Shown here: piece by piece, positions 1 through 64,000 of the stretch
Position numbering within the stretch: the first letter of the stretch is position 1
How the letters are laid out: each line of letters opens with the position of its first letter
Assembly (NCBI GenBank): GCA_903870055.1
Contig: CAIQBG010000050.1
Location: 1-64,000, forward strand
Origin: an uncultured Pseudomonadota bacterium
Lineage (GTDB): Bacteria; Pseudomonadota; Gammaproteobacteria; Burkholderiales; Rhodocyclaceae
Direction: 5' to 3'
Length of the DNA stretch: 64,000 nucleotides
Notes under the pieces: generated by a model
What the model was told of the DNA's origin: nothing
Database searches by the model: none
Seen by the model: only the letters and a program-made list of their open reading frames with translations
Position numbers and translations under genes: made by a program

Positions 1-355
1 ACGAATCAGCCGTGATCCATTAAACTTTTAACCGTTGCTCTTCAGACTTGAAACCGCCAAATAAAAAGGCTGTGATCATGAAGAACAATGCCACACTACT
101 CTCACCAAATTGCGCATAGATATTTGATGGCGGCCCAGTCCATGCATTGGTTTTTAAATAAAAAAACCAAACCGCCGAATGATGAAGAAAAACGAGAAAC
201 GCTAGATAGCCTCGTAATCCGTCAATCGTGGCATAACGATGTTGCTCAAGGTGCTTTCCAAAAACAAGCTGGATGAGCCAAGCGGTTGCCATCGCGATCA
301 ATACACACCAGATAGCAGGGACCGGGCTTGTAGGACTAAAAATAAATTCCAGCAT
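1..355 (-). pseudogene. Acyltransferase-3 family membrane protein, N-terminal part, frameshifted
   Basis: The readable frame starts at 355 (purine-rich GAGAGAG upstream as RBS) and stops at 20-22 after 111 residues. It shows an N-terminal hydrophobic segment, then the IDGLRGYLAFLVFLHHS signature of acyltransferase-3 (OafA/OatA-like) enzymes, which O-acetylate surface sugars at the inner membrane, with the catalytic-type His in HHS. Such proteins are normally about 350 residues or more, so this is truncated. Removing one A from the A4 run just before the stop restores a frame reading KFNGSRLIR up to the window edge, which fits the SRxxRLYP motif that normally follows. I infer a one-base frameshift, either a real mutation or an assembly error. 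The rest of the gene lies outside the window. Confidence 0.65.
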
Positions 356-533
356 TGCAACTCTCTCTTCGGAAACGCGGCCTCAACACTCCTATACGGA
401 ATCTGACAGCCCATATATGTTCCATATCTTAACTTAAGCGTATCATCCCCTAGACTTGAAAACATGCTTATCGAGTGGGCGAGCGGTTCATTTGCAAGCC
501 TCCTTAAGAAACCAACTAATGAGCTGAACAATC

Positions 534-926
534 ATGACGAACTTCAAAACTCCCCGCACCATTATCGCCACACCAAACGCCCCCGCTGCCATTGGCACTT
601 ACTCGCAAGCCGTTAATGCTAACGGTACGTTGTATCTGTCCGGCCAGATCGGCCTGAACCCTAAGACCGGCGAGATGGTGGACGGCATTGATGCACAGAT
701 CGTTCAGGTTTTTGAAAACCTCAAAGCGGTAACGGAAGCGGCTGGTGGTTCGTTGTCCCACATCGTTAAGCTGAATGTCTTTCTGACCGATCTGGGTAAC
801 TTTGCCAAAGTGAATGAAACGATGGCCAAGTACTTTAGCGAACCATACCCTGCCCGCGCTGCCGTGGGCGTTGCCTCTCTTCCACGTGGCGCGCAGGTAG
901 AAGCCGACGCGGTGATGGTGCTGTAA
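534..926 (+). CDS. ridA: RidA family reactive-intermediate deaminase
   Basis: A 130-residue protein of the YjgF/YER057c/UK114 (RidA) family, usual length about 128. RidA is a cytosolic trimer that hydrolyses reactive enamine/imine intermediates made by PLP enzymes such as threonine dehydratase, protecting other PLP enzymes. Visible family features are [12 protein letters not shown] near the N-terminus, the SGQIGLNP strand, the conserved Arg108 in YPARAAV that binds the substrate carboxylate, and Glu123 in the C-terminal VEADAV strand. The gene sits 22 bases before recG. The arrangement spoT-ridA-recG is common in betaproteobacteria, but spoT is not in view. The RBS is weak (GAG about 10 bases upstream). 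Confidence 0.93.
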
Positions 927-948
927 GCCACTACACTTGCAATAACCT

Positions 949-3027
949 ATGGCGCGCGCAGCTGCTTCCGGTAAAGCTTCCGGGAAAGCTGCGCCAGCCA
1001 GACCCGCAACCGGCATCGCCGCCGGCCTGGAAAAACTGGGCCTGCGACGGCCGCTGGATTTTGCGTTGCATCTGCCGCTGCGTTACGAAGACCAGACGCA
1101 TGTCACGTTGTTGTCGGAAGCGCCCGCTGTCGGTCCCGCACTCTTTGCGATTAAGGTACGCGCTGTTACCGTTGCTTTCCGCCCGCGGCGACAGTTGCTG
1201 GTGCAGGTAGAAGATGACAGCGGCCGCGCTAATCTACGCTTCCTTAATTTTTACGGTAGCCAGACCAAGCAGTTTGAACGCGCCCGCGATGAGGGCTCGA
1301 CGCTACATGCCTGGGGCGAACTGAAGCCCGGCTATCTAGGGCCGGAGCTGGTGCATCCGACGATTAGCAAGGCACCGGAAGAAACGGCAACGGCCGCGCC
1401 CAGCGAAACACTGACACCACAGTACCCGACTACGGCGGGTGTATCGCAAAGCCAATTACGCACCCGCATTACGAAGGCGTTGAAAGATCTATCGCTTTCG
1501 GAAACGCTACCGCTCTCTGACCATACACGCCACCTACCCGGCTTAACGGCCTCGTTACAGTTTCTACACGCGCCGCCACCGGATGTGGATGTGGGCGCAC
1601 TCAATGCGCGCAACCATCCGGCCTGGCAACGCATCTGCATTGAAGAGCTGGTAGCTCAGCAACTGTCTCTGCGCAAAGCACGTCTGGCGCGTCGGCAGAA
1701 GGGTGCGCCGGTATTGCGCGGCAATGGATCACTGACCAATGCCTTGATTAAATCACTACCCTTTGCGCTGACGAAAGCGCAGGAACACGCCTACGGCGAT
1801 ATCTGTGCAGACCTGAATCAGAGTTACCCCATGCAGCGTTTGCTGCAAGGCGACGTGGGGAGCGGCAAAACCATTGTGGCAGCACTGGCCGCCTGCCAAG
1901 CGATTGAAGCGGGTTACCAGGTGGCGTTTATGGCGCCCACCGAATTACTGGCTGAACAACATTACAACAAGCTGTTGAGTTGGCTGGCACCACTGGGCAT
2001 CAAGATTGCCTGGTTATCTGGCAGCCAGAAAAAATCCGAACGTCAGGCACACCTATCCGCCGCCGCTTCGGATGCGCATCTGGTGGTGGGCACGCATGCG
2101 CTGTTTGAAGACACGGTGGACTTTTCCAAGCTGGGCCTGGTGATCATTGATGAGCAACACCGCTTTGGCGTGGCGCAACGATTGGCACTGCGACAAAAGG
2201 GCCATAACCCGCATCAGCTGATGATGTCGGCAACGCCGATTCCCCGCACGCTGGCGATGAGTTATTTCGCCGATCTGGATTGTTCGGTGATTGATGAGCT
2301 ACCTCCGGGTCGCACGCCGATTCGCACGCGATTGATTGCCGACACCCGACGCGAAGATGTCATTGCTGCAATTCGCAGCGCGATTGCCGGTGGTGAGCAA
2401 TGTTATTGGGTCTGTCCGCTGATTGAAGAATCGGACACGCTGGAACTGCAGACGGCTATTGATACACACGCCCTGCTGACCGAAGCGTTACCGGAATACC
2501 AGGTGGGTCTGGTGCATGGTCGCCTGAAAGCTGATGAAAAGATCAGCACGATGCGCGCCTTTGCCGATGGCGGCTTACATCTCTTGGTCGCCACGACGGT
2601 GATTGAAGTGGGTGTCGATGTGCCCAATGCCAGCCTGATGGTGATTGAACATGCCGAGCGCTTCGGCCTGGCACAGCTACACCAGTTGCGCGGCCGGGTG
2701 GGTCGTGGCCAACGCGAGAGTAGTTGTATTCTCATCTATGGCAAGCCGCTTTCAAATACGGCCAAAGAACGGCTACGCATTATTTACGAAAACACCGATG
2801 GCTTCGAGATTGCCCAGGCGGATTTGCAATTACGCGGCCCGGGCGAGCTCATCGGCAAACGGCAAAGCGGTGTGCCGATGCTGCGTTATGCTGATCTGGA
2901 ACGGGATGCCGATCTGATCCCGACAGCGCAGAAGATTGCCGATCAGATGCTAAAAGAATCGCCAGCGCTGACTGACGCACACATGGACCGCTGGTTCGGC
3001 CATGCCGAAGGGTTTTTAAAAACCTGA
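949..3027 (+). CDS. recG: ATP-dependent DNA helicase RecG
   Basis: A 692-residue superfamily 2 helicase that reverses stalled replication forks and branch-migrates Holliday junctions. An N-terminal OB-fold wedge domain (about residues 40-160) precedes the two RecA-like lobes. Walker A GDVGSGKT is at residues 301-308, the DEQH box at 401-404, then SATPIPRTLA (motif III), and the motif V/VI region containing GVDVP and QLRGRVGRG. The C-terminal TRG region follows. Length is typical for RecG (about 690). There is no clear Shine-Dalgarno before the ATG; the preceding ridA stop is 22 bases away, so co-transcription is likely. The stop is followed by a short perfect palindrome (GGTTTTTAAAAACC) that overlaps the gene end. 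Confidence 0.97.
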   Translation: MARAAASGKASGKAAPARPATGIAAGLEKLGLRRPLDFALHLPLRYEDQTHVTLLSEAPAVGPALFAIKVRAVTVAFRPRRQLLVQVEDDSGRANLRFLNFYGSQTKQFERARDEGSTLHAWGELKPGYLGPELVHPTISKAPEETATAAPSETLTPQYPTTAGVSQSQLRTRITKALKDLSLSETLPLSDHTRHLPGLTASLQFLHAPPPDVDVGALNARNHPAWQRICIEELVAQQLSLRKARLARRQKGAPVLRGNGSLTNALIKSLPFALTKAQEHAYGDICADLNQSYPMQRLLQGDVGSGKTIVAALAACQAIEAGYQVAFMAPTELLAEQHYNKLLSWLAPLGIKIAWLSGSQKKSERQAHLSAAASDAHLVVGTHALFEDTVDFSKLGLVIIDEQHRFGVAQRLALRQKGHNPHQLMMSATPIPRTLAMSYFADLDCSVIDELPPGRTPIRTRLIADTRREDVIAAIRSAIAGGEQCYWVCPLIEESDTLELQTAIDTHALLTEALPEYQVGLVHGRLKADEKISTMRAFADGGLHLLVATTVIEVGVDVPNASLMVIEHAERFGLAQLHQLRGRVGRGQRESSCILIYGKPLSNTAKERLRIIYENTDGFEIAQADLQLRGPGELIGKRQSGVPMLRYADLERDADLIPTAQKIADQMLKESPALTDAHMDRWFGHAEGFLKT

Positions 3028-3055
3028 TCCGGTTCTGGGGTAGAATCTCCGCCCT

Positions 3056-3412
3056 ATGTCGTTGATCCGCCAGACTTCTCTCTCACCACTCACCCGGCTG
3101 ATGCTTGCGGTGGCTTTGGTGTGTGCTCTGCTCATCACGCAGTGGCGGCTGAACGAACACGTAGTCGAACACAGTGTTAATACACTGAGCATGAATACCA
3201 ACGTAGCGGCAACGAACGACTCGACCACCCATGATGGCCCCGGCTGTCTGGTGTGTCTGGAACACCAGGCCCATGGCGCGGCCCCGATCAGCATCGTGAG
3301 TTTTAACTTGCTCGATGGCGTTAGCCCGATGCAGGCAAAAGCGCTACCACCCAATACACCCTATCTGGCGCCAGAGCGCGCCAGTCAGCGCGCGCCCCCC
3401 GTTCTTTCGTAA
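3056..3412 (+). CDS. Small membrane-anchored CxxC protein, DUF2946-like, head of metal-uptake cluster
   Basis: A 118-residue protein of unknown function. It has one N-terminal hydrophobic segment (about residues 13-28, uncleaved anchor or signal), then a hydrophilic periplasmic stretch with several His and a GCLVCLEHQAHG motif. The spacing and surroundings of the CxxC-xx-H motif resemble the CPLC motif of DUF2946 proteins, which often stand beside metal receptors, but the similarity is short and I treat it as suggestive. A TAGAAT -10 element at 3041-3046 lies only about 10 bases before the ATG and no Shine-Dalgarno is visible, so the mRNA may be nearly leaderless. The gene is followed by the outer-membrane protein and metal ABC genes on the same strand, suggesting a role in metal capture or sensing. 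Confidence 0.7.
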   Translation: MSLIRQTSLSPLTRLMLAVALVCALLITQWRLNEHVVEHSVNTLSMNTNVAATNDSTTHDGPGCLVCLEHQAHGAAPISIVSFNLLDGVSPMQAKALPPNTPYLAPERASQRAPPVLS

Positions 3413-3481
3413 GTTATCAACCTATTGAGAGACCGCCTGCATGGCGCGTCTTTATGTTGTTGTCTTCCGAAAGAATTCGCT

Positions 3482-5140
3482 ATGACTTACATGCCTACGC
3501 GCGCGCTCGTCCACGCACTTTGCATCACCTCATCTGTCTTCGCTGCGCCGCTCTATGCTCAGGAAGCACCTGATGTGCAAACCCAGATTAAACAGATTCA
3601 GGCCAGTCTGAGTCAGATCCGCTCTGATTATGAGCAGCGCATTGCCACTCTGGAAAGCCAGGTGAACCAACTCCAGCGCGAAAATGCACAACTGGCAACT
3701 CAGGCAAAAACCTCTCCTGCACAACTAGCTCAGGCAAACCACCCCGCCACGGTTAGCGGTGACACTTCATTTACCACCAGCCCACCCTGGCCTGACAGTA
3801 AAAAGCCAGCGCCAACAACGGACGTTGCGCCAAGCAAGCCGCCAAGCAAAACACAACAACGCCTTGCCAAGGCGGAGTCGCTCGAAGACAAGATCACCGC
3901 CGTGTCACCGCCACCTGCCGCTGCGGCACCAACGCCGTTCCCAAATCTGGGTGGCAATGATCGTACGATTGATCTAGGTGCCGAGCTCTTCCTCGACGCT
4001 AAATACTCCTCGCAAAGCCAGAACCCAGAAAACCCTTATAGCGGCGTCTTGCCGAATGGGGCAGAAGGCGTTCCTCGTGGCTTCTCAATTGGAGAAACAG
4101 AGCTAGTCTTCAAGGGTGCCGTGGATAACCTCTTCCGCGGTGAAGCCCGTTTTGTTCTAGAGCAGGAAGGCAACAGCACGTCGATCAAAACAGAAGAAGT
4201 GTTTGCCGAAACACTGGGCCTGCCATGGGGTACCAAGGTTAAAGCCGGTAAATATTGGTCAAGCGTTGGTTACCTGAATGACAAGCACCCGCATGAGTGG
4301 GACTTCGTGGATCTGCCGCTGGTATATAAGCAGGTCTTTGGCGGCCAGCTTAACGAAACCGGTGCGCAGCTGAGCTGGATTGCGCCTACCGACAATATGC
4401 TGTTTAAACTGGGCGGCGAAATCGCACAGGGTTCTAACGGTTACGGCCAAAGCTTCAACAGCAACTTCAACCAGAATAAGCCGCGGCTCGGCACGCTGTT
4501 TGCCAAAACAGGCGGTGACATTGGTGACTCCCACTCCTGGCAGGGCGGCGTGTCATGGGTCCGTTCGACCACGGGTAGTGGCACAGCCGCCAATCAGGCG
4601 TCCTACACCCTCAGCAATGCCAATGACGTTAACTTCTCCGGTGGCAACACGACGTGGATTGCCGACTTTGTGTATCGCTGGGCACCTTTTGGCAACCCGA
4701 CATCACAGAACCTGAAGATTCAGGGTGAAATGTTCTGGAACAAGCAGAGCGGCAGCATGACCAGCTCTACCGGTTGTGTAGATGATATTGGCGACGCAAC
4801 GGGCTGCTCGGGCAGCAACTTTGCGCAGAACCAGCAGGGCTTCTACACTCAGGGTATTTACCAGTTCATTCCTAAATGGCGCGCCGGTTACCGCTATGAC
4901 CGTGTCTTTAACGGTACCAATAATTATGGCCTGCCCGTCGATGCACTGGCTGGGTCGCAGATTCAAAGTGGTTGGGACCCTTACCGCAACACGATCATGA
5001 TGGATTGGGCCAACTCGGAATACTCGCTGATTCGTCTGCAACTGGCGCGTGATAACGCCTATGGCCCAGGGCTTTATAACAATGCCATCTATCTGCAGTA
5101 CATCATGAGCCTGGGTGCTCACGGCTCGCACAAGTACTAA
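3482..5140 (+). CDS. Outer-membrane beta-barrel protein with N-terminal coiled coil, metal-uptake cluster
   Basis: A 552-residue exported protein. I chose the ATG at 3482 because it is followed at once by a normal signal peptide (cleavage after PLYAQ, about residue 27); an upstream in-frame ATG at 3425 would add 19 unlikely residues. Residues about 32-75 form a coiled coil (heptads with QxxIxxL spacing), then a Pro/Ala/Lys-rich linker to about 160, then a long Gly- and aromatic-rich region with alternating strands typical of a porin-like barrel. The last residue is Tyr. It sits 12 bases before the metal-binding protein gene. The trimer-forming coiled coil plus barrel suggests a porin for the metal imported by the next genes. 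This is inference; I do not recognise a named family. Confidence 0.8.
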   Translation: MTYMPTRALVHALCITSSVFAAPLYAQEAPDVQTQIKQIQASLSQIRSDYEQRIATLESQVNQLQRENAQLATQAKTSPAQLAQANHPATVSGDTSFTTSPPWPDSKKPAPTTDVAPSKPPSKTQQRLAKAESLEDKITAVSPPPAAAAPTPFPNLGGNDRTIDLGAELFLDAKYSSQSQNPENPYSGVLPNGAEGVPRGFSIGETELVFKGAVDNLFRGEARFVLEQEGNSTSIKTEEVFAETLGLPWGTKVKAGKYWSSVGYLNDKHPHEWDFVDLPLVYKQVFGGQLNETGAQLSWIAPTDNMLFKLGGEIAQGSNGYGQSFNSNFNQNKPRLGTLFAKTGGDIGDSHSWQGGVSWVRSTTGSGTAANQASYTLSNANDVNFSGGNTTWIADFVYRWAPFGNPTSQNLKIQGEMFWNKQSGSMTSSTGCVDDIGDATGCSGSNFAQNQQGFYTQGIYQFIPKWRAGYRYDRVFNGTNNYGLPVDALAGSQIQSGWDPYRNTIMMDWANSEYSLIRLQLARDNAYGPGLYNNAIYLQYIMSLGAHGSHKY

Positions 5141-5152
5141 TGAGGTCACAAA

Positions 5153-6067
5153 ATGAAACTACTTAAAACGCTTTCTCTGTTGGCCGTCAGCCTGATGCTG
5201 TCCCTAACAACCTCCCTGGCCCACGCCGATCTGAAAATTTTTGCTACAGTCCCTGAATGGGGTGCACTTGCGGAAACCTTAGGCGGTAACAAGGTGCAGG
5301 TATACACCGCTACCACCGCGCTGCAGGATCCTCACCGGATTCAGGCGCGCCCTTCGCTGATCGCCAAGGCACGCACAGCCAATCTGGTGATCGCCACGGG
5401 TGCCGGGCTTGAAGTGGGCTGGCTGCCTACCGTACAGCGCGAGGCAAATAACGCTGGCATCATGCCTAATCAGCCAGGATTTCTGGAAGTCGCCCGCTAT
5501 GTCCGCATGCTGGATGTACCTGCAGTGGTCGATCGCACGATGGGCGATGTTCATGCTGAAGGCAACCCGCATATCCAGACTGATCCGCGTAACCTGTTGC
5601 CTATTGCCCGCGCTATCAGCGCGCGCATGGTTCAACTTGACCCAGAGAACACGGCTTACTACCAGACGCAACTCGCCCAGTTCGACCAGGGCTGGCAGGC
5701 CAATCTGCAACGCTGGCAAAAGCAGGCGGCCCCTTTACGCGGCGTCAAAGTCTGGTATCAGCATGATGGCTATCCTTACATGAATGCCTGGTTGGGCTTA
5801 AACCAGGTGGGCGTGCTCGAACCTCGTCCTGGTGTCGAACCATCCAGCCGTCAGCTAGCAGACATTCTGCAACGACAGCAAGCGTTGCAGGGCCGCATGG
5901 TGGTTGCCTCGGCCTATATGAGCGACGCCCCTTCCAAATGGTTTGCTGAAAAGGCAAATATTCCGGAAGTGGTTCTACCCTTTACCGTTGGCGGTAACGA
6001 GCAGGTGAAGAACCTGACCGCGCTGTACGACGATACGGTGCAACGTCTGCTTGGCGGTCTGAAGTAA
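5153..6067 (+). CDS. ZnuA-like metal ABC transporter substrate-binding protein
   Basis: A 304-residue periplasmic binding protein of the cluster A-I (ZnuA/TroA) type. It has a signal peptide (cleavage near AHA, residue 25). Likely metal ligands are His61 (in DPHRIQARPS), His134/His140 (in GDVHAEGNPHI) and His204 (YQHDG). The His/Asp-rich loop found in many ZnuA proteins is missing, so the bound metal (Zn, Mn or another) cannot be read with certainty. A good RBS (GAGGT) precedes the ATG. It lies between the outer-membrane protein and the permease gene, all on the same strand and closely spaced. No ATP-binding gene accompanies it in this cluster. Confidence 0.85.
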   Translation: MKLLKTLSLLAVSLMLSLTTSLAHADLKIFATVPEWGALAETLGGNKVQVYTATTALQDPHRIQARPSLIAKARTANLVIATGAGLEVGWLPTVQREANNAGIMPNQPGFLEVARYVRMLDVPAVVDRTMGDVHAEGNPHIQTDPRNLLPIARAISARMVQLDPENTAYYQTQLAQFDQGWQANLQRWQKQAAPLRGVKVWYQHDGYPYMNAWLGLNQVGVLEPRPGVEPSSRQLADILQRQQALQGRMVVASAYMSDAPSKWFAEKANIPEVVLPFTVGGNEQVKNLTALYDDTVQRLLGGLK

Positions 6068-6077
6068 ACTGTTCAGC

Positions 6078-6863
6078 ATGAATGCAGACGCCGTAAACAA
6101 CTTCGCAGTCTTCGCCGACATCCTGCTCCCGGCCCTAGTGGCCGGGTTGCTGGTGATTAGCACCCATGTGCCGCTTGGTTTCAAGGTGCTATCGCGCGGC
6201 ATTATCTTTATGGATCTTGCCATTGCCCAAGTGGCAGGGTTAGGGGCGCTTCTCATTACCGTGCTGGTCGGTGAGCAAGCCCCACCCTTTGTGACCCAAC
6301 TTGGAGCAATGATTCTGGCACTGGCTGCGGCCTTATTATTGATGCGCTGCGAGCAACTCACCCAGCGCTATCAGGAACCGTTGATTGGCACGCTATTTGT
6401 TCTGGCGGCAACGGCGGGCATTCTGGTGTTAGCCGGTGATCCGCATGCTGGCGAACATATGACCGATTTATTGTCGGGTCAAATCCTCTGGGTTTCCAAC
6501 GAGCAACTGGTGAGCAGTGCGGCAATTACCGGTTTGCTACTGGTAACACTTTGGGTAACACGGCAAAGCCGCACCATGTTCTATGCATTGTTTGCCGTAG
6601 CCATTACGTTATCTGTGCAAATGGTTGGGGTGTATCTGGTGTTTGCCACACTGATTATTCCCGCGCTTAGTACCGTGCACATTACCTACAACAAGCGTCG
6701 CTTAAAGATAGCCTATGCGCTGGCCACCGTTGGTTATGTGATTGGTCTAGTTGGCTCTGCCCTACTGGATTTGCCTACCGGGCCACTGATCGTCTGGACG
6801 CTAGCGATTTGTGGTTCAGCGACTGCTCTCGTGGTCAAAACGCAACACAATTATTCTGTCTGA
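6078..6863 (+). CDS. ZnuB-like metal ABC transporter permease
   Basis: A 261-residue inner-membrane protein of the ABC-3 family (ZnuB/TroC-like), with about 7-8 hydrophobic segments and the GIIFMDLAIAQVAGLGAL segment typical of these permeases. It starts 10 bases after the binding-protein stop, so both are almost certainly one transcript. Family members form the membrane channel for Zn2+, Mn2+ or Fe2+ and need a cytoplasmic ATPase partner. That partner would normally be adjacent but is not: the next gene is a copper chaperone 104 bases away. The ATPase must be encoded elsewhere, or the system is unusual. The N-terminus is somewhat short and the RBS is weak. Confidence 0.87.
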   Translation: MNADAVNNFAVFADILLPALVAGLLVISTHVPLGFKVLSRGIIFMDLAIAQVAGLGALLITVLVGEQAPPFVTQLGAMILALAAALLLMRCEQLTQRYQEPLIGTLFVLAATAGILVLAGDPHAGEHMTDLLSGQILWVSNEQLVSSAAITGLLLVTLWVTRQSRTMFYALFAVAITLSVQMVGVYLVFATLIIPALSTVHITYNKRRLKIAYALATVGYVIGLVGSALLDLPTGPLIVWTLAICGSATALVVKTQHNYSV

Positions 6864-6967
6864 ATAACCGCAGCCTCACTTAATCAAGTGTTAATACCGC
6901 TTATACAGATTCGCCGTAGAATGACCCTATGAGCAGCATGCTCATCTAATTTCACAAGGAGTGAACT

Positions 6968-7414
6968 ATGCGTCGTTTTGCTATCGCTACTGCCGTATTC
7001 TGTGCCGCTGCATCGGTTTATGCCGCAGACGTTAAAGTCAGCAACCTGAGCGTTGATGATGCCTGGGCCCGAACCGGCCAACCCGGCCAAGTATCTGCCG
7101 CCTATTTTGAAGTGAAGAACAAAGGGCCTGCCGACAAGATTGTTTCGGCCAACTGCGACTGCGCCAAAGCTACGGAACTTCACGATGTGAAGATGGTTGA
7201 TGGCGCCATGAAGATGGTTCCAGTGGCTGGCATGGAAGTCCCAGCTAATGGTGAACTGAAGCTTAAGCCGGGCAGCTACCACATCATGTTGATTGGTCTG
7301 AATCGTCCACTGGTTGCTGGTGAAACACTGCCGATCAAAGTGAAGTTTGAGAAGTCTGGCGAAGTGACCGTTAATGCCAAGGTAAAAGATAAAGCCGCGC
7401 CTGCTGGCCACTAA
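6968..7414 (+). CDS. PCuAC-type periplasmic copper chaperone
   Basis: A 148-residue secreted protein with a signal peptide cleaved after VYAA (about residue 20). It carries the exact PCuAC copper site H-X10-M-X21-H-X-M: His72, Met83, His105 and Met107. Such proteins bind Cu(I) in the periplasm and, with Sco proteins, deliver it to the CuA/CuB sites of haem-copper oxidases. A Cys pair (NCDC, residues 63-65) precedes the site. A strong AAGGAG RBS is present, and a TAGAAT -10-like element lies about 50 bases upstream, so the gene probably has its own promoter. It is closed by a Rho-independent terminator at 7433-7461. The His-rich C-terminal tail seen in some homologues is reduced to a final His. 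Confidence 0.92.
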   Translation: MRRFAIATAVFCAAASVYAADVKVSNLSVDDAWARTGQPGQVSAAYFEVKNKGPADKIVSANCDCAKATELHDVKMVDGAMKMVPVAGMEVPANGELKLKPGSYHIMLIGLNRPLVAGETLPIKVKFEKSGEVTVNAKVKDKAAPAGH

Positions 7415-7432
7415 GCTTTATCCTCCACCAAG

Positions 7433-7461
7433 AAAAAGCCTCTGCAAAACAGAGGCTTTTT
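7433..7461 (+). terminator. Rho-independent terminator after the copper chaperone gene
   Basis: A perfect 12-bp stem (7433-7444 with 7450-7461), loop CAAAA, the right arm ending in a T5 run followed by CTC. It lies 18 bases after the PCuAC stop codon. Confidence 0.9.
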
Positions 7462-7508
7462 CTCATTTAGCCATTTAGAATTAGTCTTTGTTTGCACCAA
7501 GGCCTGCC

Positions 7509-8156
7509 ATGTTGACCGAAAACGATATCAAACGCATCCACACGGAAGAGCAACTCCGCCGCGAGATTCGTAAACAACTTGATGCAGCACATGCGGCGCA
7601 AACGGCACCGGCCACGCCTGTCGTGCCCCCCAAAGAACCTGGTTTTGGCAAAAAAGCGATGGAGTTTCTGAATAGCTCCGTCGGCATGTGGCTGCTTTCT
7701 TCCGTCGTCTTAACCGGTGGGGCAGCCGTCATTCAGCAAGTGCAGCACCAGTATCAGATTAGCGAACAGAACCACCAGCAACTCGTGACGCATCTGTTCG
7801 AGATCCAGAACCGTCTGGATAATATGGAATACCTGCTGCGCCGTGCCCAAACCGTGGGCGATGCTCAAGAAGCTCTGCACGGTCTTTTTAAAAGCATCTT
7901 CCCGCTCTCGCCTGAGCTGCAGAACCGCAGCCTCGGCTCGCTATATTTCACGGTATACAACCTGATTCCGGGCTCACGCCAACAAAAGGCGCAAGAAGCA
8001 ATTCAGTTTGTCCGAGAATTAGAGGACTCAGAATGGGCACTGCAATCGCGTCCATCAAACCAACCGCTTACCGAAGCTGACCGAGCCCAGTTCAACAAAT
8101 TAATTAAATCCTGCAAGGCCATTCATACAGCTATCGACATTCAGCGATCTAGATAA
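7509..8156 (+). CDS. Hypothetical single-TM protein with coiled-coil region
   Basis: A 215-residue protein I do not recognise. ATG 7509 is preceded by AAGG at a suitable distance; an in-frame TTG upstream (7488) is less likely because it overlaps the RBS. Residues 1-30 are charged and helical, 35-48 are Ala/Pro-rich, and one membrane segment (about 56-76, containing MWLLSSVVLTGGAA) follows the phrase FLNSSVG. A helical Gln/His-rich region (about 80-118) probably forms a coiled coil, and the C-terminus (about 120-210) is mixed helical. It is monocistronic between two strong terminators. Nothing in the context assigns a function. Confidence 0.75.
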   Translation: MLTENDIKRIHTEEQLRREIRKQLDAAHAAQTAPATPVVPPKEPGFGKKAMEFLNSSVGMWLLSSVVLTGGAAVIQQVQHQYQISEQNHQQLVTHLFEIQNRLDNMEYLLRRAQTVGDAQEALHGLFKSIFPLSPELQNRSLGSLYFTVYNLIPGSRQQKAQEAIQFVRELEDSEWALQSRPSNQPLTEADRAQFNKLIKSCKAIHTAIDIQRSR

Positions 8157-8172
8157 GCCACCTGCATTTAAA

Positions 8173-8204
8173 AAAAGGGCTCCGGTTTCACCCGGAGCCC
8201 TTTT
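8173..8204. terminator. Bidirectional Rho-independent terminator
   Basis: Stem GGGCTCCGG (8177-8185) pairs with CCGGAGCCC (8192-8200); the arms are flanked by A-rich sequence on the left and TTTT on the right. It therefore works for the plus-strand gene ending at 8156 and for the minus-strand cyd operon ending at 8222. Confidence 0.9.
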
Positions 8205-8221
8205 GCTTTTGCGCAAGCAGA

Positions 8222-8329
8222 TTACTTGTTCTGCTCTTTCTGTTCATCCTGCGCTTCAAGCCACATTGCATTAACAACGGCAAACAGCACTGCCATGGCG
8301 GTGCCTAAAGCCCAACTGAAATACCACAT
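8222..8329 (-). CDS. cydX: Cytochrome bd oxidase small subunit CydX
   Basis: A 35-residue protein, MWYFSWALGTAMAVLFAVV and onward, ending in a charged tail EAQDEQKEQNK. It matches the CydX pattern: short N-terminus with WYFSW, one membrane helix, polar C-terminus. CydX binds CydA and stabilises the haems of cytochrome bd. It starts 14 bases after the cydB stop with an AAGGAG RBS, so it is the last gene of the operon. Confidence 0.93.
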   Translation of the reverse strand: MWYFSWALGTAMAVLFAVVNAMWLEAQDEQKEQNK

Positions 8330-8343
8330 AGCAAACTCCTTAA

Positions 8344-9480
8344 TCAGTAAGTCGAGTGATCATTGGCCTTGATGTAGGCCACGGTGACCTTGCCGCGCAT
8401 CACGCGGTAGGCCCAGCTGGTATAAGCCAGAATGATCGGTGTCATGATCAGCGCGACCCAGAACATAATGCCTAGGGTCTTGGCGCTGGAAACACAGTCC
8501 CACAGGGTTAGGCTACTGGTCGGATCGGAGCTCGATGGCATCACAAACGGGAATAACGATACGCCCGCAGTAAAGATGATGCCGAACTCGGCGATCGAGC
8601 TGGCAATAAAGGCCAGACCCGAACGCTTGGCCAGCGTCAGTAAAATGCTCAGAGCGCCGCCCAGGAAACCCAGTGCCGGAATAACGATCAGCAGTGGGAC
8701 CGCACGGAAGTTATTAAGCCAGGCGCCGGCTTCTACAGCCACTGTCTTGCCCAGTGGGCTAGCGGCTTCGTTAGGATTGACCGGCGATGTAATGACGTAG
8801 CCCTTCATGTGCAGCACCATGTAACCGGCAGCGGCAAAGCCTGCCATCATGGCCAGGCTGGCCCAAGCCGATGCCTTGCGGGCACGCAACTGGATGTCGC
8901 CTTCCGTACGTAGTGCCAGATAGTTAGCACCGTGCGCAATGATCATGGTGAGGCTCACTACACCAGCGATCAGAGCGAACGGGTTGAACAGTTCCCAGAA
9001 GCTACCGGTATAGAAAGACATCATCGTGTCATCAAAGTGGAACGGCACCCCCTGGATCACATTGCCGAAGGCCACGCCAAATACCAGCGAAGGCACAGCC
9101 GAGCCGACAAAGATGCCCCAGTCCCAGGTGTTACGCCAGCGTGGGTCGTTCACCTTAGAGCGGTAATCAAAGCCTACCGGGCGGAAGAACAAGGCCCAGA
9201 GCACAGCTAGCATGGCAAAGTAGAAGCCGGAGAAGGCTGTGGCATACACAAGCGGCCAGGCAGCAAATACAGCACCACCCGCAGTAATGAACCAGACCTG
9301 ATTACCGTCCCAGTGTGGGCCAACGGTATTGATAATCACCCGGCGCTCTTCGTCATTCTTACCGACAAAAGGTAGCAGGGTTCCAACGCCCATGTCATGA
9401 CCGTCCATGATGGCAAAGCCGAGCAGCAGTACGCCGACCAGCAGCCACCAGATGATTTTAAGTGTGGCGTAATCAAACAT
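8344..9480 (-). CDS. cydB: Cytochrome bd ubiquinol oxidase subunit II
   Basis: A 378-residue polytopic membrane protein, the normal length for CydB. The N-terminus with [21 protein letters not shown] and the [18 protein letters not shown] segment are typical. CydB pairs with CydA in the inner membrane to form the high-affinity, copper-free quinol oxidase used at low oxygen. The start codon touches the end of cydA (stop and start share position 9480), indicating translational coupling. The cydX gene follows. Confidence 0.97.
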
Positions 9481-11027
9481 TATTTCTCTCCTTCATAACG
9501 ACCAGTACCCAGGCTTGCAGGGCCCAGACGGGCATACTTGAACATGAGGTAGAGCTCGGCGATTAGCAGTGCCGTGTAGAAAATCACAAAGCCGGAGAGC
9601 GAGAAAATCAGGCTGCCGCTCGTCAGCGACGAAGTCGACAGGTGTGTTGGTAGCACGCCGTAAATGGTCCAAGGCTGGCGACCGAATTCGGCTACGAACC
9701 AACCCACTTCACAGGCAATCCACGGCAGCGGAATGCTGTAGAGTGCCCACTTGAGTAGCCAGGGCTTATTAATAAACTGGTTTCTCGCAGCGTAGTAGAA
9801 CGACACCACCATCAGCGCCAAGAACATAAGCCCCAGGCCAACCATGATGCGGAAGGTCCAGAACATCGGGACCACGGATGGAATCGTGCTCGCTGCAGCC
9901 GTCTGAATCATCTCTGGCGTTGCCTGGCTCACATCCTGCGTGTACTTCTTAAGTAATAAGCCGTATCCCAGGTGTTGCTTGTTGTCGTTAAACGTTTTAA
10001 GAACGGCTTCCGACTTGTCACCCTTGCGCATCTTCTCTAGTGCCGTTACAGCCATGGCACCATTCTGAATGCGCGTCACGGCTTCTGCCTTGAGTTCCTT
10101 GATCCCCGGAATTACCTTATCCGTAGAGCGGGTACCAATCAAACCAAGGACGTAAGGCACTTTCACTTCGTACTTTGTGACTTCCTTTTCCGGATCAGGG
10201 ATACCAAATAGGGTCAGACCTGCCGGCGCTGGCTCCGTCTCCCACATGGCTTCCATGGCGGCCATCTTCGACTGTTGCACTTCAGCAGCGGTGTAACCGG
10301 ATTCATCACCCAATACAATCACCGACAGTACCGCAGCCAAACCAAATGAGGCGGCAATACGGAACGAGCGACGCGCAAATTCGATGTTCTTGCCCTTAAG
10401 CAGGTACCAAGCACTAACACCCAACACAAACACGGCACCAGTCACGTAACCTGCGCTGATGGTGTGTACAAACTTATCTTGCGCCACAGGGTTAAAAATG
10501 AGATCCGAGAAACTCGTCATTTCCATGCGCATGGTTACCGGGTTGAACTCGGCACCAATCGGGTTCTGCATCCAGCCGTTGGCAATCAGAATCAGCACAG
10601 CCGACAGGTTAGAGCCAATAGCTGTCAGATAAGTCACCGTAAGGTGACCCACCTTGGATAGACGATCCCACCCAAAGAAGAACAGACCAACCATCGTCGA
10701 TTCCAAAAAGAAGGCCAGCAGACCTTCAATGGCCAGCGGTGCACCAAAGATATCGCCCACGTAATGTGAGTAGTAAGCCCAGTTCGTTCCGAACTGGAAT
10801 TCCATGGTCAACCCGGTGGTCACACCCAGCGCAAAGTTAATGCCAAAGAGCTTGCCCCAGAAGCGGGTCATGTCTTTGTAGATCACCTTGCCGGTCATCA
10901 CGTAAACAGTTTCCATAATCGCCAGGATGAACGACATCCCCAACGTTAATGGGACGAATAAAAAGTGGTAAAAGGCCGTTATCGCAAACTGCAATCGCGA
11001 TAGGTCGACCAGGTTTTCGGTAATCAT
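9480..11027 (-). CDS. cydA: Cytochrome bd ubiquinol oxidase subunit I
   Basis: A 515-residue subunit I carrying the haem ligands: His21 (b595/d side, E. coli His19), His188 and Met395 in FRIMVG (b558). The periplasmic Q-loop after residue 240 is long, so this is an L-type enzyme as in E. coli rather than the short-loop CIO type. It oxidises ubiquinol and reduces O2 to water without pumping protons and without copper. The start codon overlaps the cydP stop by four bases (ATGA), so the two genes are translationally coupled. Confidence 0.97.
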
Positions 11028-11305
11028 TCCGACTCCTTAGATGTTGTTTGTTTCTTTGTCAGAGGCGGGCTATTGCCCGCCACCGGCGCATTGCTGAATA
11101 CATTGGCAATCTCACCCGCCACTACCGCCTTGGGTACCGGGTCGCTAAAAAACGCCACCTTGATGCCGATTACTAAGGCCAGCTTGATCATCAAAGCCAG
11201 GAATATTTCCCAACCAAGTGACAAGCCGCCCCATAACGCCAGACGGCGCCATGGAGACTTGGCTTTAGTGGTTTCAGATGAGGGCGACATTAACGCCTGG
11301 CTCAT
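11024..11305 (-). CDS. cydP: Cytochrome bd accessory small protein CydP
   Basis: A 93-residue protein with one central membrane helix (about residues 31-53, in WEIFLALMIKLALVIGIKV) followed by FFSDPVPK. This matches the cytochrome oxidase putative small subunit CydP found before cydA in many beta- and gammaproteobacteria. Its exact role in the bd complex is not established. The ATG overlaps the stop of the upstream HTH gene (ATGA) and its own stop overlaps the cydA start, so three genes are chained by four-base overlaps. Confidence 0.88.
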   Translation of the reverse strand: MSQALMSPSSETTKAKSPWRRLALWGGLSLGWEIFLALMIKLALVIGIKVAFFSDPVPKAVVAGEIANVFSNAPVAGNSPPLTKKQTTSKESE

Positions 11306-11580
11306 GCCGCTAATTGATCATTAGCTGCGTACTGCGGCGTAGAAAGGCCCAATGCCGACAATGCTTCAGCGAGATCATGGTCGCTTAGCTTTTGATGTGT
11401 ACGCAACCACACCAACATGGCCACCGGTACGGAAGGTGTTACGTCCTTCTCGAACCGGGAGCCCAGTGGCTGCGACACACCAAACATAGACCAGAAGTCA
11501 CGTTGATTGCGCCCTAGTTCTTTACGCATGGATTTGAGCTCTTCCGAGCTCAGGTGCGATTGACGACTTGTACGTGCCAT
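11302..11580 (-). CDS. Small helix-turn-helix (XRE-like) protein in the cyd operon
   Basis: A 92-residue protein. The start at 11580 (MARTSRQSHLSSEELKSMR) has a perfect AAGGAG RBS; longer upstream frames run into the receptor gene. Residues about 14-75 form an XRE-type HTH: ELKSMRKELGRNQRDFWSMF looks like helices 1-2, with VSQPLGSRFE as the recognition helix. It lacks an obvious ligand-binding domain. It begins 10 bases after the copper-receptor stop and overlaps cydP. Position in the operon suggests it regulates cyd genes or the receptor, but this is inference. Confidence 0.82.
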   Translation of the reverse strand: MARTSRQSHLSSEELKSMRKELGRNQRDFWSMFGVSQPLGSRFEKDVTPSVPVAMLVWLRTHQKLSDHDLAEALSALGLSTPQYAANDQLAA

Positions 11581-11590
11581 AACGCGCTCC

Positions 11591-13864
11591 TTAGAACTTG
11601 TAATTAAGCGCGGTGTAGTACGAAATGCCCATGCCAGGAACAGGTGTGCCATATGGCACGCTGTTGATGCCCATCGTTGCTCCTTGGCCTAGATAGGCGC
11701 CGCCTAACGGCTGGTAGTACAAGGTGTTGAACACGTTATTAATTCCGGCATCGACACGTGCCTTTGACCAAGAGTAGCTGGCTTTCAGGTTGGTGAGGAA
11801 GTAACCCGGTGTCGGAATTTCATTACGCTCGACAGACAGGAAGTTATTCTTGTTGGCCACAGCAACAAGCTGAATCTGGTTATCCCAGCCGCCGTACTGA
11901 TGGGTGAAGTTCAACTTACCGTTAACCGGCATCACGTTGTACAAGCCGTAACCTGTAACCAGGTTCTTACCGTATGTCCAGTTGAACAAACCCTGTGCGC
12001 TAAAACGACCGAAGTCGGTTTTTGCCAGTGGCATTTGACCATCAAGATCCACGCCGGCCAGATTAGCGTTCTGGTTAACGTATTGCAGCACATTGAACTG
12101 TCCACCCTTAAGCGATGTTGCAGGCGAGCCGGTTGATGGGCAAACACTCGTCTTGGCCATGCCACAATTCGAGCTCCACTGAACGGCATCGATGTAATTA
12201 TTTACATACGAATAGAACGGCGAAGCCTTGACCATATAGTCTCGCTCAGCGGTATGCAGATCCCATGCTGCTGAAGCGGTATAGGCTGTTTCGGCCTGCA
12301 GGTTTGGATTACCAAAGTAGCCGTTGCCATCGCCAACAAAGTTGTTCATGACGGCATTCATGGATGATGTAGACCATGAGTAAAGCTCATACAGATTCGG
12401 TGCGCGAACCTGACGTGCCAAACCTAATTCCATGTCCTGCTGATCGCTGTGCTTATAAGCCGTTGTCAGCGTTACATCAACATCGTTAAAGTTTTTACTA
12501 CGGTTATTGTTATTGAATGCATTGGCGTCCGTTGTTTCGTTCGCCATATTGCTATTCATGTAGCCGTTAACCGTACCCGTTGATGAATTAACTAGTGAGT
12601 AGCGAACACCCAGAAGCGACTTCAGTTTCGGGTCAAACTGTTGTTCCCATTCACCGAATACGGAAGAAATCTGTTGCAAACCGCCGTTCACATTTCTGAA
12701 TGTATTGGGCGCCATCATCATCGAGTTGGCGACTGGTGGCCACCAATCGTTCAGGTAATAACGCTGCCATTCGGCGCCTGTACGCAACAAGGCTGTTTCA
12801 GAAATATTGATGTCGCCCTTGACCTTAACGCCGGACGTATTGCTGTTCGTATTCATCGGCATACCAGCTGATGCACCGGTCATCCCGTAGTAATACTGTT
12901 TATCCGGGCCAAAGTTCATCGTATGATTCAGCTGCTCGTAATATGCCTGCGCTTCAAGCTTGCCCCAATCGTAGCCACCCCAGTATTGCAGGTTGTAACG
13001 GTTCTGCTGGTTACCTGTTAAGTCCATCCGCTGATTCGGATAGTTCTCATAGGGAATGTCCTGCCAGCTGTATTTCAGCTGCACGGCGTGTTTATCAGCT
13101 TTTAGCGCCAGTGCCACCGCCTGGTTGGTCGACTCATACGACGTTGAGCCCACCATATTGGGTGGCAATACGGTGGTAGACCTTGGGCCGCCCCCAGTAG
13201 TACCCGTTGTCGATTGTGGCTGATGGAAATTACCACCGGCGGTGTAGTTATTCGCAGACGATGTTGAACCGGTGTAGTTAACGCTCAACCAATCTGTTGC
13301 GGCTGTTATGTTGAGGTTGGCACCAATATTGTTGGCGTTGGTACTGTAGAAGCCACCGACGTTACCCGTAATGAGGTTTTCGCCTTCGGCAGCAAAAGTT
13401 GGCTGGCCGGAACTGGCAACAATGGCGCCACCAATACTGTTAAGGCCAACGCTGACCGGCTTCAGGCTCTTAAATACCGTGAGGCTTTTTACACTGGATG
13501 GATCAATGTACGACAGTGGCGTATTCATGTGGTTCGGACAGGCCGGAACGGCATCAACGCCATCCACCAACACATTGATGCGCTGGTCAGCTAAACCACG
13601 AATCACCGGGATACTGGATACGGCACCACCTACCTGAAAGGCAACGCCAGAGACATTGGTCATTAGTGTGGCGGTATCAACGTTGGCTGCTTTTTCAATG
13701 GCCAACTCTTTACCCTTCACGACGGCATCGGCATCGTAACGGGTAGCGGTTACATCAACGTTAACCGGCTCGGTGGTTGATTCCTGTGCCCAGGCGGGTA
13801 CAGCGGCAAAAGCAAAACTAAGGGCAAGCGTCAAAGGCTTGCGAGCAAAATTACGAGACTTCAT
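11591..13864 (-). CDS. TonB-dependent copper receptor (OprC/NosA family)
   Basis: A 757-residue outer-membrane receptor. ATG 13864 is chosen because TTGGAG lies 5-10 bases upstream and a clean signal peptide (cleavage after AWAQ) follows. The plug contains PVIRGLADQRINVLVDGV and the CPNHMN motif (residues 109-114), which is characteristic of the TonB-copper receptor family; the barrel ends in Phe. These proteins import copper across the outer membrane using TonB-ExbBD energy. It follows a DUF2946 gene, the usual partner, and is followed by the HTH-cyd genes after only 10 bases. Co-transcription with a copper-free oxidase is notable. Confidence 0.93.
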   Translation of the reverse strand: MKSRNFARKPLTLALSFAFAAVPAWAQESTTEPVNVDVTATRYDADAVVKGKELAIEKAANVDTATLMTNVSGVAFQVGGAVSSIPVIRGLADQRINVLVDGVDAVPACPNHMNTPLSYIDPSSVKSLTVFKSLKPVSVGLNSIGGAIVASSGQPTFAAEGENLITGNVGGFYSTNANNIGANLNITAATDWLSVNYTGSTSSANNYTAGGNFHQPQSTTGTTGGGPRSTTVLPPNMVGSTSYESTNQAVALALKADKHAVQLKYSWQDIPYENYPNQRMDLTGNQQNRYNLQYWGGYDWGKLEAQAYYEQLNHTMNFGPDKQYYYGMTGASAGMPMNTNSNTSGVKVKGDINISETALLRTGAEWQRYYLNDWWPPVANSMMMAPNTFRNVNGGLQQISSVFGEWEQQFDPKLKSLLGVRYSLVNSSTGTVNGYMNSNMANETTDANAFNNNNRSKNFNDVDVTLTTAYKHSDQQDMELGLARQVRAPNLYELYSWSTSSMNAVMNNFVGDGNGYFGNPNLQAETAYTASAAWDLHTAERDYMVKASPFYSYVNNYIDAVQWSSNCGMAKTSVCPSTGSPATSLKGGQFNVLQYVNQNANLAGVDLDGQMPLAKTDFGRFSAQGLFNWTYGKNLVTGYGLYNVMPVNGKLNFTHQYGGWDNQIQLVAVANKNNFLSVERNEIPTPGYFLTNLKASYSWSKARVDAGINNVFNTLYYQPLGGAYLGQGATMGINSVPYGTPVPGMGISYYTALNYKF

Positions 13865-13925
13865 TGCAAACTCCAATCGAATTCATGCAACGTCTGCGGG
13901 GATCAGCCACGCACGGTGCACGCTT

Positions 13926-13943
13926 ACCGGCTACGAAGCCGGT
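13926..13943 (-). repeat. Hairpin between DUF2946 gene and copper receptor gene
   Basis: ACCGGCT and AGCCGGT (7 bp) flank a four-base loop (ACGA) in the 91-base gap before the receptor start. There is no T-run, so it is more likely an RNA-stability or translation-control hairpin than a terminator. Confidence 0.5.
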
Positions 13944-13955
13944 GCTTTATTCAGA

Positions 13956-14360
13956 TCAGGTGTTTGCAGGGGGCCCGGTCGCCGGTTCAGACCAGGCTCG
14001 GGTGAGGTATACGGCCGTGAAGGCCAGTTGACCGACTTCAGCACCAGCACTCTGGTGCACTTTGAAGTCAAAATTCATTGGGGGCGCAATGCCGCCCTGG
14101 CTCATCAGACACAACGGGCAGTGCCCATCTGTTTTAGCCTGGGTATCTGTATCGGTATCGAGATCACCCGCCACCCAAACCTGGCTGCTGCCTTGCATGG
14201 TACAGATGCTTTGCCAGCCGCCCTCGCCAGCGGCAGCTTTGGCTTGTGCAACCGGCATGAACCCAAGCATAGCCTGCCAGCAGATCACCAACGCCAACAG
14301 CCAGCGGCTCATGCGCTGGCGTGCAATCTTCGGCAGAGATGTCCGGAAGTGGGCTTTCAT
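13956..14360 (-). CDS. DUF2946 family protein
   Basis: A 134-residue protein with a hydrophobic N-terminal segment (about residues 19-36, ending AQA) and the HCPLCLMSQG motif near residue 82. This is the mark of DUF2946, a family often encoded next to TonB-dependent copper receptors and thought to be periplasmic or membrane-anchored; its function is unknown. The CxxC pair could bind Cu or Zn. An alternative start at 14312 (MSRWLLALV) would give a more compact signal sequence; neither start has a clear RBS. It is the first gene after the FNR-type promoter and precedes the copper receptor by 91 bases. Confidence 0.78.
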   Translation of the reverse strand: MKAHFRTSLPKIARQRMSRWLLALVICWQAMLGFMPVAQAKAAAGEGGWQSICTMQGSSQVWVAGDLDTDTDTQAKTDGHCPLCLMSQGGIAPPMNFDFKVHQSAGAEVGQLAFTAVYLTRAWSEPATGPPANT

Positions 14361-14377
14361 ATAGGGTACCGGCGCGT

Positions 14378-14437
14378 ATTATCTACGAATAACCCATTGA
14401 TCGCCAAACAGATTCACCAGAATTTGATCTACATCAA
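14378..14437 (-). promoter_or_regulatory. FNR/ANR-type site with promoter for the DUF2946-copper receptor-cyd operon
   Basis: 14424-14437 reads TTGATCTACATCAA, a perfect match to the FNR/ANR consensus TTGAT-N4-ATCAA. On the minus strand a -10 GATAAT (14378-14383) and a -35 TGGCGA (14401-14406) lie 17 bases apart, giving a start near 14371. The FNR centre (14430.5) then sits about 60 bases upstream, matching a class I (-61.5) activator position. It points away from the lipoprotein gene ending at 14443, so its target is the operon running from 14360 to cydX at 8222. Confidence 0.82.
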
Positions 14438-14442
14438 ATTAT

Positions 14443-14919
14443 TCAGTAGCCCCAAGGCCCATAACCGTAGGGCCCATAACCGGGGCCGGACATTGAGTTC
14501 AGCTGGATGGCATCTGCCACATTATTAATTGCCTGTGCTTGCGCTTGCTGAGCCAGCACGTTTTCTCGCTCATTCGCCACTTTTAGATCTTTATCTAGAC
14601 CCGGCGCATTAGATGGACGTGAAATGTTGACCGTATAGTCTGAATCGAACCCGTTACACAAAGGTGTGCTCTCCGGAGAGGATGCTTCAGCACCGCTTGC
14701 CCATTGTGCCGAGAAACCCGGTGCTAGATAGCAGCCATTTGCTGCCTGCGGGAAACCCTTTGCCGAGTCCTTGCTTAATTCAATTACCAGCGGCGCCTGA
14801 CCCAATGCCTGTTTATTGCTGGTGATTAGTGCGCCTTGCGGTATCGAATTCACTGTCAAAGAACCGGCACAACCAACCAGCAACCAAGAAATCAGAATAA
14901 TTGAAGAACCTATTTTCAT
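14443..14919 (-). CDS. Putative lipoprotein with PEGA-like domain
   Basis: A 158-residue lipoprotein: signal sequence MKIGSSIILISWLLVGC with the lipobox LVGC and Cys17 as lipidation site. The residues after it, SLTVNSIPQGALITSNKQAL, read like a PEGA-type beta repeat. The middle is Ser/Pro-rich with two Cys. The end is an Ala/Gln-rich helix followed by a Gly-Tyr-Pro tail (GPYGYGPWGY). Function unknown; an outer-membrane or periplasmic anchor role is likely. The gene ends 6 bases from the FNR site and runs divergently from feoA. Confidence 0.8.
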   Translation of the reverse strand: MKIGSSIILISWLLVGCAGSLTVNSIPQGALITSNKQALGQAPLVIELSKDSAKGFPQAANGCYLAPGFSAQWASGAEASSPESTPLCNGFDSDYTVNISRPSNAPGLDKDLKVANERENVLAQQAQAQAINNVADAIQLNSMSGPGYGPYGYGPWGY

Positions 14920-15038
14920 ATCTCACTCCATCCTCTAAACGAAACAGATTCTACTCGTAACACAACTGCAACCCCCTATTGGTTGAGCCTTTGCGACTTC
15001 ACATTTATGTAAGGTAGCCGTACAATCCGACGATACTT

Positions 15039-15057
15039 GATACTTATTCTCAATTAA
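15039..15057 (+). promoter_or_regulatory. Putative Fur box before feoAB
   Basis: GATACTTATTCTCAATTAA shares 11 of 19 positions with the Fur consensus GATAATGATAATCATTATC and contains the TATTCTCAAT core seen at the other iron genes in this window. It ends right at the feoA start codon, so Fur binding would block the start region directly. Confidence 0.6.
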
Positions 15058-15297
15058 ATGACCTTGGATCAAGCACGCATCGGACAAAAACTGATCGTGC
15101 GCGAAGTACTCGCTAACCCGTGCCAGCCCGACTGGCACGGGTGGCTTACGGATATCGGTTTTGTTCCGGGTGAACCGGTAGAGCTCTTACATACCGGGGT
15201 AATGGGTAAAGATCCTTTGCTATTTCGCATCGGCCACTCCAAATTTGCTTTGCGCCGTGCTGAAGCCGCCTGCATCGAAGTTGATCTCTACGCATGA
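15058..15297 (+). CDS. feoA: Ferrous iron transport protein A
   Basis: A 79-residue SH3-like protein of the FeoA family, typical in length. It has the WLTDIGFVPGEPVELLHTG segment and the hydrophobic C-terminal FALRRAEAACIEV strand. FeoA is a small cytosolic protein needed for FeoB-mediated Fe2+ uptake. No Shine-Dalgarno is visible and a TATTCT -10-like element (15045-15050) lies 8 bases before the ATG, so the mRNA may be leaderless. Its stop overlaps the feoB start (ATGA). Confidence 0.93.
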   Translation: MTLDQARIGQKLIVREVLANPCQPDWHGWLTDIGFVPGEPVELLHTGVMGKDPLLFRIGHSKFALRRAEAACIEVDLYA

Positions 15298-17192
15298 GTA
15301 CGCCGGATAAAAAGATCGATCTGTTTCTAGGGCCGCCACTTGTTGCGCTGGTGGGCAACCCCAACTGCGGCAAAACGGCCTTGTTCAATAGGCTCACGGG
15401 TAGCCGCCAGAAGGTGGCCAACTATGCAGGCGTAACCGTAGAACGCAAAGAAGGCCGCCTGCAAACACCTGCGGGCAAACAGATACGGGTGCTCGATCTG
15501 CCGGGAACCTATGGACTTACCCCCCGCTCACCCGATGAACAGGTGACGACTGAGGTGCTGCACGGGACCGCAGCAGGCGAGAAGCGTCCGGATCTCGTGA
15601 TTTGCGTACTCGATGCAACGAACCTGCGACGCGGTCTGCGTTTAGCCATCAATATCCGCGAAATCGGTCTGCCTGTCGTAGTGGCGCTGAATATGGCGGA
15701 CATCGCGCACAAACGCGGCATACCTATCGATGTCGATCGCTTGGCTGCGTTACTCAATGTACCGGTGATTGCCACGGTAGCTATTGATGGCAAGGGCATG
15801 GACGCGCTGCTTGAGTCACTGGACACCCCTGAATACTGGCATCACCCCCTACCGCTCGGCCTGAGCCTGGGTAACGCAACCCAAACGAACGAACCGGGTG
15901 CTATCAGTGACCAGATGCTGGTGCAGGAGATCCTTGATGAGCTGGGTATCGACAATGCATACCCGCACCCGCTTACCGACCGGATTGATGCCGTAGTACT
16001 GCATCCTGTTGCCGGCCCGCTGCTGCTGACCGTGATTCTGTTCATGATTTTTCAGGCAGTATTTGTAGGTGCCGAGTGGCCAACGTCCATGATTGAAGCC
16101 GGAATCGGCGGTATTGCCGGTGGCATCCAGCAGATCATCCCTAGTGGCTGGTTACAGAGCCTGCTTGTGGATGGGCTACTGGCCGGCATAGGTGGCGTAC
16201 TGGCATTTCTGCCGCAGATTCTGATTCTGTATTTTTTCATTCTAATTCTGGAAGAATCGGGCTATATGCCGCGCGCCGCATTCCTGCTCGACCGGATGAT
16301 GGGTCGCGCCGGGCTATCGGGACGTTCATTCATTCCACTGCTGTCGAGTTTTGCCTGCGCTGTGCCGGGCATTATGGCGACGCGCAGCATTTCAAATACC
16401 CGCGACCGGATCATCACGATTCTAATTGCGCCACTGATGACCTGCTCGGCGCGCTTGCCTGTTTACGCCCTACTCATTGCTGCTTTTATTCCCGCTAGAA
16501 GCATTATGGGGTTTATGAACCTGCAGGGGCTCGTGCTTTTCGGGTTGTATCTGATCGGCATCGCCATGGCCTTTGTCATTGCCTGGTTACTTAAGCACCT
16601 GACCGCACATCGGCAGACCCGTACGTTGATGATGGAGCTGCCTGCCTACCACTTACCCCGTGTCCAGAGTCTGGCACTGGGCCTGTGGCAGCGTGTAGAG
16701 ATTTTTGTGCGCCGGGTTGGCACCATCATCCTGATGCTGACGGTGGCACTCTGGGTGCTCTCGAGTTTTCCAACGGCACCGATGGATGCCACTGAACCGG
16801 CGATCCGTTACAGCCTGGCGGGGCACCTAGGTGAGAGGCTTGCACTGGTGTTCGCACCAATCGGCTTTAATTGGCAAATCAGCATTGCGCTCATCCCCGG
16901 TATGGCCGCCCGCGAAATGATGGTGGGCGCACTCTCTACGGTGTACGCACTCTCCTCGGATACGGAAGGTGCACAGCTTCTTGTGCCAATCATTGCCAAA
17001 GAATGGAGCACCGCCACCGGTATGTCTTTACTAGCCTGGTTTATTTTTGCGCCACAGTGCATTTCTACATTGGCAGCTGCTCGACGGGAAACAGGCGGCT
17101 GGGGCGTACCGGCCGTGATGCTGGTTTATCTGTTTGCGCTGGCCTATCTGGCCTCCTGGATCGCTTACCAAATCGGCCTATACTTGTTCTAA
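15294..17192 (+). CDS. feoB: Ferrous iron transporter FeoB
   Basis: A 632-residue Fe2+ transporter. The N-terminal G domain has G1 GNPNCGKT (residues 21-28), G3 DLPG (68-71) and G4 NMAD; the C-terminal part holds two Gate domains with many membrane helices, including the motif CAVPGIMATR. It is shorter than E. coli FeoB (773), as in many FeoB proteins without the C-terminal extension, and no feoC follows. FeoB imports Fe2+ across the inner membrane under low-oxygen or acidic conditions. It is translationally coupled to feoA and followed 26 bases later by the bacterioferritin pair. Confidence 0.96.
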   Translation: MSTPDKKIDLFLGPPLVALVGNPNCGKTALFNRLTGSRQKVANYAGVTVERKEGRLQTPAGKQIRVLDLPGTYGLTPRSPDEQVTTEVLHGTAAGEKRPDLVICVLDATNLRRGLRLAINIREIGLPVVVALNMADIAHKRGIPIDVDRLAALLNVPVIATVAIDGKGMDALLESLDTPEYWHHPLPLGLSLGNATQTNEPGAISDQMLVQEILDELGIDNAYPHPLTDRIDAVVLHPVAGPLLLTVILFMIFQAVFVGAEWPTSMIEAGIGGIAGGIQQIIPSGWLQSLLVDGLLAGIGGVLAFLPQILILYFFILILEESGYMPRAAFLLDRMMGRAGLSGRSFIPLLSSFACAVPGIMATRSISNTRDRIITILIAPLMTCSARLPVYALLIAAFIPARSIMGFMNLQGLVLFGLYLIGIAMAFVIAWLLKHLTAHRQTRTLMMELPAYHLPRVQSLALGLWQRVEIFVRRVGTIILMLTVALWVLSSFPTAPMDATEPAIRYSLAGHLGERLALVFAPIGFNWQISIALIPGMAAREMMVGALSTVYALSSDTEGAQLLVPIIAKEWSTATGMSLLAWFIFAPQCISTLAAARRETGGWGVPAVMLVYLFALAYLASWIAYQIGLYLF

Positions 17193-17218
17193 GTTTTGTT
17201 TTCCCGAAAGGAAATACC

Positions 17219-17710
17219 ATGCAAGGCAATCCTAAAATTATCGAAACCTTGAACGAATTACTGGCCGGTGAGTTAACCGCCGTTGACCAGTACCTGATTC
17301 ATGGCGAGATGTATGCAGACATGGGTTTGAATCGTCTTGCTGAAAAATCGTTGCACGAGTCGGAGCATGAACGTCAGCATGCGCGCGCGATCATTCAACG
17401 CATTCTATTCTTGGAAGGCAAGCCCGATCTGAGCAAGCGTGAAGGCCTGAACGTTGGCACTACAGCATCTGAAATGCTGGCATCAGATTTAGCAGTGGAA
17501 TACAAAGTGGTACGCACCCTGACTGCCGCAATTGCACTGTGTGAATCCGAACAGGATTACGTAACGCGTGACATGCTTAAAGTTCAACTGGACGACACCG
17601 AAATGGATCATGCCTACTTCCTAGAGAAGCAACTGCGCCTGATCAAGCTGACGGGTCTGGAAAACTATCTGCAAAGCCAGATGGGTGGCGATGCTGCCGG
17701 TAATGCATAA
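17219..17710 (+). CDS. Bacterioferritin subunit with ferroxidase centre, lacking the haem Met
   Basis: A 163-residue Bfr subunit, started at ATG 17219 after GAAAGGA. The di-iron ligands are present: Glu18, Glu51, His54, Glu94, Glu128 and His131 (DDTEMDH). Position 52, the haem-ligating Met of classical Bfr, is Arg. Thus this subunit oxidises Fe2+ but should not bind haem on its own. It is paired with the next gene, which has the opposite pattern. Similar two-subunit bacterioferritins are known in Neisseria and Pseudomonas. The protein stores iron as a mineral in a 24-mer shell in the cytosol. It follows feoB by 26 bases, linking uptake to storage. Confidence 0.92.
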   Translation: MQGNPKIIETLNELLAGELTAVDQYLIHGEMYADMGLNRLAEKSLHESEHERQHARAIIQRILFLEGKPDLSKREGLNVGTTASEMLASDLAVEYKVVRTLTAAIALCESEQDYVTRDMLKVQLDDTEMDHAYFLEKQLRLIKLTGLENYLQSQMGGDAAGNA

Positions 17711-17720
17711 GGAATAAACC

Positions 17721-18203
17721 ATGCAAGGTAATTCACAAATCATTCAAACCCTGAACAAGGTGCTCACGAGTGAGCTGACTGCTATTAACCAGTACTTTCT
17801 GCATGCACGCATGTTTGGTCACTGGGGGCTAGAGCAACTGAACGAATATCGCTACAAACAGTCGATCCGCGTGATGAAAGAAGCGGATGAGTTGATTGAA
17901 CGAATTCTGTTTCTGGAAGGTTTGCCGAACCTGCAGCACCTGGGCAAATTGCTGATCGGTGAAAACCCACAGGAGTGTTTGGCGTGTGACCTGACCTACG
18001 AGCGTGATGTACAACGTCCGCTGCTCGTGGAAGCCATTACGCAGTGCGAAGCGGCGCAAGACTATGTGAGCCGCGACCTTCTGGAAGAATTGCTCGAAGC
18101 CAGTGAAGAAGCGATTGATTGGCTGGAAACACAGCAGGCGCTGATTGCCGCAGTGACGCTACCAAACTATCTGCAGCAACACATGGGCGACAACGACAAC
18201 TAA
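17721..18203 (+). CDS. Bacterioferritin subunit with haem Met but degraded ferroxidase centre
   Basis: A 160-residue Bfr subunit, ten bases after the previous one with RBS AAGGA. Met52 is kept for haem binding between subunits. However, four ferroxidase positions have changed: Glu51 is Val, His54 is Glu, and the C-terminal E-E-x-H is replaced by S-E-E-A (SEEAIDW), although Glu18 and the mid-helix Glu remain. It should therefore supply haem sites and electron entry rather than iron oxidation. Together with the upstream subunit it likely builds a mixed 24-mer, and Bfd (28621-28824) would reduce the haem to release iron. Confidence 0.93.
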   Translation: MQGNSQIIQTLNKVLTSELTAINQYFLHARMFGHWGLEQLNEYRYKQSIRVMKEADELIERILFLEGLPNLQHLGKLLIGENPQECLACDLTYERDVQRPLLVEAITQCEAAQDYVSRDLLEELLEASEEAIDWLETQQALIAAVTLPNYLQQHMGDNDN

Positions 18204-18217
18204 TTCGCTTGAACTAT

Positions 18218-19261
18218 CTATAGCTTCGGGAAAGCCACGAGGTGATCGATTTCCAGCTGGATGCCGATCATCTCGCCCACCGCGTGATTATGGTGACTAG
18301 GCACGAGCGATAGCACACGATCTCCGGACGGCAACTCCAGTGTGTACAGGAAAGCAGCGCCGCGGAAGACCCGTTCCAGGACTTTGGCTTTAATGGGGCT
18401 GCTATCGTCGTGTTGAATATCATCTGGCCGAATCAACACATCGACTGCCGTGTTGTCTGGCACATCCAACGGCTGGATACGGCATAGCTCACCAAGCTCG
18501 AAGCTGACGCAATTCTGTCCGGATACCTGCGCCGGTAGGAAAACACCATCGCCGACAAAAGTAGCGATCTGCCGGGTAGCCGGTTCGTGATACAGCGCAT
18601 AAGGCGACGACCACTGCTGTAACTGCCCATCCACCATGACACCAACCCGATCTGCCATGGCGAATGCTTCTTGCTGGTTATGCGTGACCAGTAAACCTGT
18701 GGTGCCGGTTTTTTTAAGAATGTGGTGAACATCAATAGATAGGCGTTCACGCAGTTCGACATCAAGATTTGAAAACGGTTCATCCATCAACAGCACAGTA
18801 GGGCCCGGCGCTAACGCGCGCGCCAACGCAACACGTTGCTGCTGACCGCCAGATAGCTGATGCGGATAGCGCTTACCTGCATCGTCCAGACCCACCAGTG
18901 ACAGCATTTCTTCGATGCGGCGGGATTTATCGACACCCGTCCATTCACGCAGGCCGAAACCGACGTTGTCGGCCACCGTCATGTGCGGAAAGAGCGCGTA
19001 GTCCTGAAATACCATGCCGATCTGACGACGCTCTGGCGCGAGTTGCCAGCTAGCATCGGCAACCCAGTGACCGTTGAGCGCTATGCGCCCAGCCTGCAAT
19101 GGTTCGAAACCGGCAATAGCGCGCAGGACTGTAGTTTTACCGCAGCCCGACCCACCGAGCAAACAGCCAATCTCACCGGGCGCCAGAGAAAATGAAAGCT
19201 CACTGACAACAGATTTACCGCCGTAGCCCAGCACAACAGAATCAAGAATCAAAGCATCCAT
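18218..19261 (-). CDS. fbpC: Fe3+ ABC transporter ATP-binding protein
   Basis: A 347-residue ABC ATPase. Walker A GGSGCGKTT is at residues 36-44, the Q-loop in VFQDY, the signature LSGGQ at 135-139, Walker B LLMDEP, and the H-loop in LLVTHNQ. A C-terminal regulatory (TOBE-like) domain occupies about 240-347, as in FbpC, where it can bind iron. It powers Fe3+ import with the adjacent permease and binding protein. It starts 16 bases after the permease stop and converges on the bfr gene with only 14 bases between, with no visible terminator. Confidence 0.93.
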   Translation of the reverse strand: MDALILDSVVLGYGGKSVVSELSFSLAPGEIGCLLGGSGCGKTTVLRAIAGFEPLQAGRIALNGHWVADASWQLAPERRQIGMVFQDYALFPHMTVADNVGFGLREWTGVDKSRRIEEMLSLVGLDDAGKRYPHQLSGGQQQRVALARALAPGPTVLLMDEPFSNLDVELRERLSIDVHHILKKTGTTGLLVTHNQQEAFAMADRVGVMVDGQLQQWSSPYALYHEPATRQIATFVGDGVFLPAQVSGQNCVSFELGELCRIQPLDVPDNTAVDVLIRPDDIQHDDSSPIKAKVLERVFRGAAFLYTLELPSGDRVLSLVPSHHNHAVGEMIGIQLEIDHLVAFPKL

Positions 19262-19277
19262 AGTTATCTACGCACCA

Positions 19278-20903
19278 TCAGTGAAAACCCGATTCGGATT
19301 TTTTAATCAGCAGAATCACAGGCAATAACCCAGCCAGAACGATTGCGAGGCTCGGTAATGCCGCACGATCCCACATGCCTTCAGAGGTCATTTCAAAAAC
19401 CCGGACAGCGAGGGTATCCCAGCCGAACGGCCGTGTCATCAAGGTGATGGGCATCTCTTTCATGACATCAACGAATACGATTAATGCCGCCGTGAGGAGA
19501 CCACCACGTACCATGGGCAGTTGCAGATGCATGAGCACTTTTTTGGGGGATAACCCCAAGGACCGCGCTGCATTACCCTGATTACGTGTAATGCGCTGCA
19601 TGGCTGCATCGATAGGCTGGAAAGCTACTGCCAGAAAGCGGGCCGACAATGCGGCTAACATAACGAACAATGATCCCTTGAGGATCTGTTGCACATCCCA
19701 GTGCAGCCACCCCGCCAGGGTGATGAGTTGGTTATCTAGCCAGGCCACCGGAATAAAAACACCCACAGCCAGCACGGTACCGGGGATGGCATAACCCAAC
19801 GTTGCCAGCCGTACGATCAGTTGTGTGGTTGCATCTTTGTGGTGCTGACGTATTGCACTGAGCAACAGGCCGAGGACAGTCACAACTACTGCGGCCATGC
19901 CTGCGAGCCAGATGGAATGCAACAGGAAGACCGGATAGCGCGCATCAAAATCTTCCCTCCAGACATCCACTACCCAGACCAGCAATTGAATCATCGGCAC
20001 AGCAAATGCAATGGCCAGAATCAGTGCGCAAAAGATTGTCGCAGACCATTTTGCACCACGCTGTAATGAGATGCGCACGGGCGTAAAGCTCTTCACCGCG
20101 TAACGACGGTTATGACGCAAGCGCTGATCAATAACCGCCAGTACCAGCACCACCATGACGAGCAAGGAGGCAAGCTGACTGGCTGCTGATAAGTTAAAGA
20201 GTGAGAACCATGCCTTGTAGATGGCGGTGGTGAAGGTGTCGAAACTGAAAATGGAAACGCTACCAAAATCTGCCAGGGTTTCCATGAGGGCTAAGGTAAC
20301 GCCACCGGCAATCCAGGGACGTGCCATAGGCAAGGCGACTTTCCAGAATGCCTGGAAGCGGGTGTAACCCAACATCTGTGCCGCTTCGACGGCACGCAAG
20401 CCCTGCGTAATAAAAGCATTACGTGCGAGCAGATAGACGTAAGGATAAAAAGCGAGCGTCAGCACCAGTACCACGCCGCCTGTTGAGCGGATGGGTGGAA
20501 ACCACGATGAGCTCCCCAACCATGCGCGCAAGAAGCTTTGTACCGGGCCGGTAAAATCCAGCAAACCCACTTGCACGAAGGCCAGTACGTAGGCCGGCAT
20601 GGCCAAAGGCAACATCAGGCTCCAGGAGAAAAACTTCCTGCCGGGAAAGTCGCACACCGCGGTGAGCCAGGCCAGCGATACGCCCAGAAACAATACGCCA
20701 AGCCCAACGCCTACGACCAGCACGAAGGTATTCCAGAGGACGCCTGGCAACACATAGGTCGCTAGGTGTTCCCAGGCTTCGAGCTGCGGATCAAAGAATG
20801 ATGCCAGTACAACGATGAGCGGAATCAGGGTGAGCGCAGCAATGGCCAGGGCCCGCAAGGGGCCCCAACCACGCCAGTTCCAGATTGATCCGCGCGTATG
20901 CAT
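19278..20903 (-). CDS. fbpB: Fe3+ ABC transporter permease
   Basis: A 541-residue membrane protein with two fused permease halves and about 12 hydrophobic segments. Each half carries an EAA-type loop (for example the first near AAQMLGYTRFQAFWKVALP and the second near AARSLGLSPKKVLMHLQLP) that docks on FbpC. This arrangement is typical of FbpB/SfuB. I used the ATG at 20903; the frame extends one more codon to a TTG. It lies between fbpA and fbpC in the operon. Confidence 0.93.
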   Translation of the reverse strand: MHTRGSIWNWRGWGPLRALAIAALTLIPLIVVLASFFDPQLEAWEHLATYVLPGVLWNTFVLVVGVGLGVLFLGVSLAWLTAVCDFPGRKFFSWSLMLPLAMPAYVLAFVQVGLLDFTGPVQSFLRAWLGSSSWFPPIRSTGGVVLVLTLAFYPYVYLLARNAFITQGLRAVEAAQMLGYTRFQAFWKVALPMARPWIAGGVTLALMETLADFGSVSIFSFDTFTTAIYKAWFSLFNLSAASQLASLLVMVVLVLAVIDQRLRHNRRYAVKSFTPVRISLQRGAKWSATIFCALILAIAFAVPMIQLLVWVVDVWREDFDARYPVFLLHSIWLAGMAAVVVTVLGLLLSAIRQHHKDATTQLIVRLATLGYAIPGTVLAVGVFIPVAWLDNQLITLAGWLHWDVQQILKGSLFVMLAALSARFLAVAFQPIDAAMQRITRNQGNAARSLGLSPKKVLMHLQLPMVRGGLLTAALIVFVDVMKEMPITLMTRPFGWDTLAVRVFEMTSEGMWDRAALPSLAIVLAGLLPVILLIKKSESGFH

Positions 20904-20918
20904 CAAGAACCCGATGGC

Positions 20919-21935
20919 TTATCGGTAACCGGCCCGATCCATCAGTCGTGTTGCGTTACCTTGCAACTCACCCGCTTTGGATACATTGATCAGATCCATT
21001 TTGTAGGGACCCCAATGGCGAATGATCGAGTCGGGCTTCACCTTCGAATTAACCGGGTATTCAAAGTCATCGTTGGTGTAGATGCCCTGAGCCGTTTCTG
21101 ATGACAACCATTCAATCAGACGCTGGCCGCCGGCAGCATTAGGCGCTGCACGTGTTACGCCCGCGCCTGAAATGTTGACGTGCACACCGCGCTCTTTCTG
21201 GTTGGCCCAGAACAGACCCACGGGCATATTCGGATCTTTATCCAGTGCACGTGCCAGATAGTAGGTGTTAACAATACCGACCTCACACTGGCCAGCGCCA
21301 ACAGCCTTGATCACGGCGTTGTCATCCGCAAAGACTTCGGTAGCCAGGTTGGCGACCCAACCGCGCACCACTTCTTCGGTACGTTTTTCACCCAGGGTGG
21401 CGATCATGGTGGCCACCAGTGATTGGTTGTAGACCTTCTTGGAAGTTCTGAGGCACAGCTTGCCCTTCCACTCCGGCTCGGCCAGCGCTTCATAGGTAGA
21501 AAGCTGTGACGGATTTACGAACTTCTTGTTGTAGATAATGGTACGGGCACGAATCGACAGGGCATACCACTCGTTTTTCGGGTCACGCAGATTGGCGGGC
21601 ACATTGGTGTTCAACACGCCGGACTTGATGGGCTGCAGCAGACCCATGCGGCTGGCATGCCAGAGGTTACCGGCATCAACGGTAATCAACACATCCGCCG
21701 GGGATTTAGCGCCTTCAGCTTTGAGGCGCTCTAGCAGCGGGCCTTCTTTGTCAGTAAGCACCTGGATCTTGGTACCGGTTTCCTTGGTATAGGCGTCGAA
21801 CAACGGCTTGATAAGTTGTTCGTTACGGGCTGAATAGACGGTTACCGTTTCTGCACTGGCACTGCCTGTAAAAAACACCAGCGCAGCCATTACTGTGGGC
21901 AGAACCAGAGCCAGAGGCTTAGAACACGTTTTCAT
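20919..21935 (-). CDS. fbpA: Fe3+ ABC transporter substrate-binding protein
   Basis: A 338-residue periplasmic binding protein with signal peptide (cleavage after SASA, about residue 28). The Tyr pair Tyr225-Tyr226 (VNTYYLARA) is the Fe3+-binding motif of FbpA/FutA proteins. The N-terminal His of Neisseria FbpA is replaced by Asn (VYSARNEQLI), as in the bacterial classes that use only Tyr and carbonate or other ligands. It captures Fe3+ in the periplasm for FbpBC. A Fur-like site lies about 55-70 bases upstream. Confidence 0.94.
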   Translation of the reverse strand: MKTCSKPLALVLPTVMAALVFFTGSASAETVTVYSARNEQLIKPLFDAYTKETGTKIQVLTDKEGPLLERLKAEGAKSPADVLITVDAGNLWHASRMGLLQPIKSGVLNTNVPANLRDPKNEWYALSIRARTIIYNKKFVNPSQLSTYEALAEPEWKGKLCLRTSKKVYNQSLVATMIATLGEKRTEEVVRGWVANLATEVFADDNAVIKAVGAGQCEVGIVNTYYLARALDKDPNMPVGLFWANQKERGVHVNISGAGVTRAAPNAAGGQRLIEWLSSETAQGIYTNDDFEYPVNSKVKPDSIIRHWGPYKMDLINVSKAGELQGNATRLMDRAGYR

Positions 21936-21987
21936 ATCAATCTCTTATGTAAATTGAAGCACACTCAGACATGCGCTAATTTTACTA

Positions 21988-22006
21988 GGAATAATTCTCA
22001 TTAACA
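21988..22006 (-). promoter_or_regulatory. Putative Fur box before fbpABC
   Basis: GGAATAATTCTCATTAACA has the ATTCTCATT core and a partial inverted repeat. It lies 53 bases upstream of the fbpA start, in the gap between fbpA and the stop of the pepsin-like gene, so it can only serve fbpABC. Confidence 0.65.
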
Positions 22007-22027
22007 ATAGATCTGCCTTCCAGACAC

Positions 22028-23092
22028 CTATTGGGCAACCCGTGGTGCCAGCCCCCAGTAGCCACCCTCTGCGTCATAGAGATACCGGTATTTCACAAGG
22101 GGGCGGATGCCGGTGTTGATGAATGGATCACCCCAGCCGGTCACCACATCTTCGAATATCTTGGTCCAATGCCCTTTGTCTAGCGGTGCGGCCGGACCAT
22201 TACCTTCGATCCAACTGATCTGAGGACCCTGTCCACCAATCCACCGCGGCGTGATGTAGACCTCTGTGCCATTGGGGATTTTTCCATGACGCGGTGCGCC
22301 GGTAATACCGGCTAGCGTTGACCGAATTCCGGTATCCATCAGAAAACGGCCATGTACTAGGTAGGGCATGTCGTTATCGACTACGTTGACCGTCAGATCT
22401 GCCTGAGGGTAAGCCCACAGATCCTGCATAAGTCCGCTAACGCGAGGTCTTTCAAGCTTGACGTAGTTAAAACCTTGGCTTGTATCGTTATTGGTTAGCC
22501 CCACACGAATGCCACCCGGTTCAAGAATAAAGCCCGCTCGTAGCTGACCGTTGCGCACCTGCGGCAAGTTAAATATCGCTATCCCATCCAGTTGACCAAA
22601 CCCCAACCCCATGCGTCTGACTCGATCGCCTGCGGGCCCAGCAATACACGCTTTGGCCAGCTCGGCATCCGGGGCACACACGATGTCACTAACCACAAGG
22701 CCGATCAATTCACTGACAGCAACCTGTTCAGCCACGGCACCCGCACCTTGGGCGTCAACAAACTCAATTTTTAGGACGCTCACGGTACCGCGGCTGATCT
22801 GACCGGTTTCGGTAATTTCTGTCAGCCCCTGCGCGACATTGCGGTCAAAATCCGCCACAAGATCCTGGCTGATCATAGTGACACTACTGCCGGTATCAAT
22901 CAGCATTTCAACGATAGGACCACCATTAATACGCGCCCGTACTTTAAGGTGTTGTTCGTAGCTGCTGTCTGCTGTAAACGGAATAAAAAAAGAACCTCGG
23001 TAGGCCGAATAATCCGGCCGTCCCGAGGCAAACGACCATGAACAACTGGTCAGACAGAGTGCTACAAAAAATCGTTTCAGCAACTTAGACAT
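22028..23092 (-). CDS. Exported two-lobed pepsin-like aspartic protease homologue
   Basis: A 354-residue exported protein (signal peptide to about residue 23). It has two aspartic-protease motifs: DTGSS at residues 66-70 and DTGI at 253-256, 187 residues apart, close to the spacing in pepsin. Between them GLGFGQ and a GG-x-RVGLTNND stretch look like the end of the first pepsin lobe. Bacterial pepsin homologues are rare. The second motif has Ile where S/T is usual after DTG, so activity is uncertain. It overlaps the end of piuC by eight bases and is the last gene of the siderophore-receptor operon. A role in processing a periplasmic or surface iron protein is inference. Confidence 0.75.
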
Positions 23093-23768
23093 CAGCCCAC
23101 ATGCGTAATAGGTTGTGATAAACGCCTGTTAAACGAATAGCCTCGTCTGTTTCACCATGTGCTTTGCGCAGTTCGATAATAGACATATCCAGGTCGTAAA
23201 GCAGGCGGCGCTGCTCGTCGGAACGCACCATGCTCTCTGTCCAGAAAAAGCAGGAGATGCGTGCACCCCGGGTTACCGGTTCTACACGATGTACTGATGA
23301 GCTGGGATACAGCACCATATCGCCCGCAGCAAACTTGATCTTCTGGCTGCCGTAGGTGTCTTCAATCACCAGTTCGCCACCTTCGTAGTCTTCCGGCTCG
23401 GTGAGAAACAAGGTACAGGAAACATCCGTACGCACATGCCTACCTGTTGCTGCGTGAGTACGCACCGAGTTATCGATATGATTACCAAACGCATTTTTCG
23501 GGCCGGTATAACGATTAAACAATGGCGGGTAGATGCGCTTGGGTAATGCGCCCGTCAGGAATAGATCATTAGTTGCCAAGGCGTGCAACACGATAGTGCG
23601 CGCCTTTTTGCAGTCGTCTCCGTCTTCCGGCAACTGGGTATTGTTCTTGGCTTTAGCCGATTGGCTACCTGCAGTAATAACGCCATCTGCCCAATCCGCG
23701 TTGTCGATAATCTGACGAATGTCTTTCACCTGTTGTTTGGTGAGCACCTGCGGAATATGTAAGAGCAT
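23085..23768 (-). CDS. piuC: PKHD-type Fe(II)/2-oxoglutarate hydroxylase PiuC
   Basis: A 227-residue Fe2OG dioxygenase. The iron-binding triad is His97-x-Asp99 (HID) and His160, with Arg170 (VTRGAR) for 2-oxoglutarate. PiuC/YbiX-type enzymes are encoded beside catecholate siderophore receptors and are Fur-regulated; their substrate is not established. Here the gene follows the receptor by 20 bases and overlaps the next gene, matching the usual context. Confidence 0.93.
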
Positions 23769-23788
23769 GATGGCGTCCTTTCTTGACG

Positions 23789-26068
23789 TTAGAACTTGTA
23801 GGTCAAACCCAGCTGGAAGGCTTGATAAGTACCGGGCACGGCAAAGCCGCCGTTCTCGTATAACGATACATAGTTGGTCGTATTGAATAGATTGTAGGCA
23901 TTCAAACGCACCGTATAGTTCTTGGCATCGTATTGCAGTAAACCGTCAACAGTCGCCTGGGCCTGAATCCAGTTGGGCGCATTGTAAGCAGCGCCCGTTT
24001 GACCATAGACGTTTTTGCGTCCCTGGCCCGTGACACCGCCACCAATTTTCCAGCCATAGGGCAGCTTGTAAGTGGTCCAGAGGTTATACGTATACGGGGT
24101 GCTATTGGATGGTGCCTTACCCACCATTTGCGTTGCTGCAGGATTCGCCGGAATATCGATGCGCGCATCCATCAAGCCTAGACCACTGAACACATCCCAT
24201 TTTTCGGTAATGCTACCGGTGACTTCAAATTCCAGACCATCCGTATGGCGGCGGGTGGATCTGAGCGTTGCCGTGCTTTCAAGATCGGTGTTTCGTTCGT
24301 AGTTTTTAACCTGATGGTAAGCGGTAGCGCGGAAAGAAAGACCTAAATCATTGATATCACCCTTGTAGCCGATTTCGGTCAGCTCACTGGTTTCTGCCGG
24401 TAACTGAGCTCCTGCCGAGAGTTGGTACAAGTCAGCAGTGGGGCTGAACGAATCGCTCCACGATAGATAGAACGTACCGAAATTAGGCATTGGTTCATAC
24501 AGAAGCCCTGCACGATAACTCGGCGAAGAGAAGTCGAGACCCTGATTCTTCAGACCTGTAGAACTGTTAGGCTGGTTGTAAATAGCGTTTAACCAGTCAT
24601 TACGCAAACCGCCCATGACCTTAACACCCTGCGTAAGCTCGATCATGTCCTGGCCATAAATGGCATAGGAATTCGACTGATAAGAAAATACAGAGCTTGG
24701 GGTTTGAACCAAGTTAGCGTAACCGTTCTTACAATAATCACGCACCAAGTTATTGTTATTCACCGTAATCCAGGCTGTATTTTTTGGGCTGTAACTTGTA
24801 GCGCACCCGCTAGAATCGAAGCTGTACCGATTCACATGCTCTCGATAATACTCAACGCCAGCCAACAAAGTATGGCCTAAGCCCCACGTGCTGGCTGTTT
24901 TATTAAAGTCAGACTGAAACGCCAGGGTTTCTTCATTGGCACCCCGAGGCCCCGCCAAGCTTAGCGTTTGTACCGGATACGGATTTTGTTGAAGTGGATC
25001 AGTGCTTGATTCATTCTGACCCCGCCCCTTATTCGCCCACAGTGAACGCGTGTAATTTGAGTACTTGAGCTTCGTGAGCAAGGAAGTATCTTTGTCGAAG
25101 CTATAGTTCTGGCTCAGTGTACCGAACTGGGTAACGTTGTTCTCAATATCAGCAATGGTCCCGCTGAAAGTGGAGCCAGGTACATTAACCGGGTTATGAG
25201 AAACAGAGTTGAAACCGATACCGTAATCGGGCACCAGATTGGTCTTCAGGTAATAGTAGCTGGCATCAATCTGGTTGTAGGTGCCAATACCCCATGAGTA
25301 GGTTGGTGCCACACCCTGTGTGTGGTTCGTCACCTGATTACGTGAACTGCCAGAATTCTGCACCACGGCATTGATACGGAGTGCCGAGCTTTGCTCACGA
25401 CTCAATACAAAGTTGACGTCTGCCGTGCTTCGGAAGTAATCAAAACTACCGCCGATCACACTAACTTCGCTCTTGTTATCTAGGAATGCTTTCTTATAGA
25501 TCTGGTTAATTACGCCGCCAGCCTGACCACGGCCAAACAACATAGAAGCCGAACCACGCAGCACTTCAATCGCAGCATCGTTAAAGGTATCGCGGTTGTA
25601 CTGGGCGGTATCACGAATACCGTCTACATACATGTCACCAAAGGTGTAGAAACCACGGATATTGATGTTGTCGCCAATACGGCCGCCCTCACCGGAGTTA
25701 AAGGTGACGCTGGGCACGTTGCGCATAGCCTCTTCTAACGTGGTGGCGTTCTGGTCGGTTAGCAGCGTATCCGGGATGATGGTAATCGCCTGCGGCACTT
25801 CTGCCACATCCTGCTCAAACTTGGCAGCCTTGGTCACCTTGACGTTATAGCGGTTGATTTCGATATCCGACTGTGACTGTGCCCGCACCTCTACCTGATT
25901 CAAAGTTTGAGTTTCACCCTCTGCCGTCTGACCAATCGCCGTCAGTGGCGTGACCATCAACGCCGCAATGGTTGCGCCCAAGGTAGAAAAACGCTGCGGC
26001 GTTGCTGTTGCTGCCGCTACCTTTTCTGATCTCTGCTTCTGCTTGTTCCGATGTTTCAGGGTTTTCAT
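23789..26068 (-). CDS. TonB-dependent catecholate siderophore receptor (Fiu/PiuA-like)
   Basis: A 759-residue outer-membrane receptor. ATG 26068 is chosen because GGAG lies six bases upstream; ATGs at 26086 and 26080 overlap that RBS. The N-terminus is unusually basic before the hydrophobic stretch of the signal sequence. The plug begins at [10 protein letters not shown], contains [18 protein letters not shown] and [14 protein letters not shown], and the barrel ends LGLTYKF with terminal Phe. The pairing with piuC points to a Fiu/PiuA-type catecholate siderophore (DHB or related) receptor. It is served by the tonB-exbBD genes upstream in the same operon. Confidence 0.92.
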
Positions 26069-26133
26069 ACGATGCTCCATAACCAATGACCCATCAGTTG
26101 GGTTGGGTCTATTAATTGGCTGGCTGCATCAGG

Positions 26134-26148
26134 GAGGCTAAGTGCCTC
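26134..26148 (-). repeat. Small hairpin before the siderophore receptor gene
   Basis: GAGGC and GCCTC (5 bp) flank a five-base loop in the 117-base gap between the mini-lipoprotein stop (26186) and the receptor start. There is no T-run. It may tune expression of the receptor relative to the upstream genes. Confidence 0.35.
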
Positions 26149-26185
26149 TGTACGGCTGGCTACTACGATTGTTGAGTGGGCTTAC

Positions 26186-26377
26186 CTAACGGGTAATGCC
26201 CGGTACATTTTTTAAAGCTTCTGGCAAAGTCGTGGCATTCTGCTCATCCATCAACTGCCGGTTTACTACGGTAGGCTCCACCGGATTTAATGCGTTCTGA
26301 TAGGGCTGGACCATGACCTCTCCCGTTGCGCTACATCCTGTGATCCAGATGCAAACTAACGGGCGCATTAACTTCAT
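26186..26377 (-). CDS. Mini-lipoprotein ending in a TonB-receptor plug-like segment
   Basis: A 63-residue predicted lipoprotein: signal MKLMRPLVCIWITGC with Cys15 as lipidation site, a short Pro/Asn-rich spacer, then VVNRQLMDEQNATTLPEALKNVPGITR. The end closely matches the plug of TonB-dependent receptors, for example [18 protein letters not shown] in the receptor two hundred bases downstream. Its ATG overlaps the previous stop by one base (TAATG), so it is translated by coupling. It could be a functional mimic that touches TonB or the receptor, or a remnant of a lost receptor; the lipobox and coupling favour a gene. Function unknown. Confidence 0.7.
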   Translation of the reverse strand: MKLMRPLVCIWITGCSATGEVMVQPYQNALNPVEPTVVNRQLMDEQNATTLPEALKNVPGITR

Positions 26378-26583
26378 TAGCGATAGCCGCCTGGACCACC
26401 GCCGATACTGGTCATTCCTGTTTCCGACATGAGCTCTTCGTTCTCGACATCGGCATCAGGATTGACGGTGTAATCATTGGCGTAATGCACTGCGCCCGTA
26501 TGAGAGCACCCGGCTATAAAGCTGGCTGCCATGAGAAGTACGAGACTGCTGCGAAGTGTTTGAATGTCATTCATGGTGGTCAC
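26377..26583 (-). CDS. Mini-lipoprotein in the tonB-exbBD-hemP operon
   Basis: A 68-residue predicted lipoprotein with signal sequence containing LVLLMAASFIAGC and Cys26 as lipidation site. The mature part is about 42 residues, acidic, and ends IGGGPGGYR. The stretch VENEELMSETGMTSI loosely resembles the plug-like VVNRQLMDEQNATTL of the next gene, so the two may be related. It overlaps the hemP stop (ATGA) and the following gene (TAATG), so it sits in a tightly coupled row. I do not recognise a family. Confidence 0.68.
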   Translation of the reverse strand: MTTMNDIQTLRSSLVLLMAASFIAGCSHTGAVHYANDYTVNPDADVENEELMSETGMTSIGGGPGGYR

Positions 26584-26792
26584 TTGGTTAGAATCAATTT
26601 GCCAAGGCGGGTGGCTCGCAATACATAGCTCACCCCTTCGTGATCAATAATCAGGCTGCTGGCCTGGCCTAGTAGCGCACGACTATTAATGCGTTTAGCC
26701 GTTTCCGTCGATGCCGCAGTATTTTGCGGTGCGGGCACAGCGCCCACCTGCAATAGACGGGGTGCGAGACTCGTTCTGGGTTTGTCGGCCAC
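26580..26792 (-). CDS. hemP: Hemin uptake protein HemP
   Basis: A 70-residue HemP/HmuP family protein with GTG start at 26792. The family core INSRALLGQASSLIIDHEG and the C-terminal LRATRLGKLILTK are plain. In several proteobacteria HemP/HmuP acts as an activator of haem or iron uptake genes, so a regulatory role is possible here although no haem receptor is in the window. It starts one base after the exbD stop and overlaps the next lipoprotein gene. Confidence 0.9.
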   Translation of the reverse strand: MADKPRTSLAPRLLQVGAVPAPQNTAASTETAKRINSRALLGQASSLIIDHEGVSYVLRATRLGKLILTK

Positions 26793-26793
26793 G

Positions 26794-27207
26794 TTATTTA
26801 CCTGGGTCTGTTACAAAGCCGACTTTTTCAATACCCGCTTTGTTGGCCATGCCCATGACATTGATCACGCGCTCGTAGGCAACCTGCTTATCCCCATAAA
26901 TATGGACCACAGGTTGTGGGTGATGCGTAGCGAGCTCATCGAGTTCTTTGCGCAGCGCTTCATCTGTCACCGGTGCGTTATTGATTCGGTAAGCCCCCTT
27001 GGCATCTACCGCAAGCTTAACTACATCTGGCTTTTCAAGCTGCGGCGCCGTAGACACTTTGGGCAGATCGATTTCCATCGAGTGCTTCATCACTGGCACG
27101 GTGACGATAAAGATGATGAGCAGCACCAGCATAACGTCAACTAGTGGCGTCATGTTGATTTCGCTCATGACGTTGCCGTCATTGTTGTCCATGCTTCCGA
27201 ATGCCAT
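26794..27207 (-). CDS. exbD: Biopolymer transport protein ExbD
   Basis: A 137-residue inner-membrane protein with one N-terminal helix (MLVLLIIFIVTVPVM) preceded by INMTPLVDVM, where the conserved membrane Asp (in PLVD) lies at the proton path. The rest is a periplasmic domain ending in GFVTDPGK. With ExbB it uses the proton gradient to drive TonB. It starts five bases after the exbB stop. Confidence 0.95.
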   Translation of the reverse strand: MAFGSMDNNDGNVMSEINMTPLVDVMLVLLIIFIVTVPVMKHSMEIDLPKVSTAPQLEKPDVVKLAVDAKGAYRINNAPVTDEALRKELDELATHHPQPVVHIYGDKQVAYERVINVMGMANKAGIEKVGFVTDPGK

Positions 27208-27212
27208 GATGA

Positions 27213-27929
27213 TCAGCCCTGTGCGCGAACGGAACGAACGGCTTGCGGACGTTCAATGCGATTACCCGTTACAAAGAAGGCATGCAGGTCGTAGGCAAAG
27301 CGGTTGAGCTTACCGATGATGAATTGGTTGCCACGCACCAGTGCGTTGTAGCCAAGCACTGCAGGAATGGCGACAGCCAGACCAAAGGCCGTCATGATGA
27401 GCGCTTCACCTACCGGGCCAGCCACTTTATCCAACCCAGCGCTGCCTGCATCGCTGATCGTTAACAAGGCATGATAGATACCCCATACAGTGCCAAAGAG
27501 TCCGACGAAAGGTGCGGTAGATCCGATCGATGCCAATAGCGCCAGCCCCTGGCTCAAACGATCTTTCGCATCATCAATCGCATTGCTCAAGCTGCCCGTC
27601 ATCCAGTCGCTGAGGTCTAGCGCGTCATGCAATTGTTTGTCGCTATGTCGGTGGTGCTGCATGGCGCTCTGTCCTTCAGTGGCGAGTTGCTTGAACGGAT
27701 TAGGTTGACCCGCTTCAATTTCCAGCGCCTTGAGGCCATGCTCGAAGTCAGTGCTATGCCAGAAACTCTGCACCGCAATAACCTGCTTCTTTGCGCGCTG
27801 AATACCCAGCCCTTTAACAATAATGACCGTCCAGGAGATAACGGACATGGCGAGCAGTACGATTGCTGTGAGCGTAATAATGATGCCGCCCGACTGCAGC
27901 ATGTGAAGAAGTCCGAGTTGTTCGTTCAT
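27213..27929 (-). CDS. exbB: Biopolymer transport protein ExbB
   Basis: A 238-residue MotA/TolQ/ExbB-family protein with three membrane segments: near the N-terminus (about 13-33), then two in the C-terminal half, including the LLASIGSTAPFVGLFGTVWG signature. The start at 27929 (MNEQLGLLHML) has AAGG about ten bases upstream; the longer frame to 28031 overlaps the end of tonB and lacks an RBS. It forms the pentameric proton channel with ExbD. Confidence 0.94.
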   Translation of the reverse strand: MNEQLGLLHMLQSGGIIITLTAIVLLAMSVISWTVIIVKGLGIQRAKKQVIAVQSFWHSTDFEHGLKALEIEAGQPNPFKQLATEGQSAMQHHRHSDKQLHDALDLSDWMTGSLSNAIDDAKDRLSQGLALLASIGSTAPFVGLFGTVWGIYHALLTISDAGSAGLDKVAGPVGEALIMTAFGLAVAIPAVLGYNALVRGNQFIIGKLNRFAYDLHAFFVTGNRIERPQAVRSVRAQG

Positions 27930-27970
27930 GATACGAATGCCTTGTGAAATGGAATGACGTTGACGGGAAA

Positions 27971-28582
27971 TTACTGAGGGGCTGCAGGCATTGCCTGATC
28001 CAGAGAGAAGCGGATAGGCAGCTGGTAGCACATGGGAATGGGCTGCCCACCCTTGCGGGCGGGATGGAAACGCCAGCGTTCTACGGTGTCGCTAGCCGCA
28101 CGATCCAACCTGACGAAGCCCGATGATTTGGCGAGATCAACCGAATCAACCGCGCCAGTTGCAGCTACACAGACCTTGAGCAACACAACGCCCTGCTCAC
28201 CCTTACTGCGGCTAACGGCTGGATAAGGTGGCTTCGGGTTGTGCAGATCCGAAGCGCCTGCATCCGGCATATGTACGGGCGCCGCAGCAGGATCACCACT
28301 CACGTTCTTGGTGGCCGCTTGTTCCTGCGCCGTTGAGTTATCTTTGGGAACGACTTTGTTTTTCTTTTCCTGGCGGTCACGCACCGCCTGATTCTTGATG
28401 GTTTGAACCATCGCCGACGATTCACGGTCGACCATTTCAGCCATCATCACAATCGGTTCCGGATGCACGACAAAAAGCACCGCCCAGAAAGCAATGAGCA
28501 AAATACCCACAACATGGATAACCGATACCCATAGGCCGGTTTTACGGTAGGCATTTTCGGGGAGAAAGTGATTTTCAGGCAT
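27971..28582 (-). CDS. tonB: Energy transducer TonB
   Basis: A 203-residue TonB. There is one N-terminal membrane helix (about residues 16-38, with SVIHVVGILLIAFWAVLFVV, keeping the His of the SxxxH motif), a fairly short linker, and the C-terminal domain with PPYPAVSRSKGEQGVVLLKV and VERWRFHPARKGGQP. It transmits ExbBD energy to outer-membrane receptors. It heads the operon that runs to 22028; a Fur-like site lies in the 38-base gap before it. Confidence 0.94.
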   Translation of the reverse strand: MPENHFLPENAYRKTGLWVSVIHVVGILLIAFWAVLFVVHPEPIVMMAEMVDRESSAMVQTIKNQAVRDRQEKKNKVVPKDNSTAQEQAATKNVSGDPAAAPVHMPDAGASDLHNPKPPYPAVSRSKGEQGVVLLKVCVAATGAVDSVDLAKSSGFVRLDRAASDTVERWRFHPARKGGQPIPMCYQLPIRFSLDQAMPAAPQ

Positions 28583-28604
28583 TAGATGCGACTACGAACG
28601 AGAT

Positions 28605-28617
28605 CTATTCTCAATAA
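28605..28617 (-). promoter_or_regulatory. Putative Fur half-site before tonB
   Basis: CTATTCTCAATAA matches the core of the other Fur-like sites (TATTCTCAWT). It lies 23 bases upstream of the tonB start, between bfd and tonB. The symmetry is incomplete, so this is weaker than the bfd and fbp sites. Confidence 0.5.
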
Positions 28618-28620
28618 AAA

Positions 28621-28824
28621 CTAAATAAAACACGGCATGGCAACCGAAACGGCTGCCGCCTCTTTGCGCAAGCTTGCCAAACAATCCTTGGCGCAAGACT
28701 TGCAGTTTCCACATTGGCTGCCCAGCGAAAGCTTGCGCTGTAGGTCTTCGACCGTTAATGCACCTTCATCAACCGCCTGCGCAATGTGGCGATCTGTTAC
28801 GGCATTACAGATACAGACGTACAT
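28621..28824 (-). CDS. bfd: Bacterioferritin-associated ferredoxin
   Basis: A 67-residue BFD-like [2Fe-2S] protein. The start at 28824 (MYVCICNAVTDRHI) has an AAGGTG RBS. Cluster ligands are Cys4 and Cys6 (VCIC) and the later pair in CGNCKSC. Bfd gives electrons to bacterioferritin haem to release stored iron under starvation. It is preceded by a strong double Fur-like site and followed by tonB after 38 bases. Its targets, the Bfr pair, lie at 17219-18203. Confidence 0.93.
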   Translation of the reverse strand: MYVCICNAVTDRHIAQAVDEGALTVEDLQRKLSLGSQCGNCKSCAKDCLASLRKEAAAVSVAMPCFI

Positions 28825-28863
28825 GGAAAACACCTTTATGGCATTTGAGGGAGGCTTTATTCT

Positions 28864-28904
28864 ATCTCAATGAGAATCGTTGTCAACACTATTCTCATTG
28901 ATTC
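28864..28904 (-). promoter_or_regulatory. Double Fur-like site before bfd
   Basis: AATGAGAAT (28869-28877) and ATTCTCATT (28891-28899) form a 9-bp perfect inverted repeat with 13 bases between. Each half also lies in its own Fur-like match. They sit 45-75 bases upstream of the bfd start. This is the clearest Fur region in the window. Confidence 0.78.
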
Positions 28905-29003
28905 GTTATTACCAGCCGTTCGTTAGATGGATAGCGCCGCATAGCACTTTATCTGAGATGATGACCGGGCAACTGTTGTCTTCTAACGATGCCGGAGCGA
29001 GTT

Positions 29004-29075
29004 ATGAGCAAGAAAAAATGCTGTCATAGCAAACCACGTTGCAAAAACTGCCCTTTGAGAAAGAAGCAGCAATGA
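29004..29075 (+). CDS. Tiny Cys-rich protein coupled to DUF2141 gene
   Basis: A 23-residue ORF, MSKKKCCHSKPRCKNCPLR and onward, with RBS GGAG seven bases upstream. Four Cys (6, 7, 13, 16) and one His in a Lys/Arg-rich chain suggest a metal-binding peptide. I recall similar CC-x2-KPRC-x2-CP patterns in other bacteria but cannot check. Its stop overlaps the start of the next gene (ATGA), supporting real translation. Possible roles are a metal-sensing leader peptide or a small zinc-binding protein; both are inference. Confidence 0.65.
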   Translation: MSKKKCCHSKPRCKNCPLRKKQQ

Positions 29076-29491
29076 TCAGAACATTAGTATTAGCAGCCAC
29101 ACTATTGGCGAGTTCGCTGGCCATGGCTGCCGGCAGCACATTAACCTTGACGATCAATGGCGTACGGGATGATCAAGGGATGGTCCGCGCTGGCATTTAC
29201 AACACGCCGGACACCTTCCCCAAGGAAGGCAAGGCTATGGCGCGCACATCGACTCCGGCCAAGACCGGCAGCGTCCTCCTTAAATTTACGGATCTGCCTG
29301 CCGGCAAATATGCCGTGATTGTTTATCACGATGAGAACAATGACGGACAAATGGACAAGCGCTTCGGCATGATTCCCATTGAAGGCTACGGCCTTTCGAA
29401 TAACATCAAGGCCACTGGCAAGCCAGCATTCGAGCAGTGCGCCTTTGAGATACCCGAAACTCAGAATCAGGTGATTGATTTGCGTTATTGA
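29072..29491 (+). CDS. DUF2141 family exported protein
   Basis: A 139-residue protein with a signal peptide (cleavage after AMAA). The mature part is a beta-rich DUF2141 domain: LTINGVRDDQGMVRAGIYN, then FTDLPAGKYAVIVYHDENND, and FGMIPIEGYGLSNN. Function is unknown; such proteins are periplasmic or outer-membrane associated. The start at 29072 is chosen from the overlap with the Cys-rich ORF; an upstream in-frame ATG at 29039 lies inside that ORF. Confidence 0.88.
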   Translation: MIRTLVLAATLLASSLAMAAGSTLTLTINGVRDDQGMVRAGIYNTPDTFPKEGKAMARTSTPAKTGSVLLKFTDLPAGKYAVIVYHDENNDGQMDKRFGMIPIEGYGLSNNIKATGKPAFEQCAFEIPETQNQVIDLRY

Positions 29492-29524
29492 GACGCGCCA
29501 CGGCTCTTCTCGTAAAATGCGGGA

Positions 29525-30397
29525 ATGAATACAACTGCACCACCCCCGAAGCTAATTCAGTATTTGCGCCTGATGCGGGTGCATCGCCCGATCGGTACGC
29601 TGTTGCTGCTCTGGCCGACGCTGTGGGCGCTCTGGCTGGCTTGTGACGGCATGCCGCCCCTTTATGTATTGCTGATCTTTGTGGCCGGTACTTTTCTGAT
29701 GCGCTCTGCCGGTTGCGTGATCAATGATCTGGCTGACCGAAAAATTGACGGTCATGTAGCGCGTACCAAAGACCGCCCTCTGGTGGCTGGCTGGGTAAGC
29801 CCGCGCGAAGCCATTACCGTATTTTTTATTCTGGTCACGCTATCAGCCATCACCCTGCTACCGATTCTGACACCGCTGCTGGTTGGGCTGGCTGTGGTTG
29901 CGGTGTTTCTAGCTGCCTCTTACCCCTTTACCAAACGCTTCTTCGCAATACCTCAGGGTTACCTGGGCATTGCCTTTGGCTTTGGCATACCTATGGCCTT
30001 TGCAGCGATTCTTGATACCGTGCCACCCGTTGCCTGGTGGCTGCTGGTAGCCAATGTGTTCTGGGCGATTGCCTACGATACCGAATACGCTATGGTGGAT
30101 CGCCCGGATGATCTGAAGATCGGCATCAAGACTTCGGCCATTACCTTTGGCCGTTTTGATGTGGCGGCCATCATGATTTGCTATGGCATCACCCTCGGCA
30201 TTCTGGCCGCTGTTGGCCATACACTCCAGCTGGGCTGGCCTTACTGGATTGGCCTGTTTGCCGCCACCGGTATTGCGCTCTATCACTACACGCTGATTAA
30301 AGACCGTGATACAACGAAGTGCTTCACCGCATTCATGCACAACAACTGGTTGGGTGCTGCCGTCTTTGCCGGCATTCTGCTCGATACGCTGATCTAA
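29525..30397 (+). CDS. ubiA: 4-hydroxybenzoate octaprenyltransferase
   Basis: A 290-residue polytopic prenyltransferase. The Asp-rich motif is seen as [12 protein letters not shown] (about residues 66-77), and the second as [12 protein letters not shown] (about 188-199). It joins the polyprenyl chain to 4-hydroxybenzoate in ubiquinone synthesis. A TAAAAT -10 element (29513-29518) ends six bases before the ATG and no RBS is visible, so the message may be leaderless. ubiD follows 10 bases later. Confidence 0.96.
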
Positions 30398-30407
30398 GGA
30401 ATACCCT

Positions 30408-31889
30408 ATGGTTTATCACGACCTGCGCGACTTTATCGCCCAACTGGAAAAAATGGGCGAGCTCAAGCGCATCTCGATGCCGGTGAGCCCGCACTTGGAA
30501 ATGACGGAGATCTGCGACCGCGTGCTGCGTCAGGGTGGCCCCGCAATTCTGTTTGAAAACCCGACCGGCTTTGATACCCCGGTGCTGGGAAATCTTTTCG
30601 GTACCGTGCGCCGCGTGGCACTGGGCATGGGGCAGGATGTGGCGACCGAAGCTGAAGCATTAGCCAAGCTGCGCGAAGTGGGTAAGGTGCTAGCGGTGTT
30701 AAAAGAGCCAGAACCACCGAAGGGTTTTAAGGATGCGTGGGAGAAGCTGCCGCTGCTCAAGCAGGTATTAACGATGTCACCCAAGCTGGTGTCGTCCGCG
30801 CCCTGCCAGGAAGTGGTGCTCGAAGGTAAGGACGTAGATCTTTACCGCTTACCGGTGCAGCATTGCTGGCCGGGTGATGTCGCGCCACTGGTGACCTGGG
30901 GGCTTACGGTAACGCGTGGACCTAACAAGACACGACAGAATCTGGGCATTTACCGCCAGCAGGTACTGGGACCGAACAAGCTAATTATGCGCTGGCTGGC
31001 TCACCGTGGTGGTGCTCTGGATTTCCGTGACCATCAGCTGGCCAACCCCGGCCAACCCTTCCCGGTCGCAGTTGTTCTCGGTTGCGACCCGGCGACGATT
31101 CTGGGCGCTGTAACGCCGGTGCCGGATACGCTGTCGGAATACCAGTTTGCCGGCCTACTACGCGGCAAGAAAACCGAACTGATTCGCTGCCTGGGTTCTA
31201 CCCTGCAAGTACCTGCCTCGGCCGAGATCGTTCTGGAAGGCGTGCTGAACCCCGGCGAGATGGCCCTGGAAGGACCCTATGGCGACCATACGGGTTACTA
31301 CAACGAGCAGGCCGAGTTCCCGGTATTTACCGTTGAGCGCATGACCCTGCGCAAGAGCCCGATCTATCACTCCACCTACACCGGCAAACCGCCCGATGAA
31401 CCGGCAATGCTGGGCGTAGCACTGAATGAAGTCTTTGTGCCGCTGCTACAAAAGCAGTTTCCGGAAATTACCGATTTCTATTTACCGCCCGAAGGCTGTT
31501 CTTATCGCCTGGCGGTGGTGAGCATTCGTAAACAGTATGCCGGGCATGCCCGCCGCGTGATGATGGGCGTGTGGAGTTTCCTGCGTCAGTTCATGTACAC
31601 CAAGTTCATTATCGTGGTGGATGACGACGTGAACATTCGCGACTGGAAAGAAGTCATCTGGGCGATGACCACACGCATGGACGCTACGCGCGATACGATG
31701 CTGGTGGACAATACGCCGATCGATTATCTGGACTTCGCTTCGCCGGTTGCCGGCCTGGGTAGCAAGATGGGGCTGGATGCTACGAACAAGTGGCCGGGCG
31801 AAACGAACCGCGAATGGGGCACACCGATTACGCACGATCCGGCCGTTAAGGCGCGCGTTGATGCGATGTGGGCCGAGCTGGGACTTTAA
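30408..31889 (+). CDS. ubiD: 3-octaprenyl-4-hydroxybenzoate carboxy-lyase
   Basis: A 493-residue UbiD decarboxylase, typical length. It uses prenylated FMN (made by UbiX) and Mn2+ to decarboxylate the UbiA product. The stretch [12 protein letters not shown] and the nearby Arg/Glu residues belong to the active site region; PVQHCWPGD is the conserved metal/phosphate region. RBS AAGGAA precedes the ATG. It forms an operon with ubiA. Confidence 0.96.
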
Positions 31890-31908
31890 GCGCTAACGCA
31901 CGTGGGCG

Positions 31909-32304
31909 TTAGGCAGCAGGCATTTCGCGCTTGCTGCCATCGGCATTGAGCGCCACGTAAGTAATCAGCGCTTCGGTGACCTTAACGGTTACCGGGTTGT
32001 CCGGATGACGCTCGGCATACATTTGCACTTTGATCGTAACCGAGGTTCTGCCCCGTTTCTCCACTTCGGCAAAGAAGGTGACGATGTCACCGATCGACAC
32101 CGGCTGATGAAACTGGATGGTGTTAACAGCCACGGTAGCAATCCGACCGCGAGCAACCTTATGCCCCAGGACGGCACCGGCCAGATCGATATGACCCATG
32201 GTCCAGCCTCCGAACACATCGCCATACATATTGGCATCGGAAGGCATGGGGATGACTTTTAGTACAGGTGGCAGGTCGGGTAACTGGCAGGGGGTATCGA
32301 TCAT
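31909..32304 (-). CDS. Acyl-CoA thioesterase, YciA-type hotdog protein
   Basis: A 131-residue hotdog-fold thioesterase. Family marks are NMYGDVFGGWTMGHIDLAGA (active-site Asp) and VNTIQFHQPVSIGD. YciA-type enzymes hydrolyse many acyl-CoAs in the cytosol. It is a single gene facing ubiD, with 19 bases between stops and no clear terminator. Confidence 0.92.
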   Translation of the reverse strand: MIDTPCQLPDLPPVLKVIPMPSDANMYGDVFGGWTMGHIDLAGAVLGHKVARGRIATVAVNTIQFHQPVSIGDIVTFFAEVEKRGRTSVTIKVQMYAERHPDNPVTVKVTEALITYVALNADGSKREMPAA

Positions 32305-32357
32305 GATCTTGTCGCTAATAGGATTAAACTACGGATGTCATTTTAAGGTCATAACTC

Positions 32358-34157
32358 ATGTCGCGTCACGGAAATAAACCTGTAGGACCTGCCAACAACG
32401 AACCGTTGCACGTCTGGACCACGCTGAAATCCCTGCTCCCCTGGCTCTGGGCCTATCGCGGGCGGATGATTGCTGCCTTTGGCTGCCTGCTACTGGCCAA
32501 ACTAGCCAGTGTGTATGTGCCCATTGTGTTCAAGAACATGATTGATGCGCTGACCGGAACCTATGATGTGGTACTGGTATTACCCATTGGCTTATTGCTG
32601 ATGTACGGTTTTGCGCGCCTGGCCAGCACGGGCTTTACCGAGCTACGCGAAATTCTTTTTGTACGGGTGACCCAGCAGGCGATTCGCCGTATTGCCCTGT
32701 CTGTATTTACCCATTTGCACAATCTGTCGCTGCGCTTTCATCTGGAGCGGCAGACCGGCGGTGTCTCGCGCGATATCGACCGCGGCACCCGCGCTATCTC
32801 TAACCTGATTAGTTATACGCTGTATTCGATCTTGCCAACCATTATCGAACTCGTGATGGTAATGAGTGTGCTGGCGTATAAATACGATCAGGTTTTTGTG
32901 TGGATTACGCTGGCCTCGATTGTTTGCTACGTGGCCTTTACGGTGATTATTTCCAACTGGCGGATCCACATTCGCCGTGCCGTCAACGAAGCAGATTCAG
33001 CGGCCAATACGCGTGCCATTGATAGCCTGATCAACTACGAGACGGTGAAGTATTTCAATAACGAAGCCTTTGAGCTGGATCGCTATGATGAAGCGATGCG
33101 CCGCTGGGAAGATGCCTCCGTACGCAGCCAGATGACGCTGACCATGCTCAACATGGGACAACAGCTGATTATTGTGATCGGTCTAGTGGCGATGATGTGG
33201 CACGCGGCACAGGGCGTCGTCGCCGGCAGCATGACCGTGGGTGACCTGGTGCTGGTGAATGCCTTTCTGATTCAACTTTATATGCCGCTGAATTTCTTCG
33301 GTGTGGTCTACCGAGAGATTCGCCAGGCACTGACCGATATTGAACGGATGTTCGGCTTGCTCAATACCCAACGCGAGATCGTAGATGCGCCGGATGCACG
33401 CGCCCTACCCGAGGCGCCCATCAGCGTGCTGTTTGATAGTGTGGATTTTGCTTATGACCCTGCGCGGCCGATCCTGAGCAATGTGTCCTTCGAAATCCCT
33501 GCCGGTAAAACCGTGGCAGCGGTTGGGCATTCCGGCGCCGGCAAATCAACATTGGCACGCCTGATCTACCGTTTCTATGATGTCACGGGTGGTCGCATTC
33601 TGATGAACGGTATTGATATCCGCAAGATTGATCAGAGCAGCCTACGTGGCGGCATTGCTATTGTGCCGCAGGATACCGTGCTGTTTAACGACACGCTCTA
33701 TTACAACATCTTGTACGGCAACCCTACGGCCACTCGCGAGCAAGTGATTGCCGCAGCTAAGGCGGCCCACCTTCATGAGTTTGCGGAAGCGCTCCCAGAC
33801 GGTTATGACGCTAAAGTAGGCGAACGTGGCCTCAAACTCTCCGGCGGCGAAAAGCAGCGGGTTGCCATTGCCCGGGCGCTACTGAAAAATCCGCCTATCC
33901 TGGTATTTGATGAAGCAACCTCTGCCCTGGACTCCAAAACAGAAAAAGCCATTCAGGCCAGCATGGAAGTGGCCGCCCGTGGCCGTACGACGCTGATCAT
34001 TGCGCACCGCTTATCCACCGTAATGAATGCCGATGAGATCATCGTGCTGGATGCCGGACGCATCGTTGAACGTGGCCGCCATGCTGCGTTACTCGCTGCG
34101 AATGGCATCTACGCTCAGATGTGGGCATTGCAAAAACAGGATCGCGATGCAGATTAA
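32358..34157 (+). CDS. Atm1-type ABC exporter (fused permease-ATPase)
   Basis: A 599-residue half-transporter. The N-terminal part has six membrane helices (about 30-300). The ATPase has Walker A GHSGAGKST (390-398), signature LSGGEKQRVAIARALL, and Walker B ILVFDEATSALDS. NYETVKYFNNEAFE is typical of the Atm1/HMT1 family, which exports glutathione-linked metals or sulfur species. It works as a homodimer in the inner membrane. No neighbouring partner gene is visible. Confidence 0.9.
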   Translation: MSRHGNKPVGPANNEPLHVWTTLKSLLPWLWAYRGRMIAAFGCLLLAKLASVYVPIVFKNMIDALTGTYDVVLVLPIGLLLMYGFARLASTGFTELREILFVRVTQQAIRRIALSVFTHLHNLSLRFHLERQTGGVSRDIDRGTRAISNLISYTLYSILPTIIELVMVMSVLAYKYDQVFVWITLASIVCYVAFTVIISNWRIHIRRAVNEADSAANTRAIDSLINYETVKYFNNEAFELDRYDEAMRRWEDASVRSQMTLTMLNMGQQLIIVIGLVAMMWHAAQGVVAGSMTVGDLVLVNAFLIQLYMPLNFFGVVYREIRQALTDIERMFGLLNTQREIVDAPDARALPEAPISVLFDSVDFAYDPARPILSNVSFEIPAGKTVAAVGHSGAGKSTLARLIYRFYDVTGGRILMNGIDIRKIDQSSLRGGIAIVPQDTVLFNDTLYYNILYGNPTATREQVIAAAKAAHLHEFAEALPDGYDAKVGERGLKLSGGEKQRVAIARALLKNPPILVFDEATSALDSKTEKAIQASMEVAARGRTTLIIAHRLSTVMNADEIIVLDAGRIVERGRHAALLAANGIYAQMWALQKQDRDAD

Positions 34158-34237
34158 TCTGCATGTGATACTTCCCGCAGTAAAATACGGGTTCAGCTTC
34201 ACCCCCAACGATTTGCATTAATTACAAGGAATACACT

Positions 34238-34813
34238 ATGGCGTTATTGACATCCCAACTCACCGATATACAGGCTAAGGTTCTTGGCGCGGTGGCGAAT
34301 CGTCCCGGCACCCTGATCTGGATGGGGCTATTGATGATCGTTCTAGGCACCGTTGGCGTGATGGCTGAGACCTTTTTCTCCATCGCTTCCATTAGCCTGA
34401 TGGGTGGCTTTGCACTGGCCGCCGGGATTATGCAGGGGTTGCATGCGTTTCAGGCACGCGGCTGGAAGTCGGTATCAGTCCAACTGATCTTTGCACTCAT
34501 CTACATTGCGATTGGCGTGATTGTCTGGGTATCCCCGGAAGCAGCTCTTGAAGGTGTGACCTTGTATCTGGCCACGCTGCTTTTTGCAACGGGCGCGCTG
34601 CGTCTGGTTACCGCATTCCAGCACACGGCATTTCGCGAGTGGCTTATGCCTTTGCTGTCGGCTGCACTATCGATTCTACTGGGCGGCCTGATTCTTGCAG
34701 GCTGGCCGGATAACAGCACCTGGGTCCCGGGTATGCTGATTGCGATCGAACTGCTACTCCAAGGCTGGAGCTTGTTTTTCCTCGGTATCGCCGCCAAGAA
34801 CGCAGTGAAATAA
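34238..34813 (+). CDS. HdeD/DUF308 family membrane protein
   Basis: A 191-residue protein with six hydrophobic segments in three repeated hairpins, typical of HdeD (DUF308) proteins, which in E. coli belong to acid resistance. RBS AAGGAA precedes the ATG, and a TAAAAT -10-like element lies about 55 bases upstream. A terminator follows immediately. Function here is not known. Confidence 0.85.
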   Translation: MALLTSQLTDIQAKVLGAVANRPGTLIWMGLLMIVLGTVGVMAETFFSIASISLMGGFALAAGIMQGLHAFQARGWKSVSVQLIFALIYIAIGVIVWVSPEAALEGVTLYLATLLFATGALRLVTAFQHTAFREWLMPLLSAALSILLGGLILAGWPDNSTWVPGMLIAIELLLQGWSLFFLGIAAKNAVK

Positions 34814-34825
34814 GTTTGTTCCGAC

Positions 34826-34856
34826 AATAAAAAACCCAGCCGAGGCTGGGTTTTTT
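34826..34856. terminator. Bidirectional terminator between HdeD-like gene and rplQ
   Basis: AATAAAAAACCCAGC (from 34826) pairs with GCTGGGTTTTTTAT around a CGAG loop. A-run and T-run on both sides make it work for the plus-strand gene ending at 34813 and for the alpha operon ending with rplQ at 34881. Confidence 0.93.
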
Positions 34857-34880
34857 ATTGGGCACAGACTCAACTTGTGG

Positions 34881-35279
34881 TTAAGCAGCGGCCTCTTCTG
34901 TTTCAACTGCTTCAACACCTTCCGGACGGTCAACCAGTTCTACGTAGGCGATCGGTGCATTGTCGCCCGGGCGGAAGCCGGCTTTCAGGATACGTGTGTA
35001 GCCACCCGGACGTGCTTGGAAGCGCGGGCCGAGTTCGTTAAACAGCTTAACAACCATTTCACGATCACGCAGACGGGCAAATGCCAGACGGCGGTTTGCC
35101 AGCGTCGGGGTCTTAGCCAGAGTGATGATCGGCTCAACGACGCGACGCAGTTCCTTAGCTTTCGGCACAGTAGTGCGGATAGCTTCGTAACGCAGCAGGG
35201 CGTTGGTCAGGTTGCGCAACATAGCCAGACGGTGGCTGCTGGTGCGGTTCAGTTTGCGAAGACCATGACGGTGACGCAT
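34881..35279 (-). CDS. rplQ: 50S ribosomal protein L17
   Basis: A 132-residue L17: [20 protein letters not shown] at the N-terminus and the [18 protein letters not shown] segment. The acidic tail after residue 120 ([10 protein letters not shown]) is slightly longer than in E. coli. It is the last gene of the alpha operon, with GGAAC RBS region 27 bases after rpoA, and is closed by the terminator at 34826-34856. Confidence 0.97.
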
Positions 35280-35306
35280 GATGAGTTCCTTTCGTTAATC
35301 CGGCGA

Positions 35307-36284
35307 TCAGTTACGCTCGAGACCGGCCGGTGGCCAGTTGTCGAGGCGCATACCCAGGGTGAGACCGCGCGATGCGAGCACATCCTTGATTTCATTGAGG
35401 GACTTACGACCCAGATTCGGGGTCTTAAGCAACTCGTTTTCGGTACGCTGAATCAGGTCGCCGATGTAATAGATGTTTTCAGCCTTGAGGCAGTTGGCCG
35501 AACGCACCGTCAGCTCGAGGTCGTCGACCGGCTTGAGCAGAACTGGGTCGATCGGAGCCGACTTACCACCGTCAGCACCATTAGCAGTGCCTTCGAGGTC
35601 AGCAAACAATGACATCTGGTCAATCAGAATACGTGCAGCAATGCGCACGGCTTCTTCAGGATCAATGACGCCATCCGTTTCGATATCCATCACGAGCTTA
35701 TCAAGATCAGTACGCTGTTCAACACGGGCTGCGTCTACCGAGTAGGCAACGCGACGCACCGGGCTAAAGCTGGCATCCAGCATCAGATGACCGATGACCT
35801 TGTGCTCTTCAGCTTGCTTGCGCTGGTTGGCAGGAACGTAACCACGACCCTTTTCAACCTTGATTTCCATGTCCAGCTTGCCGCCGGCGTGGATGTGCGC
35901 AAGAACGTGATCAGGATTAATAATTTCAACATCGTGCGGCACTTCGATATCCGAAGCGCGAACAACGCCTTCACCTGACTTGCTAACCTTGACCACAACT
36001 TCATTGCGGCTGTGTAGTTTGAACACAACGCCCTTCAGATTGAGGAGCAGGTCAACAACGTCTTCCTGAACGCCGTCGATCGTCGAGTACTCGTGTACTA
36101 CGCCGTCGATCTTAACTTCGGTCGGCGCGTAGCCTTCCATCGACGACAGCAGGATGCGACGCAGTGCATTACCCAGCGTATGACCATAACCACGCTCGAA
36201 CGGTTCCATGACCACTTTGGCGTGAACCGGAGAGATGGTCTGGACATCGATGCTGCGCGGCTTCAATAGTGCATTTCCTTGCAT
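35307..36284 (-). CDS. rpoA: RNA polymerase alpha subunit
   Basis: A 325-residue alpha subunit. ATG 36284 ([14 protein letters not shown]) is preceded by CAGGA; a further in-frame ATG at 36308 would add eight residues and overlap that RBS. The N-terminal domain ([20 protein letters not shown]) dimerises and holds beta and beta-prime; the C-terminal domain (about 245-325, [20 protein letters not shown]) contacts UP elements and activators such as FNR. It lies between rpsD and rplQ as usual. Confidence 0.97.
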
Positions 36285-36340
36285 GAGCGATTCCTGTTTA
36301 AGATTCAAAAGTAAGCTGAAAACTCAGTGAGCCTTGTGGC

Positions 36341-36970
36341 TTACTTCGAATACAGTTCGATGACGAGGCCTTCGTTAAGGGTCGGCGACAGCTCTGAGCG
36401 CTGTGGCATTGCCTTAAAGGTAGCCTTGCCAGCTTTGGCGTCGACCGAAATCCACTCAGGGAAACCACGGCTTTCGGCAGCTTCAAGCGCAGCCTTAACA
36501 CGCAGTTGACCACGAGAAGCTTCAGTCAGCTCAACCACGTCACCCGGTTTCAGGGTGTACGAAGGAATGTTGACGCGCTTGCCGTTAACCAGAATACCGT
36601 TGTGGCGAACCAACTGACGTGCTTCAGCACGTGAACCGGCAAAACCCATGCGGTAGGTCGAAGCATCAAGACGTGCTTCCAGCAGTTGCAGCAAGTTTTC
36701 ACCAGTCTGACCCTTGCGGCTATCAGCTTTAGCAAAAATGCGGCGGAACTGACCTTCAAGAACGCCGTAGATACGACGAATCTTTTGCTTGGCGCGCAGA
36801 TGCACACCAAAGTCAGACAAACGGGCACCAGAGCGCTGACCGTGTTGGCCAGGCGCATAGGCGCGACGTTCGATAGCACATTTGTCGCTGAAACATTTCT
36901 CAGCCTTGAGGAACAGCTTTTCGCCTTCGCGGCGGCACTGACGGCATTTGGGATCTAGATTACGAGCCAT
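36341..36970 (-). CDS. rpsD: 30S ribosomal protein S4 (zinc-type)
   Basis: A 209-residue S4. The N-terminus carries four Cys (9, 12, 26, 31) in C-x2-C-x13-C-x4-C spacing, so it is the zinc-binding form. The S4 RNA-binding domain follows (SRAEARQLVRHNGILVNGK). S4 nucleates 30S assembly and in E. coli represses the alpha operon. It starts 12 bases after rpsK. Confidence 0.97.
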   Translation of the reverse strand: MARNLDPKCRQCRREGEKLFLKAEKCFSDKCAIERRAYAPGQHGQRSGARLSDFGVHLRAKQKIRRIYGVLEGQFRRIFAKADSRKGQTGENLLQLLEARLDASTYRMGFAGSRAEARQLVRHNGILVNGKRVNIPSYTLKPGDVVELTEASRGQLRVKAALEAAESRGFPEWISVDAKAGKATFKAMPQRSELSPTLNEGLVIELYSK

Positions 36971-36982
36971 GTCAGGTTCTCC

Positions 36983-37372
36983 TTAAATACGGCGCTTTTT
37001 CGGAGGACGGCAGCCGTTGTGCGGCACCGGAGTCACATCCGAAATTGCAGTGATCTTGATTCCCAGTGCGTTCAATGCACGCACAGCCGATTCACGGCCT
37101 GGGCCCGGACCCTTGATGCGGACTTCAAGATTCTTGATGCCGCATTCTTGGGCCACTTTACCGGCTGCTTCCGCAGCAACCTGAGCAGCAAACGGGGTCG
37201 ACTTACGGGAGCCCTTGAAGCCGGCGCCGCCCGAAGTTGCCCACGACAGTGCATTGCCCTGGCGATCGGTAATGGTGATGATGGTGTTATTGAACGATGC
37301 GTGAACGTGAACGATCCCGTCAGCAATGTTCTTTTTAATCTTTTTACGAACTTTAGTCGATGTCTTGGCCAT
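36983..37372 (-). CDS. rpsK: 30S ribosomal protein S11
   Basis: A 129-residue S11 with [19 protein letters not shown] and the C-terminal [18 protein letters not shown]. It sits on the 30S platform near the mRNA exit. It lies 28 bases after rpsM and 12 before rpsD in the alpha operon. Confidence 0.97.
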
Positions 37373-37400
37373 GTTTGGTGCCTTTCCTTATGCGACTCGG

Positions 37401-37766
37401 TTACTTCTTACCAGCGATCGCGGCCTTGCGCGGACCCTTACGGGTACGAGCATTGGTACGCGTACGCTGACCGCGGCAGGGCAGACCCTTGCGGTGGCGG
37501 AAACCACGATAGCAACCAAGGTCCATGAGGCGCTTGATATTCATGGTGACTTCACGACGTAGATCACCTTCGACAGTGAACTTCGCTACTTCGTCACGTA
37601 GACGCTCCATGTCAGCATCTGTCAGATCTTTGATCTTGACAGTACGCGTAACACCGGCAGCGTCACAGATTTTCTGTGCACGGGTACGACCGACGCCAAA
37701 AATGGCAGTCAGTGCGATTTCGGCATGTTGATGGTTGGGAATATTTACCCCAGCAATACGAGCCAT
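37401..37766 (-). CDS. rpsM: 30S ribosomal protein S13
   Basis: A 121-residue S13: [20 protein letters not shown], the [20 protein letters not shown] helix and the basic tail that contacts P-site tRNA. It is the first gene after the terminator-like hairpin at 37795-37818, so it marks the start of the alpha operon. Confidence 0.97.
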
Positions 37767-37794
37767 TGAGTATCCTCAGTCTCTACTGAACTTG

Positions 37795-37818
37795 AAAAAT
37801 TGCGTCGATGACGCAATT
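37795..37818 (-). terminator. Terminator/attenuator between rpmJ and rpsM
   Basis: On the minus strand a 9-bp stem (AATTGCGTC with GACGCAATT, loop of three) is followed by TTTTT. It overlaps the rpmJ stop codon. It would end or attenuate the spc operon before the alpha operon. The three-base loop makes it somewhat strained, so read-through is likely. Confidence 0.75.
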
Positions 37819-37930
37819 AACCCTGACGCTGCTTGTGGCGCGGATCGGTGCAAATCACACGCACCACACCTTTGCGGCGGATGATCTTGCAGTTCCGGCA
37901 TAAGCGCCGTACCGAAGCCAAAACTTTCAT
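37817..37930 (-). CDS. rpmJ: 50S ribosomal protein L36
   Basis: A 37-residue L36: [20 protein letters not shown] and the end [14 protein letters not shown]. It has the zinc ligands Cys11, Cys14, Cys27 and a His (C+ type). RBS GGAG lies nine bases upstream. It follows secY after 110 bases that contain no gene; infA, often found between secY and rpmJ, is absent here. Confidence 0.96.
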
Positions 37931-38040
37931 TACCTACTCCTTTATATCGATGTTCAGCCCAGCCGTGGCTTCCCATCGGGTTCTTGCGTAGAGATTTAAA
38001 ACAAAAAACGATACTGCCTTCGATCAGTCTATGGGTCGCC

Positions 38041-39357
38041 TTAGCGGTTGCCCAATCCACCCTTGAAGTTAGCCTTCTTGAGCAGGTTTTCGTACTGATG
38101 CGACATTGCAAAAGCCTGCACCTGGGACATAAAGTCCATAGTGACGACCACAATAATGAGCAGCGAGGTGCCGCCGAAGTAGAACGGTACGTTCCACTTG
38201 AGAATCAGGAACTCCGGCAACAAACAAACGATGGTGATGTAAACGGCACCGATCATTGTGAGGCGGGTCAGAATTTTTTCGATATAACGCGAGGTCTGCT
38301 CACCCGGACGAATACCCGGAATGAAGGCACCGCTCTTTTTCAGGTTATCTGAAGTTTCACGGGTGTTGAACACGAGCGCTGTATAGAAGAAGCAGAAGAA
38401 TATGATGGCTGCTGCGTAGAGCAGGATATACAGCGGCTGACCTGGCGACAAGCCGTTAGCAATATCTTTCAGCCACAGCATGCTTTCACCGGCACCGAAC
38501 CATCCAGCCAGCGTAGCCGGGAACAGAATGATCGACGATGCGAAGATCGGCGGAATAACACCGGCCATATTAAGCTTGAGCGGCAGGAACGATGACTGAC
38601 CACCGTATAGCTTGTTGCCCACCTGACGCTTGGCGTAGTTAACTAGAATACGACGCTGACCACGTTCTACGAAAACGACGAATGCGGTGACGAGAACGAC
38701 GATGGCCACGATAACAATAGCCGTCAGTGGGTTCATGGCACCGGTACGTACCAGTTCCAGGATGCCACCCAGCGAACCTGGCAGACCCGCGGCGATACCC
38801 GCAAAGATAATAATCGAGATGCCGTTGCCCAGGCCGCGTTCAGTAATCTGTTCGCCAACCCACATCAGGAACATGGTGCCGGTAACGAGCGTAATAACCG
38901 TTTCGAAACGGAAGCCCAAGCCTGGATCTAACACGAGGCCGGGTTGTGCCTCAAGCGCAACAGCAATACCCAATGCCTGGAAAAAAGCCAGAACGACGGT
39001 GCCGTAGCGCGTGTACTGCGAAATCTTATGTTGTCCGGCCTGACCCTCTTTTTTCAGAGATTCGAGCGCAGGACTGGCAACGGTCATCAACTGCATGATG
39101 ATCGAAGCAGAAATGTAGGGCATGATGCCCAGGGCAAAAATAGTAAAGCGGGACAAAGCGCCACCGGAGAACATGTTGAACATGCCCAGGATGCCGTCCT
39201 TTTGACGCGAGAATAGATCGGACAGCACCGACGGGTCAATTCCCGGTACGGGAATATGCGCGCCGATGCGGTACACGATGAGCGCACCCAGGAGGAACAT
39301 CAAGCGACGCTTGAGTTCTCCGTGTTTGCTGCCCTGCGTGAGTGCGTTTTGCTGCAT
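38041..39357 (-). CDS. secY: Preprotein translocase subunit SecY
   Basis: A 438-residue SecY with ten membrane helices. The second helix plug region ([14 protein letters not shown]) and the cytosolic loop [16 protein letters not shown], which touches SecA and the ribosome, are visible. It forms the SecYEG export channel. It lies after rplO in the spc operon, the standard place. Confidence 0.97.
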
Positions 39358-39378
39358 GTCCGATCTGTCCTGTATGAC

Positions 39379-39816
39379 TTACGCTGCTTCGATCGAGCCG
39401 CCAGCGGCTTCGATAGCTGCCTTAGCGCCCTTGGTAGCGCCGATGCCCTTGAGCACAACCTTGCGGCTGATTTCACCAGACAGCACTACTTTGGCCGACA
39501 GGGCCAGCGTTGAAACAACGCCACACTGTTTGAGGACAGCCAGGTCGATATCATCAACTGGCATGTTCTGCAGATCCGATAAGCGGATTTCGGCAACACG
39601 TGCACGCGTCAGCGAGATAAAGCCACGCTTAGGCAGGCGACGATGCAGCGGCATTTGACCGCCTTCGAAACCAACTTTGTGATAGCCACCGGTACGCGAC
39701 TTCTGACCTTTGTGACCACGGCCCGAGGTTTTGCCCAGACCGCTACCAATGCCGCGGCCTACGCGCTTTGCAGCGTGTTTGGCACCAGCACCAGGTTGAA
39801 TGGTATTGAGTTCCAT
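39379..39816 (-). CDS. rplO: 50S ribosomal protein L15
   Basis: A 145-residue L15 with the Gly-rich N-terminus ([20 protein letters not shown]) and the [15 protein letters not shown] motif. It binds 23S rRNA late in 50S assembly. It precedes secY by 21 bases and follows rpmD by nine. Confidence 0.97.
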
Positions 39817-39825
39817 AACTTCCTC

Positions 39826-40011
39826 TTAGACGCTTTCGCTCTTCACGAGGTATTGCACCTTGTGAATCATGCCGCGGACAGCTGGCGTATCTTCCAGCAC
39901 TGCGGTCGAGTTAACACGGCCCAGACCCAGACCACGCACTGTTGCGCGGTGGTCTTGCTTGGTACCGATAACGCTCTTGACGAGCGTAACCTTGAGTTTC
40001 TTATTCGACAT
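39826..40011 (-). CDS. rpmD: 50S ribosomal protein L30
   Basis: A 61-residue L30 ([20 protein letters not shown], then [20 protein letters not shown]). It is the short bacterial form. It starts three bases after rpsE. Confidence 0.96.
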
Positions 40012-40014
40012 GAC

Positions 40015-40542
40015 TTACCCCAGAATTTCTTCGATGGTCTTGCCACGCTTGGCAGCAACTTCCGACGGCGTGTTCATGGACTTCAGACCATTCAGGGTTG
40101 CGCGGATGACGTTGTACGGGTTAGTCGAGCCAAGGCACTTGGCAACAACGTTGGTGATACCGACAACTTCAAACACGTTACGCACTGCACCACCGGCGAT
40201 GATCCCAGTACCTTCAGGGGCTGGTTGAATGATCACCTTGGCTGCGCCGTGACGACCCATCAGCGTGTGCTGAACGGTACCGTTCTTGAGCGAAACCTTG
40301 AATAGACGGCGGCGGGCTTCTTCCATGGCCTTTTGAACTGCCAGTGGCACTTCGCGAGCCTTGCCTTTACCCATGCCGACACCACCGTCACCGTCACCGA
40401 CTACTGTCAGTGCGGCGAAGCTCATGATACGGCCACCCTTTACGGTCTTGCTTACGCGGTTGATGGCAACCATCTTCTCGCGCAGGCCAGACTCATCACG
40501 CTCTTCCGCTTGTTGCGGTTTGCGACTTTGTGCTTTCGCCAT
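40015..40542 (-). CDS. rpsE: 30S ribosomal protein S5
   Basis: A 175-residue S5. It has the double-stranded RNA-binding region [20 protein letters not shown] and the [20 protein letters not shown] segment, followed by [19 protein letters not shown]5 takes part in translational accuracy and mRNA unwinding. It lies 24 bases after rplR. Confidence 0.97.
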
Positions 40543-40566
40543 AGTTATCCTCGATTCCTACGCGGC

Positions 40567-40923
40567 TTAGAACTTAAGACCGTTTTCACGGGCAGCTTCA
40601 GCCAGAGCCTTGACACGTCCGTGGTACTTGAAACCCGAGCGGTCAAAAGCTACTTCTTCAATACCAGCCTTGCGGGCACGTTCAGCAACTAGCTTGCCAA
40701 CCGTTTGTGCAGCAGCAACGTTACCGCCGTTTGGAACATCCTTGCGGATTTCCGTTTCTACGGTGGAAGCAGCAGCCAGTACTTTGCCACCACAGGCCGA
40801 GATGACCTGGGCGTAGATGTGCTGGTTGGTGCGGAAAACGCTCAGGCGCACGGCCTTCAGACCAGCGATGCGGGCACGTGCCTGACGGGCACGGCGCAGA
40901 CGCGACTGTTTCTTATCTTTCAT
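40567..40923 (-). CDS. rplR: 50S ribosomal protein L18
   Basis: A 118-residue L18 that binds 5S r[19 protein letters not shown] and the C-terminal [20 protein letters not shown]. It starts nine bases after rplF. Confidence 0.97.
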
Positions 40924-40932
40924 GGGGCACCC

Positions 40933-41466
40933 TTACTTCTTCTTGGTTTCCTTGAGGATGACGACCTCATCGGCGTAACGCACACCCTTGCCCTTGTAAG
41001 GCTCTGGCTTGCGGTAAGCACGAATCTCGGCAGCAACCTGTCCTACTTGTTGCTTGTCGATCCCCTTGATCAGGATTTCGGTTTGCGACGGGGTTTCCAC
41101 TTTGACGCCAGCAGGCATCTTGTGAGCAACCGGGTGCGAGAAACCGAGCGAAAGGTTCAGAGTGTCGCCCTGGGCGGCGGCACGATAGCCCACACCAACC
41201 AGAGTGAGTTTCTTTTCGAAACCCTTGGACACGCCGTTGACCAGATTGGCCAGCAGAGCACGGGTGGTGCCAGACATGGCGTTTGCATTTTCTGCGCCCG
41301 CTACTGCCTTCACCAACAGCTGTTCACCTTCAACCACGACTGTAACAGCCGGGTTGTGGTTCAGCGTCAACGAGCCCAGCGGACCCTTGACCGTAACGTT
41401 GCCGCCGGCCAGGTTGACTTCTACACCCTTGGGTAGTGCAACTGGATTCTTAGCTACGCGAGACAT
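40933..41466 (-). CDS. rplF: 50S ribosomal protein L6
   Basis: A 177-residue L6 made of two similar domains; the family stretch [20 protein letters not shown] and the C-terminal [16 protein letters not shown] are clear. It lies close to the factor-binding site where EF-Tu and EF-G dock. It starts 13 bases after rpsH. Confidence 0.97.
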
Positions 41467-41479
41467 ATCGAATCCTCCC

Positions 41480-41875
41480 TTAGGCTACGTAGCAGAGCAC
41501 TTCGCCGCCGACATTGGCTGCACGAGCGCTACGATCAGTCATCACACCTTGCGGGGTGGAAACAATCGCAATGCCCAGGCCATTCATGACGCGGGGAATG
41601 TCAGCAGACGGTTTGTAGACACGCAGACCTGGGCGAGAGACGCGCTCAATGCGCTCAATCACAGGGCGGCCAGCGTAATACTTCAGACCAATTTCAAGTT
41701 CCGGCTTGGCAGCTTCACCACGCACGGCAAAATCCTCAACGTAACCTTCATCCTTGAGCACTTTTGCAACAGCTACTTTAAGCTTGGAGGAGGGCATACG
41801 CACCACCAGCTTTTGTGCCATTTGCGCATTGCGGATGCGGGTCAGCATATCGGCGATCGGATCACTCATTGCCAT
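41480..41875 (-). CDS. rpsH: 30S ribosomal protein S8
   Basis: A 131-residue S8 ([21 protein letters not shown]-terminal [18 protein letters not shown]). It binds the central domain of 16S rRNA and in E. coli represses the spc operon at rplE. It lies 15 bases after rpsN. Confidence 0.97.
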
Positions 41876-41890
41876 ATCAAATCCTCCTGC

Positions 41891-42196
41891 TTACCAGCTG
41901 GCCTTGATCACGCCCGGGATTTCTCCCTTAAAGGCGAGCTCACGGATCTTGTGACGACACAGACCAAACTTACGGAATGTGCCACGGGGACGGCCCGTCA
42001 ACTGACAGCGGTTGCGGGTACGGGTTGGGTTAGCGTTGCGCGGCAGTTGCTGCAGCTTCAGGCGTGCTTCATAACGAGCTTCGTCGGTTTGCGACTGGTC
42101 GTTAATGATTGCCTGGAGGGCTTCACGCTTCTTGGCGAATTTCGCAACAAGTGCGCGACGCTTCGCTTCACGATTGATCAGGGCTGTTTTGGCCAT
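41891..42196 (-). CDS. rpsN: 30S ribosomal protein S14 (zinc-free type)
   Basis: A 101-residue S14, started at 42196 ([17 protein letters not shown]); longer frames run into rplE. It is the long form without the C-x2-C pairs (only two Cys, [20 protein letters not shown]), so it needs no zinc. It starts seven bases after rplE. Confidence 0.96.
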
Positions 42197-42203
42197 AATC
42201 GCC

Positions 42204-42743
42204 TCAATTCTTGAAAGGGAACTTGAAGGCAGCCAGCAGAGCCTTGGCTTCGCTGTCATTCTTCGCGGTGGTCGTGATGCTGATATTCATCCCGCGGAGT
42301 GTATCGATCTTGTCGTACTCGATTTCCGGGAAAATAATCTGCTCTTTGACACCCATGTTGTAGTTACCACGGCCATCAAAACCCTTGCCCTGAACACCAC
42401 GGAAGTCACGAACGCGCGGCAGAGCCACGGTAACCAGACGATCCAGGAATTCGAACATGCGCGGTCCGCGCAGGGTAACCATACAGCCAATCGGGTAGTT
42501 GTCACGAATCTTGAAGCCGGCGATCGACTTACGGGACAGTGTTACTACCGGCTTTTGGCCAGCAATTTTGGTCAAATCGGACACAGCGTGCTCAAGCACC
42601 TTTTTGTCAGCGACCGCTTCACCCACACCCATGTTCAGGGTGATCTTGGTGATGCGCGGCACTTCCATCGGTGACTTGAAGCTGAATTCTTTCATCAGCG
42701 CCGGGGCGACCGTGTTTTTGTAAAAATCTTGCAAACGTGACAT
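42204..42743 (-). CDS. rplE: 50S ribosomal protein L5
   Basis: A 179-residue L5. The start at 42743 ([17 protein letters not shown]) is set by homology and by the end of rplX ten bases upstream. The segments [20 protein letters not shown] and [18 protein letters not shown] are typical. L5 binds 5S rRNA and contacts P-site tRNA. Confidence 0.97.
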
Positions 42744-42753
42744 GCGGATCCCC

Positions 42754-43071
42754 TTATGCCTCAACCTGTTCGCCGTTCGACTTGAACACGCGAACCTTGC
42801 GACCATCGTCGAGTACCTTGAAGCCGACACGGTCACCCTTGCCTGCCTTGGCATTCCACAAAGCCAGGTTGGAAACCTGAATCGGCATATCCTTGTCAAT
42901 GATGCCACCTGGCGTACCCAGCATTGGGTTCGGCTTGGTTGCCTTCTTGACGCGGTTAATGCCTTCTACAACAACGCGATCAGCGTCGACACGAAGAACG
43001 ACGGTGCCACGACGGCCCTTGTCCTTACCTGTGGTGACGATAACTTCGTCGCCTTTACGAATCTTATCCAT
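42754..43071 (-). CDS. rplX: 50S ribosomal protein L24
   Basis: A 105-residue L24 with the KOW motif near the N-terminus ([20 protein letters not shown]). It starts 50S assembly at the 5' end of 23S rRNA. It lies 12 bases after rplN. Confidence 0.97.
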
Positions 43072-43083
43072 TTGGCGGCTTCC

Positions 43084-43452
43084 TTATAGCACTTCAGGAG
43101 CGAGCGAAACGATCTTCATGAAACGCTCCGTGCGCAACTCCCGGGTTACCGGGCCGAAGATACGGGTACCGATTGGTTCGAGCTTGTTGTTGAGCAGGAC
43201 GGCAGCATTGCCATCAAACTTAACCAGCGAACCATCAGTACGGCGGACACCCTTGGCGGTGCGAACGACGACGGCGTTGTAGACGTCACCCTTCTTCACG
43301 CGGCCACGCGGCGCTGCATCTTTGATCGACACCTTGATGATGTCGCCAATGCCGGCATAACGGCGCTTTGAGCCGCCCAGCACTTTGATACACATTACAG
43401 AACGAGCGCCGGTGTTATCGGCGACGTCCAGCATCGACTGCATCTGAATCAT
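43084..43452 (-). CDS. rplN: 50S ribosomal protein L14
   Basis: A 122-residue L14. Start 43452 ([18 protein letters not shown]) fits the family and follows TTGGAG; another ATG lies directly before it. It is the first gene of the spc operon and has its own promoter (43572-43600). It forms an inter-subunit bridge. Confidence 0.97.
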
Positions 43453-43565
43453 CATTAACTCCAACTTGTCCCGCTACCAACAGATGGCGCACGGGCAGTC
43501 TTGGGTTTCAACACTTACTAAAACCGAGATCGCACAGTGGTGCAATGCAAGGTTGTAGCGAAAGA

Positions 43566-43600
43566 GGCCGGATTATAACGAACTAATCCGGCCGTTGCAA
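43566..43600 (-). promoter_or_regulatory. Sigma70-type promoter of the spc operon, inside an inverted repeat
   Basis: On the minus strand -35 TTGCAA (43595-43600) and -10 TATAAT (43572-43577) are 17 bases apart, a near-ideal sigma70 promoter pointing to rplN about 120 bases away. The spacer and -10 lie in a perfect 10-bp inverted repeat GGCCGGATTA/TAATCCGGCC (43566-43575 and 43584-43593), so the same DNA could act as an operator or form a hairpin in read-through RNA from rpsQ. Confidence 0.82.
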
Positions 43601-43628
43601 GAGGCAAAACAAACTTTTGCCTCTTTTT
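43599..43628 (+). terminator. Strong hairpin just after rpsQ, T-run on the plus strand
   Basis: AAGAGGCAAAA (43599-43609) pairs with TTTTGCCTCTT (43615-43625), loop CAAAC, followed on the plus strand by more T. On the minus strand, in which the S10 operon is read, the hairpin is followed by GCAACGG, so the T-run is poor. It may work for antisense transcripts and as a partial terminator or 3' end for the S10 operon. Confidence 0.7.
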
Positions 43629-43631
43629 TTC

Positions 43632-43898
43632 TTACAGAACTTCGGCACGCTCCAGCAACTTGGCAATTTGCCAGGTCTTGGTGCGGGACATCGGTCGGCA
43701 TTCAACGATCTGGACGAGGTCACCCGTCTTGGCATCGTTGTTTGCGTTGTGCGCATGATATTTCTTCGAGCGCGTGATGACCTTACCGTACATCGGGTGC
43801 TTAACGCGACGCTCGACGAGCACTGTGGCCGTCTCTTGCATCTTGTCGCTAACCACACGACCCACGAGGGTGCGGTTCATACCAGTCTTATCAGTCAT
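43632..43898 (-). CDS. rpsQ: 30S ribosomal protein S17
   Basis: An 88-residue S17 ([40 protein letters not shown]). It binds the 5' domain of 16S rRNA early in assembly. It is the last gene of the S10 operon, starting two bases after rpmC, and is followed by the hairpin and the spc promoter. Confidence 0.97.
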
Positions 43899-43900
43899 GA

Positions 43901-44086
43901 TTAGACCCTTTCACGGATAATGGTGCGTACGCGAGCGATGTCGCGACGGACCTTGCCGAGCTGGCTGGTGTTGCTCAGCTGCTGGGTGCCCTTCTGCATA
44001 CGCAGAGAAAACTGGGCTTTCAGCAGGTCGAGCAATTCTTGCTTCAGCTCGTCGTTCGATTTGTTTCTGAGTTCAGTTGCTTTCAT
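43901..44086 (-). CDS. rpmC: 50S ribosomal protein L29
   Basis: A 61-residue two-helix L29 ([36 protein letters not shown]). It lies at the peptide exit where SRP and trigger factor bind. It starts three bases after rplP. Confidence 0.96.
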
Positions 44087-44089
44087 CTC

Positions 44090-44503
44090 TTACCCCAGGT
44101 GGCGAGTAACGAAGATCGTGCGCAGTGGCAGCTTGGCAGCAGCCAGCTTGAATGCTTCACGAGCCAGCGTCTCATTGACGCCATCCATTTCGTACAGAAC
44201 CTTACCCGGCTGAATTTCAGCAACGTAGTACTCCGGATTGCCCTTACCGTTACCCATACGGACTTCGGCAGGCTTCTTGGAGATCGGTTTGTCCGGGAAT
44301 ACACGGATCCAGATACGACCACCACGCTTGATGTGGCGGGTCATGGCGCGACGGGCCGCTTCGATCTGACGAGCCGTTAGACGGCCGCGATCGGTTGACT
44401 TCAGGCCAAATTCGCCAAAAGCAACGGTGGCACCGCGGGTAGCCAGGCCGGTGTTACGGCCTTTCTGTTCCTTGCGGTATTTACGACGTGCGGGTTGCAG
44501 CAT
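44090..44503 (-). CDS. rplP: 50S ribosomal protein L16
   Basis: A 137-residue L16 ([40 protein letters not shown]). It helps place A-site tRNA. Its ATG shares one base with the rpsC stop (TAATG), indicating coupling. The conserved Arg region [14 protein letters not shown] is intact. Confidence 0.97.
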
Positions 44504-45252
44504 TATGCACCTGCCTTTCTAACACGCTTGGCGGCCGGCTTTTTGTCCGACTTGCCTTCATCATCACCACGCGGGCGACGTGGAGCACGCTTAGGTTCTT
44601 CAACCACAGCAGGCTGCTCGCCCGGTGCCAGATGCTCGCCCTTGTAGACCCAAACCTTGATGCCGATCAGACCATAAGTCGTCATAGCTTCAGAGGTTGC
44701 GTAGTCAATGTTGGCGCGCAGGGTGTGTAGTGGCACACGGCCTTCGCGGTACCATTCGGTACGGGCAATTTCGGCGCCGTTCAGACGACCGGAACTCATG
44801 ATCTTGATGCCTTGAGCACCCAGACGCATGGCGTTCTGCATTGCACGCTTCATGGCGCGACGGAACATGATGCGCTTTTCAAGCTGTTGCGCGATCGAGT
44901 CGGCGATCAGCTGTGCATCAGTTTCCGGCTTGCGGATTTCTTCGATCGAAACGTGAACAGGCACGCCCATGATCTTTTGCAGATCCGAACGCAGCTGATC
45001 AATTTCTTCGCCTTTCTTGCCGATAACCACACCCGGACGTGCCGAGAATACGGTTACACGGGCGTTCTTGGCAGGACGCTCGATCAGAACCTTGCCCACA
45101 GATGCGTGAGCGAGCTTCTTCTTCAGGTATACGCGGACCTTGTTGTCCTCGGCCAGCATGCCAGCGAAATCTTTATCGCTAGCGTACCAACGCGAACTCC
45201 AGTCACGAGTAACACTGAGTCGGAAGCCAGTTGGGTGAATTTTCTGTCCCAT
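44503..45252 (-). CDS. rpsC: 30S ribosomal protein S3
   Basis: A 249-residue S3 with the KH domain ([20 protein letters not shown]) and the C-terminal [20 protein letters not shown]. The tail after residue 215 is Lys/Arg/Pro-rich and longer than in E. coli (233). S3 lines the mRNA entry tunnel. It overlaps rplP by one base. Confidence 0.97.
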
Positions 45253-45261
45253 AGCGATTCC

Positions 45262-45591
45262 TTAGTTGCCCACGGTCACGAAAACGTGACAGGTTGGCTT
45301 GGTGATACGGTTGCCGCGACCCTTGGCGCGCGCAGTGAAGCGCTTAAGCACCATACCCTTTTCGACATAGATGGTCTTGACGATCAGCTCATCAATGTCG
45401 GCACCTTCATTGTGCTCGGCATTGGCGATTGCTGATTCAATCACCTTCTTAACGATTAGGGCACCCTTTTTAGGGGAGTACGCCAGAATGCTTAGGGCCT
45501 GGCCCACGGACTTGCCGCGAACGAGGTCAGCAACGAGACGGCCTTTTTGCGCCGAGAGGCGCACGCCGCGCAGTACAGCACGAGTTTCCAT
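45262..45591 (-). CDS. rplV: 50S ribosomal protein L22
   Basis: A 109-residue L22. Two ATGs in tandem follow GGAG; the second (45591, [20 protein letters not shown]) has the better distance, although 45594 is possible. The loop reaching into the exit tunnel ([20 protein letters not shown]) is normal, without the macrolide-resistance deletion. Confidence 0.96.
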
Positions 45592-45601
45592 CATCGGCTC
45601 C

Positions 45602-45877
45602 TTACTTCTTGGCTTTCTTGCCGGCAACGTGACCCCTGAACGTACGCGTCAGGGAGAACTCGCCAAGCTTATGGCCAACCATGTTTTCAGTCACAAACAC
45701 AGGAACGTGCTGACGACCGTTGTGAACCGCCAGTGTCATACCGAGAAATTCCGGTAGCACTGTCGAACGACGAGACCAAGTCTTGATGGGGCGTTTGTCA
45801 TTGCTGGCAATCGCTGCTTCGACCTTTTTAATCAGGTGCGCATCAACGAACGGACCTTTTTTCAGTGAACGAGTCAT
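45602..45877 (-). CDS. rpsS: 30S ribosomal protein S19
   Basis: A 91-residue S19 ([40 protein letters not shown]). It forms the S13/S19 bridge in the 30S head. It lies ten bases after rplB. Confidence 0.97.
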
Positions 45878-45887
45878 GGTCTATTCC

Positions 45888-46715
45888 TTATTTCTTGTGA
45901 CGACGTTGCACGATCATGCTGGTCGTACGCTTGTTGCTACGGGTACGGTAACCCTTAGCTGGGGTACCCCATGGCGAGACCGGAACACGACCTTCGCCCG
46001 TACGGCCTTCACCACCACCATGTGGGTGATCCACCGGGTTCATGGCAACACCACGAACGGTCGGACGGATACCGCGCCAACGGGTAGCACCGGCTTTACC
46101 GAGCTTACGCAGATTGTTTTCTTCGTTGCTGACTTCGCCAATGGTGGCACGACATTCAACGTGCACACGGCGAACTTCACCAGAGCGCAGACGAACCTGA
46201 GCGTAGACACCTTCGCGGGCCATCAGCTGAACCGAAGCGCCAGCTGAGCGGGCCATTTGAGCACCCTTGCCTGGAATCATTTCGATACAGTGAATCGTTG
46301 TACCCACCGGGATGTTACGGATCGGCAGTGCGTTACCTGCTTTGATCGGGGCTTCGGAACCACTCATGATGGTTGCGCCAGCTTCCAGACCACGCGGGGC
46401 AATGATGTAACGACGCTCACCATCTGCATACAACACCAGAGCGATGTGGGCAGTACGGTTAGGGTCATACTCCAGGCGTTCAATCTTGCCTGGGATGCCA
46501 TCTTTGTTACGCTTGAAGTCGATCAGGCGATAGTGTTGCTTCGAACCACCACCCTGGTGACGTACAGTAATACGGCCGTTGTTGTTACGACCAGCGTTTT
46601 TCGATTGTTTTTCTACGAGCGCTGCGTGAGGGCGACCCTTGTGCAGATTCTCGTGGACAACCTTGACGACGCCACGACGACCGGGCGATGTCGGTTTGAC
46701 TTTGACGAGTGCCAT
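45888..46715 (-). CDS. rplB: 50S ribosomal protein L2
   Basis: A 275-residue L2 near the peptidyl transferase centre. The C-terminal [17 protein letters not shown] carries the conserved His important for activity. The ATG shares one base with the rplW stop. Confidence 0.97.
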
Positions 46716-47017
46716 TATGCCACCCCTCCTTCAGCAAACTGGATCTCCTGGCCCGGCTTCAGGCATACGAATGCCTTCTTCCAGCCCTTACGGCGACCCG
46801 TGATCGCACCACGACGCTTAACCTTGCCCTTGGTATTCAGGACCTGGACAGCATCGACTTCGACCTTGAAGAGCAGCTCAACAGCTGCCTTGATCTCCGG
46901 CTTAGTCGCGTCTGCGGCTACTTTGAAGACCACTTGGTTGTTCTTGTCGGCAACGTAGGTAGCTTTTTCGGATACCTGGGGTGCCAGCAATACCTGTAAC
47001 AGTCGTTCCTGGTTCAT
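46715..47017 (-). CDS. rplW: 50S ribosomal protein L23
   Basis: A 100-residue L23 ([20 protein letters not shown]). The start at 47017 overlaps the rplD stop (ATGA), which decides it over ATG 47023. It is the docking site of trigger factor and SRP at the tunnel exit; the acidic docking Glu in the segment before VSEKAT is conserved in style. Confidence 0.95.
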
Positions 47018-47634
47018 CCCCACATCTCCTCAAACTTAGCCACGGCGTCACGCGTTACTACAACCTTTGCGTAACGTACGAGCGAGACTGGATCGGTTTC
47101 TTTGGCTTCGAGCACCAGCACATTTGGCAGGTTGCGCGACGAGAGCCACAGGTTTTCGTCCAGATTGTCCGTGATCACCAACACCTGATCAAAGCCCATA
47201 TTCTTGACCTTCTGCGCGAACAGCTTGGTCTTAGGTGCTTCGACAGCAAATGCATCAACCACGGCTAGGCGATCTTCGCGAACGAGCTGCGATAGAATCG
47301 TGGCCATACCGGCGCGATACATTTTACGGTTGATCTTGTGTGCGTAGTTCTGATCAGGCGAATTCGGGAATGCGCGACCGCCTCCACGCCAGATCGGGCT
47401 AGACGTCATACCGGAACGGGCGTTACCCGTACCCTTTTGACGCCAAGGCTTGTGGGTAGTGTGAGCAACATCGTCACGACCCTTTTGCTTCGAGTTGGCA
47501 CTACGGGCATTGGCTTGATAGCCAATCACCAGTTGATGCACCAGGTTCTCGTTGTATTCGCGAGCGAACAGCACGTCCGAAGCTTGCAAACGGCTAGCTT
47601 CCTGACCCTGATCGTTAATAATCTTTAGTTCCAT
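47014..47634 (-). CDS. rplD: 50S ribosomal protein L4
   Basis: A 206-residue L4 ([40 protein letters not shown], the loop lining the exit tunnel). In E. coli L4 represses the S10 operon by acting on its leader. It starts nine bases after rplC and is coupled to rplW. Confidence 0.97.
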
Positions 47635-47643
47635 GGTATCCCC

Positions 47644-48282
47644 TTAGGCCTTAACGGCAGGACGTACAACAACGTCCGATCCGCGGGAGCCAGGAACGGC
47701 GCCCTTGACGAGGAGGAGTTGACGCTCGGCGTCGACGCGAACCACAACCAGGTTCTGAGCCGTACGCTGAACATCACCGAGGTGACCGGCCATGCGCTTA
47801 CCCGGGAAAACACGACCCGGATCCTGCGCCATACCGATCGAGCCAGGCGCATTGTGCGACAACGAGTTACCGTGCGACGCGCGATTCGAGCTGAAGTGGT
47901 GACGTTTGATGCCGCCAGCAAAGCCCTTACCGATCGTGACGCCGGTGATGTCGACCTTCTGGCCAGCTTCAAAAATAGTCGCAGCGATAGCGTCGCCCGG
48001 CTTAAAGCCGTCCAGCGCATCTGCAGCAACCGTGAATTCTTTAAGAACGCGCGAGGACTCAACACCAGCTTTTGCCAGGTGACCACTCAAAGCCTTCGTC
48101 ATGCGCGAAGCACGGCGTTGACCGAAAGCAACCTGAACAGCGGCGTAGCCGTCCGTTTCGGGCGTCTTGATTTGTGCGACGCGATTGTTCGACACATCGA
48201 GCACTGTGACAGGGATGGAAGCACCATCCTCGGCAAAGATGCGCGTCATGCCGACCTTGCGTCCTACAAGGCCTAGACTCAT
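47644..48282 (-). CDS. rplC: 50S ribosomal protein L3
   Basis: A 212-residue L3 ([40 protein letters not shown] with the modified-Gln region near [16 protein letters not shown]). It helps start 50S assembly. A 119-base gap with a hairpin separates it from rpsJ. Confidence 0.97.
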
Positions 48283-48347
48283 CTATTATTCTCCTAATCA
48301 CCGGCTGCGATTGGCCGGCGTCGGTTTATATACAACAGGAACTACAT

Positions 48348-48369
48348 TGGCGCCGATAACTCGGCGCCA
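48348..48369 (-). repeat. Hairpin in the rpsJ-rplC gap
   Basis: TGGCGCCGA (48348-48356) pairs with TCGGCGCCA (48361-48369) around TAAC, a strong 9-bp stem. It lies between rpsJ and rplC, not before rpsJ as the E. coli S10 leader does, and has no T-run. It could be a processing or regulatory element. Confidence 0.65.
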
Positions 48370-48401
48370 GGAAAGCCGGAAACTATACTACGTTCCCGGT
48401 A

Positions 48402-48713
48402 TTACTGCAACTTGAGTTCGACGTCTACGCCAGCTGGCAGATCCAGCTTCATCAGAGCGTCAACCGTTTTGTCGGTCGGATCAATGATGTCCATCAGGCG
48501 CAGGTGCGTACGGATTTCCAGCTGATCGCGCGACGTCTTGTTGACGTGTGGCGAACGCAGAATGTCAAAGCGCTGCTTGCGTGTAGGCAGAGGAACCGGG
48601 CCGCGAACAACAGCGCCAGTGCGCTTTGCGGTTTCAACGATTTCCTGAGCAGACTGATCGATCAAACGATAGTCGTATGCTTTAAGGCGAATACGGATTT
48701 TTTGGTTTTGCAT
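48402..48713 (-). CDS. rpsJ: 30S ribosomal protein S10 (NusE)
   Basis: A 103-residue S10 ([20 protein letters not shown]). The start at 48713 fits the family; a longer frame reaches 48743 without support. S10 also acts as NusE in antitermination with NusB. It is the first gene of the S10 operon, with its own promoter 80 bases upstream. Confidence 0.97.
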
Positions 48714-48767
48714 GTTGACATCCAAAGAACAGTAAAAGAGCAATTAAAGAACAACAGCGAGCGGCGC

Positions 48768-48795
48768 ACTATACAGAAGAATTGCACTCCTGCAA
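48768..48795 (-). promoter_or_regulatory. Sigma70-type promoter of the S10 operon
   Basis: Minus strand -35 TTGCAG (48790-48795) and -10 TATAGT (48768-48773), spacer 16. The start would be near 48761, giving a leader of about 50 bases before rpsJ. It lies between the tuf stop (48850) and rpsJ. Confidence 0.75.
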
Positions 48796-48849
48796 AGCCG
48801 CTCCCGGATGCCGCCAGCTTGTGGCCAGGGCACCCGGTTAATCAGCGAA

Positions 48850-50040
<1,191 letters not shown>

Positions 50041-50072
50041 TTTTAGCTTCCTTAAAAGTTCAGAATTCGAAA

Positions 50073-52169
<2,097 letters not shown>

Positions 52170-52204
52170 GATACAACCTTTACAAAAATTAATTCAAGGA
52201 CAGC

Positions 52205-52675
52205 TTAGAAGCGGAAATGCGAGAAAGCCTTGTTGGCTTCTGCCATGCGGTGCACTTCATCACGCTTTTTAACGGCGCCGCCGCGGTTTTCCGCAGCTTC
52301 GACCAGTTCAGCAGCCAGACGGGCGCCCATCGATTTTTCCGAACGTTTACGTGCGGCGTCACGAATCCAGCGCATAGCCAAAGCCATACGACGTGACGGA
52401 CGAATTTCAACCGGCACCTGGTAATTTGCACCACCCACACGGCGGGATTTAACTTCCACCATTGGCTTTGCATTGGTGAGCGCTTGAGCAAAAACTTCTA
52501 GCGGATCACGGCCACCTTTGTTGGTGATCTGGTCGAATGCACCATAGATGGTACGTTCGGCAACTGACTTCTTGCCAGAAATCATCAGAACATTAACGAA
52601 TTTTGATACGTCGACATTGCCGAACTTAGGATCCGGCAGGATGTCACGTTTGGGTACTTCGCGACGACGGGGCAT
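52205..52675 (-). CDS. rpsG: 30S ribosomal protein S7
   Basis: A 156-residue S7 ([39 protein letters not shown]). It starts assembly of the 30S head and in E. coli represses the str operon. It follows rpsL by 39 bases. Confidence 0.97.
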
Positions 52676-52714
52676 GTTAACTACCTTTCAGTAAACGGAC
52701 AGCAGGCGCTTAAA

Positions 52715-53092
52715 TTAAGCGGCCTTCGGGCGCTTGGCGCCATACTTCGAACGGGACTGCTTACGATCCTTAACACCCTGGGTATCCAGCGAGCCGCGGA
52801 CGGTGTGGTAACGCACACCTGGAAGATCCTTAACACGACCACCGCGGATCAAAACGACCGAGTGCTCCTGCAGATTGTGGCCTTCACCGCCGATGTACGA
52901 GATAACCTCGAAACCGTTGGTCAGACGAACCTTGCAAACTTTACGCAGTGCTGAGTTCGGCTTCTTAGGCGTTGTGGTGTAAACGCGAGTGCAAACGCCA
53001 CGTTTTTGCGGGCAAGCTTCAAGCGCCGGAACCTTGTTCTTGGCTTCAACCTTGACGCGCGGCTTACGCACGAGCTGATTAATGGTTGGCAT
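52715..53092 (-). CDS. rpsL: 30S ribosomal protein S12
   Basis: A 125-residue S12, started at 53092 ([18 protein letters not shown]). Lys43 in [12 protein letters not shown] and Lys88 in [10 protein letters not shown] are the usual streptomycin-sensitive residues. S12 is a control point of decoding accuracy. It is the first gene of the str operon, about 155 bases after its promoter. Confidence 0.97.
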
Positions 53093-53250
53093 ATCTAAAA
53101 TCCCCAATAAATCCGGGTGGCAAACCCACCCTTCTTCCTACAAATAAGTTGCGGTCACACCCTGTGGGTGGCCCGGCAAACCCTCGGAAACGCTGCTACA
53201 AAACCAGCGTTCCGCACGAAAACCGGGCGGCTTAGCCGGAGAAACCCGCG

Positions 53251-53280
53251 ATGATAAACCACCACAGGGCATTCCGTCAA
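53251..53280 (-). promoter_or_regulatory. Sigma70-type promoter of the str operon
   Basis: Minus strand -35 TTGACG (53275-53280) and -10 TATCAT (53251-53256), spacer 18. It lies in the 249-base gap between rpoC and rpsL and points to rpsL-rpsG-fusA-tuf. The leader of about 150 bases may hold further control structure. Confidence 0.75.
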
Positions 53281-53286
53281 CCAAAG

Positions 53287-53325
53287 CCCGGGTTGACCCG
53301 GGGAAGGGTGGCCAGGTGACCCTGG
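53287..53325 (-). repeat. Two hairpins after rpoC
   Basis: CCCGGG-TTGA-CCCGGG (53287-53302) and CCAGG-TGAC-CCTGG (53312-53325) lie within 60 bases of the rpoC stop, just before the str promoter. Neither has a T-run, so they may act as a 3' end stabiliser or weak terminator of rpoBC. Confidence 0.55.
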
Positions 53326-53341
53326 CTCCCTACCCCCTGAA

Positions 53342-56300
53342 TCAGTTGGCGGTGTCGGCTTCGCCAGCGTCTGCTGACGTTGCTGCCACCACGATTTCTT
53401 CCACTGCAACCTCTTCGGCCGGCGCTTCGAAGGCGTCGTCGAAGGCTGCTGCCGCCGACTTGCCACGACGTGCCGCATGGTATGCCAGACCCGTACCAGC
53501 CGGGATGAGGCGACCCACAATGACGTTTTCCTTGAGACCACGCAGATCGTCGCGCTTGCCCATAATGGCGGCTTCGGTCAGAACGCGGGTGGTTTCCTGG
53601 AAGGATGCGGCCGAGATGAACGAGTCTGTCGACAGCGATGCCTTGGTAATACCCAGCAACACCGGATCAAACTCTACTTCACGCTTACCTTCGGCACGCA
53701 GCGTGTCGTTGGTAATCAGCACTTCAGAACGCTCGACTTGTTCGCCCTTGATATAGGTCGAATCAGCCGGATCGGTAATCTGTACGCGGCGCAGCATCTG
53801 GCGAACGATAACTTCGATGTGCTTGTCGTTAATCTTAACGCCTTGCAGACGGTAAACGTCCTGCACTTCGTCAGTGATGTAACGGGCCAGCTCTTCAACG
53901 CCCTTCAGACGCAGGATGTCCTGCGGATCCGGTTCGCCGTCGACAATCAGTTCGCCCTTGTTGACGACCTGACCATCGTGCACCAGCACGTGCTTGTCTT
54001 TCAGGATCAGGAACTCGTGGTCGTTGCCCTCGAGATCTGTCAGTACCAGACGCTGTTTGCCCTTGGTGTCCTTACCGAACGAAACGGTACCGGTCACTTC
54101 GGCCAGCATACCGGTGTCTTTCGGCGTACGGGCTTCGAACAGCTCGGCAACGCGCGGCAGACCGCCGGTAATATCACGGGTCTTGGCAGATTCTTGTGGC
54201 ATACGGGCCAGCACATCACCCACGCCCACTTGCTGACCATCGGTCACGCTGATAATCGAGCCCACCTGGAAGGCGATGGCCACCGGATGCTCTGAACCGG
54301 CAATACGCACTTCGTTACCGCTGGCGTCGAGCAGTTTGACCTGTGGACGCAGACCCTTGTTCTGGGCCTTACCACCACGCTTCGGATCGATGGCGACCAG
54401 TGTTGCCAGGCCGGTAACATCATCCATCTGCTTGGCGACAGTGACACCCTCTTCAACGTGTTCGAAGCGGATGGTACCGGCGTATTCGGTAATGATCGGA
54501 CGGGTGTGCGGATCCCACGTAGCCAGCTTGGTGCCGGCCTTGATGTTGTCCCCATCGGAGACCATCAGGGTTGCACCGTACGGTACTTTGTGACGCTCGC
54601 GCTCTTGACCCAGTTCGGTCGTAATCAGCACTTCACCTGAACGCGTAATGACGATCTTCTCGCCACGGGCGTTGGTGACATAACGCATGAGGGCTGAGAA
54701 ACGAACCACACCAGCGCTCTTGTTTTCTACTTGCGAAGCTGCAGCCGCACGCGATGCCGCACCACCTACGTGGAAGGTGCGCATGGTGAGCTGGGTACCC
54801 GGTTCACCAATCGACTGTGCCGCGATGACACCGACGGCTTCGCCGGCATTGACCATCGAACCACGACCCAGGTCGCGACCGTAGCACTGTGCGCACAGAC
54901 CGTAACGGGTAGCACACGTCAGCGGTGTACGAACCTTCACTTCATCGGCACCCGCCTGATCAATCAGGTCGCACAGATCTTCGTCCAGCATGGTGCCGGT
55001 TTCGATCAGCGTTTCCTGAGTTTCAGGGTGGATCACGTCAGCAGCGGTCACGCGGCCGAGGATACGATCACGCAGTGGCTCAATCACTTCACCGCCTTCG
55101 ATCAGGGCACGAACAACGAAACCGTTCTCTGTGCCGCAATCATCTTCGATGATCACGAGATCCTGCGTTACATCGACCAGACGACGGGTCAGATAACCCG
55201 AGTTGGCGGTCTTCAGTGCCGTATCGGCCAGACCCTTACGGGCACCGTGAGTCGAGATGAAGTACTCGAGCACGTTCAGACCTTCGCGGAAGTTCGAGTA
55301 AATCGGTGTTTCGATAATCGAACCATCCGGCTTGGCCATCAGGCCACGCATACCAGCCAGCTGTTTAATCTGGGCAGCCGAACCACGGGCACCGGAGTCG
55401 GCCATCATGTAGATGGAGTTGAACGACTCTTGCTTAACCGTCTTACCTTCGGCATCAATAACGTCTTCTTTGCCCAGACGATCCATCATGACCTTGGCAA
55501 CCTGGTCGCCAGCGCGACCCCAGATATCAACAACCTTGTTATAGCGCTCACCGCCGGTAACGAGACCGTTGGTGTACTGCGATTCGATTTCCTTGATCTC
55601 TTCGCGAGCGGCATTCAGGATGTCGGTCTTCTCGGCCGGCACTTGCATGTCACAGGAAGCGAACGAGATACCGGCGCGCGTTGCCAGCTTGAAGCCGTTT
55701 TGCATCAGCTTATCGGCAAACACAACGGTTTCCTTCAGACCGCAACGGCGGAAGGATTCATCGATCAGCTTGGAAATTTCTTTCTTCTTGAGCGCCTTGT
55801 CGATCGCCTTGAAGGGCAGGCCCTTCGGCAGGATCTGCGACAGCAGTGCACGGCCGGCCGTGGTGTTGTAACGATTCGTTACTTCAACCCAGCCTTCGCC
55901 CGATTCCTTAGGCTGCCATTCGTTCAGACGAACGGTGATCTTGGCGTGCAGATCCAGCTCTTTCAGTGCCAGTGCGCGTTCAACTTCAGCGACGTCGGCG
56001 AGCATCATGCCTTCGCCCTTAGCGTTAATACGCTCACGGGTGGCGTAGTACAGACCCAGAACGATATCCTGCGACGGTACGATGATCGGCTGGCCGTTAG
56101 CAGGCGACAGCACGTTGTTCGATGCCAGCATCAATGTGCGGGCTTCCATCTGCGCTTCTAGCGACAACGGTACGTGAACAGCCATCTGGTCACCATCGAA
56201 GTCGGCGTTGAAGGCCGCGCAAACGAGTGGGTGCAGCTGGATGGCCTTGCCTTCGATCAGCACGGGCTCAAATGCCTGGATGCCCAGACGGTGCAGCGTT

Positions 56301-57580
56301 GGCGCACGATTCAGCATAACCGGGTGTTCGCGAATCACTTCTTCCAGGATATCCCAGACGATTGGCTCTTCGTTTTCGACCATCTTCTTGGCTTGCTTGA
56401 TGGTGGTCGACAGACCCATACCTTCAAGACGATTGAAGATGAACGGCTTGAACAGTTCCAGCGCCATCAGCTTAGGCAGGCCACACTGATGCAGCTTGAG
56501 CTGTGGGCCGACAACGATGACCGAACGGCCCGAGTAGTCAACGCGCTTACCCAGCAGGTTCTGACGGAAACGACCGCCCTTACCCTTGATCATGTCAGCC
56601 AGCGATTTGAGCGGACGCTTGTTGGCGCCGGTCATGGCCTTGCCGCGACGACCATTGTCGAGCAGCGAGTCAACGGCTTCTTGCAGCATGCGCTTTTCGT
56701 TACGGACGATGATGTCCGGTGCACGCAGTTCTAGCAGACGCTTGAGGCGATTGTTACGGTTGATGACGCGACGGTACAGATCGTTCAGATCCGACGTAGC
56801 GAAACGGCCACCATCCAGCGGTACCAGCGGACGCAGATCCGGCGGCAGTACTGGCAGCACTTCCAGAATCATCCATTCAGGCTTGATGCCCGAACGCTGG
56901 AATGCTTCAAGAATTTTCAGACGCTTGGTCAGCTTCTTGCTCTTGGCTTCCGAACCGGTTGTGGCCAATTCCGAACGCAGACGCTCTACTTCGCGATCCA
57001 GATCCAGTGAACGCAGCATTTCACGGATGCCTTCGGCGCCCATCATGGCGTCGAATTCGTCACCGAACTCTTCAACCTTGGCGTTGTAGTCGTCTTCAGT
57101 CATGATCTGACCGCGCGACAGTGGGGTCATGCCCGGATTAACAACCACGAAGGCTTCAAAATAAAGTACGCGCTCGATGTCGCGCAGCGACATATCCAGC
57201 ACCATACCCAGACGCGATGGTAGCGACTTCAGGAACCAGATGTGGGCAACCGGGCTCGCCAGTTCGATGTGCGCCATGCGCTCACGGCGCACCTTGGCCA
57301 GCGTGACTTCAACGCCACACTTTTCACAAACAACGCCACGATGCTTGAGGCGCTTGTACTTGCCGCACAGGCATTCGTAGTCTTTAACCGGGCCAAAGAT
57401 TTTGGCGCAGAACAGACCGTCACGCTCAGGCTTGAACGTACGGTAGTTAATGGTTTCAGGCTTCTTAACCTCACCAAAGGACCACGAACGAATCTTATCG
57501 GGCGATGCCAGCCCGATGGTGATCGCATCGAATTCTTCTTCCGGTCCTACCTGCTTGAACAGATCCAGTAATGCTTTCAT
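53342..57580 (-). CDS. rpoC: RNA polymerase beta-prime subunit
   Basis: A 1412-residue beta-prime subunit, normal for proteobacteria. The N-terminal zinc site is Cys70, Cys72, Cys85, Cys88. The catalytic Mg2+ loop NADFDGDQ is at residues 458-465. The second zinc site is in the [17 protein letters not shown] region. It lies 92 bases after rpoB. The last residues (after about 1385) are Ala/Glu-rich and vary between species. Confidence 0.98.
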
Positions 57581-57672
57581 GCTTTTCTCCCAGACGGAGT
57601 AAATCCAGATTCTTTAGATGGGCTGCCAGTTTTGGCCGGCAACCCATCACCGGTGTTGCGTTTAGATATGAC

Positions 57673-60600
57673 TCACTTACGCTCGAGGTCGATGTCGATA
57701 CCCAACGACCGGATTTCCTTGACGAGCACGTTGAACGATTCCGGCATGGCCGCTTCGATCTTGTGATCACCCTTGACGATGTTTTCGTACATCTTGGTCC
57801 GGCCTGAAACGTCATCCGACTTAACGGTGAGCATTTCCTGCAGAACGTGCGATGCGCCGTAGGCTTCCAGCGCCCAGACTTCCATTTCACCGAAGCGCTG
57901 ACCACCGAACTGCGCCTTACCACCCAGCGGCTGCTGGGTAACAAGCGAGTACGGACCGGTCGAACGCGCATGCATCTTGTCGTCAACCAGGTGATGCAGC
58001 TTCAGGATATGCATGTAGCCCACAGTCACCGGACGTTCGAAGGTTTCGCCCGTACGGCCGTCGCACAATTCAATCTGTGTGCGGGTCGAGGTCAGCTTCA
58101 GATCACGTGCAACCTGATCCGGGTAAGCCAGTTCCAGCATGGCGTTCAATTCGGCTTCGGCAGCACCATCGAACACCGGCGTGGCAAACGGCACACCCTT
58201 ACGCAGATTGCCGGCCAGCGTCATGATTTCATCGTCCGTCATGGACTTGAAATCTTCGATACGGCCACTCTGGTTGTAGATCTTTTCAAGGAACTGACGG
58301 ATGTTCTGGATGTTGCGTTCTACTTGCAGCATTTCGTCGATACGACGACCCAGACCCATAGCAGCCCAACCCAGGTGGGTTTCCAGTACCTGACCCACGT
58401 TCATCCGTGACGGCACGCCCAGCGGGTTCAGCACGATATCAACCGGACGGCCATCGGCCATGTGCGGCATATCTTCCACCGGCACAATGCGCGAGACCAC
58501 ACCCTTGTTACCGTGACGGCCGGCCATCTTGTCACCTGGTTGCAGGCGACGCTTCACAGCCAGATAAACCTTAACCATCTTCTGAACACCCGGTGGCAAT
58601 TCATCGCCCTGGGTCAGCTTCTTGCGTTTTTCTTCAAACGCAGCATCGAAGCCCTTGCGGGTCTGTTCGATACCGTCGCGCAGCGCTTCCAGCTGGGTTG
58701 CAACGTCATCTTCGGCGACACGGATGTCAAACCACTGATGCGGGTCAACGCCATCCAGATAGTCACGGTCAATCTTGGTACCCTTGGCCAGTTTCTTCGG
58801 ACCGCCGTTGGCAACCTTGCCAATGATCAGACGTGCCACACGTTCAAACGCATCGCGTTCAACAATGCGCAACTGGTCAGCAAGATCCAGCTTGTAATGA
58901 CGCAGTTGGTCATCGATGATGGCCTGGGCACGTTTGTCGCGCTCAATGCCTTCACGGGTGAAGACCTGGACGTCGATCACAGTACCGGCAATACCGGACG
59001 AAACACGCAGACTGGTGTCCTTAACGTCCGAAGCCTTTTCACCGAAGATGGCGCGCAGCAGTTTTTCTTCTGGTGTCAGCTGGGTTTCGCCCTTCGGCGT
59101 AACCTTACCAACCAGCACATCACCGGCTTCTACTTCAGCGCCGATGTAAACGATGCCTGAGTCATCCAGACGGGAGAGCTGTGATTCACCCAGCGACGGA
59201 ATGTCACGGCTGATTTCTTCAGGTCCCAACTTGGTGTCGCGAGCAACAACGGTCAGCTCTTCGATATGGACCGAAGTGAAGCGGTCTTCGGCAACTACGC
59301 GCTCGGAGATGAGAATCGAGTCTTCGTAGTTGTAACCGTTCCACGGCATGAACGCGATCAGCATGTTCTGACCCAGGGCGAGTTCGCCGAGGTCGGTCGA
59401 TGCGCCATCGGCAACGACGTCGCCCTTGGCTAGTTTGTCGCCCATGCGTACGATCGGACGCTGGTTGATGTTGGTGTTCTGATTAGAACGGGTGTACTTG
59501 ACCAGGTTGTAGATATCAACGCCAACTTCACCAGCCAGCGCTTCATTATCATTAACCCGAATCACGATACGACCGGCATCCACGTAATCCACAACGCCAC
59601 CACGACGGGCAACGATAGCGGTACCCGAGTCAACGGCTACCGTACGTTCAATACCCGTACCGACCACTGGTTTTTCCGGGCGGAGACACGGTACAGCCTG
59701 ACGTTGCATGTTGGCGCCCATCAAAGCACGGTTTGCATCATCATGCTCAAGGAACGGCACCAGCGAGGCAGCCACAGAAACGATCTGCGATGGTGCCACG
59801 TCCATGTACTGAACCGATGCTTTCGGCTCCAGCAGGGCTTCCCCCTTATGACGGCAAGTAACCAGCTCGTCTGAGAGGTTGCCCTTGGCATCCATACCGG
59901 CATTCGCCTGAGCGATAACGTATTGGCCTTCTTCAATCGCCGACAGATAGTTGATTTCCGAAGTCACTTGGCAATCAACGACCTTGCGGTAAGGCGTTTC
60001 GATAAAGCCGAAATCATTAACGCGGGCATACAGCGCCAGCGAGTTGATCAGACCAATGTTCGGGCCTTCCGGCGTTTCGATTGGACACACGCGGCCATAA
60101 TGGGTCGGGTGTACGTCACGCACTTCAAAGCCGGCGCGTTCGCGGGTCAGACCACCTGGACCAAGCGCCGAAACACGACGCTTGTGGGTGATCTCCGACA
60201 GCGGGTTCGTCTGGTCCATAAATTGGGACAGCTGGCTGGAACCGAAGAACTCCTTGATCGCTGCCGAGATTGGCTTGGCGTTGATCAGGTCATGCGGCAT
60301 CAGGTTATCTGATTCAGCTTGATTCAAGCGTTCCTTAACGGCACGCTCTACGCGGGCGAGGCCAGCGCGGAACTGATTCTCGGCCAGCTCGCCGACCGAA
60401 CGCACACGACGGTTACCGAGGTGATCGATATCGTCGATTTCGCCACGGCCGTTACGCAGTTCAACCAGAACGGCGATCGCATCAATCAGGTCACGCGGCG
60501 ATAGCGTCAGCTGATCGCGCACGTCGGTCTTAACGCCCAGCGCATTTAGCTTGGCGGCAACTTCTTTGGCTTCGGCTTCTGTCAGGTTTTCTGCAGCAGC

Positions 60601-61980
60601 GCGGGCACCAAACTGCATTTCTGCCAGTTGATCGGCCACCAGCGATGCACGAACGCCATTGCGTTCTGCCAGATAGGCAACCACGTCGTCGACCTTCGAC
60701 GGCAGGCTGGTCATCATGACCTTCGACTCGGTGATATCCGGGCGACCCATGCGGCGGTTGAACTTCATGCGACCCACTGCCGACAGATCATAACGATCAT
60801 CAGAGTAGAACAGGCCGTTGAATAGAATTTCTACCGCTTCTTCCGTTGGCGGCTCGCCTGGACGCATCATGCGATAGATGGCAACGCGAGCCGCAGTGCG
60901 GTCACGAGTTTCATCAGCACGCAGGGTGTTGGCGATAAAGGCGCCGCGATCCAGATCATTCACGTACAAGGTCAGGATGCTCTTGACACCAGCTTCTTCA
61001 AGCTTGGCGAGCAAGGTAGCGTCGATTTCTTCGTTAGCCTTAGCGATGATTTCGCCGGTTTCCGGGCTAATCACATCCTTGGCGAGCACGCGCTCAACCA
61101 GAAAGTCTTCTGGCACAACAATGCTCTTCAGGCCAGCCGCATCCAGTTCACGGATGTGGCGAGCGGTGATGCGCTTGTCTTTAGGAACGATAACCTTGCC
61201 AGCCTTGTCGCAGATGTCAAAGCGAGCAACTTCGCCACGCAGACGTTCTGGAACCAGGGCAAACTCGATGTTTTTGCCGAGCTTGATCGTATCGAACTCG
61301 TAGAAACGGGCCAGGATTTCTTCATCGGTCATGCCCAGTGCACGCAGCAGCGTGGTGACTGGCATTTTGCGGCGACGATCGACGCGGAAGAACAATGTGT
61401 CCTTCGGATCGAATTCGAAATCTACCCATGAACCACGGTAAGGAATAACACGAGCCGAGAACAGCAGCTTGCCAGACGAGTGCGTCTTGCCGCGATCGTG
61501 TTCGAAGAACACACCAGGCGAGCGGTGCAGCTGGCTAACGATAACGCGTTCGGTACCGTTAATGACGAAAGAGCCGGTATCCGTCATGAGCGGAATTTCG
61601 CCCATGTAGACTTCCTGTTCCTTAACTTCCTTAATCTCGCCGGTATCGCGGTCCAGGATTACCAGACGAACGCGGGCGCGCAGCGCCGAGGCAAAAGTTA
61701 GGCCACGCTGCTGGCATTCGCGAACATCAAACGCTGGCTCGGCCAGGTTGTAGCTCACAAATTCCAGGCGGGCGTTGCCTGAATGCGACGTGATCGGGAA
61801 GATCGTCGAAAAAGCAGCCTGCAAGCCCTGCGGACGACGCTGGGCAGGCGTGATTCCCTGTTGCAGGAAATCACGGAAGGAGTCGAGCTGGGTCGCCAGA
61901 AGGTAAGGTACCTCGAGCACCGTTTCACGCTTCGCAAAACTTTTGCGAATGCGCTTTTTCTCGGTAAATGAGTAGGTCAT
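57673..61980 (-). CDS. rpoB: RNA polymerase beta subunit
   Basis: A 1435-residue beta subunit, longer than E. coli (1342). Two ATGs in tandem follow GGAG; the second (61980, [18 protein letters not shown]) has better spacing. The rifampicin region around residues 575-605 reads [20 protein letters not shown], then [10 protein letters not shown], the sensitive form with Thr at E. coli position 518, as I recall for other Neisseriales. The rplL-rpoB gap carries hairpins. Confidence 0.98.
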
Positions 61981-62061
61981 CATCGCTCCGGGTCTAGATC
62001 AATCATTAAGTCAATCGGGTCACGGCATCACTGCCATGCAATGGGTAATTCTTCTGCCTGT

Positions 62062-62104
62062 CGGCAAAGCCAAACATCCTGATGCGGGACGCTTGGCTTT
62101 GCCG
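62062..62104 (-). repeat. Large hairpin in the rplL-rpoB gap (attenuator or processing site)
   Basis: CGGCAAAGCCAA (62062-62073) pairs with TTGGCTTTGCCG (62093-62104), a 12-bp stem with a 19-base loop. Smaller hairpins, CGTTG-CTTTG-CAACG and GGGGC-GCTA-GCCCC, follow nearer rplL. In E. coli this gap has an attenuator and an RNase III site that lower rpoBC against rplJL; the same role is inferred here. Confidence 0.7.
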
Positions 62105-62211
62105 GCTGGGTTCCTTGATTTCCGTTGCTTTGCAACGAACACCGCAGAAACGCCAAAAGCACGTAAGGCCGGGGCGCTAGCCCCAGCCTGACGTGCACGG
62201 ACAACAAGGTC

Positions 62212-62586
62212 TTACTTAACTTCGACCTTGGCGCCAGCTTCTTCCAGTTGCTTCTTCAGGGCTTCAGCGTCAGCCTTGGAGATGCCTTCCTTAACAGCCT
62301 TCGGTGCGCCGTCAACGACGTCCTTAGCTTCCTTCAGGCCCAGGCCGGTAGCAGCGCGAACAACCTTAATGACTTCAACCTTCTTGTCGCCGGCAGAAGC
62401 CAGGATGACGGTGAATTCAGATTGTTCTTCTGCAGCAGCAGCGCCAGCACCAGCGCCTGGAGCAGCGACGGCCATAGCGGCAGCCGACACACCAAACTTC
62501 TCTTCAAAAGCCTTAACCAGTTCGTTCAGTTCGAGAACGGTCAGGTTAGCAACGGCGTCCAGGATATCGTCCTTGGTAATTGCCAT
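62212..62586 (-). CDS. rplL: 50S ribosomal protein L7/L12
   Basis: A 124-residue stalk protein: N-terminal dimer domain ([20 protein letters not shown]), Ala/Gly hinge (about 40-55), and the C-terminal factor-binding domain ([20 protein letters not shown]). It recruits EF-Tu and EF-G. It lies 57 bases after rplJ. Confidence 0.98.
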
Positions 62587-62643
62587 GATTGTTACTCCAA
62601 TAAGTTCTAATCGTTAAAAAATGGTCGGAAGTGACCGGCCTGC

Positions 62644-63147
62644 TTATGCAGCAGCGCCTTCTTCTTCTCGTTTTTTCGCCAGAGCGCCCAGGCTGATTGC
62701 CATACCAGTCAGCGGTGCCATCATGACGCCCAGCAGCTTGGCCAGCAGTTCCTCGCGGCTCGGGATGCTTGCCAGTGCCTTGACGCCAGCGGCATCCAGG
62801 GTTTCACCGGCATAACTACCTGCCTTAAGAATCAGCTTGTCGTTCGACTTGGCAAAGTCATTCAGCACTTTGGCAGCGGCGATCGGATCTTCGGCAATAC
62901 CGTAGATCAGCGGGCCAACCATGTGTGACGACAGGTCTGCAAAGGCCGTGCCTTCAACCGCGCGACGTACCAGTGTGTTCTTCAGAACACGCAGGTAGAC
63001 ACCCGATTCACGTGCCTTGGCGCGCAGCTTCGTGAGATCACTCACTTCGATGCCGCGATACTCTGCGAGTACCACGCTTTGCGCCTTGGCTACTTGGCTC
63101 GACACCTCGGCAACCACTGCCTTTTTGTCGTTCAGATTCAGACTCAT
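62644..63147 (-). CDS. rplJ: 50S ribosomal protein L10
   Basis: A 167-residue L10, started at 63147 ([20 protein letters not shown]) with GGAG upstream; a longer frame to 63165 overlaps that RBS. It anchors L7/L12 dimers by its C-terminal helix and in E. coli represses its own operon by binding the leader RNA. Family stretch: [20 protein letters not shown]. Confidence 0.97.
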
Positions 63148-63375
63148 TCGTCTTTCTCCATTCAAGTCAACATGTAACCAGCGAACCAGTTACCCCCATT
63201 ACGGTGACCGAAATCAGAGCCTCGCGGACATTGCCGCAAAATCCTGTTCTGGGACCACCATCTGCGCAGGATGCTCCGGAGAGCAATTAAACGTTGATAC
63301 GTACCTGCGGTCTTTGACGATCTGACTACCTGTCACCCGGAGGCGGCGGGCAGTCAGCCCAAAGTTCTTTAAAAC
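63148..63375 (-). promoter_or_regulatory. rplJ leader region (L10-type leader RNA)
   Basis: A 228-base gap without a gene between rplA and rplJ. The minus strand holds CCTGCGCAGATGGTGGTCC (63252-63270) followed by CAGAAC, strongly like the L10-binding part of the E. coli rplJ leader (as I recall, CCTGCGTAGACGGTGACAGAAC). AAAGACCGCAGGTAC lies at about 63302-63316. I see no strong promoter, so rplJL may be read from the rplKA promoter. Confidence 0.7.
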
Positions 63376-64000
63376 TTATGCCTGAACCGATGACTGATCG
63401 ACGTGAACGCCAGGACCCATGGTGCTGGAGATAGCGATCTTCTTCAGGTACTGACCCTTGGCTGAAGCAGGACGGGCCTTCACCAGCGCATCAACAAGCG
63501 CGCGCAGGTTCTGTTCCAGAGCTTCTACACCAAACGATGCACGACCGATTGTGGTGTGCACGATGCCGCCCTTATCGGTACGGTACTGAACCTGACCGGC
63601 TTTGGCATTCTTAACCGCCGTAGCAACGTCCATCGTCACGGTACCCACCTTCGGGTTTGGCATCAGGCCACGCGGGCCAAGAATCTGACCCAGCTGACCG
63701 ACGATACGCATAGCGTCTGGCGTAGCGATTACGATGTCGAAGTTCATGTTGCCAGCCTTAACCTGCTCGGCCAGATCTTCGAAACCAACCACGTCTGCGC
63801 CGGCTGCGGTAGCAGCTTCAGCCTTGTCGCCCTGGGCGAACACGGCAACGCGCATCGTCTTACCGGTACCAGCCGGCAGCACGACCGAACCACGAACAAC
63901 CTGGTCCGACTTACGAGCATCAACGCCCAGATTCAGCGCAACGTCGATGGATTCATCGAACTTGGCCGTTGCCAGATCTTTGGCAATGGTCAGCGCTTCA
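63376..64000 (-). CDS. rplA: 50S ribosomal protein L1 (5' end outside window)
   Basis: The C-terminal 207 residues of L1; the frame is open to the window edge. Visible from the edge: [20 protein letters not shown], then [35 protein letters not shown], and the end [20 protein letters not shown]1 binds the 23S rRNA stalk at the E site. The N-terminal 20-30 residues and rplK lie beyond 64000. Confidence 0.97.

Follow-up and report, generated by a model that had tools for sequence, protein, structure and literature searches.

We lean toward the conclusion that lipo2, a 63-residue open reading frame (ORF) in a siderophore-receptor gene cluster, is a young, lineage-specific chimera of a lipo1-like head and a fragment of a receptor plug. 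The preceding gene, lipo1, is best explained as an actual functional gene whose product would be a small envelope lipoprotein, co-expressed, judging by its position, with the receptor system. The first-pass annotation had ranked lipo1 as the lesser of the two, and our results reverse this order: lipo1 is the conserved one, is under purifying selection, and is not significantly plug-like.

The window, by which we mean the whole 64,000-nucleotide stretch of DNA that was analyzed, belongs to the 2.05-Mb genome of a freshwater bacterium in 73 contigs (G000 in our comparisons), whose host genus we infer to be Fluviibacter. On the minus strand of this Fluviibacter-like genome, the lipo genes sit in a tonB-exbB-exbD-hemP-lipo1-lipo2-receptor-piuC cluster, with the following features:

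23085..23768, minus strand: piuC/YbiX-type Fe2+-dependent dioxygenase (NCBIfam NF003975, E 1.6e-102)
23789..26068, minus strand: PiuA/Fiu-type TonB-dependent receptor (the listed ORF reaches 26086; the common ATG is at 26068)
26060..26163, minus strand: structured leader RNA, a short hairpin plus a long hairpin with the receptor Shine-Dalgarno GGAG; genus-restricted in the data searched
26186..26377, minus strand: lipo2, a 63-aa ORF with a marginal lipoprotein signal (Cys15), in which residues ~32-62 correspond to the start of a TonB-receptor plug
26377..26583, minus strand: lipo1, a 68-aa ORF for a small lipoprotein kept in the genus (common start ATG 26574)
26580..26792, minus strand: hemP, 70 aa (Pfam hemP, E 2.7e-16)
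26794..27207, minus strand: exbD/tolR family protein (profile match)
27213..28031, minus strand: exbB/tolQ family protein (profile match; the listed GTG start overlaps tonB)
27971..28582, minus strand: tonB (TIGR01352, E 3.9e-18)

The true start of the exbB/tolQ gene is probably downstream of the listed GTG. An ORF resembling bacterioferritin-associated ferredoxin (28833-28621; E 9.7e-11, below the model cut-off) precedes tonB, and the nearest solved relatives of the receptor include 5fok (an iron-transport outer-membrane receptor), 5nec, and Fiu 6bpm. An aspartyl-protease-like protein is encoded at 22028-23092 on the minus strand (Asp_protease_2, E 5.9e-7), with an 8-base overlap with the end of piuC.

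It had been proposed that hemP, lipo1, and lipo2 overlap by ATGA and TAATG. Both lipo ORFs do exist 3' of hemP, and lipo1 and lipo2 do share TAATG, but the hemP/lipo1 junction reads GTGA rather than ATGA. Among the four genomes compared (G000 and its congeners G001, G002, and G004), ATGA is found at this junction in G004 only, and the lipo1 start common to all four, ATG 26574, leaves no overlap with hemP. The lipobox of lipo2, previously called intact, is marginal. By a PROSITE PS51257-like pattern, lipo1 matches in all four genomes (the host lipo1, read from the ATG, has no Lys or Arg among its first 7 residues), while lipo2, with its candidate lipidation site at Cys15, fails by one residue, Arg5, and by this check it has a short, marginal signal peptide. 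Of the 488 mechanically called ORFs of at least 40 aa in the window, 34 carry a loose lipobox pattern, lipo1 and lipo2 being among them, and a lipobox alone therefore says little.

The plug-like end of lipo2, which the first-pass annotation had pointed out, is well supported. It matches Pfam Plug (PF07715) with an E of 3.5e-4 and the NCBIfam Fiu model with an E of 3.8e-5, and the scores observed against the neighboring receptor and against a Diaphorobacter Fiu receptor were each reached by 0 of 3,000 shuffles. The Pfam match has 21.5 bits, which misses the curated cut-off of 23.9, and spans profile positions 8-36 of 107 (29 positions), so it is not a complete plug plus barrel; the Fiu model covers lipo2 residues 36-62 and stays far below its full-length cut-off. 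The segment consists of the last ~30 codons and corresponds to the start of a Fiu/PiuA-type plug up to NVPGIT. Compared with solved receptors of this type, residues 35-61 of lipo2 align with residues 42-68 of the 6bpm chain and residues 32-62 with residues 41-71 of the 5fp1 chain (phmmer E 0.04), and, unlike these receptors, lipo2 has neither the remainder of the plug nor a barrel. We take 6bpm to be Fiu of Escherichia coli and 5fp1 to be an Acinetobacter chain. In a six-frame search the Plug score climbs to 23.9 only if two TAG codons are read through; we rejected a continuation of the plug match beyond the stop codon of lipo2, since that DNA aligns with the intergenic sequence of the congeners. 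An apparent second copy of lipo2 at C9:40410-40580 (E 0.004) lies out of frame within a longer ORF that is unrelated, and was rejected as chance. Because a chance match within the genome reached this E value, single weak matches need to be read with care. In many genomes, long frames repeatedly match the lipo2 plug in one register, at about residues 31-62.

The distribution of lipo2 is narrow. A DNA alignment of the four genomes shows that in the host a ~195-bp insert separates the lipo1 stop from the conserved leader of the receptor; at this locus G001, G002, and G004 have no lipo2 counterpart, and their sequence leads from the lipo1 stop into the leader. In the receptor tree, G002 branches outside a group of G000, G001, and G004 whose internal order is not resolved (support 99/97), and therefore one gain of lipo2 in G000 is simpler than two or more losses. 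Across 395 genomes of the family, lipo2 has matches at E ≤ 0.01 in 82, its own included. Among the matches listed at this threshold, all except lipo2 itself lie in open frames of 402 to 1,470 aa, which, based on frame length and register, we take to be receptors. The N termini at 22 matched loci, nearly all from a 61-genome search, are plug-like. Matches in short frames, at E values of 0.02 to 1, are weak and lie mainly over the front of lipo2. In plasmids, 58 records match lipo2 at E ≤ 1, and among the best 40 of these the annotated matches are receptors, one record also carrying a hypothetical protein and some having no annotation at the match. Beside 13 receptor loci we saw no obvious short lipo2-like ORF, using a loose filter that also returned mechanical ORFs. 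The search for short plug-ended lipoproteins elsewhere, which the first-pass annotation had proposed, thus found no lipo2 orthologue in three congeners and other listed matches in long frames, and lipo2 is represented by one sequence in the data searched. Judged from these sequences, lipo2 appears to have essentially no homologues other than what look like full-length receptors, an outcome that the first-pass annotation had named as speaking against its own proposal; this is not the case for lipo1.

The plug piece is closest to Fiu/PiuA-type receptors of other genera: it is 58% identical to one in G416, among the 395 family genomes, over 31 aa (E 1.6e-5) and 61% identical to one in G035 over 31 aa (E 2.1e-5), and residues 24-60 are 59.5% identical to the Diaphorobacter plasmid Fiu. 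The value for its own neighboring receptor is 48% (E 6.4e-4). Since the receptors of other genera are slightly closer, the plug piece is not a recent copy of the neighbor. However, the receptor of the congener G004 (58% over 31 aa, E 6.0e-5) nearly equals the best foreign matches, so a foreign source is not established. At the DNA level, a search of the host genome for the source of the insert gave short matches only (best other E 0.15).

In order to account for the insert as a plain relic, lipo2 would have to be what remains of the 5' end of another receptor gene, since lost, and would have no stable product. The homologues outside the genome, which lie in long frames or annotated receptors, are consistent with this, and so is the Shine-Dalgarno candidate of lipo2: it has AGGCGG only, in which GGCGG lies within lipo1 codons and is also found in G001 and G002, both of which lack lipo2. 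However, the short insert holds no barrel remnant, the flanking leader is intact, the front of lipo2 is lipoprotein-like, and its codon use is that of coding sequence, with a score of 0.18 that exceeds both the 5th percentile for pieces of real genes (0.102) and the 95th percentile for off-frame readings (-0.052). We consider a relic unlikely. The first-pass annotation had likewise argued against simple decay of a former receptor gene, and we agree that this is too simple, because the insert consists of a head and a plug fragment only, the leader is intact, and the front resembles lipo1. The frame is intact and coding-like although lipo2 has diverged widely from lipo1 and from every receptor found, and selection could therefore have kept it.

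The resemblance of the front of lipo2 to lipo1 is itself limited. Over the mature part, the score is reached by 0 to 6 of 2,000 shuffles, but once the lipobox Cys-Ser is left out the similarity is weak, with 10 to 40 of 2,000 shuffles reaching the score, and because of this the head may not be of lipo1-like origin after all. An hhalign comparison of lipo2 with lipo1 gives a P value of 7.7e-4 and a probability of 25%. The invariant positions in an alignment of lipo2 with the four lipo1 proteins are the lipobox Cys, T-G, V, N, N-P, L, E, T, and the last residue, R. These positions, the shuffle and hhalign results, and the length of the insert, which is about that of one lipo1 gene, would fit lipo1 and lipo2 being tandem paralogues of a receptor-companion family that acts on the PiuA-type receptor, with the plug-like end kept or gained in lipo2 and lost in lipo1. 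Purifying selection on lipo1 and the slightly above-average scores that it gives with the four receptors from its genus (z 1.66 to 1.85; 28 to 42 of 500 shuffles reach the score) point in the same direction. Nevertheless, lipo1 itself is not significantly plug-like, and the PG part of the common ending is absent from the G004 lipo1. Moreover, lipo2 is 33 to 40% identical to lipo1, compared with 47 to 85% among the lipo1 orthologues, which would make the duplication old or fast evolving, although three congeners lack lipo2. On balance, we find paralogy of this kind doubtful.

A third possibility is the one favored by the first-pass annotation, that lipo2 is a lipid-anchored mimic of the plug that binds the receptor, TonB, or ExbD and tunes uptake, either by competing for TonB/ExbD or by filling the barrel. 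The similarity to a true plug over ~30 residues, the place of the gene within a tonB-exbB-exbD-receptor cluster, and the TAATG overlap with lipo1 are compatible with such a decoy. We obtained no positive evidence for it. The congeners have no orthologue, and none of the other matches listed at E ≤ 0.01 sits in a frame shorter than 402 aa. Homology covers the start of the plug, in which no TonB box was identified, and we know of no precedent for TonB binding through it. The signal peptide is marginal, and the AlphaFold2 model of lipo2 (mean pLDDT 54, pTM 0.13, from a 5-row alignment) is of low confidence with no fold, so that it gives no support to a mimic and does not exclude one. We regard a plug mimic as quite improbable.

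Returning to the chimeric ORF that we prefer, duplication or recombination would have fused the head of a lipo1-like lipoprotein with part of a receptor plug, and this plug fragment would have come from a copy diverged from the neighbor, perhaps a lost second receptor or an acquired one. Coupling to lipo1 through TAATG probably gives low-level translation of lipo2, the product of which would be a short peptide that may be lipidated. Most likely, lipo2 has no selected role yet.

The evidence that lipo1 is a functional gene comes from the genus. Matches with an E of 3.4e-21 or better are found in 4 of 5 same-genus genomes (the host included), in the same place in the congeners, and hemP is found in the same 4 of 5; in G003 (82% complete), neither hemP nor lipo1 was found. 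In G001, positions 1-270 of contig C173 (locus L066) open with sequence that is discontinuous with hemP upstream, and a near-full hemP match lies on contig C186, possibly reflecting a misjoined contig or a second hemP copy in the genome bin. The mature part of lipo1 contains CSHTGAVHYAND..NPDADVE.. motifs. A dN/dS check on orthologues, as the first-pass annotation had suggested, came out in favor of lipo1: pairwise dN of the mature part is 0.05 to 0.40 and dS is 0.6 to 2.9 (near or at saturation), and since dN is well below dS, we conclude that lipo1 is under purifying selection.

The lipo1 protein stays below every Pfam and NCBIfam cut-off; its weak matches are to Ten_N (E 0.097) and to the YgdI/YgdR lipoprotein (E 0.069, 13.1 bits, compared with a cut-off of 42). 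The "weak similar" plug pattern that had been noted in lipo1 did not hold up. The best z over 22 receptor N termini is 2.16, a value reached by 19 of 500 shuffles, and z is below 0.7 for 14 of the 22, so we rejected the host lipo1 as a second plug mimic. In the 395 family genomes, nothing outside the genus matches lipo1 better than E 0.002, and 21 others match at E ≤ 0.1; the best of these outside matches, in a 292-aa frame, was taken as chance. There are no lipo1 relatives in the viral contigs or plasmids searched, and a contig search returned two congeners only. An order-wide search of 399 genomes with a lipo1-plus-lipo2 profile had matches at E ≤ 1 in at least 231 genomes; the matches listed are short fragments, and among them the best from outside the host is at E 0.001. 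In the open-licence literature, we found nothing combining Fluviibacter with a lipoprotein, and, judged by title or start of abstract, nothing pertinent on small lipoproteins with siderophore receptors or plug mimics, on hemP with a lipoprotein and exbD, or on cirA with RyhB. The position of lipo1 suggests that it may act as a companion of the receptor. An analogy may be drawn with LptM (YifL), a small lipoprotein that is reported to assemble with LptD and for which mimicry of lipopolysaccharide binding has been proposed (PMC10567701); the likeness would lie in a small lipoprotein proposed to aid an outer-membrane barrel by mimicry, which is one way in which lipo1 and lipo2 could act.

A leader element that the first-pass annotation did not mention lies between the last lipo stop and the receptor start in all four genomes. 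It consists of a short hairpin followed by a long hairpin, the 3' strand of which carries the receptor Shine-Dalgarno sequence (GGAGCAT). Minimum-energy folds pair the Shine-Dalgarno GG in 4 of 4 genomes, with a pairing probability of 0.63 to 1.0, and the leader is thus predicted to sequester the receptor Shine-Dalgarno. The fold z-scores in the four genomes are -3.0, -2.6, -0.8, and -3.8; at -0.8, the G002 leader is hardly more stable than shuffles. Two-sided changes occur in 4 of 19 consensus pairs, which 24 of 500 shuffles reach, while the covariation score is reached by 1 of 500 and the number of pair types by 147 of 500. Of 76 leader cells, 94.7% pair, compared with 38 to 45% with slid partners, a figure that is favored by the derivation of the structure from the same four sequences. 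Two-sided changes are absent from the helix containing the Shine-Dalgarno. Among fully occupied columns, 37 of 49 are invariant in the leader core and 12 of 17 in the ribosome-binding region, compared with 79 of 189 in lipo1, 53 of 100 at the hemP end, 7 of 20 from the lipo2 stop to the element, and 5 of 28 in the apical region of the leader, where the stem still pairs with differing sequences.

The exact leader pattern was found in 4 of 395 family genomes, all of the same genus. The RNA model found 4 of 341 genomes at E < 1e-20, which are its own source sequences, and a further 12 outside the genus were marginal (E 0.002 to 0.1); at the one locus inspected among them, in G246, no TonB receptor was recognized. 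A comparison of 25950-26700 with Rfam gave a chance-level match only (E 3.9, 14.4 bits, compared with a gathering threshold of 34). A structure between hemP and hemR of Yersinia enterocolitica has been suggested to hide a ribosome-binding site, with reference to the FourU thermometer of ShuA, but a Western blot described there, in which HemR1 "is not subject" to regulation, apparently thermoregulation, spoke against control of HemR1 by this structure (PMC6158557). The Fluviibacter leader differs from that RNA in that it follows the lipo genes, is G+C-rich, and has covariation.

The most far-reaching reading would combine all three elements: lipo1 would be a dedicated companion of the PiuA-type receptor, a second copy in this lineage would have captured a segment of a receptor plug and become a lipid-anchored decoy for the barrel or the Ton machinery, and the leader RNA would set receptor translation. 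We think it very improbable that all of this is correct.

If lipo2 were functional, it would illustrate the birth of a small regulator through fusion of a lipoprotein head with part of the adjoining receptor. As it is, lipo2 is a clear chimeric ORF of a single genome and is useful as a caution. The inferred host genus, Fluviibacter, has cultured strains (PMC7936642). Better leads are offered by lipo1, an orphan lipoprotein gene that is conserved and lies in a siderophore-receptor cluster, and by the leader RNA, which apparently hides the ribosome-binding site of the receptor.
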